From: Rubrivivax sp.
GTDB lineage: Bacteria; Pseudomonadota; Gammaproteobacteria; Burkholderiales; Burkholderiaceae_C
Length of the DNA stretch: 40,138 bases
NCBI GenBank assembly: GCA_016788525.1
Contig: JAEUPD010000057.1
Coordinates: forward strand, 1 to 40,138
Direction of reading: 5' to 3'
Position numbers and translations under genes: made by a program. Shown piece after piece: positions 1 through 40,138 of this stretch. The stretch's first letter is position 1. Each line of letters begins with the position of its first letter. Below the pieces are notes generated by a model that was not told where the DNA came from, searched no databases, and saw only the letters and a list, made by a program, of their open reading frames with translations.

Positions 1-1
1 A

Positions 2-104
2 CCGTCGGCCTACCCGGCTTGCAAGCAAGCCGGGACCCCTGCGCTAACGCTCCGGGGCGCCGATCGCATCCCGCGCGGCGCGGCGCTTCGGGCCGAACCT
101 CTGC
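2..104 (+). repeat. Partial copy of intergenic repeat family 1, cut by the window edge
   Basis: This stretch resembles, in direct orientation, the distal half of the copy at 6791-6955. Both contain CCGTCGGCCT, then an inverted pair built on CCGGCT/AGCCGG, then ACCCCTGCG, and later GCGCTTCGGGCC followed by ACCTCTGC. An unrelated or rearranged segment of about 40 bases separates the last two blocks here. No coding potential is evident. The element probably continues beyond the left edge of the window. Confidence 0.6.
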
Positions 105-155
105 AACCACCGAAGGCGGCATCCGAGAGAACGACACACCACGACGGTGCCTGCG

Positions 156-347
156 CAGACCCGGGTGGCCTGCCCTGCCGTGCCCGAGGGCGATCGGCGC
201 CCCGCAGCGAAGCGCAGGGGTCCCGGCTCGGCACGAGCCGGGAAGGCCGACGGTGTATCCGTCGGCCGTCATCCGCGACAGAGGCGCAGCCTGGCGCGGA
301 CGCCGGGCCTCGCCCTCGGGCGCGGCAGGGCAGGCCCCCCGGGTCTG
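156..347 (-). repeat. Family-1 intergenic repeat with 38-bp inverted ends
   Basis: Bases 156-193 and 310-347 are inverted repeats of each other, matching at 36 of 38 positions; the ends begin CAGACCCGGG. Inside lies a perfect 9-bp stem, 245-253 with 259-267 (GGCCGACGG/CCGTCGGCC), and a second small hairpin around CGGCTCG/CGAGCCG. The reverse complement from 347 down to about 205 matches 6791-6937 at roughly 90% by eye. It lies downstream of the 3' end of the DUF4136 gene and encodes no transposase. The rest of 348-507 holds only the pentamer array. Confidence 0.75.
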
Positions 348-431
348 TGCATGCCACGCCGATCCGCAGAAGTTGCGGCACAAGCCGATACGCCGCTGCA
401 AGCATCGCTCATCGGCTGACCCGAACTGGGC

Positions 432-466
432 TGAGCTGAGTTGAGCTGAGTTGAGCTGAGTTGAGC
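432..466 (+). repeat. Seven tandem 5-bp units TGAG(C/T)
   Basis: Seven exact pentamers alternate TGAGC and TGAGT, making a 10-bp higher-order unit. The array lies about 40 bases downstream of the DUF4136 lipoprotein stop codon, between that gene and repeat family 1. It is non-coding in any credible frame. Such short arrays can vary in copy number by slippage. Confidence 0.85.
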
Positions 467-507
467 AGACTCGCGCAGGCAGGCTGCTTCGCTGTTTCGC
501 TGCCTGG

Positions 508-1185
508 CTACTTGCCCAACGGCACGTTCACGCGGCGCGGGTTCAGGCCGGTCTTCGGGAAGTCGAGCAGCGCGGCTTCGAACATCGCGGCCAGCACCGC
601 GGGGCTGCCGTAGGCGCTGCCCTCGCTGCTGGCGCGGGCCTCGAACAGCGGCTTGCCCGAGGCGCGGTCGCGGATGAGCAGCGCCACTTCGCGGTCGTAG
701 CGCGGCGGGCTGCCGTACACCGACATTGACCAGCCCGGCCCCACCCAGGGCCCGCGCCGCCAGTATCCGAAGCCGCCATGCCACCACAGCGGGTCGTTCC
801 AGGGGCCCACGTCGGTGCGCGTGGTGCGCGCGCCCACCTGCACGGTCACGTCGGGGGCTTGGCCCGCAGGCGCCGGCTTGAAGCCGGCCTTGGCCAGGGC
901 CGGCAGCGCCGCGGCTTCCAGCGCCTCGGTCTCGGTGGCGCGCTGCTGCTGCGAGGGCAGGCGCTCGAACGAGTAGGTGCCGGGTTGGCGGCCGGCGGGC
1001 CATTCACCGAAGCTCGAGACCTCGCTGGTGACCGAGTTCAGCGTGGCGCAGCCGGCCAGCACGAGCGTGAGCGCGACCGAAAGCGTCAACGCCAAGACCA
1101 CGCCGAGCCGGGCCGCCCCGGTGCGCCGGGGTACCACGACGGCCACCGGGGCCGTCGGGGCATGCAGCAGGGGCGGGACGATCAT
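508..1185 (-). CDS. DUF4136-family lipoprotein
   Basis: This 225-residue protein has an N-terminal hydrophobic segment ending in the lipobox-like LVLAGC, so it should be lipid-modified on Cys and anchored in the envelope. The mature part matches the DUF4136 pattern: an early [19 protein letters not shown] segment, a DVTVQVG strand, a Gly/Trp/Tyr-rich middle ([14 protein letters not shown]), a [22 protein letters not shown] segment (quoted in part), and a C-terminal helix ending in [11 protein letters not shown]. The function of the family is unknown. The start at 1185 is chosen because its ATG overlaps the ttcA stop codon by 4 bases (ATGA), which suggests translational coupling. A longer frame reaches 1296 but would lie wholly inside ttcA. 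Confidence 0.85.
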
Positions 1186-2201
1186 GCCTGTTCCTCCAAC
1201 TTCGCGTCGAGCAGGGGTGCGGGTGCCGCAGACCGCCGCCATGAACCGGCCTGCGGCAGCGCCACCGGGCGGGCCAGCGGGTCTGGCGGCGCGCAAGGGT
1301 CGTCGCCGTCGAACGCCACGTCACCCAGCGCATCGGGCACGCCGTTGGGTTGGAGCGACATGAAGGGGTGCAGGTTCCGGTCCAGCAGGTGTGAAGGGGT
1401 GACGTGCGCCATCGCGCGCAGCATGTTGTCACTGCGCCCGGGGTACTGGCGCTCCCACTCGCGCAGCATCTTCTTGACCTGCACGCGCTGCAGATTGTCC
1501 TGGCTGCCACACAGCGTGCACGGAATGATCGGGAAGCGGCGGATCTCGGCGTAGCGTTCGAGGTCGGTCTCGGCCACGTAGGCCAGCGGGCGCACGACGA
1601 CATGGCGCCCGTCGTCGCTGACCAGCTTGGGCGGCATGCCCTTCAGGCGGCCACCGAAGAACATGTTCATCAACAGCGTCACCACCATGTCGTCGCGGTG
1701 GTGGCCCAGCGCAATGCGCGTGGCACCCAGCTCGCCGGCCACGCGGTACAGGATGCCGCGGCGCAGGCGCGAGCACAGGCTGCACATCGTCTGCCCTTCA
1801 GGGATGTGCTTCTTCACGATCGAGTAGGTGTCCTGCTCCTCGATGTGGAAAGGCACGCCGCGACTCTTCAGGTAGTTCGGCAGCACGTCGGCGGGGAAGC
1901 CCGGCTGCTTCTGGTCGAGGTTGACCGCAACGAGGTCGAAGCGCACCGGCGCACGCTCGCGCAGGTTGATGAGGATGTCCAGCAGCGCGTAGCTGTCCTT
2001 GCCGCCGGACAGGCACACCATCACCCTGTCGCCTTCGCCGATCATGTTGAAGTCGGCGATCGCCTGGCCGACCTGCCGGTGCAGGCGCTTGGAGAGCTTG
2101 TTGGCCTCGAAGGCCTCCTTCTGCGCGGCGCGATCGGGCGCGGCGCTGGCGATCGGGTGGCCGGCCAGCGCCGGCGGTGGGGTGTCGTGAAGCGCGTTCA
2201 T
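1182..2201 (-). CDS. ttcA: tRNA 2-thiocytidine(32) synthetase TtcA
   Basis: TtcA thiolates C32 in the anticodon loop of some tRNAs, using ATP to adenylate the base and an iron-sulfur cluster for sulfur transfer. The 339-residue protein has the PP-loop SGGKDS at residues 65-70, Cys140 and Cys143 in the CSLC motif, and CTLCG around residues 228-232 as the second Cys pair, matching the family cluster ligands. LGHHRDD near 165-171 is another family signature. The C-terminus (about 40 residues after the [15 protein letters not shown] region) is longer and more variable than in E. coli. The downstream DUF4136 gene overlaps by 4 bases. Identification is secure. Confidence 0.97.
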
Positions 2202-2233
2202 CGCGTAGGCCTCGGGGGGAGATGTGGGGCGCG

Positions 2234-2965
2234 TCAGGTCGTGCCAGGGTCGACCACCAGCCGGACCACCGGCCGCTCAGGCTTGCGCCGCGCCACCTCG
2301 GTGAAGCCGGCGCGCTCGTACATCGACTTGGCGCCGAACCACATCCAGGCATCGGCGCCGCGCACCGCCTTGTCCACCGGGTAGGCCTCGAGCAGCCGGG
2401 CACGGTGCCGGGCCGCGAACGCGATGGCGCCTTGCAGCAGCGCGTGCGCTACGCCCTGATGGCGGTGCGCGGTCGGCACGACGAAACAGATGATCGACCA
2501 CACCGGCCGGTCGTCCACCGGCCCCATGACGGGCGACTTGGCCAGCCGCGCGAACTGCTCGCGCGGGCCCAGCGACACCCAGCCCACCGGCTCTTTGCCG
2601 CGATAGGCCAGCAGGCCCGGCGGCGGCTTGCCCGCCTCGGTGAGCGCACGCAGTCCGTCGCGGTTGAAGTCCCTCATCGACTGACCGGCCGGCACGTTCA
2701 CATGGCCGCTTCGGCGGTAGGCCATGCACCAGCAGCCGCGTGCCATCGAGCAACCCTTGGCGTTGAACAGGGCTTCCACATCCGGCCAGCGGGCCGGCGT
2801 CAGCGGGCGCACCACGAGGTCGGTGGCGGGTGGGGCGAAGGGCGAAAGCGCGCGTGGCGCAGCGCCGGCTGCCTGGCTCGCGCCAGCCTTTCGCGTGGCC
2901 GGGCGCGACTGCGGCCCCCGGGGTGATCGCGGCGGTGGTTTCGAATGCGCCTTGCGAGTGGCCAT
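2234..2965 (-). CDS. GNAT-family N-acetyltransferase
   Basis: The protein has 243 residues. The first 50 or so are a basic, low-complexity Lys/Arg/Pro/Ala leader, followed by a GNAT fold. Visible family features are [16 protein letters not shown] at the start of the domain, the [11 protein letters not shown] strand, and the acetyl-CoA-binding region [20 protein letters not shown] with the Q/RxxGxA pyrophosphate loop. The Cys-rich [14 protein letters not shown] segment occurs in a subgroup of uncharacterised GNATs. The substrate cannot be told from sequence. It sits 32 bases upstream of ttcA on the same strand and 81 bases downstream of the SDR gene, so it may share their transcript. Confidence 0.85.
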
Positions 2966-3046
2966 GTCTTCGAGTGCCCTTTGCGTGCCTGCGGGGTGCG
3001 GGATCGACGTGTGGGATCGAAACGCGGGGTTCGCAGCCGGCGCGGG

Positions 3047-3919
3047 CTATCGCGGCTGCGGGGGCAGGGCCTCGCGCGCCAGGAACACCACGTCGCGGAC
3101 CTGCCCGGCCAGGTGCTGGCCACCGTCGACCAGCAGCGTGGTGCCGGTGATCGACGGCGACTCGACCAGGAAGCGCACGGCGCGCGCAATCTCGTCGGCC
3201 GACGCGCCGCGGCCCAGCGGCGTCATGCGGTGCGCTGCGGCGAACTCGGCCGCACTCATCTCGCTGGAGGTGAGCGTGATGCCCGGCGCCACCGCGCACA
3301 CGCGGGTGCGTGGCGCGAAGGCCATCGCCAGCATGCGCGTGGCCACTTCGAGCGCGGCCTTCGACAGCGTGTACGACAGGTGGTCGGGGTTGAGGGCCCA
3401 CAGCTTCTGGTCCAGCAGGTTGACCACCACCGCCGGGGCGCCTTCGCGTTGCGGATCGGTGCTGGCCTCGTGCAGGGCCCGGGCCAGCAGCAGCGGCGCG
3501 CCGGTGTTGGCGCGCCAATGGCGCTCCATGGCCGCGAAAGTGAAGTCGGCGGCGCTGTCGTGCTCGAACAGCGAGGCGTTGTTGACCAGCGCGTCGATGC
3601 GGCCCATCTCGCGCACGACGGATGGCACGAGCGAGCGGCAGGCGGCCTCGTCGGCCAGGTCTGCGCAGAACGCCGCGCTGCGCGGCTCGCGCAGGGGTGT
3701 CATGCCAGGCAATGTCGCCTCGTTCAGGTGCTGCACCAGCGCCCGGGCCGGGCTGGCCGAGTGCCGGTAGTGCACCGCCACACGCCAGCCGGCCGCGGCC
3801 AGCTCGAGCGTGATGGCGCGGCCGATGCGCTGCGCAGCACCAGTGACGAGCACCACCGGCGCCGGGGCTGCAAGGTTCGCGGCGTGAGGTGCGTCCGGGG
3901 CGGGCGAGAGGGCAGACAT
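3047..3919 (-). CDS. Pteridine reductase-like short-chain dehydrogenase (PTR1/FolM type)
   Basis: This is a 290-residue Rossmann-fold SDR. The NADPH-binding loop TGAAQRIG is at residues 26-33, NNAS at 113-116, and YTLSK at 183-187. The usual catalytic Ser is absent; VNLLDQ puts Asp170 13 residues before Tyr183, and Lys187 follows 4 later. That Asp-x12-Tyr-x3-Lys arrangement is the one in pteridine reductase PTR1 and FolM dihydromonapterin reductases, so the likely reaction is NADPH-dependent reduction of a dihydropterin. The substrate is inferred, not shown. The gene diverges from the MidA-like methyltransferase with only 11 bases between the chosen starts. Confidence 0.8.
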   Translation of the reverse strand: MSALSPAPDAPHAANLAAPAPVVLVTGAAQRIGRAITLELAAAGWRVAVHYRHSASPARALVQHLNEATLPGMTPLREPRSAAFCADLADEAACRSLVPSVVREMGRIDALVNNASLFEHDSAADFTFAAMERHWRANTGAPLLLARALHEASTDPQREGAPAVVVNLLDQKLWALNPDHLSYTLSKAALEVATRMLAMAFAPRTRVCAVAPGITLTSSEMSAAEFAAAHRMTPLGRGASADEIARAVRFLVESPSITGTTLLVDGGQHLAGQVRDVVFLAREALPPQPR

Positions 3920-3930
3920 TGCTTCCTAGA

Positions 3931-5160
3931 ATGCAGCGGGTGAACCGCCTCAGCTCGCCGGGCCGTGATGCCCCGGGGCTTGCCGACATCGCGGGCGGCG
4001 AATTATCGGCGCTGCTCCACCATCGCGTGCTCGCCGCCATCGGCGCGGCCGGCGGCTGGCTGGCGTTCGATCGCTACATGGCGATGGCCCTGTATGAGCC
4101 GGGGCTGGGCTACTACGCCCGCGGGGCACGCATCTTCGGCACCGGGCCTGCCGGCGGCAGCGACTTCGTCACCGCGCCGGAGCTCACGCCACTGTTCGGC
4201 GCTGCGCTGGCCGCGCAGATCGCCGAGGTGCTGCAACTGACCGGGCTCGACGAGGTCATCGAGTTCGGTGCCGGCAGCGGGGCGCTGGCCGAGCAGGTGC
4301 TCGGCGCGCTGGCCGGGCGGGGCACCGCGTTGCGTCGCTACGCCATCGTCGAGCTTCCCGGTGCGCTGCGCGCCCGGCAGCAGCAGCGCCTGGCCCGCTT
4401 CGGCGACACCGTGCATTGGCTTGACGAGTGGCCACCCGCCATCGAAGCGGTGGTGATCGGCAACGAGGTGCTCGACGCGATGCCGGTGAAGCTGCTGCAC
4501 TTCGACGGGCGGGCCTGGCTGGAGCGGGGCGTGATCGCCGCGGCCGTGGAGTCCCCGCCTTTCGTCGATGGCGGAGCCAGCCACGCCGACCCGGGCGCGG
4601 CGGTCGCGCCTGCGGGACTGACCTTCGCCGACCGGCCGACCGCGCTGCGCCCGCCGCGGGCCGACCAGGCGTTGCCAGGGGCGACGGTGGAAGTCCATCC
4701 CCAGGCCGAGGCCTTTGTCGCCACGCTGGCCGCCCGGCTCGTGCGCGGCGCCGCCTTCTTCGTCGACTACGGCTTCCCCGAGGCCGAGTATTACCACCCT
4801 CAGCGACACCAGGGCACGCTGATGTGCCACCGCGCGCACCGCGCCGACACCGACCCGCTGGCCGAGCCCGGCACCAAGGACATTACCGCGCACGTCAACT
4901 TCACGGCCCTCGCGCTGGCCGCGCAGGAGGCGGGCGCCGAGGTCGTGGGCTACACGAGCCAGGCGCGGTTCTTGATGAACTGCGGCCTGCTGGACAGCCT
5001 GGGCGACGCTGACGCGCGCATGCTGGCGCCGGCGCACAAGCTGCTGGCCGAGCACGAGATGGGCGAGCTGTTCAAGGTCTTGGCCTTTGCCCGCGGTGTG
5101 CCGTTCGGGTCGGCGGGGCCGCTGGGCTTTCGCGCCGGCGACCGCACGCACATGCTGTAG
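3931..5160 (+). CDS. MidA/NDUFAF7-like class I SAM-dependent methyltransferase
   Basis: The protein (about 409 residues) belongs to COG1565. Known relatives are NDUFAF7, which methylates an arginine of a complex I subunit, and bacterial proteins of unknown target. Visible motifs are FDRYMAMALYEPGLGYY near the start, DFVTAPELTPLFG, the SAM-binding EFGAGSGALAEQVL, and the family signature IGNEVLDAMPV. FFVDYGFPEAEYYHPQR and the GTLMCHRAHR stretch follow. The start is uncertain: GTG at 3889 would overlap the divergent SDR gene, ATG at 3931 is chosen, and GTG at 3940 is possible because TAGAAT at 3927-3932 resembles a -10 box. The DUF2905 gene follows after 11 bases. Confidence 0.88.
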   Translation: MQRVNRLSSPGRDAPGLADIAGGELSALLHHRVLAAIGAAGGWLAFDRYMAMALYEPGLGYYARGARIFGTGPAGGSDFVTAPELTPLFGAALAAQIAEVLQLTGLDEVIEFGAGSGALAEQVLGALAGRGTALRRYAIVELPGALRARQQQRLARFGDTVHWLDEWPPAIEAVVIGNEVLDAMPVKLLHFDGRAWLERGVIAAAVESPPFVDGGASHADPGAAVAPAGLTFADRPTALRPPRADQALPGATVEVHPQAEAFVATLAARLVRGAAFFVDYGFPEAEYYHPQRHQGTLMCHRAHRADTDPLAEPGTKDITAHVNFTALALAAQEAGAEVVGYTSQARFLMNCGLLDSLGDADARMLAPAHKLLAEHEMGELFKVLAFARGVPFGSAGPLGFRAGDRTHML

Positions 5161-5171
5161 GGTGCGGGGCC

Positions 5172-5363
5172 ATGCGCTGGCTGCTCGTCTTCCTGCTCGC
5201 CTGCCTGCTGTTCAACGTGCTGCAGGGCTGGCTGGCCAAGATCGGCCTGGGGCGGCTGCCGGGCGATATCCGTTTCCGGGCCGGCGGGCGGGACTGGTTC
5301 GTGCCGTTGACCAGTTCGATCGTCCTCACGGTGCTCGGGGCCGTGATCGGGTTGCTGATCTGA
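5172..5363 (+). CDS. DUF2905 small membrane protein
   Basis: This 63-residue protein is nearly all membrane helix. One hydrophobic segment spans residues 1-19, the loop contains LGRLPGDIRFRAGGRDWFVP, and the second helix runs from about 46 to 63. The GxLPGDI(R/V) loop between two helices is the hallmark of DUF2905. The function is unknown. It follows the methyltransferase gene after 11 bases and probably shares its transcript. The 151-base gap to the next gene contains a GC-rich inverted repeat (GCGGGC/GCCCGC near 5370-5386) that lacks a T-run. Confidence 0.9.
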   Translation: MRWLLVFLLACLLFNVLQGWLAKIGLGRLPGDIRFRAGGRDWFVPLTSSIVLTVLGAVIGLLI

Positions 5364-5514
5364 CCGGCGGCGGGCCTGCCGCCCGCGGAAACAGGGGGGC
5401 CCCGGCGGGCGCGCGGCCGCACCCTGCCGCGTAAGATGCGGGCCACGTCGGGAGGCTGCGGCACACGCCGCGGCCGGCAAGTCAAAGCGAGCGCAAGCCA
5501 CGGACAGTTCGATC

Positions 5515-6675
5515 ATGGGTGCAACGGAAGCCATGGGCCCCGGCGCCGAAAGCGCCGCCCCCAGCCCCTCGCCCACGGCCCGGCGGTGGTTCCTCGAGGG
5601 CGTGGCGGCCGACGGCTCGCACACGGTGCACGAGGTGGCGGTGGTGCCGTTTCGCGTCGGGCGGGATGCCGGCAATGAACTGGCGCTGGCGGCACCGGGC
5701 ATGTCGCGCCAGCATGCCGTGCTGGTGGCCACCGAAGACGGGCGGCTGCGCCTGACGGACCTGGGCAGCACCAACGGCACCTACGTGAACCGCGTGCGGC
5801 TGGCCGCCGCGCGCGTGCTCGACGAGAACGACGTCATCCACTTCGGCAACGCCGAGTTCCGCCTCGGCGTGCTGGGCAGCGTTGCCGTCCCGGCCAACGC
5901 CGACCGAACGATGATCGCGCCGGCCGGCGCGCAGCTGTCGGGCCACTTCGTGCCGCACGAGAAGCAGATGAACGAGCTGCTCGGCGGCTCAGGCCTCGGC
6001 GGCGCCGTGCAGCCGATCGTGCGGGCGCTGGGCGGTCAGCGCTTCGCGCTCGAGTTGCTGGGCCGCAGCTCGCACCCGGAGCTGCCGGCCTCGCCGGTGC
6101 ACCTGTTCGCGCTGGCCGCCCGCATGGGCCGCGAGGCCGAGCTGTCCAGCGCCTTCCGCGATCACGGCGTGCGCACGGTGGCGCAGCTGGCGCCGGGCAG
6201 CACGCTGTTCGTGAACACCCATCCGCAGGAGACCTTCGAGCCGGGCTTCCTCGAGGCGTTGTCGCGGCTGCCGCGCGACGGCTTGAACGTCGACCTCGTG
6301 ATCGAGGTCCATGAAACGGCAGTGATGGAGGTCGCGCGCATGCGCGAACTGGCCGCCAAGCTGGCCGACCTGAACGTGCGCTTCGCCTACGACGACTTCG
6401 GCGCCGGCCAGGCGCGGCTGAACGAGCTGGCCGAGGTGCCGGCGCACTTTGTCAAGTTCGACTTCGGGCTCGTGCACGGCATCAACGAGGCCAGCGGCGC
6501 CAAGCAGAAGCTGGTCAGCGACCTGGTGCGCATGTGCAAGGAGCTGGGTTCGATGACCCTGGCCGAAGGCGTGGAGACCGAGGCCGAGGCCGAGGTCTGC
6601 CGGCAGATCGGCTTCGACCTGCTGCAGGGCTACCTCACCGGGCGGCCGGCGCCGTTCGACAGCCTGCGCGGCTGA
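5515..6675 (+). CDS. FHA-EAL fusion, putative phosphothreonine-regulated c-di-GMP phosphodiesterase
   Basis: The protein has 386 residues. An N-terminal forkhead-associated domain (about 25-115) carries the phosphothreonine-binding set: FRVGRDAGNE, MSRQHA and GSTNGTYVN. An EAL domain (about 160-386) follows, with no GGDEF. Residues expected for c-di-GMP hydrolysis are visible: Glu in ELLGR (the EAL motif is ELL here), Asn in VNTHP, Glu in IEVHE, Asp-Asp in YDDFGAG, Lys in VKFDF, Glu in LAEGVETE and Gln in LLQGYLTGRP. It is therefore probably active, and the FHA domain suggests control by a Ser/Thr kinase pathway; neither is shown directly. No membrane segment is seen. No kinase gene lies in the window. 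Confidence 0.92.
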   Translation: MGATEAMGPGAESAAPSPSPTARRWFLEGVAADGSHTVHEVAVVPFRVGRDAGNELALAAPGMSRQHAVLVATEDGRLRLTDLGSTNGTYVNRVRLAAARVLDENDVIHFGNAEFRLGVLGSVAVPANADRTMIAPAGAQLSGHFVPHEKQMNELLGGSGLGGAVQPIVRALGGQRFALELLGRSSHPELPASPVHLFALAARMGREAELSSAFRDHGVRTVAQLAPGSTLFVNTHPQETFEPGFLEALSRLPRDGLNVDLVIEVHETAVMEVARMRELAAKLADLNVRFAYDDFGAGQARLNELAEVPAHFVKFDFGLVHGINEASGAKQKLVSDLVRMCKELGSMTLAEGVETEAEAEVCRQIGFDLLQGYLTGRPAPFDSLRG

Positions 6676-6699
6676 CTGCGAAGCCCGCCGTCATTGGCG

Positions 6700-6730
6700 G
6701 GTGGCGCGCCAAGGCCGCCGGGTGGTCGGC
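6700..6730 (+). repeat. Solo 31-bp half-arm of the composite cruciform repeat
   Basis: These 31 bases (beginning GGTGGCGCGCCAAGG and ending GGTGGTCGGC) are identical to the reverse complement of 34920-34950, the right arm of unit D plus 8 bases outside it. The partner arm and the central hairpin are missing here. It lies 24 bases after the EAL stop codon, with family-1 repeat sequence beginning about 60 bases further on. Confidence 0.8.
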
Positions 6731-6790
6731 GGCGCGAGTCCCCATTTCGGGCTGCGAAGCCAGCCACGCCGGGCCCTGCTGCGGCGTGCA

Positions 6791-6955
6791 CAGACCCGGG
6801 TGGCCTGCCCTGCCGCGCCCGAGGGCGAGGCCCGGCGTCCGCGCCAGGCTGCGCCTGTCGCGGATGACGACCGACGGATACACCGTCGGCCTTCCGGCTC
6901 GTTCGCCGCGAGCCGGACCCCTGCGCTTCGGGCCGGACCTCTGCTCGCCGCGACT
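6791..6955 (+). repeat. Family-1 intergenic repeat, second copy
   Basis: Bases 6791-6937 match the reverse complement of 347 to about 205 with a few substitutions and short indels. They start CAGACCCGGGTGGCC and run through GAGGGCGAGGCCCGGCG and CGCGGATGAC. The small hairpin is kept at 6869-6877 with 6883-6891, with one mismatch. The tail 6918-6955 also resembles parts of 35-104. The copy sits between the convergent 3' ends of the FHA-EAL and zinc-ribbon genes. The remainder of 6676-7002 shows no gene. Confidence 0.75.
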
Positions 6956-7002
6956 TTCATGCGCGGGCGACGACACCAACCTGAACTGCCGGATGTCCAG
7001 GT

Positions 7003-7383
7003 TCAGACCTCGATTCGCCAGCCATGCCCGCAACCGCGGCAACGCACGGTGACGCGTTCGCCGCTGTCGTCGGACTGCACGAGGTCCAGCCGCCCATAGG
7101 CCTTGCACTGCGGGCAGTCGGCCTGGCTGGCGGCCAGCTCGGCGTGGTTCAGCAGGTAGAGGTAGCGGCGCAGGGCCCACAGCCCCGTGCCGACGCACAG
7201 CACCAGGGTGGCCAGTTCCTCCACGCGCTCGGCCCAGCCGAGCGTGCCGCGCATGGCCTCCAGCGCGCCGAACACCGCCACTAGGCACAGGAACGTCAGC
7301 ACCAGGTGGCCGTGGCTTTGCAGCAGCTGGCGTTCGTACCACTTGCGAAAGCCCACGCGGCGGATGCCCTCGGCCAGCCTCAT
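7003..7383 (-). CDS. Membrane protein with C-terminal zinc ribbon
   Basis: I do not recognise a named family. The 126-residue protein has a basic N-terminus (RLAEGIRRVGFRKWYERQ), two predicted membrane helices (about 26-44, LVLTFLCLVAVFGALEAM; and about 58-78, LATLVLCVGTGLWALRRYL), and a cytoplasmic tail. The tail has CPQC and CRGC about 30 residues apart, followed by GHGWRI, a typical zinc-ribbon knuckle pair. ATG at 7383 was chosen because it precedes the basic leader; a frame open to 7473 adds an Arg-rich stretch without family character. Its 3' end converges on the FHA-EAL gene across a repeat-filled gap. Confidence 0.7.
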   Translation of the reverse strand: MRLAEGIRRVGFRKWYERQLLQSHGHLVLTFLCLVAVFGALEAMRGTLGWAERVEELATLVLCVGTGLWALRRYLYLLNHAELAASQADCPQCKAYGRLDLVQSDDSGERVTVRCRGCGHGWRIEV

Positions 7384-7479
7384 CTTCGCTGTCGATCCTT
7401 CGGTGGTGTGCCCGCCGTGACTGTCGGGACGGTCACGAACGACGCGCGCGCGTCGCGCGGCCGATCTTGTCATGCCTGT

Positions 7480-8649
7480 CTACGCGGCAGGCCAGGCGGC
7501 CCGCAACGCTGCCCGGCGTGCCCGCTGCACCGCCAGGCCGACCTGCGGACCGCGCGCGCCCGAGTCCAGCGCCCGTTGCGCTGCCGCGGCCGTGTCGGCG
7601 CTTGCCGCGGCGTCGTGCAAGCGGCCAAGGATCTCGATCGCGTCGTCTGAACCGCCCGGCGTGCCCTGCGCAGGCCCGCCGCCCCGCCGCTGCGACCAGC
7701 GCGCGGCTTCAAGAAGCGAGCGGAATCGTTGTGGCTGCCGAAACGCGTCGCAGCGCTCGAGCAGGCCGAGCAGGGCCTCGGCTTGCGCGTCCTGCAGTGG
7801 CCTCGCGGGGCGCCAGGCGGCGAGCCTTGCGCCCTCGCGCGCGAACAGCTGCGCCAGATCGCGCACCTCGGTGGGCACCCGCAGGCGTTCGGCGGCGCGG
7901 GCCACGACCGTGCCCGCGCCGGGGTGGCCTTCTTCGCCCCAGCCCAGCAGCGCGAACCGCACCGCCAGCGCCGCATTGCCGGCCGCCGCGGCGTCCACCT
8001 GCGCCAGCGCCGAGGCGTCCAGCCGCGGTTCGGGCAGCAGCCGCCCCAGCGCGCCGCAGCCGCGCAGCACCTCGAACATGCGGCTGGGCTGCTGCGCCAT
8101 CAGGCCACGGGCCAACTCCTGCCACACGCGCTCGGGCACCAGTGCGTCTACCTCGCCGGCCTGCACGAGTTGCACCAGCAGCGCCTGGGTCTCGGGCGCC
8201 ACGGTGAAGTGCGGCCAGCGCGCCGCGAAGCGCGCCAGCCGCAGCAGCCGCACCGGGTCTTCGGCAAACGCCGGCGAGACATGGCGCAGCACGCCGCGCG
8301 CCAGGTCGCGACGGCCGCCGAAGGGGTCGATCAGCGTGCCGTCGGCCGCCTCGGCCATGGCGTTGATGGTCAGGTCGCGCCGCGCGAGGTCCTCTTCCAG
8401 CGTCACCTGCGGCGCGGCGTGAAAGGTGAAGCCGTGGTAGCCGCGAGCACTCTTGCGCTCGGTGCGCGCCAGCGCCACCTCCTCGCCGGTGGTGGGGTGC
8501 AGGAAGACCGGGAAGTCCTTGCCCACCGGCTTGTAGCCCAGTGCCAGCAGCTGCTCGGGCGTGGCCCCCACGGCCACCCAATCGCGGTCGCTGACCGGCT
8601 CGCCGAGCAGGCGGTCGCGCACGGCGCCGCCGACGATGTACAGCTGCAT
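7480..8649 (-). CDS. cca: CCA tRNA nucleotidyltransferase with eroded HD domain
   Basis: The enzyme adds or repairs the 3'-CCA of tRNA. The 389-residue protein has the class II nucleotidyltransferase head: GGAVRDRLLG at 7-16, catalytic Asp21 and Asp23 in SDRDW, RRDLTINAMA at 90-99, DPFGG at 108-112, and the ERxRR-like helix EDPVRLLRLARFAAR at 130-144. In E. coli the C-terminal half contains an HD phosphohydrolase domain with HDLGKG and HHGHG. Here the equivalent region reads RFALLGWGEEGHPGAG (231-246), about 13 residues shorter, without the HD pair. So the transferase looks intact and the phosphohydrolase activity is probably lost. The start at 8649 is set by the conserved MQLYIVGGAVRD. Confidence 0.95.
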   Translation of the reverse strand: MQLYIVGGAVRDRLLGEPVSDRDWVAVGATPEQLLALGYKPVGKDFPVFLHPTTGEEVALARTERKSARGYHGFTFHAAPQVTLEEDLARRDLTINAMAEAADGTLIDPFGGRRDLARGVLRHVSPAFAEDPVRLLRLARFAARWPHFTVAPETQALLVQLVQAGEVDALVPERVWQELARGLMAQQPSRMFEVLRGCGALGRLLPEPRLDASALAQVDAAAAGNAALAVRFALLGWGEEGHPGAGTVVARAAERLRVPTEVRDLAQLFAREGARLAAWRPARPLQDAQAEALLGLLERCDAFRQPQRFRSLLEAARWSQRRGGGPAQGTPGGSDDAIEILGRLHDAAASADTAAAAQRALDSGARGPQVGLAVQRARRAALRAAWPAA

Positions 8650-8804
8650 GCCGGCGATGATGCCGTGGTGGCCGAAGGCCTGGGCGGGCCGACGGCCGGG
8701 TTCGGGAGCTGAGCGCGGCCAACCGCGCTGCTTGCCTGCACCTTGGCAGGCTCTGGGCCCCTGCGGACCGATCGACCCGACGGTCTGAGCGGCTGATGCG
8801 GCAT

Positions 8805-8909
8805 GAGCGGCCGGTGTGGCACGAGCGGCCGGTGTGGCCGGTGTGGCCGGTGTGGCACAAGCGGCCGGTGTGGCCGGTGCGACCCGAGCGGCCGGCGCGG
8901 CCCGGGCGC
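8805..8909 (+). repeat. Imperfect minisatellite between gst and cca
   Basis: About 100 bases consist of imperfect units built on GAGCGGCCGGTGTGGCAC, with internal tandem copies of the 9-mer CCGGTGTGG. They fill the 268-base gap between the GST stop and the cca start, close to the cca 5' end. On the minus strand the frame stays open as Ala/Pro/Thr-rich peptide continuous with cca, but it lacks family similarity, so it is treated as non-coding. Confidence 0.8.
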
Positions 8910-8917
8910 CGCGCTGA

Positions 8918-9613
8918 TCAGCGCCTCGTGCGGTAGGGCTCGTCTTCCGGCACGAACTCGTGCTCCTGCAGCGCATCGGCAATCCACGCCGCGGGGCCGG
9001 GTGCCGCCAGCAGGCGCTGGGCGTAATCGGCCGCGGGCCCGGACAGCGGCAGGCCGTAGGTGCGCACGCGCAGCGCCACCGGCGCGAAGTAGGCGTCGGC
9101 GGCGCCGAAGGCACCGAACAGGAACGGCGCGCCGCGCCCGCCCGGCGCGGCGGCGGCCAGCGCGTCGCTCCACATGCGGTCGATGCGCTCGAGGTCGCGT
9201 TGCACCTGTGGCTGCTCGCGCAGCACCTTGGCACCTATCTCGGGCATCGAGGCCTCGACGTTCATCGGGCAGTGCTGGCGCAGCGCGCCGAAGCCGGCGT
9301 GCATCTCGGCGCAGATCGAACGCGCGCGGGCGCGTGCGGCGCGCTCGGTGGGCCACACGCCCTTGTCGGGGAAGCGCTCATGCAGGTACTCGACGATGGC
9401 CAGGCTGTCCCACACGACGAGGTCGCCGTCGACCAGCGCGGGCACGCGCCCGGCCGGGCTGATGGGCAGCATCGCGGCGCGAAAGCCCCCGGCCCCCAGG
9501 CCGAGCAGGAAGCTCAGCTTGCGTTCCTCGAAGGGGATGCCCAGGCCGCGCATCAGCACCCAGGGGCGCATCGACCACGACGAGTAGTTCTTGTTGGCGA
9601 TCACGAGTTGCAT
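8918..9613 (-). CDS. Glutathione S-transferase family protein
   Basis: This 231-residue protein has a thioredoxin-fold N-terminal domain (1-80) with NYSSWSMRPWVLMRGLGIPFEE, where a Ser of the SSW motif is the likely glutathione-activating residue. SPAGRVPALVDGDLVVWDSLAIVEYL carries the cis-Pro and the glutathione gamma-glutamyl-binding Asp-Ser pair (quoted in parts: GRVPALVDGD, WDSLAIVEYL). The C-terminal helical domain contains FLFGAFGAADAYFAPVALR. It is probably a cytosolic detoxification enzyme; the substrate is unknown. It lies between cca and the NDUFA9-like gene on the same strand. Confidence 0.9.
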   Translation of the reverse strand: MQLVIANKNYSSWSMRPWVLMRGLGIPFEERKLSFLLGLGAGGFRAAMLPISPAGRVPALVDGDLVVWDSLAIVEYLHERFPDKGVWPTERAARARARSICAEMHAGFGALRQHCPMNVEASMPEIGAKVLREQPQVQRDLERIDRMWSDALAAAAPGGRGAPFLFGAFGAADAYFAPVALRVRTYGLPLSGPAADYAQRLLAAPGPAAWIADALQEHEFVPEDEPYRTRR

Positions 9614-9724
9614 GGAGGGTGCTTCCTTCCGGCCTTGGCCGTGGAGTGGTCAGGCCGCCGATGCTAGGCACTGCGGCCAGGTCGCGGGATCATGTTCGTG
9701 CATCGCCGCGATGCGGCGCGCGCA

Positions 9725-10675
9725 TCAGCGATGCAGTGCCCGCCAGCCGTCCAGGCGCGCCACCCCTTGCCCGGGCGCGAGGTAGCCCGGCGCCACGGCA
9801 CCGATCGTCGCCGGCGTGATGCCCAGGTCGGCCAGGCCTGGGAGCCGCCCGCTGGCGACGCTGGGCACCTTCATCGAGTCGAGGTTGTCGCGTGACATCA
9901 GCGGCACGCCGGGCAGGCGCTCCAGCACGAAGGCCTGCGCCCGTGCCGCCCAGCCGGGCAGCGCGATCTGCGGCCGCTCGTGGCCCGCCAGGCGCCCCGC
10001 CAGGCGCACGATCTCGGCCAGCGGCAGCACCTGCGGGCCGGCGCACTCGATGGTGCGGCCCTCGCCCGGGGCCGCCCAGCGCCCATCGGCCAGCGTGCGC
10101 ACCACCGCCTCGGCGACGTCTTCCACCCACACCGGCTGGAAGTGCACGTGGCTGGCCGCCAGTGGCACCACCGGCGCCACCGCCTGCAGCGCGGCGAACA
10201 GGTTGAGCAGCCGATCGTGCGCGCCGAAGATGACCGACGGCCGCAGGATGGTCAGCGCCAGGCCACCGGCCTGCAGCGCCGCTTCGCCCGCGGCCTTGCT
10301 GCGCAGGTAGTGCGAGGGTGCATAGGGCGCCACGCCAAGCGCGCTGACGTGCACGAGGCGGCGCACGCCTGCGCCGTGCATGGCTCGTGTGAGCGCTTCG
10401 GGCAGCGCGCGGTGCACGGCGTCGAACTGCGCCGGCGTGCCGTGCAGGATGGCCACCAGGTTGACCACCGCGTCGCACCCCTGCGCCAACGCCGCCAGGC
10501 TGACCGCATCATGCACGCTGGCCTGCACCAGCTCCACGCCGGGCAACGTGCGCAGGTGTGTGGCGTGGGCGAGCCTTCGGGTGGGCACGACGGGCGCGAG
10601 CCCGTGGCGCACCAGTCGCTCGCAGACCGAGCGGCCGACGAAGCCGCTGCCCCCAAGTACCAGGATCTTGTTCAT
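9725..10675 (-). CDS. NDUFA9-like NAD(P)-binding protein (atypical SDR)
   Basis: The 316-residue protein has an N-terminal nucleotide-binding loop LVLGGSGFVGRSVCERL (residues 5-21). Other features are VVNLVAILHG, VHVSALGVAPYAPSHYLRSK (with the SDR-a Tyr/Lys pair region) and ILRPSVIFGAHD, typical of the complex I NDUFA9 subgroup of atypical SDRs. Mitochondrial NDUFA9 is a peripheral complex I subunit binding NADPH. In bacteria the homologues are stand-alone, and a quinone- or lipid-linked role is only inferred. No nuo gene lies nearby. The neighbours (cca on one side, lytic transglycosylase on the other) are, as far as I recall, a common arrangement in Burkholderiales. Confidence 0.9.
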   Translation of the reverse strand: MNKILVLGGSGFVGRSVCERLVRHGLAPVVPTRRLAHATHLRTLPGVELVQASVHDAVSLAALAQGCDAVVNLVAILHGTPAQFDAVHRALPEALTRAMHGAGVRRLVHVSALGVAPYAPSHYLRSKAAGEAALQAGGLALTILRPSVIFGAHDRLLNLFAALQAVAPVVPLAASHVHFQPVWVEDVAEAVVRTLADGRWAAPGEGRTIECAGPQVLPLAEIVRLAGRLAGHERPQIALPGWAARAQAFVLERLPGVPLMSRDNLDSMKVPSVASGRLPGLADLGITPATIGAVAPGYLAPGQGVARLDGWRALHR

Positions 10676-10792
10676 CGGTGTGATGTCAACGCCTTGCAGC
10701 GGCGCCAGTGTAGGACCGGGCGCCCGGGGACCGGGGCCGGGTGGCTCGAGGCTCTGCGATCGTCGCCCGCACGCCCGCGGCCGTGGCCGGCG

Positions 10793-13342
10793 TCAGGGCA
10801 GGTCGCGGTTCTCCGCCGGGGCGCCGGCATCGCGCGGGCCGATCGGCCCGCCGAGGCGCGCCTTCAGGCTCACCACGCCCGGCCGCGGCGCAGCCGCCAG
10901 CAGCATGGCGGCTGGTGGCACATCCGGCACGGCGCCGGAACCCGCCGCAGCCGGCCCGGCGCCACCCACACCCGCAGCGGCACCTGCACCGGTGCCCGCC
11001 GCGGGCCCGAGCCGCGCCGTGTAGACCACCGCGTTGGCCAGCACCTTCTTGACGTAGTCGCGCGTCTCGTTGAACGGGATGCCTTCGATCCACGCCGCCG
11101 GCTCCACCGTGGCGCCCTCGCGCCAGCGGCGGGGCCGCGAGGGGCCGGCGTTGTAGGCCGCTGCCCCCATCGCCTGCGTGCCGCCAAACTCGTCGAGCAC
11201 CAGCTTGAGGTAGGTGGTGCCCAGCAGCAGGTTGGTGTCGCGGTCGATGACCTGGTCGGGCCGCCATTCGGCCAGGCCGACGCGGCGCGCCGTCCAGCGC
11301 GCCGTGGCCGGCATCAGCTGCATCAGGCCCGAGGCGCCGACGTGCGAGCGGGCGTCGAGGATGAAGCGCGATTCCTGCCGGATGAGGCCGAACACGTACG
11401 CCGCGTCGAGGCCGGCATCGCGCGACTGCGCGAGCACCGCGTCGCGGAACGGCAACGGGTAGCGCTGCGTCACGTCGGCCACGTCGCGCGTGCGCTCGCT
11501 GGTGTTGATGCAGCGGTCCCAGATCTCGCGCTCGCAGGCCAGCGCGGCGGCGGCCATCAGCTCGCGATCGTTCATTCCGCGCAGCGCATAGTTCCACTCG
11601 CGCACGCCCTCGGCGCGCAGGCCGAGCGCCATCAGCCGCAGGGCGCGCTTGAGGCCGGCGTGCTGGCGCAGCGGCTCGCGCTCGGCGTCCACCAGCGGCA
11701 CCGGTGCCACGGGCAGGGCGATCCGGCGGCCGAGGTCTTCCAGCGCCAGTTGTGGGTAGAAGCCCAGCGGCCCGGCGATCGCCTCCAGCGTCAGCCTGGC
11801 AAGGTTTCGCGCGCCTTCGCCCTCTGCGCCGGGCGCGGCGTTGCCGCGCAGCGCGCGGGCGCGCCAATACACCCAGGTCGCGTTGCGCTGCTCGGCCGCG
11901 CTCATCTCCTCGATGGCGCGCTGCACGAGCGTCCAGCGCGCCCTGTCGGTGACCGGCCCGCGCAGCGCCGCCCGGACCATCCAGGCGAGGGTTTCGTCGC
12001 TGAACGGAGCTTCATGCACGCCGACACTCGGCGACGCCGCCACGCGGCCCTCGGTGCCGTCGGCGGGGCCGGGGGCCAGCGACGGGCGGCCACGGCCCAC
12101 GGCCTTGTCCCAGGCGGCGAAGGCGCGACGCGCGAAGTCGGCGGCGCGCAGATGCTGCTTCAGCGCCGCGTGGCGGGCCACGCCACCCCAGGCCCGGGCC
12201 AGCTCCAGCGCAGGCAGTCGGGTCGCTTCGTGCTGTTCGAGGTGGGTGAAGGCGAGGTCGGGGTCGGCGGCCGCCAGCCGCCACAGCGCCAGCACGGCCA
12301 GCCTGTGGGCGGCTTCCGTATGTGTGCCGCGCCGCTCGCGCAGGAACCGCCCGGGGTCCCTGAACAGCGCATCCACCTGCGCGGCGAGCTGCGGCTCGAC
12401 GAACGCCGCACGCTCGCGCGCCAGCCGTGGGCGGTTGAGCTCGGTGGCGGCGCGCAACCCTTGCCACAACTCGGTGGCGCCGAATGCGCGCTGCTCGAAC
12501 AGCGTCTGCGCAAGCAGCGAGCAGCCGTCGTCCGGCTCGCGCTGCGCGAGCCAGGCCACGCGGGCGGCCGCGCGAAGATCCGGTGCCGCCGGTGCGGCGG
12601 GCGCGGGAGCCGCGGCAACAGGAGGTGATCCGGCGGGCACCGTGCCGGCGTTCGCAGTGGCGGTGCCTGAAGGGGTCCCCGATGAGGCCACTGATGGGGC
12701 CACTGTTGGGGCCACTGTTGGGGCCACTGATGGGGCCACTGTTGGGGCCACTGATGGGAGGACCCCTGATGCCGTCGCCGAAGAGGCCGCTGGTGGAACC
12801 GCGGACAGGGCGGGCGATTGGACCTCGGAGGCCGCCGCCGCGCCGCCGGGCGCACCGGCTTGCTGGTAAGCCGCCAGGAGCGCGAAACACGTGACCTCGC
12901 GGTCGTCGTTCATGCGAAAACGTGGAAACTCGATGCGCAGCGTCGCCCAGTCGCGGCGGCGGCCGAGCTCGAGCAGCCAGTCGTTGCGCAGGCGGTCTTC
13001 GACATACGTGCCGCGCCAGCGTGCGGCGAAGGCGTCGAAGTCGGCCGGCTGCGCGTCCGCCAGGCGCAGTGCCAGCTCCCAGTACTCGACCCACGAGGCG
13101 AGCGGGTGGTCCTGCATCGCGGCCGCCTGGCGCAACGCGAAGAGCTGGTTGCGGTCCTTGGCGCGGAAGGCCTCGCGCGCCTGCACCACCGGGTCGTCGC
13201 TTGCCGCCGGGGGGCTGCCGCCGTTCTGCGCACGCACCCCGCGCGGGGGCGCGGCCATCGCCGTGGCTACGAGCACGAAGCCCAGAGTGGCGGCGATGCG
13301 GCGCTTCACGCCGACCACTGTAGGGACCTGCACTTGCGGCAT
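10793..13342 (-). CDS. Soluble lytic murein transglycosylase (Slt family, GH23)
   Basis: This periplasmic enzyme cleaves peptidoglycan glycan strands to 1,6-anhydro products. From the ATG at 13342 it has 849 residues; a GTG at 13309 (VKRRIAATLG) would give a tighter signal peptide. After the signal (ending near GVRAQ) comes a long alpha-helical U-domain. A Pro/Ala/Val/Thr-rich insert lies about residues 165-255, encoded partly by a 12-bp minisatellite. The C-terminal catalytic domain has the nucleophile-region Glu657 in IRQESRF, GLMQLMPATA, and AAYNAGPSRPRRWRE, all GH23 signatures. The protein is about 200 residues longer than E. coli Slt70, partly because of the insert. It lies between a LysR gene and the NDUFA9-like gene. 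Confidence 0.93.
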   Translation of the reverse strand: MPQVQVPTVVGVKRRIAATLGFVLVATAMAAPPRGVRAQNGGSPPAASDDPVVQAREAFRAKDRNQLFALRQAAAMQDHPLASWVEYWELALRLADAQPADFDAFAARWRGTYVEDRLRNDWLLELGRRRDWATLRIEFPRFRMNDDREVTCFALLAAYQQAGAPGGAAAASEVQSPALSAVPPAASSATASGVLPSVAPTVAPSVAPTVAPTVAPSVASSGTPSGTATANAGTVPAGSPPVAAAPAPAAPAAPDLRAAARVAWLAQREPDDGCSLLAQTLFEQRAFGATELWQGLRAATELNRPRLARERAAFVEPQLAAQVDALFRDPGRFLRERRGTHTEAAHRLAVLALWRLAAADPDLAFTHLEQHEATRLPALELARAWGGVARHAALKQHLRAADFARRAFAAWDKAVGRGRPSLAPGPADGTEGRVAASPSVGVHEAPFSDETLAWMVRAALRGPVTDRARWTLVQRAIEEMSAAEQRNATWVYWRARALRGNAAPGAEGEGARNLARLTLEAIAGPLGFYPQLALEDLGRRIALPVAPVPLVDAEREPLRQHAGLKRALRLMALGLRAEGVREWNYALRGMNDRELMAAAALACEREIWDRCINTSERTRDVADVTQRYPLPFRDAVLAQSRDAGLDAAYVFGLIRQESRFILDARSHVGASGLMQLMPATARWTARRVGLAEWRPDQVIDRDTNLLLGTTYLKLVLDEFGGTQAMGAAAYNAGPSRPRRWREGATVEPAAWIEGIPFNETRDYVKKVLANAVVYTARLGPAAGTGAGAAAGVGGAGPAAAGSGAVPDVPPAAMLLAAAPRPGVVSLKARLGGPIGPRDAGAPAENRDLP
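12681..12758 (+). repeat. In-frame 12-bp minisatellite inside the slt gene
   Basis: Six tandem 12-mers of the form GATGGGGCCACT or GTTGGGGCCACT occur from 12681 to 12752, followed by a half unit. Read on the minus strand they encode repeated Val-Ala-Pro-(Ser/Thr) tetrapeptides in the low-complexity insert of the lytic transglycosylase. The unit length is a multiple of three, so copy-number change would leave the frame intact. Confidence 0.92.
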
Positions 13343-13415
13343 GGAGTCGAATTCTGCGGTGAAAGGCGCGCTGTTTCGTCGGCCCCCGGGGTCGAGGGGC
13401 CGCGCGCGGCGGGTG

Positions 13416-14420
13416 TCATCGGGCATGAAGCTCGCCCGGCCGTGCGGGCCTGGCCTCATCGGGTGTGAAGGCAGCGCCGGCGAGCAGCGAGCCGGTGGCC
13501 TGTGCTTCATCGAGCAGCCAACGCTCGAACGCTGCCAGCGGTGCACGCTCGCGCCGCGCCGGCCAGCGCACAAGCCAGTATCCGAAGGGCGAAGCGACGC
13601 GGCCGGCCGGGCCGAAGGGCTCGACCAGATCGCCGCGCACGAGGGCATCGCCCACCAGCGCCAGGCGCGCCAGCGCCACGCCCTGGCCGGCCAGCGCCGC
13701 CTGCACCTGCTGGTAGGTGAAGTTGAGGTAGATCCAGCCGCGGGGCGCCAGGCCCGCTGGCGCCCGCTCGCGCAACCAGTGCCGCCACGACAGGTAGGCC
13801 GCGCTTTGCCGGGCGTCGTCTTCCTCCAGCAGCGTGTGGCGCGCGAGGTCGGCCGGGGTCTCCAGTCGCTGGCGCCGCAGCAGCTCGGGGCTGGCCACCG
13901 GCGTGAGCACCTCGCTGAACAGCGGTTGCGAGCCGGCGGGCACATCCTTGGGCCGGCAGTAGCGCAGCGCGAGGTCGACCTCGGGCTCGTCGAGCGCGGC
14001 CAGCGCGTCAGTGGCGGAGATGCGGATGTCGATGTCCGGGTGAGTCCGCTGGAAGCCGGTCAGCCGCGGCAGGAGCCACAGCGAGGCGAACGAAGCGAAG
14101 GTCGTCACGGCCACCGGTGCGCGGCGCTCGCGGCTGCGCAGCTGGTGCACGGTGGAATCGAGCTGGGCAAGGAAGGGCGCCACCACCTGCAGCAGCGCGG
14201 CGCCGGCCCCGGTCAGTTCCACCTTGCGCGTGCCTCGCACGAAGAGGACCGCGCCCAGCTCGTCTTCGAGGCCTTTGATCTGCCGGCTCACCGCCGGCTG
14301 GGTGAGGTGCAGGTCCTCGGCCGCTCCGCGAAAACTCAACCGCCGCGCCACCGCTTCGAACGCGCGCAGCGGCCCCACCGCCAGCAGGCTGTGTGACGGG
14401 TTGGGCGCGGCGGCACTCAT
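13416..14420 (-). CDS. LysR-family transcriptional regulator (GcvA-like)
   Basis: This 334-residue regulator has a winged helix-turn-helix at about 15-75 (LRAFEAVARRLSFRGAAEDL, then LTQPAVSRQIKGLEDELG). The type 2 periplasmic-binding-like effector domain follows, with VTTFASFASLWLLPRL at its start. This layout is typical of the GcvA/AmpR subgroup. The target and effector are unknown. The gene lies between slt (73 bases downstream) and the TfoX-like gene (97 bases upstream), all on the minus strand, so it has no divergent partner that would hint at its target. Its C-terminal 30 residues are Ala/Pro/Arg-rich. Confidence 0.9.
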   Translation of the reverse strand: MSAAAPNPSHSLLAVGPLRAFEAVARRLSFRGAAEDLHLTQPAVSRQIKGLEDELGAVLFVRGTRKVELTGAGAALLQVVAPFLAQLDSTVHQLRSRERRAPVAVTTFASFASLWLLPRLTGFQRTHPDIDIRISATDALAALDEPEVDLALRYCRPKDVPAGSQPLFSEVLTPVASPELLRRQRLETPADLARHTLLEEDDARQSAAYLSWRHWLRERAPAGLAPRGWIYLNFTYQQVQAALAGQGVALARLALVGDALVRGDLVEPFGPAGRVASPFGYWLVRWPARRERAPLAAFERWLLDEAQATGSLLAGAAFTPDEARPARPGELHAR

Positions 14421-14517
14421 GCGTGGCGATTATCGGTACCCGTCTGGTGGGTGCCGCCGCGTGGCGCCTGGATCACCGCAGCCTGGAACTGCAGCGTGGC
14501 CGCCCGCGCAGACCGCC

Positions 14518-14940
14518 TCATGTGCGGCGCGGCGTTCTTGCCTGGGTCTTCTTCGCCGGGCCGCGGGCTGTCGCGGCCCGGGGCGTGGTACTGGTTCTGG
14601 CCTTGGACTTGGACTTGGCCTGGGCGGCCGCGGCCGCCTGCCGGGCCAGCCGCGCCCACGGCGCCATCAATGCCGGCGATTCCATCGCCTCGTCGGGCAC
14701 GGTCCAGTAGCTCATGCGCACCGGCCTGTCCTTGCCCTCGTGGATGAAGGGCTGGCACCCGGCCGCGGCGAACCTCGCTTCGGTGTCGGTGTCGACCTTG
14801 AGGTACAGGCGGTCTCTGGCGATGAGGGCCACGAACAGGTCGCGCGCGTACAGGCCATGCCCGCCGAACATGCGGCGCGAGCGCGCCGGCCCGAGCGTGG
14901 CGAGCAGTTCCAGGCAGTGGTCGGCAAAGGCGGCGCCCAT
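14518..14940 (-). CDS. TfoX N-terminal domain protein
   Basis: This 140-residue protein carries the TfoX/Sxy N-terminal domain (about 1-100). Visible features are LGPARSRRMFGGHGLYARDL, LIARDRLYLKVD and the MSYWTVPDEAM segment near the end of the domain. The last 40 residues are a Lys/Ala/Thr/Arg tail (AQAKSKSKARTS and similar), which could bind nucleic acid but is low-complexity. Full TfoX proteins activate competence genes with CRP in gammaproteobacteria, and single-domain versions are uncharacterised. The start at 14940 precedes the conserved domain directly; the frame is open further upstream without similarity. It diverges from the cyclo-ligase gene. Confidence 0.85.
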   Translation of the reverse strand: MGAAFADHCLELLATLGPARSRRMFGGHGLYARDLFVALIARDRLYLKVDTDTEARFAAAGCQPFIHEGKDRPVRMSYWTVPDEAMESPALMAPWARLARQAAAAAQAKSKSKARTSTTPRAATARGPAKKTQARTPRRT

Positions 14941-15046
14941 GGGTGTTTGTGCCGGCGTGCGGCCGGGCAGGTTGTGCGCGGAGATCCGCCGGCTGCGCGC
15001 CGGGCGTGCGGCGGGCGGACAATACCAGCCGTCCAAGCGCCCGGCC

Positions 15047-15640
15047 ATGCCCCTCGACCTGCCTTCCTTCGAACCCTCGCGCGACAAGAAGACGCTGCGC
15101 CGGCAGTTGCAGGCCGAGCGCCAGGGGCTGCTCGACCGCCATCGGCGTTCGGTCGAACTGCAGGAGGTGCTGCGCGTGTGGCTGTTGGCGCGGTCGGAAA
15201 CCACCATCGGCGCCTACTGGCCGATCAAGGGTGAATTCGATGCGCTGCCGGCGCTTTACCGCTGGAGCGAGGTGCACGACCACCGGCGCATCGGCCTGCC
15301 GGTGATCGACCGCGAGACCAAGCACCTGCGCTTCCACGTCTGGTACCCGGGGTGCCCGATGGAGGAAGACGCCTACGGCATCCCCAAGCCCAAAGACACC
15401 GAAGAGTTCCACCCGCAACTGCTGCTGGTGCCGTGCGTGGGCTACGGCCCGCGCGGGCTGCGCCTGGGCTATGGCGGCGGGTTCTACGACCGCACGCTGG
15501 CCGATCTGCAGCCGCGCCCGGTGACCGTGGGCCTGGCCTACGCCAACGGTTTCGTGCCGTGGCTCGGGGCCGAGCCGCACGACGTGCCGCTGGACGCCAT
15601 CCTGACAGAGGAAGGGCCGGCCTGGGACCGCGCCCGCTGA
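15047..15640 (+). CDS. ygfA: 5-formyltetrahydrofolate cyclo-ligase
   Basis: The enzyme converts 5-formyl-THF to 5,10-methenyl-THF with ATP. The 197-residue protein shows the family features: KKTLRRQLQAERQGL near the N-terminus, IGAYWPIKGEFD, IGLPVIDRETKHLRFHVW, and the ATP/folate-binding signature region LLVPCVGYGPRGLRLGYGGG (with GGGFYDRTLA following). ATG at 15047 is chosen since conserved residues begin soon after. It converges on the MFS exporter, 27 bases apart. The 106-base divergent gap upstream is too short for a 6S RNA, which accompanies this gene in some bacteria. Confidence 0.95.
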   Translation: MPLDLPSFEPSRDKKTLRRQLQAERQGLLDRHRRSVELQEVLRVWLLARSETTIGAYWPIKGEFDALPALYRWSEVHDHRRIGLPVIDRETKHLRFHVWYPGCPMEEDAYGIPKPKDTEEFHPQLLLVPCVGYGPRGLRLGYGGGFYDRTLADLQPRPVTVGLAYANGFVPWLGAEPHDVPLDAILTEEGPAWDRAR

Positions 15641-15667
15641 GCAACTGGGGCGCGCCGGTCGGGCGGG

Positions 15668-17245
15668 CTACCGCTCGGCGATGAAGTGCTGCACGGTGGG
15701 CGGCAGGCCGTCCACCAGGTACGCCAGCAGGCTGGCTTCCAGCTCCTGGTCGGCCAGCGTGGCGCGTGCGCGCTGGTGCAGGTAGTCGGCCCAGCTGGTG
15801 ACGATGAAGCGCTCGACAAAGCGCGTCGGGTCGGAGAGGTCGCGGTACACGCGCCACAGCGTGGCGCCGTCGCGCCGGCGCGGGCCGCGCAGCTGCGTCA
15901 CCGCATCGAGAAAGTCTTCGGCTCGGCCGCCCTCGACGCGGTAGACGATCTCCACCGAGACCGGGCCGGCTTCGGGGTCGGGCCGGTGGGCGACGAAGAG
16001 GTCTTCGGAAAGCGGCGCCTGCGTGACCTCGTCGAGGTCGCTCATGCGCAGCGGAAAGCGGCGCGCCAGCAGCATCCCGGCGGCCACCGCCAACGCCGCC
16101 AGCGTCAGCGTCCAGGGCAGGTCCAGCAGCGTCGACAACGCGCCCCACACCGCCGAGCCGAATGCGAACGAGCCGAGCGCGCACAGCACGTGCAGCGCGT
16201 TGGCGCGCGCTCGCACCCAGCGCGGCGCGCTGGCCTGCGTGGCCATGTTGTAGGTGGACATCACCGCCATCCAGCAGCCACCGCCCACCGTCAGCGCGGC
16301 ATACACCGGCAGCGCCCAGCGGCTCCACGCGGCCGCCAGCATCACCGCGGCGAAGACCAGCGTGCCGGCGCCCACCAGCCACTCCAGCCCTTGCCGCTGG
16401 CGCCAGCGGCCGATGACCAGGCCCGCTGCCACTGCGCCGCCGCCCATGCAGGCCATCATCAGCCCGAAGCCGGTGGCCCCCAGGCCCAGCTGGCGCTGGC
16501 CGATGACCGGCAGCAGCGCCCACAATGCCGCGCCGGCGCCGCCGAACGCACCGGTGCGCACGAGCTGCGCCAGCACCGTGTCGGAGTGGCGCGCAAAACG
16601 CAGCGCGCTGAGCATGCCGCCCCACAGCCGCTCGGCCGGCAGCCGCGAGGGCGGATGCGGTCGCGGCGGATGCCGCCGCACGGCCTGCCACAGCGCCAGC
16701 GCGCCCAGCGACGCGGCCGCGAAGACGGCCACGGGCCCGGCGGTTGCATACATCGCGCCGGCCAGCGCCGGGCCGATCGCGCGCGCCGCGTTGTACGAGA
16801 TGCCGATCAGGGTGATGGCCGGCGGCAGCTCCTCGCGCGGCAGGCCGTCGACGATGGCCGAGTTCCAGCCCGGCGACAGCAGCGCTGTGCAGCAGCCGCA
16901 TACGAAGGTCAGCGCCAGCAGCGTGCCGGCGCCCGCCCAGCGCAGCGCCAGCAACGCGGCGAGCACGATCACCACAGCGGTCTGCACCGCCAGCACCGTC
17001 AACAGCAGGCGGCGCCGGTCGGTGGTGTCGGCCAGCACGCCGGCCGGCAGCGCCAGCAGGAACATCGGGCCGAAGGAGGCCGTCTGCACCAGCGCAGCGA
17101 GGAAGGCCGAGCCGTTCAGTTCGACGATCAGCCAGGCCGTGGCCATGCCCTGCATGAAGCTGCCGACGAAGTAGATGAGGCCGCCAGCCAGCAGGCCGCG
17201 AAAGGCGGCGCGCCGCAGGGGCTCGGTGACCGACAGGCTGCTCAT
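15668..17245 (-). CDS. MFS_3-type major facilitator exporter with C-terminal cytoplasmic domain
   Basis: This 525-residue inner-membrane protein has about 12 helices in the first 400 residues. It includes the loop 2-3 motif LPAGVLADTTDRRRLL, LSPGWNSAIVDGLPREELPPA (quoted in part: SPGWNSAIVDGL), and GISYNAARAIGPALAG, all characteristic of the MFS_3 (EntS-like) family. Residues from about 415 to 525 are soluble: VSVEIVYRVEGGRAEDFLDA, GATLWRVYRDLSDPTRFVER and FIVTSWADYLHQRARAT. This resembles the C-terminal ferredoxin-like domain found in many MFS_3 proteins. The substrate is unknown; siderophore or drug efflux is typical of the family. The gene is 68 bases downstream of paaZ. Confidence 0.9.
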   Translation of the reverse strand: MSSLSVTEPLRRAAFRGLLAGGLIYFVGSFMQGMATAWLIVELNGSAFLAALVQTASFGPMFLLALPAGVLADTTDRRRLLLTVLAVQTAVVIVLAALLALRWAGAGTLLALTFVCGCCTALLSPGWNSAIVDGLPREELPPAITLIGISYNAARAIGPALAGAMYATAGPVAVFAAASLGALALWQAVRRHPPRPHPPSRLPAERLWGGMLSALRFARHSDTVLAQLVRTGAFGGAGAALWALLPVIGQRQLGLGATGFGLMMACMGGGAVAAGLVIGRWRQRQGLEWLVGAGTLVFAAVMLAAAWSRWALPVYAALTVGGGCWMAVMSTYNMATQASAPRWVRARANALHVLCALGSFAFGSAVWGALSTLLDLPWTLTLAALAVAAGMLLARRFPLRMSDLDEVTQAPLSEDLFVAHRPDPEAGPVSVEIVYRVEGGRAEDFLDAVTQLRGPRRRDGATLWRVYRDLSDPTRFVERFIVTSWADYLHQRARATLADQELEASLLAYLVDGLPPTVQHFIAER

Positions 17246-17313
17246 GGCTTGGGAGGGTGCCCCGGCGCTTCCGGTGCCGGCCCGACCGGGAGGAGTCGCG
17301 GCCGCTTGCCCAC

Positions 17314-19359
17314 TCAGCCGCGCTTGGCCACCAGCGTGAGGATGTCGTAGCTCGCCACCACCTCACCGAGCTGGTTGGTGACCTCCACGTCCCAGGCCAC
17401 CACGCCCTGGCCCACGCCGTCGGGGCCTTTCTTGCGCCGGTCGATCTTGCGCTTGGCGGTCAGCCGCGCCTGGATGGTGTCGCCGATGCCCACCGGCTTG
17501 ACGAAGCGCAGCGTGTCCAGGCCGTAGTTGGCCAGCACCGGGCCCTGCGCGGGGCTGACGAACAGGCCCGCGGCGGCCGAGAGCACGAAGTAGCCGTGCG
17601 CGATGCGCTTGCCGAAAGGGCTCTTGACGGCGGCCACCTCGTCGAAGTGCATGTAGAAGAAGTCGCCGCTGATGCCGCCGAAGGCCACGATGTCGGCCTC
17701 GCTCACCGTGCGCCGGTGCGTGAGCAGGCTCTCGCCGATGACGAGGTCTTCAAAGTGGCGGCGGAATGGGTGGATCTCGGTCTCGAGCACCTTCGCACCG
17801 CGCACGAACTCGCCCGTCACCGCGGCCAGCATGGAGGGCGAGCCCTGCACCGCGGTGCGCTGCAGGTAATGCCTCACCGCGCGCAGACCGCCCAGCTCCT
17901 CGCCGCCTCCGGCGCGGCCCGGGCCGCCATGCTTGAGCATCGGCAGCGGCGAGCCATGGCCGGTGGACTCGGCGGCGGCCTCGCGGTCCAGCACCAGGAA
18001 GCGGCCGTGCAGCGCGGCCACCTGTGGCACCACGCGCGCGGCGGTCGCCGGCTCCTTGGTCACCAGCGTGCCGACCAGGCTGCCGCGGCCGCGCGCGGCC
18101 AGCGCCACGGCCTCGTCGAGTTCGTCGTACGGCATCAGGGTGCTTACCGGGCCGAAGGCCTCGATGTCGTGTACCGCGGCATTGACCAGCGGCTTCCTGC
18201 ACAGCAGCAGCGTCGGCGCGAAGAAGGCGCCCTGTTCGACGCCAACGCCTTGCGGCTGGAAGCCCTGGCCCTGACCGAAGACCACCTCGTTGCCGGCAGC
18301 CAGCGCCGCCACGCGCTCGGCCACGTCGGCCTGCTGCGCTTTCGACGCGAGCGCGCCCATGCGTACCGCTTCGAGCGCCGGATCGCCCACCACCACCTTG
18401 GCCAGCCGCCCGGCCAGCCGGGCAGCCACGGCGTCGAGCAGGCGGCGCGGCACGATGGCGCGGCGGATCGCGGTGCACTTCTGCCCCGCCTTCACCGTCA
18501 TTTCGCGCGCCACCTCCTTGACGAACAGGTCGAATTCCTCGTCGCTCTCGGTCACGTCGGGGGCGAGGATGGCGCAGTTCAGCGAATCGGCCTCGGCGTT
18601 GAAGGGGATCGAGCGGCGCAGCAGGTTGGCATTCACGCGCAGGCGCGCGGCGGTGTCGGCGCTGCCGGTGAAGGTGACGGCGTCGCTTTCCTCCAGCCGG
18701 TCGAGCAGGTCGCCGGTGCCGCCGATGACCAGCTGCAGCGCGCCCTCGGGAACGAGGCCCGACTCCAGCATCAGCCGCACGCACTTCTCGGTGAGGTAGC
18801 TGGTGGCGGTGGCCGGCTTGGCGATGGTGGGCATGCCGGCCAGGAAGGTCGGCGCGAACTTCTCCAGCAGCCCCCAGACCGGGAAGTTGAAGGCGTTGAT
18901 GTGCACCGCCACGCCGCGGCGGGGCACGAGGATGTGGGTGCCGGCAAAGCTGCCCTTCTTGCCCAGCGGGATGGCCGGCCCTTCGTGCACGACGTTGCCC
19001 GAAGGCAGCTCGTTGCCGCCGGTGCTGGCGTAGGCGAACAGCGTGCTGGTGCCGCCCTCGATGTCGATCCAGCCGTCGGTGCGCGTGGCGCCGGTGTGGG
19101 CCGACACGGCGTACAGCTCCTCCTTGCGCTCGCCGAGGACCTTGGCCAGCGCCTTCAGCCGCTCGGCACGCTCCTGGAAGTCCATCGCCAGCAGCGCCGG
19201 CACACCGCGGCGGTGCGCAAAGGCGATCGCCTCGGCGAAGTCGGGTGCCTCGGCGTGCGTGTGCGCGACGACGCTGCCGTTGACCGCCGAATGCAGCGCT
19301 TGCGCCGGGTGCTGGCCGAGCCAGTGGCCGGCGATGTGGCTTTGCAGGACAGGGCTCAC
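17314..19359 (-). CDS. paaZ: Bifunctional oxepin-CoA hydrolase / 3-oxo-5,6-didehydrosuberyl-CoA semialdehyde dehydrogenase PaaZ
   Basis: PaaZ opens the oxepin-CoA ring in aerobic phenylacetate degradation and oxidises the resulting aldehyde with NADP. The 681-residue protein is a fusion of an aldehyde dehydrogenase (about 1-520) and a MaoC-like hydratase (about 535-681). The catalytic Glu256 (NAEADSLN) and Cys295 ([10 protein letters not shown]) fall at the same numbers as in E. coli PaaZ. The hydratase motif [13 protein letters not shown] gives Asp566 and His571. [11 protein letters not shown] and FTGSADTA are further ALDH signatures. No paaABCDE or paaK gene is in the window, so the rest of the pathway must be elsewhere. 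A Bug binding-protein gene ends 19 bases upstream. Confidence 0.96.
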
Positions 19360-19378
19360 GTCATGGTTCCCGGGTTCG

Positions 19379-20368
19379 TCAGTCCAGCCCGAGCTTGATG
19401 CGGCGGGCCACCTCGCCCCACTTCTGCGAGTCGGCGGCCAGCGTGCGCGCGGCGTCGGCGCTGGCGCTGCCGACGACGACCTGGTCGCCGGCCTTGAGCT
19501 TGTCCACCACGTCGGGCGACTTCAGCGCCTCGACGAAGACCTGGCGCATGCGCGTGACGATGGCTTCGGGCGTGGCCTTCGGGGCGTACATCGCCAGCGC
19601 GAAGTCGGCGCGATAGCCGGCCAGGCCCGCCACGCCGGTCTCGGCGATCGTCGGCACATCGGGCAGGGTGGGCGAGCGCTGCGCACCGGAGACTGCCAGC
19701 GCCACCAGCTTGCCGGCGCGGACATGCGGCAGCACCGTGGGGCCGGCCAGCAGGCCGCAGGGCACCTGGCCGCCGATCACGTCTTGCGTGGCCGGTGCCG
19801 GGCCCTTGTACGGCACATGCGTCATGTCGATGCCGGCCATGTGCAGGAACAGTTCCATCGAGAGGTGCCCGGGCACCCCGGCCCCGCCCGAGGCGTAGCT
19901 GAGCTTGCCGGCCCGGGCCTTGTCGACGAGGTCCTTCACGCCCTTCACGCCCGTGGCCGGGTGGCACACCAGCGTCTGGCTGAAGCTCGTGCCGATGGTC
20001 ACCGGCTGCAGGTCCTCGACCTTGAAGCCCAGCTGCTTGTAGACATGCGGGTTGACGGTGACCAGCGTGTCGGTGCCCCACAACCACGTGTGGCCGTCGG
20101 GTGCGGCGCGCGCCACCTCGGCGGTGCCGAGGTTGCCGCCGGCGCCCGGGCGGTTCTCGATGACGATGGGCTGCTTCAATGCGGCCTGCATCTTCTCGGC
20201 GGCCAGGCGCATGACGATGTCGCTCGGGCCGCCGGGCGGGAAGGGCAGGATGACCTTGATCGGCCGGTCGGGCCAGTTGGACTGCGCTGCCGCCGGGCCG
20301 GCGGCTGCGGCGGCAAACAGGGTCATCGCGGCCAGGCCCAGGGCCAGCCGCCGTTGGCGGTCGGTCAT
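19379..20368 (-). CDS. Bug-family (TctC-type) periplasmic binding protein 1
   Basis: This 329-residue secreted solute-binding protein has a Sec signal peptide (MTDRQRRLALGLAAMTLFAA... to about AAAQS). Mature Bug signatures follow: WPDRPIKVILPFPPGGPSD (quoted in part), IVIENRPGAGGNLGTAEVAR, and THVPYKGPAPATQDVIGGQV (quoted in part). Bug proteins bind carboxylates or related small molecules in a Venus-flytrap pocket, with two beta-hairpins around FPPGGPSD and the PGAGG loop. No tctA or tctB transporter genes are nearby. The gene is 19 bases upstream of paaZ, so the two are probably cotranscribed, but a shared substrate is only an inference. Confidence 0.93.
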   Translation of the reverse strand: MTDRQRRLALGLAAMTLFAAAAAGPAAAQSNWPDRPIKVILPFPPGGPSDIVMRLAAEKMQAALKQPIVIENRPGAGGNLGTAEVARAAPDGHTWLWGTDTLVTVNPHVYKQLGFKVEDLQPVTIGTSFSQTLVCHPATGVKGVKDLVDKARAGKLSYASGGAGVPGHLSMELFLHMAGIDMTHVPYKGPAPATQDVIGGQVPCGLLAGPTVLPHVRAGKLVALAVSGAQRSPTLPDVPTIAETGVAGLAGYRADFALAMYAPKATPEAIVTRMRQVFVEALKSPDVVDKLKAGDQVVVGSASADAARTLAADSQKWGEVARRIKLGLD

Positions 20369-20449
20369 GCTTGTCTCCTCATCGTTCGGTGACTTCGGGC
20401 GCCGGGCGGCGCCGGTGCGGGTGCCCGGGCCGATGCCGGCGGCACGGCG

Positions 20450-21943
20450 TCAGAGGCAGGCCGTCGTCACGCTCTTGGTGTTGAGGTAGGCCTCCACCGC
20501 CTCGGGGCCGCCTTCGCTGCCATAGCCCGAATCCTTCACGCCGCCGAAGGGCATCTCGGGCACCGCGGCGGCGGGCTGGTTGATCCACAGCATGCCGGTC
20601 TGCAAGCCCTCGGTGAGCAGGTGCGCAGTGCGCAGCGAGCCGGTGAAGGCATACGCGGCCAGGCCGTAGGGCAGCCGGTTGGCCTCGGCGATGGCGTCTT
20701 CGATGCGGTCGAAGCCGCGCACCGCGGCCATCGGGCCGAAGGGCTCTTCGTTGAAGACCAGGCTGTCGGTGGGGGCGTCGACCAGCACCGTGGGCGCGAA
20801 GAAGTTGCCGGCGCTGCCCAGGCGCTCGCCGCCGGTGGCGACCTGCGCGCCGCGCTTCACCGCATCGGCCGTGAGGCGCTCCATCGCCGCCACGCGGCGC
20901 GGGTTGGCCAGCGGCCCCATCGAGGTGCCCTCGTCCAGGCCGGCGGCGACCCTGAGCCCACGCGACACCGCCACCAGCCCCTTCACGAACTCGTCGCGCA
21001 CGCTGTTGGCGACCAGGAAACGCGTCGGCGAAATGCACACCTGGCCGGCGTTGCGGTACTTGGAGCCGCCGGCGATCTTTACCGCCTTGGCGACGTCGGC
21101 ATCCTCGGCCACGATGACCGGTGCGTGGCCGCCCAGCTCCATCGTCACGCGCTTCATGTGCGCGCCTGCCAGCGCCGCCAGCTGCTTGCCCACCACCGTG
21201 CTGCCGGTGAAGGTGACCTTGCGGATCACCGGATGCGGGATCAGGTACTCGCTGATTTCGGCCGGATGACCGAACACCAGGTTCACCACGCCGGCCGGCA
21301 CGCCGGCATCGGCAAAGGCACGGATCAGCTCGGCCGGCGACGCGGGCGTCTCCTCGGGCGCCTTCACGATCATCGAGCAGCCGGTGGCCAGCGCGGCCGA
21401 CAGCTTGCGCACCACCTGGTTGACCGGGAAGTTCCACGGCGAGAACGCCGCCACCGGACCCACCGGCTCCTTGAACACCTGGGCCAGCTGCCCGGCGGCG
21501 CGCGGCGGCGTGATGCGGCCGTTGATGCGCCGGGCCTCCTCGGCGAACCACTCGATGATGTCGGGCGCGGCCATCAGCTCGGCTTTGGCTTCGGCCAGCG
21601 GCTTGCCTTGCTCCAGGGTCAGCAGCGGCGCGATGGCCGCGGAGCGCTCGCGGAACAGGCGCGCGGCCTCGCGCATGATCTTCGAGCGCTCGATCGCGGG
21701 GGTCTTGCGCCAGACCTCGAAGCCCTTGGCGGCGGCAGCCAGGGCCTCGTCCAGGTCGGCTTTGCGCGCCACGGCCACGCGGCCGATCTCGGCGTCGGTG
21801 GCTGGGTTGCGCACGGCCAGCGTCTCGCCAGCCTGGCCGGGCCGCCATTGGCCGGCGATGAAGAGTTGGACGTGGGGGTAGGAAGGCGCGGCGGCAGCCT
21901 TCGACGAGGCGGCAGCGGCGGGGGCGGTGGCGGCAGTGCTCAT
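20450..21943 (-). CDS. NAD(P)-dependent aldehyde dehydrogenase, succinate-semialdehyde type
   Basis: This 497-residue member of the aldehyde dehydrogenase superfamily has [16 protein letters not shown], the cofactor loop [14 protein letters not shown], the general base Glu in [10 protein letters not shown], the nucleophile Cys in [12 protein letters not shown], and the C-terminal [13 protein letters not shown] and [16 protein letters not shown] motifs. The pattern resembles GabD/SSADH-like enzymes, but substrate assignment is uncertain. A 20-residue Ala-rich leader precedes the domain. ATG at 21943 is chosen; the longer frame to 22057 adds unrelated residues. It lies between Bug genes 1 and 2, all on the minus strand. 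Confidence 0.92.
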
Positions 21944-22105
21944 GGGACAACGGGCTCCTTCAGGGAAGCGGCGATTGTCTCGCCTCCGCCCGGCGCGTGC
22001 CGCGGCGTGGGGAACCCGTTGCGCTGCCGCGCGCTGCGGCGAGGCGATGGCCGCCATGGCGCGCGGCAGCGGCCGTGGCCGCGCGCGTCTGGCCGGCCGC
22101 CTGGG

Positions 22106-23050
22106 CTACTTGCCCAGCCCCATCTGCCGTCCCACCTCCTGGTACACGCGGATGCGTTCGCGCATGAAGGCCTCCATGCGGTCGGGCCCGATGTTGACCA
22201 GCTCGAACCCGCTCCTGGCCGCCAGTTCCTTCATCTCGGTTTCGGCGTTCAGCGCCGCGAACAGCTCGGCGATGCGCCGGCGCTGCTCGGGCGGCGTGCT
22301 GCGCGGCACGCCGACTCCACGGAAGGCGCCGTCCACCCAGTCGACACCCAGCTCCTTGAAGGTGGGCACGTCCGGCAGCATCGGGTGGCGCTGCTCCATG
22401 GCCACGGCCAGCGCCCGCACCTTGCCCTTGTTGTTGATGGCGAAGGCGGTGTAGCTCATCGCACCGTCGACCTGCGCGCCGAGCACGGCCAGCGTCAGGT
22501 CGCCGGTGCCCTTGTAGGGCACGTAGGTGGTCTGCACCTTGAAGGCGGCGTTCATGCGCTCGTGCGCAGCGTGGTTGGCCGAGCGCAGCGCCGAGCCGCC
22601 GAGGTTGAGCTTGCCCGGGTTGGCCTGCGCTGCCTTCACGAAATCGGCAAAGCTCTTCAGCGGGCTCTGCTCAGGCACCACCAGCGCGTCTGGCGTGTAG
22701 TGGTACCAGAAGACCGGCGTGATGTCTTCGGTCTTGTACGACACGGTGCCCTCCATCGGCTGCAGCACCACGTGCGGCAGGTTGACGCCGGCAATGTTCA
22801 ACCCGTCGCCGGGCAGCGTGTTCAGCTGCCCCCACAGCACCGCGCCGCCGCCGCCGGCCTTGTACTGCACGATGAGGTCGACGCCCGGGCACTTCTTCTT
22901 CAGCACCACCTGCTGGTGGCGCGCCGAGATGTCACTCTCGCCGCCAGGCGGAAAGGCCTGCCAGTAGTTGAGGTTCTTGTCCGGGCAGGGCTGGGCGAAG
23001 GCGGTGGCGGTGGCCAGCAGCAGGGCGGCGGCGAATGGCAGCTTGGTCAT
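22106..23050 (-). CDS. Bug-family (TctC-type) periplasmic binding protein 2, divergent
   Basis: This 314-residue secreted protein has signal MTKLPFAAALLLATATAFAQ, with cleavage after AFA. The family hairpin is present as QAFPPGGESDI, and the second loop is YKAGGGGAVLWG instead of the usual ENKPGAGG. TTYVPYKGTGDLTLAVLGAQ is conserved. Two Cys in the mature part (PCPDKN near residue 22 and KKCPGVD near residue 54) could form a disulfide, which is unusual among the four paralogues here. This suggests a different ligand. It is followed after 162 bases by the ALDH gene and preceded by Bug 3, all on the minus strand. Confidence 0.9.
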   Translation of the reverse strand: MTKLPFAAALLLATATAFAQPCPDKNLNYWQAFPPGGESDISARHQQVVLKKKCPGVDLIVQYKAGGGGAVLWGQLNTLPGDGLNIAGVNLPHVVLQPMEGTVSYKTEDITPVFWYHYTPDALVVPEQSPLKSFADFVKAAQANPGKLNLGGSALRSANHAAHERMNAAFKVQTTYVPYKGTGDLTLAVLGAQVDGAMSYTAFAINNKGKVRALAVAMEQRHPMLPDVPTFKELGVDWVDGAFRGVGVPRSTPPEQRRRIAELFAALNAETEMKELAARSGFELVNIGPDRMEAFMRERIRVYQEVGRQMGLGK

Positions 23051-23126
23051 CGGAGCTCCGGGGGTGTGGGCGTCGGGTGGCCCGAACGAAGGGCAGGTCG
23101 AATGAGAAGGACGTCCGCCTCGCCGT

Positions 23127-24092
23127 TCACCCCGTCTTGGCCATCCCCAGCCGCTGGATCGTCGCCTTCTCGGCCTCGAAGGTCTCGCGTGCCCACTTGG
23201 TGTAGGCCTCGGTATCGAGGTAGATCACCGACTGGTCGAACTTGTCGAAGGTGGAAAGCACCGCCGGGTCTTCGAGCGTCTTCTTGAAGGCGTCGTGCAG
23301 CGTCTTCACGACCGCCGGGTCCATGCCCTTGGGGCCGCACACGCCGAACGGCGAATCGCTCACCGTCTTGTAGCCCAGTTCGTCCAGCGTGGACACGTTC
23401 GGCCAGCGCTTGGTGCGCTTGCTGCCGTAGGTGGCCAGCAGGCGCAGCTTGCCGGCTTCGACATGCGGCGCCCAGCCGGTGGCGTCGCTGGCGGCCATGG
23501 TGTGGCCGCCGAGCACGGCCTGCATGTTGTCGGCGTTGCCCTTGAAGGGTACGTGGTTCAGCTTGACGCCGGCGCGCTGCGCGAACTCTTCCACCGCCAG
23601 GTGCGGGCTGGTGCCGATGCCGGTGCTGCCGTAGCTGAACTTTCCGGGGTTGGCCTTCGCGTAGTCGACCAGGTCCTTGATGCTCCTGACGGGCGAGTCG
23701 GCCGGCACCACGAGGCCGAAGGTGTAGCCGGTGAGGCAGGCGATCCAGGTGAAGTCCTTGAGGGTGTCGAAGGCCACCTTCTGCATGTGCGGGATGCGGA
23801 ACACGCCGTGGGGCAGCTGCGCCAGCGTGTAGCCGTCGGGCCTGGCGTTGACGAGTTCGTTGGCGCCCAGCATGCCGCCGGCGCCCGGCTTGTTCTCGAC
23901 GATGACCTTCTGGCCGAGCACCTTGCCGGCGCTCTCGGCCAGCGCGCGCATCACCGCGTCGGTGCTGCCGCCGGCCGGCCAGGGGCAGATGTACTTGATG
24001 GGCTGCGCCGGAAAGGCCTGCGCGAAGGCCAGCCGCGGCAGCGCGAGGCTGGCGGCAGTGCCGATGACCAGATGGCGGCGGGTGGCTTGCAT
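23127..24092 (-). CDS. Bug-family (TctC-type) periplasmic binding protein 3
   Basis: This is a 321-residue secreted solute-binding protein. The signal MQATRRHLVIGTAASLALPR contains a twin-arginine pair (TRRHLVI), so export could be by Tat or Sec, with cleavage near AFAQ. Mature signatures are QPIKYICPWPAGGSTDAVMR, KVIVENKPGAGGMLGANELV, the GSTGIGTSPHLAVEEFAQ loop, and LNHVPFKGNADNMQAVLGG. The ligand is unknown. It is the middle member of a run of three Bug genes on the minus strand, with gaps of 76 and 82 bases. No membrane components of a tripartite tricarboxylate transporter are encoded nearby. Confidence 0.93.
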   Translation of the reverse strand: MQATRRHLVIGTAASLALPRLAFAQAFPAQPIKYICPWPAGGSTDAVMRALAESAGKVLGQKVIVENKPGAGGMLGANELVNARPDGYTLAQLPHGVFRIPHMQKVAFDTLKDFTWIACLTGYTFGLVVPADSPVRSIKDLVDYAKANPGKFSYGSTGIGTSPHLAVEEFAQRAGVKLNHVPFKGNADNMQAVLGGHTMAASDATGWAPHVEAGKLRLLATYGSKRTKRWPNVSTLDELGYKTVSDSPFGVCGPKGMDPAVVKTLHDAFKKTLEDPAVLSTFDKFDQSVIYLDTEAYTKWARETFEAEKATIQRLGMAKTG

Positions 24093-24174
24093 TCGCGTTT
24101 CTCCAGAGGGGGATCGGTGCGTCCCCAGTGTGTGGATCGCGGCCTCAGGGGCCGCCGTTCGCCCGGCTTTGCGT

Positions 24175-25158
24175 TCAGTCCGCCCTGGCGCCGGATTCCT
24201 TGACCACCTTGGCCCACTTCACGATCTCGGCGGCCTGGAAGCGCGCCAGTTCTTCGGGGGTGGAGATCCAAGGCTCCAGACCCAGCGTCTTCAGCCTGTC
24301 CTGCACATCGGGCAGCGCGAACACGCGCTTCATCTCGGCGTTGAGCCGGGTCACCACCTCGCGCGGCGTGCCGGCCGGCGCGAACATGGCGAACCAGGTG
24401 CTGGCTTCGAAGCCCGGCACGGTCTCGGCCACCGTGGGCACGTCGGGCGCGGCGGCGCTGCGCCGGGCCGTGGTCTGCGCCAGCGCGCGGATCTTGCCTT
24501 CCTTGACCATTGGCAGCGCCGAAGGCATGTTGTCGAACATCACCTGGATCTGCCCGCCGATGAGGTCGGGGATGGCGAACTGCCGGCCCTTGTACGGCAC
24601 GTGCTGCATCTTCGTGCCGGTGAGCGACTTGAACAGTTCGCCCGAGATGTGCACCGAGGTGCCCACGCCCGGCGAGCCGAACGAGAGCTTGTCCGGGTTC
24701 GCCTTCATGTAGACGACGAGTTCGGCCACCGTTTTCACCGGCAGGTCGTTGTTGACGACCAGCAGGTTGGGCGCCGAAGCGACATGGCCCACCGGCGCGA
24801 AGTCCTTCACCATGTCGTAGGGCATCTTCGAATACAGCGCGCCGTTGATGCTGTGCGTGCCCACCGTGCCCATGACCAGCGTGTGGCCGTCCGGCGGCGC
24901 CTTGGCCACCGAGTCGGCGCCGATGTTGCCGCCGGCGCCGGGCTTGTTTTCCACGACGATGGCCTGGCCCAGCTGCGCCTTGTCGGCAAACAGGCGCGCC
25001 AGGATGTCCGGCGCGCCGCCGGTCGGAAACGTGACCACCACGCGCACGGGCTTGCTCGGGTAGGCTTGTGCGGTGGCCGTGGCCGGCAGCGCGGCCAGCC
25101 CGAAGGCGGTGGCAACGGCGCACAGCGCACCGGCAAGGCGGGGGGTGCAGCGCTTCAA
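24175..25158 (-). CDS. Bug-family (TctC-type) periplasmic binding protein 4, TTG start
   Basis: This is a 327-residue secreted solute-binding protein. Signatures are YPSKPVRVVVTFPTGGAPDI, AIVVENKPGAGGNIGADSVA, SFGSPGVGTSVHISGELF and MQHVPYKGRQFAIPDLIGGQ. There is no ATG or GTG at a sensible place. TTG at 25158 is preceded by GGAGA with a 7-base spacer and opens directly into a good signal peptide (LKRCTPRLAGALCAVATAFG to TAQA), so it is the likely start; the frame otherwise runs back to 25329. It is the first gene of the minus-strand Bug run and diverges from the WS/DGAT gene. Confidence 0.9.
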   Translation of the reverse strand: MKRCTPRLAGALCAVATAFGLAALPATATAQAYPSKPVRVVVTFPTGGAPDILARLFADKAQLGQAIVVENKPGAGGNIGADSVAKAPPDGHTLVMGTVGTHSINGALYSKMPYDMVKDFAPVGHVASAPNLLVVNNDLPVKTVAELVVYMKANPDKLSFGSPGVGTSVHISGELFKSLTGTKMQHVPYKGRQFAIPDLIGGQIQVMFDNMPSALPMVKEGKIRALAQTTARRSAAAPDVPTVAETVPGFEASTWFAMFAPAGTPREVVTRLNAEMKRVFALPDVQDRLKTLGLEPWISTPEELARFQAAEIVKWAKVVKESGARAD

Positions 25159-25220
25159 GGTCGAGTCTCCATCCAATTCCGTGGGCGGCTCAGCATACGG
25201 GAGCCGTGCGGTCTGCCGGC

Positions 25221-25289
25221 ACCGGGTCTGCCCGGGCCCGGTGGGCGTCACTTGGGTGACAGCGGTCCACGGCGGGTGGCATGCCCGCC
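25221..25289. promoter_or_regulatory. Divergent intergenic region with three inverted repeats
   Basis: Between the Bug 4 and WS/DGAT starts lie three dyads: ACCGGG 25221-25226 with CCCGGT 25237-25242, GTCAC 25247-25251 with GTGAC 25256-25260, and GGCGGG 25271-25276 with CCCGCC 25284-25289. They are plausible operator sites for the divergent pair. No convincing -35/-10 pair was found; TATGCT on the minus strand just upstream of the Bug 4 leader is a weak -10 candidate. Confidence 0.3.
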
Positions 25290-25378
25290 TATCCCGGGGA
25301 ACCACCCTAGCGCCGGTGCTGCGCGCCATGCCCCGGCTGTGCGAGGATGAACGCCGACGATCGAAAGGTGATTCCCCG

Positions 25379-27001
25379 ATGCGCCAGCTGAGCGCCCACG
25401 ATGCGTCGTTCCTCTACGCCGACACGCGGCACGCGAACGCCAACGTCACGCTGATCCACATCTACGACCAGCGCACGGCGCCGGGCGGCAAGGTGCGCTT
25501 CAAGAGCATCCTGCAACGCATCGAAAGCCGCATCGCGCAGCTGCCGCTGTTCCGCCAGAAGCTGCACCGCGTGCCGCTGGACCTGGACCATCCGTACTGG
25601 GTGGATGACGAGGAGTTCGACCTCGAGTACCACGTGCGGCACATCGCGCTGCCCAAGCCGGGTGACTGGCGGCAGTTCTGCATCCAGGCCTCGCGCATCC
25701 ACGCCCGGCCGCTGGACCTCTCGCGGCCGCTGTGGGAGATCCACGTCATCGAGGGGCTCGACGGCCTGCTCGACCTGCCCGAGGGCACCTTCGCCCTGCT
25801 GACCAAGACGCACCACGCCGCCATCGACGTGGAAGGCGGCAGCGAGATCACCTCGTTGCTGCACGACCTGACCGCCACCCCCCCGGTGCCGGCGCCACCG
25901 CCGCCGTGGTTCCCCGAGGCGCCACCGGGCCTGGCCCGGGTGCTGGTGCGCGGGGTGGCCCACACGGTGGCCGCGCCGGTCACGGTGGCCGGGCCGGTGG
26001 GCCGCGCGTGGCAGGCCGCCGGGCCTGCGGCGGCGGAGTTCTTCGGTGACCTGTGCAAGCCCCGGCACGCGCTGCCCGTGACACGCTTCAATGCCATCGT
26101 CTCGCCGCACCGCGTGTTCGAGACGCGCCGCTTCATGCTCGACGAGCTGAAGGCCATCCGCGCGCTGGTGCCCGACGCCACGGTCAACGATGCCGTGCTG
26201 GCGGTGTGCGGCGGGGCGCTCAGGCGGTACCTGCAAGGGCACGGCGAGCTGCCGCGCGAGAGCCTCAGCGCGATGGCGCCGTTCTATGTGCGCTGCAGCG
26301 ACGAGGCATCGCAGGCGTTGTCGTGGACGCGCGTGGACCTGGGCACCCATCTCGCCGATGCCAGGCAGCGCCTGGCGCACATCCAGGCCCAGACCTCCTC
26401 CAGCGAGGTCATTCATCGCGCCGTGGGAGCGCGCGAGCTCGTGGAGGCCGGCCATCACGTGCCGGCAGCCACGCTGGCGCTGGCCGGCAAGTGGCTGGGG
26501 GCGTGGTCGGGGGCCGGCGGGCTGGCCGGCATCAACGGGCTCGCCAGCCTGAAGCGCCGCGCGCCGCCGGCGCACTGCACCATCACCAGCGTGCCCGGGC
26601 CGCAGGAGCCGCTGTACCTGTGCGGCGCACGGATGACCTACTTCTCGGCCATCATGCCCATCAGCGACGGCAACGGCCTGGTCTTCGCCGTCACCAGCTA
26701 CGACGGGCGCCTCATCATCTCGCCCACATCGTGCCGCGAGCTGATGCCCGACCCGGCGGTGTTCGCGCAGTGCGTGCGCGACAGCTTCCAGGAGCTGCTG
26801 GCGCTGGCTCGCGAGCCGGTGGTCGCCGCCGGGCCGGAGTCGTCGAAGCCCCGGGGCAAACCGCGCCCGCAATCACGGCCCCAGCACCAGCCCCAGCCGG
26901 CGGCCACGCCGAAGGCGCCCGCGCCGCGCCGCCGCGCTACACCGGCACGGCGTCGTGCGTCGCCAGCCGGTAGGCGCTCCCCCACCAGCCCTGTGGGCTG
27001 A
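25379..27001 (+). CDS. Wax ester synthase / diacylglycerol acyltransferase (WS/DGAT)
   Basis: The enzyme esterifies fatty acyl-CoA with long-chain alcohol or diacylglycerol to make wax esters or triacylglycerol at the membrane. The 540-residue protein has the family start RQLSAHDASFLYADT, PLDLSRPLWEIHVIEGL at 111-127, and the catalytic motif HHAAIDV at 145-151. The canonical last residue of HHxxxDG is Gly; here it is Val, followed by EGG. PDATVNDAVLAVCGGALRRY and the SVPGPQEPLYLCGARM region are also conserved. The last 60 or so residues are a Pro/Arg/Lys/Ala tail. ATG 25379 follows AAAGG by about 9 bases. The 3' end overlaps the converging hydrolase gene by 65 bases. Confidence 0.93.
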   Translation: MRQLSAHDASFLYADTRHANANVTLIHIYDQRTAPGGKVRFKSILQRIESRIAQLPLFRQKLHRVPLDLDHPYWVDDEEFDLEYHVRHIALPKPGDWRQFCIQASRIHARPLDLSRPLWEIHVIEGLDGLLDLPEGTFALLTKTHHAAIDVEGGSEITSLLHDLTATPPVPAPPPPWFPEAPPGLARVLVRGVAHTVAAPVTVAGPVGRAWQAAGPAAAEFFGDLCKPRHALPVTRFNAIVSPHRVFETRRFMLDELKAIRALVPDATVNDAVLAVCGGALRRYLQGHGELPRESLSAMAPFYVRCSDEASQALSWTRVDLGTHLADARQRLAHIQAQTSSSEVIHRAVGARELVEAGHHVPAATLALAGKWLGAWSGAGGLAGINGLASLKRRAPPAHCTITSVPGPQEPLYLCGARMTYFSAIMPISDGNGLVFAVTSYDGRLIISPTSCRELMPDPAVFAQCVRDSFQELLALAREPVVAAGPESSKPRGKPRPQSRPQHQPQPAATPKAPAPRRRATPARRRASPAGRRSPTSPVG

Positions 27002-27782
27002 ACGGCTTCCACGCGCCTTCGGGCTGCGCCAGGCGGTCGGCGACGATTGCCATCACCATCGCGTTGAAGCCCAGGCCCGTGTGGCTGCCCTGCACGCGGA
27101 TGTTCTCGTGCAGCCCGGGGTCGCCGTGGATGGTGGCTTCCTGCGGCGGCACCACGCCGTCGGAAAGCGAGTACAGGCAGCTCATCGGCACGGGCAGCGC
27201 GTGGCGCTCGCGCAGCTTCTTGGCCTTGGGCTGCATCACGTGCACGTCGGGGCCCATCGGGTGGGCGATGAGGCGGTACAGCGCCTTCACGAGGGCCGGG
27301 CTCCTGCTGCCGCCTTCGTCGACGCTGACCGGGCTGCCCAGCGTGATGACGGTGCGCACGCACTCGCCCGCCTGGTGTGCGCCGTAGAGGGCGAACACGC
27401 CGCCCAGGCTCCAGCCCACGAGGCTGACCTTGCGGCCGTGTGTGTGGTGCAGGTGGCGGATCTTCTGCTCCAGCGCCTGCGCGTGCTGGCTGCGAAAACC
27501 CACGTTGCGCCCGAAGCCCCAGGTCTGCACGAGATAGCCGCGGCTGGCGAGAAACCACTTCAGCGGCGCCAGCGTCGCCTCGTCGGCCATGAACCCGGGC
27601 AGAAGCAGCACGGGGTGGCCGTCGCCCTTGGGCGCCATCTGCAGCGCGGGCACGGTCCACGGCAGCACGGCCATCTCGAGCAGCGCGCGCCATTCGGTGA
27701 GCTGGTGCAGCAGGTGGGGTTCGCCTTCGTGGGCGTGGCGGCGGGCCATAGGGGCGCGAAGGGTTGCGATGACGCGGATCAT
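26937..27782 (-). CDS. Alpha/beta hydrolase, lipase-like
   Basis: The 281-residue protein has an alpha/beta-hydrolase core. HPVLLLPGFMADEATL carries the oxyanion loop, VSLVGWSLGGVFALYGA has the nucleophile-elbow Ser, CLYSLSDGVVPPQEA likely carries the acid Asp, and GSHTGLGFNAM has the catalytic His. It resembles lipase/esterase and PHA-related hydrolases, with the substrate undetermined. Facing a WS/DGAT gene, a role in ester turnover is plausible. Two starts are possible: 27782 (MIRVIATLRA) and 27749 (MARRHAHEGE). A promoter-like pair lies at 27812-27840. Its last 65 bases are antisense to the WS/DGAT tail codons. Confidence 0.87.
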   Translation of the reverse strand: MIRVIATLRAPMARRHAHEGEPHLLHQLTEWRALLEMAVLPWTVPALQMAPKGDGHPVLLLPGFMADEATLAPLKWFLASRGYLVQTWGFGRNVGFRSQHAQALEQKIRHLHHTHGRKVSLVGWSLGGVFALYGAHQAGECVRTVITLGSPVSVDEGGSRSPALVKALYRLIAHPMGPDVHVMQPKAKKLRERHALPVPMSCLYSLSDGVVPPQEATIHGDPGLHENIRVQGSHTGLGFNAMVMAIVADRLAQPEGAWKPFSPQGWWGSAYRLATHDAVPV

Positions 27783-27811
27783 CGCAGGCTGCGTGGGTGG
27801 GGGCTCCCCTC

Positions 27812-27840
27812 GTTATGCTGGGGTGCTTGCGCGCTGACAG
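27812..27840 (-). promoter_or_regulatory. Sigma70-like promoter for the alpha/beta hydrolase gene
   Basis: On the minus strand CTGTCA (27835-27840) and CATAAC (27812-27817) are separated by exactly 17 bases and match the -35 and -10 consensus at 4 of 6 positions each. The expected start of transcription is about 20 bases before the ATG at 27782. This is one of the few AT-leaning spots in the region. Confidence 0.4.
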
Positions 27841-27929
27841 CGCTGGGTTGGAGGGTGGGGCCGCTTCGCGCGGCATGACTCGGCAGTGCGACCGCAGCTC
27901 TTCCTGGTGGCGGTCGGCCCCAGCGGCGC

Positions 27930-28040
27930 GCCAAGGCCACCGGGGGATCGGTTCCGCTCATGTCCTTTTCCGAGTGCCCTGCTGCGCAGGTCACTCGAAT
28001 GCATCCTGACTTCGCTGAACCGATCCCCGGCGGCCTTGGC
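27930..28040 (-). repeat. Cruciform repeat unit A (type 2) of the composite element
   Basis: The outer arms 27930-27954 (starting GCCAAGGCCACCGGG) and 28017-28040 pair almost fully, with one substitution and one extra G. The central hairpin 27971-27997 is CGAGTGCCCTGC, loop TGC, GCAGGTCACTCG: a 12-bp stem with one mismatch at the seventh pair. Between arm and hairpin lie the conserved CTCATGTCCTTTTC and AATGCATCC. With unit B and the 49-bp linker it forms the inverted counterpart of the C-D pair at 34665-34942. The remaining intergenic sequence 27841-27929 shows no gene. Confidence 0.85.
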
Positions 28041-28089
28041 GGATACGCCCGTCTGAGTCCGAGCGCTCGTACGCCGAAGCGCGTGCCGG

Positions 28090-28202
28090 ATCGGGCCGAC
28101 GGGGTGCCCAGCGCAGTGAAGTAAGGGGTGCGTCCGAGTGACCAGCGAAGCTGGGCACTCGGAAGAGGACATGAACGGAGCTGGGCACCCCGTCGGCCCG
28201 AT
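28090..28202 (-). repeat. Cruciform repeat unit B (type 1) of the composite element
   Basis: The outer arms 28090-28112 (ATCGGGCCGACGGGG then TGCCCAGC) and 28180-28202 are perfectly complementary over 23 bp. The central hairpin 28135-28161 is CGAGTGACCAGC, loop GAA, GCTGGGCACTCG, again with the single mismatch at pair seven. Flanking motifs GAAGTAAGGGGTGCG and GGAAGAGGACATGA match the reverse complement of unit C. The element lies between ligB and the hydrolase gene and encodes no protein that I can recognise. Confidence 0.85.
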
Positions 28203-28250
28203 TCCGCGCCGACTTTCGAAGTGCACGACTTCCGACCGACCGATCCCTGT

Positions 28251-28271
28251 GGGCTCGCGACCCGCGAACCC
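28251..28271 (-). terminator. Hairpin downstream of ligB, possible terminator
   Basis: The hairpin GGGCTCGCG, loop ACC, CGCGAACCC (plus strand) forms nine pairs including one G-T, 13 bases after the ligB stop codon. There is no T-run on either side, so if it ends transcription it is not a classical intrinsic terminator. Confidence 0.35.
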
Positions 28272-28284
28272 GCGCCCGCCAAGA

Positions 28285-29142
28285 TCAGGCCGGCTCGAGC
28301 AAGAGCAGCCCCGAGGCCGTGTTCGAGATCGGGATGTGGTAGTTCTGGTGCGTGCGCCGCACCTTGGCCACGCCGGCCCCCTCGAGCGCGCCGCGTGCCG
28401 CCAGCCACATCACCAGCTCCACGCCCTGCGTGCCGGTCTTCTCGACGAGCTCGTGGATGCTGTAGCGCGTGGCCCAGCGCGGCTCGTGCACAAGGCTTTC
28501 CAGGAACTGCAAGTCGAAGTCCTTGTTGATGAAGCCGGCACGCTGGCCGTCGAGCTGGTGCGACAGGCCGCCGGTGCCCATGACGAGCACGCGCTCATCG
28601 CCAGGCCACGACGCCAGAGCTTCACCCACCGCCCGGCCGAGCGCGTAGCAGCGCGCCGCGCTGGCCAGCGGATACTGCACCGTGTTGATGTGGATGGGCA
28701 GCAGCTTGATGCCCCGGTCCTGCCAGTCGCGGCCGGGCCACAGCAGCGTCATCGGCACGGTCACGGCGTGATCGACCAGCATCTCCTGGCAGGTGGTGAG
28801 GTCGAAGTCGCAGCCGACGAGGTGCTCGACGACATGCCACGACAGCGGCGCGTGCCCCGTGAACGAGGGTACCGTGGGGATGCCCCAGCCCTCGTCGGCG
28901 CTGCCGTAACCGGCCGCCGCGCCCACCGCGAAGGTGGGCATCTTGTCGAGGAAGAAGTTCAGGCCGTGGTCGTTGTAGAAGACCACCACGACGCCCGGGC
29001 GCGCGTCCTGCAGCCAGCGGTGCACGGGGCCGAAGCCGTCGAAGAACGGTTTCCAGTACGGGTCGGTGTGCAGGCTCCTGGCGATCGCGCCGCCGATGGC
29101 CGGCACATGCGAGGTGGTAAGGCTGCCGAGGATGCGGGCCAT
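28285..29142 (-). CDS. ligB: Class III extradiol dioxygenase beta subunit, LigB type
   Basis: The catalytic subunit of a protocatechuate 4,5-dioxygenase-like enzyme uses Fe(II) to cleave a catecholic ring beside the hydroxyls. The 285-residue protein has iron ligands His12 in LTTSHVPAIG and His59 in FYNDHGLNFF, the catalytic His in VMGTGGLSHQLDG, and a likely Glu ligand in the C-terminal ELVEKTGTQGVELVMW region. PTVPSFTGHAPLSWHVVEHL is also typical. The substrate could be protocatechuate, gallate or a relative; sequence alone does not decide. It lies 95 bases downstream of ligA. The start at 29142 matches the family N-terminus exactly. Confidence 0.92.
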   Translation of the reverse strand: MARILGSLTTSHVPAIGGAIARSLHTDPYWKPFFDGFGPVHRWLQDARPGVVVVFYNDHGLNFFLDKMPTFAVGAAAGYGSADEGWGIPTVPSFTGHAPLSWHVVEHLVGCDFDLTTCQEMLVDHAVTVPMTLLWPGRDWQDRGIKLLPIHINTVQYPLASAARCYALGRAVGEALASWPGDERVLVMGTGGLSHQLDGQRAGFINKDFDLQFLESLVHEPRWATRYSIHELVEKTGTQGVELVMWLAARGALEGAGVAKVRRTHQNYHIPISNTASGLLLLEPA

Positions 29143-29237
29143 GCGGGGTGCTCCGGGGTCGGGTTGGGTCGGGCCGGCGGGTCGTGTCGATGCGGGGCGG
29201 ATGCAGGGCCGGGCGGGCGGTGGCCGGCGTACCGTGC

Positions 29238-29576
29238 TCAGGCCTGCGCCAGGAGCCGCGCCTTGAACTCCTCCTTGCTCAGGCCGGTCTGGGCGGCGCC
29301 CAGGTCCTGCACGTCCAGCCCGAGGATGCCGGCGAACTTGGCCAGGTAGTAGACGTTGCCGCCGGCGGCGAGCAGACCGAGCACGTTGCGCTGCGCGATC
29401 GCCTCGCACTGCTCGGCGTTCAGGCCGTAGCGCGCGCAGTAGGCGGCCTCGTCGTGGCGGAAGGCCTCGCGGTTCTCGGCCGAGTTGAACGAGAAGCACA
29501 TCTTGTTCAGCGCGTAGCCCTTCATGGCCTGCCGGCCGTCGAAGACGGTGGTGCCGGGGATCTCGGGCATGGTCAT
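29238..29576 (-). CDS. ligA: Class III extradiol dioxygenase alpha subunit, LigA type
   Basis: This small helical subunit caps the LigB active site in protocatechuate 4,5-dioxygenases. The 112-residue protein shows MKGYALNKMCFSFNSAENRE, FRHDEAAYCARYGL, and IAQRNVLGLLAAGGNVYYLA with KFAGILGLDVQDLGAAQTG following, all family signatures. ATG at 29576 (reading MTMPEI) is preceded by GGAG; a second ATG lies two codons in. It is the promoter-proximal gene of ligAB and diverges from a LysR gene 72 bases away, which is a common arrangement for a catabolic operon and its regulator. Confidence 0.93.
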   Translation of the reverse strand: MTMPEIPGTTVFDGRQAMKGYALNKMCFSFNSAENREAFRHDEAAYCARYGLNAEQCEAIAQRNVLGLLAAGGNVYYLAKFAGILGLDVQDLGAAQTGLSKEEFKARLLAQA

Positions 29577-29648
29577 GGCGTCGTGCTCCGCAGGAAGGGC
29601 GGCCGCAGTGTGGCAAAGTGGCGCGGCGCGATGAAGGGGTCGATACTC

Positions 29649-30647
29649 ATGCCACGCATGAGCGGCATCGATCGATCCCACCGCGCCGACCCGCTCGACC
29701 TCGACGGCCACCTGCTCGCGCTGCTGGTCGCGGTGGCCGAGGAAGGGTCGGTCACGCGGGCGGCCGAGCGCCTGCAGGTCACGCAGTCGGCAGTCAGCCA
29801 CGGCCTGACGCGGCTGCGCCGCATCACGTGCGACGAGCTGTTCGTCAAGAGCGGCCGCGGCATCGCGCCCACGCCGCTGGCGGGCGAGCTCGCCGCCCGC
29901 GCGCGGCGCCTGCTCGATGAGCTCGGCGCCTTCGGGCGCAGCGCCAGGTTCGATCCGGCGCGCTTCGTGCAGACCCTCACCATCGCGGCCAACGATCTGC
30001 AGCGCGACCTGCTGCTGCCGCCGCTGCTGCGCCGCCTGCGCGCTGCCGCGCCGGGCGTCACGCTGCGCATCGTGCCTTCCGATGCGCCGCAGCCGGCGCT
30101 GCTGCGCGACGAAGGCTGCCACCTCGCCATCACGCCGCGGCCGCCGCAGGGCGGTGACTTCGTGCAAAAGCGCCTGTTCGAAGACCGCTACGTCGTCTTC
30201 TTCGATGCCGCCCACGGCCGCGCGCCCGGCACCCGCGAAGCCTGGCTCGCCGCCGAGCACGTGAGCGTGCAGTACGAGTCGCGGCGCGGCCTGGACTTCG
30301 ACGAGTGGCTGCTGGCCGAGGGCGTGCAGCGCCAGGTGGTGGCCACGGTGCCGGGCATGGCAGCGCTGGCCGCACTGGTGCGTGGTGGAAGGTGGCTGGC
30401 CACCGCGCCATCGCTGTTGGCCCGGGCCTCCCTGCGCGGCCTGGGCGTCGCCGAGCTGCCGTTCACGGCGCCGCCGTTGCGCATGTACGGTGTGTGGCAC
30501 GCGCGCCACCACGATGACCCTGCGATGCGCTGGCTGCGCGACCAGCTCGACCGGGTGGTCGCCGAAGTGCGGGCCGGTGCGCCCGCCTCGGCGGGGCCGC
30601 CGCCTATGGCGCCGCGCGGTCGCCGGCCTCGTACTGGCTCGGCGTGA
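29649..30647 (+). CDS. LysR-family transcriptional regulator divergent from ligAB
   Basis: This 332-residue regulator has a winged HTH in the first 75 residues (LLVAVAEEGSVTRAAERLQV, then TQSAVSHGLTRLR). The effector-binding domain has TLTIAANDLQRDLLLPPLLR, DEGCHLAITPRPPQGGDF and YVVFFDAAHG. It resembles NodD/NahR-like LysR proteins. It probably controls ligAB, its divergent neighbour, with an aromatic acid as inducer; this is inference from position. Starts at 29631, 29649 and 29658 are possible; 29649 follows AAGGGG by 9 bases. Its 3' end overlaps the converging HicA-like gene by 44 bases. The last 25 residues are Pro/Arg/Ala-rich. Confidence 0.88.
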   Translation: MPRMSGIDRSHRADPLDLDGHLLALLVAVAEEGSVTRAAERLQVTQSAVSHGLTRLRRITCDELFVKSGRGIAPTPLAGELAARARRLLDELGAFGRSARFDPARFVQTLTIAANDLQRDLLLPPLLRRLRAAAPGVTLRIVPSDAPQPALLRDEGCHLAITPRPPQGGDFVQKRLFEDRYVVFFDAAHGRAPGTREAWLAAEHVSVQYESRRGLDFDEWLLAEGVQRQVVATVPGMAALAALVRGGRWLATAPSLLARASLRGLGVAELPFTAPPLRMYGVWHARHHDDPAMRWLRDQLDRVVAEVRAGAPASAGPPPMAPRGRRPRTGSA

Positions 30648-30894
30648 CGCCGGCGCGGGCGAGGAACTCGCGCAGGTGCAGCAGGCCCTGCTTGTCCATC
30701 GTGTTGTTGTGGTGGTGGGGGCGGTGCACGATGGTCTCGGCGCGCCCCAGCGTGGCGCGGATGCGCGCCCCCGACAGCGATTCGAGCTCGGCGCCCACGT
30801 GCTTGAGCAACGACTCGGCGTCGCGCCAGTGCAGGTTGTGCGTCGGCGGGTCCTGGAAGATCGCGCGGATCAGCTTGGCGTGGTGGCTGCTCAT
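30604..30894 (-). CDS. HicA-like protein, no HicB partner
   Basis: This 96-residue protein begins SSHHAKLIRAIFQDPPTHNL and has HWRDAESLLKHVGAELE, ARIRATLGRAETIVHRPH and LLHLREFLARAGVTPSQYE. This matches a HicA-related family often found as HxxxTLxAIF...I.W.DVE.LL...GA proteins. Canonical HicA toxins are double-stranded-RNA-binding-fold mRNA interferases with a His in GSHHxF; here the equivalent segment is not obvious, and a His cluster (HRPHHHNNT) lies further on. No HicB gene follows: downstream is the 3' end of the LysR gene, overlapping by 44 bases, and upstream is a YgiD-type gene. The toxin role is therefore doubtful. Confidence 0.7.
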   Translation of the reverse strand: MSSHHAKLIRAIFQDPPTHNLHWRDAESLLKHVGAELESLSGARIRATLGRAETIVHRPHHHNNTMDKQGLLHLREFLARAGVTPSQYEAGDRAAP

Positions 30895-30980
30895 GGCGCG
30901 CAAGATTACGCCCATGCAGCCGCGCGCGGCTTGACTTCAGGCAGGCGGCGGCGCAGTCGGGGGCTGCCCGCGCTGCGCCG

Positions 30981-31841
30981 TCATCCGGCCTGCAGCGCGG
31001 CGGCCAGACGGGGCGCGCCAGCACCGAAGGCGTAGGCGTCCATGCCAAGGTCGCCATAGGTCAGGCTGGCGTGCAGGCGCGTGGCCGGTGCCGCCCGCCC
31101 GCCGGCGCCGGCGGCCACGTACCACGGCAGCAGGTGCTCGTCGGTGGGGTGCATCAGCTCGGCGTGCGGGGCCTGGCGGCGGTAGTCGAACAGGCGCTCC
31201 CAGGCGGCCTCGGCGCCACGCTGGCTGAACCATTCGCGAAACGCCGTGCTCTCGGGGGTGGCCGGGCGCTCGACGTCGCGCTGGCCGCCGGCGAACACGC
31301 GGCGCAGGTTGTGCGTGATGCTGCCGCTGGCGACGACAAGCACGCCCTCGGCGGCCAGTGGGGCCAGCGCCTCGCCGAGCGCGAACAGCTGGGCCGGTGA
31401 CCAGTCGGGCGGCCAGGCCAGCGGCAGCACCGGCAGGTCGGCGTCTGGAAACACGTAGCGCAGCGGGGTCCAGATGCCGTGGTCCAGGCCGCCTTCGTCC
31501 ACCACATGCGCCGGCAGCCCGGCGTGGCGCAGCAGCTGCGCCACGCGCTGCGCGAGCTCGGGGGCCCCTGGGGCGTCGTAGCGCAACGTGTACAGCTTCG
31601 GGTCGAAGCCACCGAAGTCGTACACCGCGGCGTGGCGCGGCGCCGCCAGCAGCACCGGCTCGCGCGTCAGGCTGTGGGCCGAGACGGCGACGATGGCGCG
31701 TGGGCGGGCGAACTCGCGTGCCAGCACCGGGCCGAGCCGCTGCATGAAGGCGCCGGCCTCACGCGGCTCCAGCGCCGTCATCGGCGAGCCGTGGCTGATG
31801 AACAGGGGCGGCAAGGTCGCCGCTGGGTTCGTGGAACTCAT
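30981..31841 (-). CDS. YgiD/DODA-type class III extradiol ring-cleavage dioxygenase
   Basis: This 286-residue protein is of the 4,5-DOPA dioxygenase-extradiol family, which cleaves catechols using a metal centre. Conserved His residues are visible: His17 in LFISHGSPM, His56 in VAVSAHSLTR, His121 in GGLDHGIWTPLRYV, His177 in ASGSITHNLR and His231/His236 in MHPTDEHLLPW, close to the E. coli YgiD positions. The bacterial substrate is usually unknown. ATG at 31841 precedes the conserved PPLFISHGSP. It is unrelated in subgroup to LigB nearby, though both are class III. It diverges from the FtsX-type permease with a 166-base gap. Confidence 0.92.
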   Translation of the reverse strand: MSSTNPAATLPPLFISHGSPMTALEPREAGAFMQRLGPVLAREFARPRAIVAVSAHSLTREPVLLAAPRHAAVYDFGGFDPKLYTLRYDAPGAPELAQRVAQLLRHAGLPAHVVDEGGLDHGIWTPLRYVFPDADLPVLPLAWPPDWSPAQLFALGEALAPLAAEGVLVVASGSITHNLRRVFAGGQRDVERPATPESTAFREWFSQRGAEAAWERLFDYRRQAPHAELMHPTDEHLLPWYVAAGAGGRAAPATRLHASLTYGDLGMDAYAFGAGAPRLAAALQAG

Positions 31842-32007
31842 GCGTGCATTGGAGCATCGCCGGCCCGCCCGACCGTGCAAGGCGCTCGCACGCGGCATTC
31901 ATGCCGCTCGATCGGCCTGTCGTCCAACGCGCCCCGCAGGGCCATGGGAATTCGGCTACCGTGCAGGCGCACCCCTCGCAGGCGCCTTTGCGCCAACCTG
32001 GCCTGGC

Positions 32008-34632
32008 ATGAACGCTCCATCCGCCGACTCGACGCCCGCCGCCGCGGCCACCGCCCCGGGCGCGGCCGCGCCCCGCCTCGCGCCGCCGGGCTTGGCCTCG
32101 CTCGCCTGGCGCCAGACGCTGCGCGACCTGCGTGCCGGCGAGCTGCGGTTGCTCGCCGTGGCCGTGGTGCTGGCGGTGGCGGCGCTCACCGCGGTGGGCT
32201 TCTTCGCCGACCGGCTGGCCAGCGGCCTGAAGCGCGACGCCCGCCAGCTGCTGGGCGGCGACGCCGTGGTGGCCAGCGACAAGCCCACGGCTGCGGAACT
32301 CGTAGCCAAGGCGGGCGCGCTGGGGCTCGCCGGTGCGCGCATGGTCGAATTCCCGAGCATGGGCCGCGCCAGCGACGCGCAAGGTGGCGCGACGCGCCTG
32401 GTGTCGGTGAAGGCGGTGAGCCCCGGCTACCCGCTGCGCGGCCGGTTGCAGGTGCGCGACACGCCGGCGGCGCCTGTGCAGGTCACCGGCGACACGCCCG
32501 CGCCTGGCACGGTATGGGTGGATGCCGCCTTGCTGGACGCGCTGGCGCTGAAGCCCGGCGACTCGCTGCTTCTGGGCGACGCGGCCCTGAAGATCGCGCG
32601 GCTCATCGTCGTCGAGCCCGACCGCGGCGCCGGCTTCATGGTGTTCGCGCCGCGGGTGCTGATGGCCGAGGCCGACCTGCCAGCCACCGGGCTCATCCAG
32701 CCGGCCAGCCGCGTCACCTATCGCTTCGCCGTGGCCGCGCCTGGCGGGAGCTCGTTTCGTGGCGCGCAGGGCGACGAGGCCGTGCGCGAATTCGTGCAGC
32801 ACGCCGAGGAGCGCATCAAGACCGTGCCACTGCGCGGCACGCGGGTCGATTCGTTCTCCGGCGGCCGGCCCGAGATGCGCCAGACGCTGGACCGCGCCGA
32901 GCGCTTCCTGAACCTCGTGGCGCTGCTGGCGGCGCTGCTGGCCGCGGTGGCGGTGGGCATCGCCGCGCGCGATTTCGCGCAGCGCCACCTGGACGACTGC
33001 GCGATGCTGCGCGTGCTGGGGCTGGCGCAGCGGCGCATCGCGGGCGCCTACGCGATGGAGTTCGGGCTGGTGGGCCTGGTCGCCAGCGCGGTGGGTGTGG
33101 CGATGGGGTTCGCGGTGCATTTCGTCTTCGTGCTGCTGCTGGCCGGGCTGCTCGACGCGCAACTGCCGCCGGCCAGCGTGTGGCCGGCGCTGTTCGGCCT
33201 GGGTGTGGGGCTCACGCTGCTGGTGGCCTTCGGCCTGCCGCCGGTGCTGCAGCTGGCGCGCGTGCCGCCGCTGCGCGTGATCCGCCGCGATGTCGGCGGG
33301 CTCAAGGCCAGCTCGGCGCTGGTGCTGGCGGCCGGCACCGCGGGGTTCGTGGCGCTGCTCATGGCGGTGTCGGCCGACACCAAGCTCGGGCTCATCGCGG
33401 TGGGCGGCTTCGCCGGCGCGGTGGCACTCTTTGCGCTGCTCGGCTGGCTGTCGGTGAAGGTGCTGCAGCGCGCGGTGCCCGAGGCGCGCGCGCCGCGATG
33501 GCTGGTGCTGGCCACGCGCCAGGTGGCCGCGCGCCCGGCGTTCGCGGTGCTGCAGATCTCGGCGCTGGCGGTGGGCCTGCTGGCCCTGGTGCTGCTGGTG
33601 CTCTTGCGCACCGACCTCATCGCCAGCTGGCGCAAGGCGACGCCGCCCGATGCGCCCAACCGCTTCGTCATCAACGTGCAGCCCGAGCAGGGCGAGGCCT
33701 TCCGCCGCATGCTCGAAGAAGCCGGCGTCAAGCGCTACGACTGGTACCCGATGATCCGCGGCCGGCTGGTGGCCATCAACGAGCGCAACGTCACCGCGGC
33801 CGACTACGCCGACGAGCGCACCGCGCGCCTGGTGGAACGCGAGTTCAATCTCAGCCACAGCGAGGCGCTGCCGCCGCACAACCCGGTGAGTGCCGGGCGG
33901 TGGGTGGCCGGCGAGCCCGGCACGGTTTCCGTAGAGGAGGGCCTGGCGCAGACCTTCCAGCTGAAGCTGGGCGATACGCTCACCTTCGACATCGCCGGCC
34001 AGCGCGTGAGCACGCGCATCACCAGCCTGCGCAAGGTGGACTGGGGGTCGTTCCGCGTCAACTTCTTCGTCATCTACCCGGTGCGCGAGATGCCGGGGCT
34101 GCCGGTGAGCTACATCAGCGCGTTCCGCGCGCCGGCCGTGGCCGGCTTCGACAACGCGCTGACACGCGCCTTCCCGAACATCACCAACGTCGATGTGTCG
34201 GCCAGCATCTCGCAGGTGCAGCGCGTGCTCGACCAGGTCATCCGCGCCATCGAGTTCCTGTTCGGCTTCACGCTGGCGGCGGGGTTGGTGGTGCTGTTCG
34301 CCGCCGTCACTGCCACGCGCGAGGCGCGTGCGCGCGAGTTCGCGGTGATGCGTGCGATGGGCGCCGGTGCGCGGTTGCTCAAGCAGGTGCAACGCGCCGA
34401 GCTGCTGGGCGTGGGCGCGCTGGCCGGCACGCTGGCCTCGCTGGCGGCGCTGGTGGTTGGCTGGCTGCTGGCGAAGTACGCCTTCGAGTTCAGCTGGACG
34501 CCGGTGCCGTGGGTGCCGCTGGCCGGCGCCGCGGCCGGTGCCGTGCTGGCGCTGGCGGCGGGGTGGTGGGGGCTGCGCGAGGTGCTCAGGCGCCCGGTGC
34601 TGGAGACGCTGCGCCGCGCGGGCGCCGTGTAG
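32008..34632 (+). CDS. FtsX-type ABC transporter permease (YbbP-like)
   Basis: The 874-residue inner-membrane protein has the double FtsX architecture. A first helix (about 48-66) precedes a large periplasmic domain (about 67-290), then helices around 305-340, 355-400 and 405-450. A second core block follows with helices from about 505-530, a periplasmic domain, and three C-terminal helices (VQRVLDQVIRAIEFLFGFTL onward; REFAVMRAMGAGARLLKQVQ is the coupling-type segment). It resembles E. coli YbbP, which works with ATPase YbbA in envelope lipid or lipoprotein handling. No ATPase gene lies in the window. Start 32008 is the first ATG with the family N-terminus. Confidence 0.9.
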   Translation: MNAPSADSTPAAAATAPGAAAPRLAPPGLASLAWRQTLRDLRAGELRLLAVAVVLAVAALTAVGFFADRLASGLKRDARQLLGGDAVVASDKPTAAELVAKAGALGLAGARMVEFPSMGRASDAQGGATRLVSVKAVSPGYPLRGRLQVRDTPAAPVQVTGDTPAPGTVWVDAALLDALALKPGDSLLLGDAALKIARLIVVEPDRGAGFMVFAPRVLMAEADLPATGLIQPASRVTYRFAVAAPGGSSFRGAQGDEAVREFVQHAEERIKTVPLRGTRVDSFSGGRPEMRQTLDRAERFLNLVALLAALLAAVAVGIAARDFAQRHLDDCAMLRVLGLAQRRIAGAYAMEFGLVGLVASAVGVAMGFAVHFVFVLLLAGLLDAQLPPASVWPALFGLGVGLTLLVAFGLPPVLQLARVPPLRVIRRDVGGLKASSALVLAAGTAGFVALLMAVSADTKLGLIAVGGFAGAVALFALLGWLSVKVLQRAVPEARAPRWLVLATRQVAARPAFAVLQISALAVGLLALVLLVLLRTDLIASWRKATPPDAPNRFVINVQPEQGEAFRRMLEEAGVKRYDWYPMIRGRLVAINERNVTAADYADERTARLVEREFNLSHSEALPPHNPVSAGRWVAGEPGTVSVEEGLAQTFQLKLGDTLTFDIAGQRVSTRITSLRKVDWGSFRVNFFVIYPVREMPGLPVSYISAFRAPAVAGFDNALTRAFPNITNVDVSASISQVQRVLDQVIRAIEFLFGFTLAAGLVVLFAAVTATREARAREFAVMRAMGAGARLLKQVQRAELLGVGALAGTLASLAALVVGWLLAKYAFEFSWTPVPWVPLAGAAAGAVLALAAGWWGLREVLRRPVLETLRRAGAV

Positions 34633-34664
34633 TGGTGTCGTCGTACTCCGCTGGAGGGCGGCGG

Positions 34665-34779
34665 GATCGGGCCGACGGGGTGCCCTGCACTGCTCATGTC
34701 CTTTTTCGAGTGCCCAGTCTTGCTGGTCACTCGAATGCATCCTTTACTTCGCTGTGCAGGGCTCCCCGTCGGCCCGATC
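34665..34779 (+). repeat. Cruciform repeat unit C (type 1) of the composite element
   Basis: The outer arms 34665-34690 (GATCGGGCCGACGGGG then TGCCCTGCAC) and 34754-34779 pair at 25 of 26 positions. The central hairpin 34707-34733 is CGAGTGCCCAGT, loop CTT, GCTGGTCACTCG. Its reverse complement aligns along its length with unit B. It starts 32 bases after the permease stop codon, in the gap between convergent genes. The sequence between it and the permease gene shows nothing else. Confidence 0.85.
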
Positions 34780-34829
34780 CGGCACGCGCTGCGGTGTACG
34801 AGCGCACGGCGACCGCAGCGGTTCGGCCC

Positions 34830-34942
34830 GCCAGGGCCGCCGGGTGGCCGGCTCAGCGAGGCAAAGGGCGCATTCGAGTGCCCTGCGCAGCAGGGCAGTC
34901 GAAAGTGGACACGAGCAGAGCCGACCACCCGGCGGCCTTGGC
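34830..34942 (+). repeat. Cruciform repeat unit D (type 2) of the composite element
   Basis: The outer arms 34830-34854 (GCCAGGGCCGCCGGG then TGGCCGGCTC) and 34918-34942 pair at 23 of 25 positions. The central hairpin 34875-34901 is CGAGTGCCCTGC, loop GCA, GCAGGGCAGTCG, with an extra mismatch in the outer stem. It corresponds to the reverse complement of unit A. The 50-bp linker between C and D (34780-34829, with CGGCACGCGCT and GTACGAGCGC) matches the A-B linker in inverted orientation. Bases 34920-34950 recur exactly at 6700-6730. Confidence 0.85.
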
Positions 34943-35032
34943 GCGCCACCACCTCTCGGCCCGCACTGGGCAGCGAAGCCCTGCGCGTCAGAGAGTTGCT
35001 GTTCGCGTTCCTCGAACGGCAGTCGTGCGTCT

Positions 35033-35062
35033 CAAGTTGATCCGGCTGCGCCGGGCAACTTG
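35033..35062. terminator. Hairpin between convergent permease and MCP genes
   Basis: CAAGTTG (35033-35039) pairs with CAACTTG (35056-35062). Inside, CCGGC pairs with GCCGG around a TGC loop, with a small internal bulge. It lies 45 bases beyond the MCP stop codon, between two convergent genes, so it could slow or end transcription from both sides. No T-run follows on either strand. Confidence 0.35.
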
Positions 35063-35107
35063 AATACCCGCGGGGGGCGGGCCGAGCTGGCCCGGCCCTG
35101 AGGGCAC

Positions 35108-36919
35108 TCAGAACTCGAGCCAGTCGTCGGCCGCTGCGCCCGCGGCCGTGGCGGCTGCAGCTGACGCGGCGGTTGCCACGGCCGGTGCTGGGGCTGCGGC
35201 CTTGGGCGGCGATGTCGCTGGCGCGGCCGCGGCGGTGCGCGCAGCGGGTGCGGCAGTGGCCGCCGCCCGGGCGCGTTGCACCACGGCCGCGGCCGCCGGC
35301 GCCGCCGGCCCGCCGGCGCGCGGCGATGCGGCCACTGCGGTGGCAGGGGCGCTTGGTGCGACACCGGGCTTGTCGCTGCCGGCGCCCGGTTCGGCGACCT
35401 GGAAGCGGGCCGTCACGTCGGCCAGCCGGCGCGCCTGCTGCTCCAGCGAGTCGGCGGCCATGGCGTTGGCCTGCACGAGGTTGGAGTCCTGCCGCGTGGC
35501 ATCTTCCAGCCGCGTGACCGCGGTGTTCACCTCGTGGATGCCGCGGCTTTGCTCGGCCGCGGCGGCGCTGATCTCGCCGATGATCCGGCTCACCTGCTGC
35601 ACGGCGGCCACGATCTCGTCCATCGTGCGGCCGGCGTCGGACACCAGCCGGGCGCCGGCGTCCACGCGTTCCACACTGGCGCCGATGAGCGACTTGATCT
35701 CGCGCGCGGCCGTGGCCGAGCGCTGGGCCAGCGAGCGCACTTCACCGGCCACCACGGCGAAGCCGCGGCCCTGCTCGCCGGCCCGCGCCGCCTCCACCGC
35801 CGCGTTCAGCGCGAGGATGTTGGTCTGGAACGCGATGCCGTCGATGGTGCCGATGATGTCGCCGATGCGGCGTGAGCTGGTGTTGATGCTGTCCATCGTC
35901 GAGACCACCTCGGCCACCACGCGCCCACCGCGCTCGGCCACCTGGGCGGCGCCGGCGGCCAGGCGGTCGGCCTGCTGCGCCGAGTCGGCGGTCACGCTGA
36001 CGGTCTGCGACAGCTGCGCCATCGAGCTGGCGGTCTGCTCCAGCGCACCGGCGTTGTCCAGCGTACGCTGGCTGAGGTGGCCCGTGCCCGCGGCGATCTG
36101 GCTGGAGGCGCTGGCGATGCTGTGCGAGGCGCTGCGCACGGTCTGCAGCGACTCGTTGAGCTGCTGCACCATGCGGTCGAGCGCGCGCGAGAGGTCGCCC
36201 AGCTCGTCTTCGCGGCGGCTGTTGGCGCGCGCCTGCAGGTCGCCTTCGGCCACGCGCTGGCTCAAGTCCACCGCCTCGGACAGGCTGCGCACGATGCGCC
36301 GCTGCATGCGCCAGGTGGCCCACAGGCTGGCGCCGGCTGTCAGCCCCAGCAGCAGCGCCAGCACGGCGGTGTTGCGGCGGTGCTCGGCCTGCATCGCGTT
36401 GGCGCGTGCCTGGGCGCGGCCGTCGATCAGCCCGGCCAGCGCGACCAGTTCCTTGTCCAGCGCCGCGTAGCTGTGCTCGGCCGCCTTCATGGCGCCCAGG
36501 CCGACGTTGGGGTCCATCGTCGACAGGTCGATCGCCTTGTCGGCTTGCCGGCGGTACTGCTCGATCAGCTTCAGCGCGGCGGCGTGGTGCACACCGGCCT
36601 GCCCGTCGAGCTGGGAGCCGTCGACTTTCAGGCGCGCGGCGGCGGCGCCGGACTGGCGCTCGATGTCGGCGCGCACCGCCTTCACGGCCGGCTCGTCGAG
36701 CGAGCTCATGATGGCCAGCGTGCGGTACACGGTGGCGCGCACCTGCATCAGTTGCTCGCGCCCGGCGGCCATCTGCCGCGACTGCGCGGCGTTGTCGCCG
36801 GCCACCTGCGCGGCCTGGTCCAGGCCGGCGACACCCAGCCAGGCGAGGCCGCCAGTGGCCAGCAGCGCGACCCCGGCCACGACCAGTGGCGGGATCAGCA
36901 ACTTGATGCCGATCTTCAT
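35108..36919 (-). CDS. Methyl-accepting chemotaxis protein with CheR-tether pentapeptide
   Basis: This 603-residue chemoreceptor has TM1 at 6-27, a periplasmic four-helix-type sensor (about 30-182), TM2 at 184-204, HAMP at about 205-258, and a long cytoplasmic coiled coil. The hairpin tip that binds CheA/CheW is at about 354-395 ([20 protein letters not shown], then [17 protein letters not shown]). After about residue 500 comes an Ala/Pro-rich tether of about 95 residues ending in DDWLEF, which fits the xWxxF motif that docks CheR or CheB. It lies 55 bases downstream of the Cache gene, in the chemotaxis cluster. The ligand is unknown. Confidence 0.94.
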
Positions 36920-36974
36920 CGCGTGTTTCCTCCGGCCGGCGGCCAGGGCGGCCGGCGCATGGCCCGGGCGGGCT

Positions 36975-37430
36975 TCAACGGTAGATGCCGCCGCACACCG
37001 CCGTCTCGCCCAGCTTCTCGCAGTACATCAGCTTGGGTTCGATCTTCTTGCTCACCGGGTTGGCGAACTTGTACTCCTGCCACACGCCCGTGGGCGTGGC
37101 GCGCACCAGCGACACGCGCTCCTTGACGAAGTACTTGCCGTCGATGTCGGTGAGGTCGATCAGGTCGCGGCCGACCTGCTTCTCGTTGGCGCCGTGCGCA
37201 AGGCACTTGCCGTCCAGGCCGTAGACCACGAGATACAGGTCGCGGTCGACGAACTGGCCTTTCTTGTTGCTGATCTCGGCGTAGCCCTTCTCGACGCCGT
37301 TGGCCTTGATGAAGGCGACGCCCTTCCTGACCATGGCCACGGCGTCGTCCTTGCCGGCCACGCTGGCGGCGGCGGCATGGGTGGCGACGAAGGCGAGCGA
37401 GATGCTGGCAAGCAGTGCGGTGAGTTTCAT
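36975..37430 (-). CDS. Secreted single-Cache-domain protein
   Basis: This 151-residue protein has a Sec signal peptide ([20 protein letters not shown], cleavage near AAA-S). It is then almost wholly one small Cache domain: [70 protein letters not shown] and [11 protein letters not shown]. Such domains are usually the sensor part of receptors; here the domain is free in the periplasm, with no membrane anchor. Cys residues near the end (YCEKLG, AVCGG) and in KCLAHG may form disulfides. Between cheW and an MCP gene it may present a ligand to that receptor; this is inference. Stand-alone Cache proteins do occur in Burkholderiales. Confidence 0.85.
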
Positions 37431-37486
37431 GGCGGGGGTTCCTGTCGGTGCGGTGGGGAAGAAGTCGGCCTGTCGTGGGTGGAGGG

Positions 37487-37510
37487 CGCCGCTGCCCGCG
37501 GGCAGCGGCG
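37487..37510. other. Perfect 24-bp palindrome between cheW and the Cache gene
   Basis: The sequence CGCCGCTGCCCG is followed at once by its own reverse complement, giving a perfect 24-bp palindrome from 37487 to 37510. It begins 11 bases after the cheW stop codon on the minus strand. It could form a very stable RNA hairpin or be a dimeric protein site. No T-run follows, so it is more likely an mRNA-processing or attenuation element than a full terminator. Confidence 0.6.
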
Positions 37511-37521
37511 GCCCGCCCGGA

Positions 37522-38097
37522 CTACTGCATGAGGCCCATGTCGGCGCTGCTCATCAGCGCCTCGATGTCCATCAGGATCAGCATGCGTTCGCTTTCGCTG
37601 CCGCCCTGGCCGGTGGTCACCGTGCCGATGCCGGTGATGAACGACGAGTCGACGCTGGAGTGCAGGGAGGGCGCGGGCTTGACCTGATCCTTCTGCAGCT
37701 CGAGCACGTCGCTGACCGAATCGACGACGGCGCCGACGACGCGGCCGCGCACGTTGAGCACCACCACCACCGTGAAGGTGTTGTATTCGGCGCTCGGGCA
37801 GCCCAGCTTCAGGCGCAGGTCGACGATGGGGACGATGACGCCGCGCAGGTTGACCACGCCCTTGATGAACTCGGGCACGTTGGCGATGCGCGTGGGCTGT
37901 TCGTACGAACGGATCTCCTGCACGCGCAGGATGTCGATGCCGTACTCCTCGGCCCCCAGGCGGAAGGTCAGGAACTCGCCGCCGTGCGTGTTGCCTTGGC
38001 TGGCCGGGTCCGGGCCGGCCAGGCCGCCGGCCTGGCGGGCGGCGCCGGGCGAATCGGCGCGGTGGGCGGTACGGGGGGCTTCGGCGATCAGGCTCAT
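37522..38097 (-). CDS. cheW: Chemotaxis coupling protein CheW
   Basis: CheW links chemoreceptors to the kinase CheA. The 191-residue protein has a variable N-terminal leader of about 38 residues (Ala/Pro/Gly-rich) and then the CheW fold: FLTFRLGAEEYGIDILRVQE, PEFIKGVVNLRGVIVPIVDL, VGAVVDSVSDVLEL and the SSFITGIGTV region. It lies 135 bases downstream of the MCP gene at 38233 and 91 bases upstream of the Cache gene. The C-terminus adds DIEALMSSADMGLMQ. Identification is secure. Confidence 0.96.
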   Translation of the reverse strand: MSLIAEAPRTAHRADSPGAARQAGGLAGPDPASQGNTHGGEFLTFRLGAEEYGIDILRVQEIRSYEQPTRIANVPEFIKGVVNLRGVIVPIVDLRLKLGCPSAEYNTFTVVVVLNVRGRVVGAVVDSVSDVLELQKDQVKPAPSLHSSVDSSFITGIGTVTTGQGGSESERMLILMDIEALMSSADMGLMQ

Positions 38098-38232
38098 GGC
38101 GGGATCCTCGTCGTGGGGTCGGGGCTTCGTCTGGATATCGGCCAGCGGGCGCGGGGGCTGAAGCGCGCCGGGGGGTGGGGGAGGGCGCAGGGGTCGGTGG
38201 CTGCGGCCGGTGCGCGCCAGGGTGCGTCGGCC

Positions 38233-39981
38233 CTAGAAGGACTGCCAGTCGTCGCCGGGCGCGGCGCCAGTGGCGGCTGCCACTGCCGTCGTCGCGGCGG
38301 CGGCAGCCACCGCGGCCGGGGCGGCCAGGGGCTGGCGCGCGCGGTCGATCACCTGGGCGGCCAGGCGCCGCGGCGCCGCGGTGGGCACGGGCGCCGCGGT
38401 GACCAGCGCCGTGGCCGAGCCGGTGACCTTGAACGCGCTCACCAGTTCGGCGAGCTGGCGCGACTGCTCCTTGAGCGATTCGGCGGCGGCGGCGCTTTGC
38501 TCCACCAGCGCCGCATTCTGCTGAGTGGCCTGGTCGAGCTGGCCGACCGTGCTGCTGACCTGCTGCACGCCCTGGCTCTGCTCGGCGGCCGCGGCGCTGA
38601 TCTCGGCGATGATGTCGGTCACGCGCTGCACGCTGGTGACGATCTCGCTCATCGTCGTGCCGGCATCGGCCACCAGGCGAGAACCCGACTCGACCTTCTC
38701 GACGCTGCCGCCGATCAGGCTCTTGATCTCGCGGGCGGCCTCGGCGCTGCGCTGGGCGAGGCTGCGCACCTCGCCGGCCACTACCGCGAAGCCGCGGCCC
38801 TGCTCGCCGGCGCGGGCCGCCTCCACGGCGGCGTTGAGCGCCAGGATGTTGGTCTGGAACGCAATGCCGTCGATGGTGCCGATGATGTCGGCGATCTTGC
38901 GCGAGCTGGCGCTGATCTCGTCCATGGTGGCCACGACCTGCGAGACGACCTCCCCGCCACGCTGCGCCACGCTGCTGGCCGAGCTGGCGAGCTGGTTGGC
39001 GGTGCGCGCCGACTGCGCGGTCTGGTTGACGGTGGCGGTGAGTTCGGTCAGCGCGCTGGCCGCTTGCTGCAGGTTGCCCGCGGTCTGCTCGGTGCGCTGC
39101 GACAGGTCGGCATTGCCCGAGGCCACTTCCAGGCTCGCCGCCTGCAGGCTGCCCGAGGCACCGTGCAGCCGGCCGACCAGCTGGGCGAGGCCCCCTTGCA
39201 TCTGGTGCAACGCCTCCAGCAACTCGGCCGGTTCGTCGTGGCCGGAGGCCTCGATCTCCCGCGTCAGGTCGCCGCCGGCGATGGCCTGCGCCGCGGCGCG
39301 TGCCTGGGCGATCGGGGCGGTGATCGAGCGCGAGTTCAGCAGCGTCAACGGGGTGACGATGAGGACCACCAGCACCACCACGGCGCCGAGCGCCGCGAGC
39401 AGGCGGGTCATCGTGGCGTCGAAGTCGCCACGTGTCTGGGCGACCTCGGCGCGCACGATCTTGTGGATGCGGGCCACCAGGGCCTCGGCGGCGGCGATGT
39501 CGGCCTTCGGCCGCTCGAGCATGCGGTCGGCGGCGCGCGAGTTGTCGTAGTTGCCCTTCTGGATGTTCTGCAGCACCGGCTCGACACCCTGGCGGTAGGC
39601 GGCCAGCCGCTCGATGGCCTGGCGCGCCAGCGCGTTGTCCTCGTCGTCGTCTCCTTCGAGCAGGCCCTCCAGCGCCTTGCGCGTGGTGTCGATGCTGCGC
39701 ACCCACTGTTCGCGCAGCTTGCCCACGGTGGCGCCGTCCTCGTAGTCGATCAGCATCTGCTTTTCGGCCAGACGCACGGCGGCCAGCTCGGCCCGCACGA
39801 GCGAAACGCTCTCGAGTTCATGCACCGAGTGCCCCATGAACTCGTTGTTCAGCTGGCGGATCTGCACGCCGGCCAGCAGCGCGGCGCCGCCGATCAGCAG
39901 GAACAGGCCCAGCACCATGACGATGGCCCCGAGCATGCGCGTGCGCACCGTGAAGCGGCGCATCAACGACATCGTGATCAT
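38233..39981 (-). CDS. Methyl-accepting chemotaxis protein, 4HB type, with CheR-tether pentapeptide
   Basis: This 582-residue chemoreceptor has TM1 at about 17-37, a four-helix-bundle periplasmic sensor (about 40-193, with an acidic EGDDDEDN loop near 110-116), TM2 at 194-215, and HAMP at about 216-270. The cytoplasmic signalling domain has its tip at about 365-413 ([37 protein letters not shown]), nearly identical to the other MCP here. A tether rich in Ala follows from about 525 and ends in DDWQSF, an xWxxF-type CheR-docking end. It sits directly after cheA and before cheW. Starts at the first, fourth or seventh codon (all ATG) are possible. Confidence 0.94.
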
Positions 39982-40015
39982 TCTTCGCTCCCTGTGGCCG
40001 GCGGACGGCGGCGCC

Positions 40016-40138
40016 TCAATGGCGCGAACGGCGCACCAGCGCGCCGATGTCGAGGATCAGCGCGACCCGCCCGTCCCCGAGGATGGTGGCGCCCGAGACG
40101 TCGGGCACCTTGCGGTAGTTGGCCTCGAGGTTCTTCAC
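40016..40138 (-). CDS. cheA: Chemotaxis histidine kinase CheA, C-terminal 40 codons only
   Basis: The minus strand encodes [20 protein letters not shown], then [20 protein letters not shown] and a TGA stop. This is the end of the CheW-like regulatory domain of CheA, where the [16 protein letters not shown] stretch is highly conserved. The gene continues beyond the right edge of the window. The MCP gene at 39981 starts 34 bases after this stop, so they are very likely in one operon. Confidence 0.93.

Follow-up and report, generated by a model that had tools for sequence, protein, structure and literature searches.

Two inverted copies of a probable mobile DNA repeat in Rubrivivax, with hairpin stems that covary almost without wobble pairs

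Two places in one 40,138-nt stretch of a Rubrivivax genome (hereafter the window) carry the same non-coding, strongly palindromic DNA, and the question is whether it is a structured RNA, a mobile repeat, or a chromosome-structure site, all three of which the first-pass annotation had offered. Positions 27925-28211 and 34657-34950 are opposite-strand copies of an element of ~285 bp. Copy 2 matched copy 1 on the reverse strand with 81% identity (E 1.7e-67), in agreement with the two oppositely oriented composites described before. The earlier coordinates, the arms, and the examples of covarying arms were all found in the sequence as given. The long arms were complementary, as claimed, but their ungapped pairing was 88-94%, slightly lower than the claimed 92-100%. 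The parts of the two copies are as follows.

27925..28044, + strand: left-type hairpin of copy 1 (unit A); covariance model R1 111.7 bits, E 5.6e-20; fold z −7.1
27960..28015, + strand: conserved core of unit A (ATGTCC, inner hairpin, CTTCGC), read from the sequence and alignment A2
28045..28085, no strand: linker of copy 1, the stretch between the model matches
28086..28211, − strand: right-type hairpin of copy 1 (unit B); R1 134.2 bits, E 1.6e-24; fold z −11.3
34657..34782, + strand: right-type hairpin of copy 2 (unit C); R1 136.2 bits, E 6.3e-25; core at 34696-34752
34783..34828, no strand: linker of copy 2, the stretch between the model matches
34829..34950, − strand: left-type hairpin of copy 2 (unit D); R1 113.0 bits, E 3.0e-20; fold z −7.8

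The element consists of a left hairpin, a linker of ~42 bp, and a right hairpin, with the cores facing each other. Inside each copy the two cores are mutually inverted (A forward, B reverse), and between the copies A corresponds to D and B to C. Each hairpin is ~110-130 nt long; its outer stem and its inner hairpin vary, and the asymmetric internal loop between them is conserved. The loop surrounds the central hairpin with ATGTCC on one side and CTTCGC on the other; it is mostly unpaired, and in the alignment most invariant columns that lie outside the stems belong to it. The common core reads ATGTCC, a variable hairpin, and CTTTACTTCGC. In a dinucleotide-shuffle fold test the four units gave z values of −7.1 to −11.3 over both strands, and none of the 200 shuffles equalled the real sequence in any of the eight folds. 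A terminal inverted repeat of ~7 bp (GGTGGCG/CGCCACC) was present in many copies. As several own-genome copies, including L019, L022, and L027, resemble one another for ~40-50 bp beyond the hairpins, the borders of the element are not sharp.

Model R1 was built from 41 hairpins of the same genome, the four of the window included. On the 40-kb window it recovered exactly the four units at E <= 1e-8, together with weaker opposite-strand readings at the same places. Many genomic copies had been predicted, and the host metagenome-assembled genome (4.43 Mb, 73% complete) contained 70 distinct hairpins at E <= 1.7e-13: 23 +/− pairs (46 hairpins), one ++ pair, and 22 singles. Thus 23 of 24 adjacent pairs were +/−, with 36-49 nt between the matches. 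Of 40 loci taken from the match lists of four other Rubrivivax genomes, 37 had the same +/− pair. Beyond Rubrivivax, the core was detected in Variovorax, in two further families of the order, and in a single family outside it. Copies of the same species resemble each other: a tree of 62 copies needed 13 species-label changes compared with 37.7 after shuffling, and none of 200 shuffles was as low. This tree omits own copies L022 and L025, leaves all four of its rows from genome G073 unclustered, and has a bootstrap that did not settle.

Within the genus the element was patchy, with matches at E <= 1e-4 in 44 of 81 genomes and best matches <1e-20 in seven. This patchiness weighs against a protein-binding or chromosome-organising site spread by gene conversion, a role for which BIMEs, with their proposed gyrase or IHF binding, provide the precedent. 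The conserved core, the paired layout, and copies from different clades at apparently the same loci would all agree with such a site; we know of no binding partner for the core and regard this explanation as improbable.

The stems covary strongly, as had been predicted. We counted 309 stem cells with changes on both sides against 109 in shuffled alignments, and 0 of 500 shuffles reached the observed number; for one of five covariation measures, that of further pair types, 11 of 500 shuffles reached the observed value. Covariation at this level, along with a conserved unpaired loop and freely changing stems in genera of several families, is what a structured non-coding or cis-regulatory RNA family would show, its internal loop binding a ligand or protein. 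The stems covaried, however, almost without the G.U wobble seen in a hairpin RNA of the same order, and on this point the structured-RNA reading of the first-pass annotation was not supported. G.U pairs made up 1.2% of stem cells in the own copies compared with 15% in SRP RNA, and read on either strand their share in the element stayed <2%. In the core orientation, G.U and A.C counts were 19:23 in the own copies and 151:1 in the SRP RNA control, for which 30 of 58 matches were used.

In four relatives, G.U pairs numbered 18 against 56 A.C in the core orientation, counted over 80 of 83 rows after the three lowest, which were antisense readings, had been dropped. Read on the opposite strand the counts become 56:18, so that the A.C excess equals G.U there, and weak RNA selection on the opposite strand may act in these relatives. 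The excess was concentrated in few columns, partly in G011, and is therefore probably due to shared ancestry.

Rfam 15 gave no match above the gathering score anywhere in the window, consistent with the earlier remark that the element was not recognised as a named family. Four sub-gathering matches fell in the stretch of copy 1, to three families of microRNAs and one togavirus element, the best being MIR1858 (E 0.0013; 31.7 bits, gathering score 137). The empty Rfam result, the presence of both orientations in nearly every pair, the position beyond 3′ ends, and the mobile-repeat-like clustering by species all add to the wobble counts against an RNA family, which we judge very unlikely. Selection on RNA does not seem to be the source of the covariation. 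Since the element fails a wobble test passed by SRP RNA from that order, its pairing looks like DNA-level structure. Covariation commonly serves to identify structured RNAs, and a large covarying family over several genera with apparently DNA-level structure is a caution for RNA-motif discovery.

The surroundings of the copies bear on a further explanation. The genes around the two copies in the window are listed below.

26937..27782, − strand: alpha/beta hydrolase-like reading frame, 5′ end facing copy 1; weak Pfam matches, the best (PF12697, E 2.5e-5) just below the cut-off
28285..29616, − strand: reading frame with a LigB-type ring-opening dioxygenase domain (PF02900, E 1.2e-57), 3′ end facing copy 1
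31588..34632, + strand: FtsX-like permease reading frame (PF02687, E 2.8e-15), 3′ end beside copy 2
35108..36919, − strand: methyl-accepting chemotaxis protein reading frame (PF00015, E 7.4e-53), 3′ end facing copy 2 (convergent pair)

With a gene caller trained on Pfam-supported genes, the 56 gaps holding copies were 32 convergent, 22 co-directional, and 2 divergent. Among baseline gaps of at least 150 bp, 16 of 37 were divergent; because the baseline came from the window plus 33 loci fetched as core carriers, its convergent share is biased low, and divergent depletion is the safer statement. In 17 of the 22 co-directional gaps the copy lay closer to the upstream stop than to the downstream start. 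Near the homologues of a single gene, elements occurred in four family-f13 genomes and also in G129, which belongs to another family (L300, L302, L303, L305, L318).

Such a context is what a portable bidirectional transcription terminator, or an mRNA 3′-end protector, kept by host selection would produce. The enrichment in convergent gaps, the depletion in divergent ones, the proximity to upstream stops, and the recurrence near one gene's homologues, which a kept function predicts, all point this way. The inverted layout also presents the same signal to both transcripts: each converging transcript would first meet a same-orientation core, with its GC-rich inner hairpin and, after it, a tail rich in pyrimidines (in many relatives CTCCTCCTTTACTT). 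The tolerance of G.U expected of an RNA hairpin is nevertheless missing from the stems, and the comparison of individual loci, given next, also disagrees with a kept function. We hold this explanation to be unlikely.

At the site of own copy L032, six element-rich relatives (G071, G072, G073, G082, G088, and G011) had gaps of 30-134 bp compared with 395 bp when filled, too short to hold the element, which they therefore lack there. Further genomes were also short-gapped, for example G025 with 26 bp. Copy 2 of the window was absent from the closest relative, G071 (gap of 53 bp against 474 bp). At the locus of copy 1, G071 carries the element too, so this copy may be old. No target-site duplication was visible at the copies, and the gaps of the empty sites were too diverged to align.

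Five pairs of copies at the same locus were compared. The two closest pairs changed mainly on one side of the stem, with 26 one-sided and 0 two-sided changes in L018/L184 and 14 and 1 in L197/L154, which fits decay after landing and speaks against a maintained terminator. L018 and L184 belong to one small clade and are not sisters, so common descent is likely, not certain. The pairs L030/L169, L180/L174, and L173/L163 had 11 two-sided changes each, with 24, 21, and 9 one-sided changes, respectively. Their members fall in different tree clades; both flanks matched in L180/L174 and one flank only in the other two. The pattern in these three pairs also fits gene conversion or re-insertion.

Taken with the dispersal and the clustering by species, the empty sites favour the MITE- or REP-like option of the first-pass annotation. 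We infer that both loci probably hold copies of a mobile DNA repeat that is dispersed, non-coding, and non-autonomous. The best reading is a palindromic element, REPIN-like but much larger, that would be moved by a putative enzyme. This trans-acting enzyme would recognise the two inverted loop cores in single-stranded or cruciform-extruded DNA. Stem pairing would be required at the DNA level, or restored there by template switching, which would be why the arms change together almost without wobble states. After landing, copies would decay in place, and the bias toward 3′ ends would mean that sites away from promoters and genes either tolerate the copies or are chosen as targets. Termination of transcription or protection of mRNA 3′ ends may occur incidentally, though this is apparently not what the stems are selected for. 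More tentatively, Burkholderiales and relatives could have an undescribed system of transposition or recombination that uses the element as its DNA substrate, and whose non-Y1/RAYT enzyme would read the conserved asymmetric internal loop of a folded DNA hairpin, leave the stems free to change as long as they pair, and take two inverted hairpins at once.

A RAYT/Y1 transposase was rejected as the partner. Y1_Tnp had no match in the six high-copy genomes, the same six that lack the element at the L032 site, and the core was absent from the flanks (up to 1.5 kb) of all 44 Y1_Tnp loci inspected of 51 places listed. Y1_Tnp had one match in the own genome and was present in 10 of 15 genomes that had been selected because they carry the element or core. 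When 541 neighbour proteins were clustered, no recurrent transposase was seen by eye in the largest clusters. L158, the sole long-gap copy, was considered as an autonomous element and set aside; it is rather an element split by other cargo, by eye the remnant of an IS3-like element together with HTH and PIN genes. The precise conserved core can be used as bait for the mover.

MITEs and ERIC/RUP-like enterobacterial repeats are non-coding, intergenic, strongly palindromic, and ~100-300 bp long, as is the element. The element differs from them in its two separate hairpins; a terminal inverted repeat of only ~7 bp was seen in many copies, and neither a target duplication nor a parent IS was found. 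Rhizobium RIME, likened here by description, also has two large palindromes per intergenic element, in other taxa and at a smaller size.

REPINs and REP-BIMEs (PMC3116915, PMC3733652) share with the element an intergenic position, a layout of two inverted palindromic units joined by a linker, the occurrence of doublets and singlets, compensatory changes, and within-species families. Their units measure 20-40 bp, far from the ~110-130 nt of the element, and, unlike REP units, the element shows by eye neither a GTAG nor a CGTC tag at the foot of the stem in its aligned ends. The conserved asymmetric internal loop within the hairpin is likewise a feature of the element and not of the REPIN/REP-BIME units. 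A REPIN has a cognate RAYT flanked by the repeat, whereas no RAYT adjoined the element at the inspected loci. The CGTC-tagged REPs (PMC3733652) are closer in being mostly inverted dimers with no dedicated transposase known and with RAYT genes likewise not flanked by the repeat; each of them is a short single hairpin bearing a CGTC tag, which the element lacks. The excerpts of the literature matches listed, including PMC3733652, PMC3116915, and PMC4666352, contain no description of this paired-hairpin family.

Carriage by phages and plasmids was also searched. A search of 50,697 phage records with own copy L032 found nothing, and a stricter core pattern matched one viral contig, near the contig end. 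A plasmid search with copy 1 of the window gave no match; two related elements from other genera matched three large Variovorax replicons.

The element is a palindromic DNA repeat of two parts; its arms covary, and its loop core is conserved. The first-pass annotation had described a composite present twice in opposite orientation, and one element of ~285 bp was indeed found at both sites. The features of the window are as follows:

27925–28211: copy 1, between co-directional ORFs (LigB-type dioxygenase upstream, alpha/beta hydrolase-like downstream)
34657–34950, strand opposite to copy 1: copy 2, between convergent ORFs (FtsX-like permease and chemotaxis receptor)
35032–35063: another short inverted repeat (TCAAGTTGATCCGGCTGCGCCGGGCAACTTGA), in the stretch that separates copy 2 from the chemotaxis ORF

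Each element showed a left-type hairpin, a linker of ~42 nt, and a right-type hairpin with its core in the opposite direction (a +/− pair). Each hairpin had ~24 outer-stem pairs, an internal loop, and a 12-pair inner hairpin, and the conserved internal loop reads ATGTCC on the 5′ side and CTTCGC on the 3′ side. All four units folded more stably than their shuffles (z −7.1 to −11.3).

The proposed covariation of the arms was confirmed in 41 hairpins of the host genome. Double-change cells numbered 309 versus 109 after shuffling, a value reached in 0 of 500 shuffles, and standard pairs filled 96.9% of cells versus 78.5%. The left-type hairpins alone (n = 21) gave 64 double-change cells versus 19 (0 of 500), although 11 of the 500 shuffles attained the observed number of further pair types; the signal is therefore not merely the left/right difference. 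The hairpin structure is genuine.

G·U is tolerated in RNA hairpins. The SRP RNA control (n = 30, same order; stem from RNAalifold on a MAFFT alignment) showed 151 G·U and 1 A·C among 1020 cells. In host stems, 19 G·U and 23 A·C were counted among 1557 cells; for four relatives (80 of 83 rows, covariance-model alignment), the counts were 18 and 56, respectively, among 3036. Both arms of the element stems change, with few wobble states, and pairing seems to be maintained at the DNA level. The A·C excess of the relatives lay mainly in a few columns and came partly from the element-rich relative G011; we read it as ancestry, although an RNA made from the other strand and under weak selection would also fit. 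Template switching at quasi-palindromes would yield such arm co-change with few wobble states; alternatively, mobilisation restricted to well-paired copies would do so. Stem integrity showed a weak positive correlation with identity to the closest copy in the host genome (Spearman 0.36, p 0.02, 41 non-independent hairpins). We infer that the repeat is moved by an enzyme that reads the folded core.

Rfam searches of the window and of the copy-1 stretch matched no family. As for MITEs, neither a target duplication nor a parent element was found, with empty-site flanks too diverged to align. A REPIN by definition was rejected, as neither a short tagged unit nor a repeat-flanked RAYT was found when tested. 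Y1 genes were present in the host genome and in 10 of the 15 genomes selected because they carry the element or its core, so a Y1 gene may play a distant role where there is one. In PMC3116915, doublets in inverted arrangement are described that carry compensatory changes, and singlets are taken for their remnants; the element studied here works like such repeats, but its size, tag, and loop differ. We assign it to the interspersed palindromic repeats, as a further variant.

A covariance-model search of the host genome recovered further copies and brought the number of distinct hairpins to 70 (E ≤ 1.7e-13). They form 23 +/− pairs and 1 ++ pair, and the other 22 stand alone, many of these near contig ends. 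Blastn gave 84 matches, the two strands of one copy being counted separately. At locus L025 (G000:C109:5554-5970), three consecutive hairpins stood at a contig end. In the second of them, the 5′ arm was of the right type and the 3′ arm of the left type, so that its outer arms no longer matched. The right flank of locus L034 carried a ~38-bp tandem recurrence of the sequence immediately beyond the right hairpin.

The core pattern matched 33 stretches, all in four Rubrivivax MAGs, which places the host in this genus. Among 81 Rubrivivax genomes, the model matched 44 at E ≤ 1e-4. Best matches of 4e-21 to 5e-26 occurred in only seven of the 81, the next best being 1e-15. Forty loci were drawn from the match lists of four relatives (G011, G071, G082, and G088), and 37 of them showed the full +/− pair. 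Three other Rubrivivax genomes (G026, G017, and G085) had 33–39 weaker matches; the one locus read in G026 (L053) held a facing pair with a version of the core differing in loop letters.

The repeat occurs in several families, is dispersed and species-clustered, and lies mostly beyond gene ends. The pattern ATGTCC-N16-44-CCTT(G/T)A(C/T)TTCGC was found in 26 of 399 genomes sampled across the order, versus 4 of 399 for the reversed-pattern control (counted from the table); at least two matches occurred in 10 of the 399, in the host's family f1 and families f13 and f21. The minimum-energy fold lacked the hairpin in 5 of 24 loci folded; these were L295 of f1 and four loci of other families, each from a genome with a single match (L299, L308, L310, and L313), so single matches are partly chance. 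When 369 genomes of the class were searched with a stricter pattern, 3 matched, including two (G490 and G750) in a family outside the order, with 0 control matches. Twenty loci from these searches, many picked for two listed matches, comprised 13 +/− pairs, 1 ++ pair, and 6 single cores. Two Variovorax loci were read (replicons of 1.24 and 1.19 Mb), and each had the +/− pair.

A called gene stood on both sides of 56 of 59 elements (convergent 32, co-directional 22, divergent 2). Genes were called with a home-made caller, and the baseline set of intergenic gaps understates the convergent share. The element lay closer to the upstream stop in 17 of the 22 co-directional gaps by our own count. Homologous copies of one gene, by eye presumably chorismate synthase, lay near the core in four f13 genomes (L300, L302, L303, and L305) and in the f1 genome G129 (L318).

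On the tree, species labels changed 13 times versus 37.7 when shuffled (0 of 200 as low). Clustering was imperfect: the nine rows of G082 required seven changes, and no cluster was formed by the four rows of G073. At the site of locus L032, gaps were 30–134 bp in six element-rich relatives versus 395 bp. Window copy 2 was missing from the closest relative, G071, which also has an element at the locus of copy 1, with an additional ~1 kb carrying a predicted gene between the element and the other flank. These two copies differed by 26 one-sided and 0 two-sided stem changes, and the second close pair (L197/L154) by 14 and 1, respectively. Three more distant same-locus pairs showed 11 two-sided changes apiece (one-sided 24, 21, and 9) and fell in different clades, which suggests replacement, conversion, or re-insertion; in two of the three, the flanks matched on one side only. 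In G071 contig C195 (L158 2182-4555), the right-type hairpin of one element was interrupted by ~2 kb that include what we take, by eye, to be an IS3-like OrfB remnant and small HTH and PIN-domain genes.
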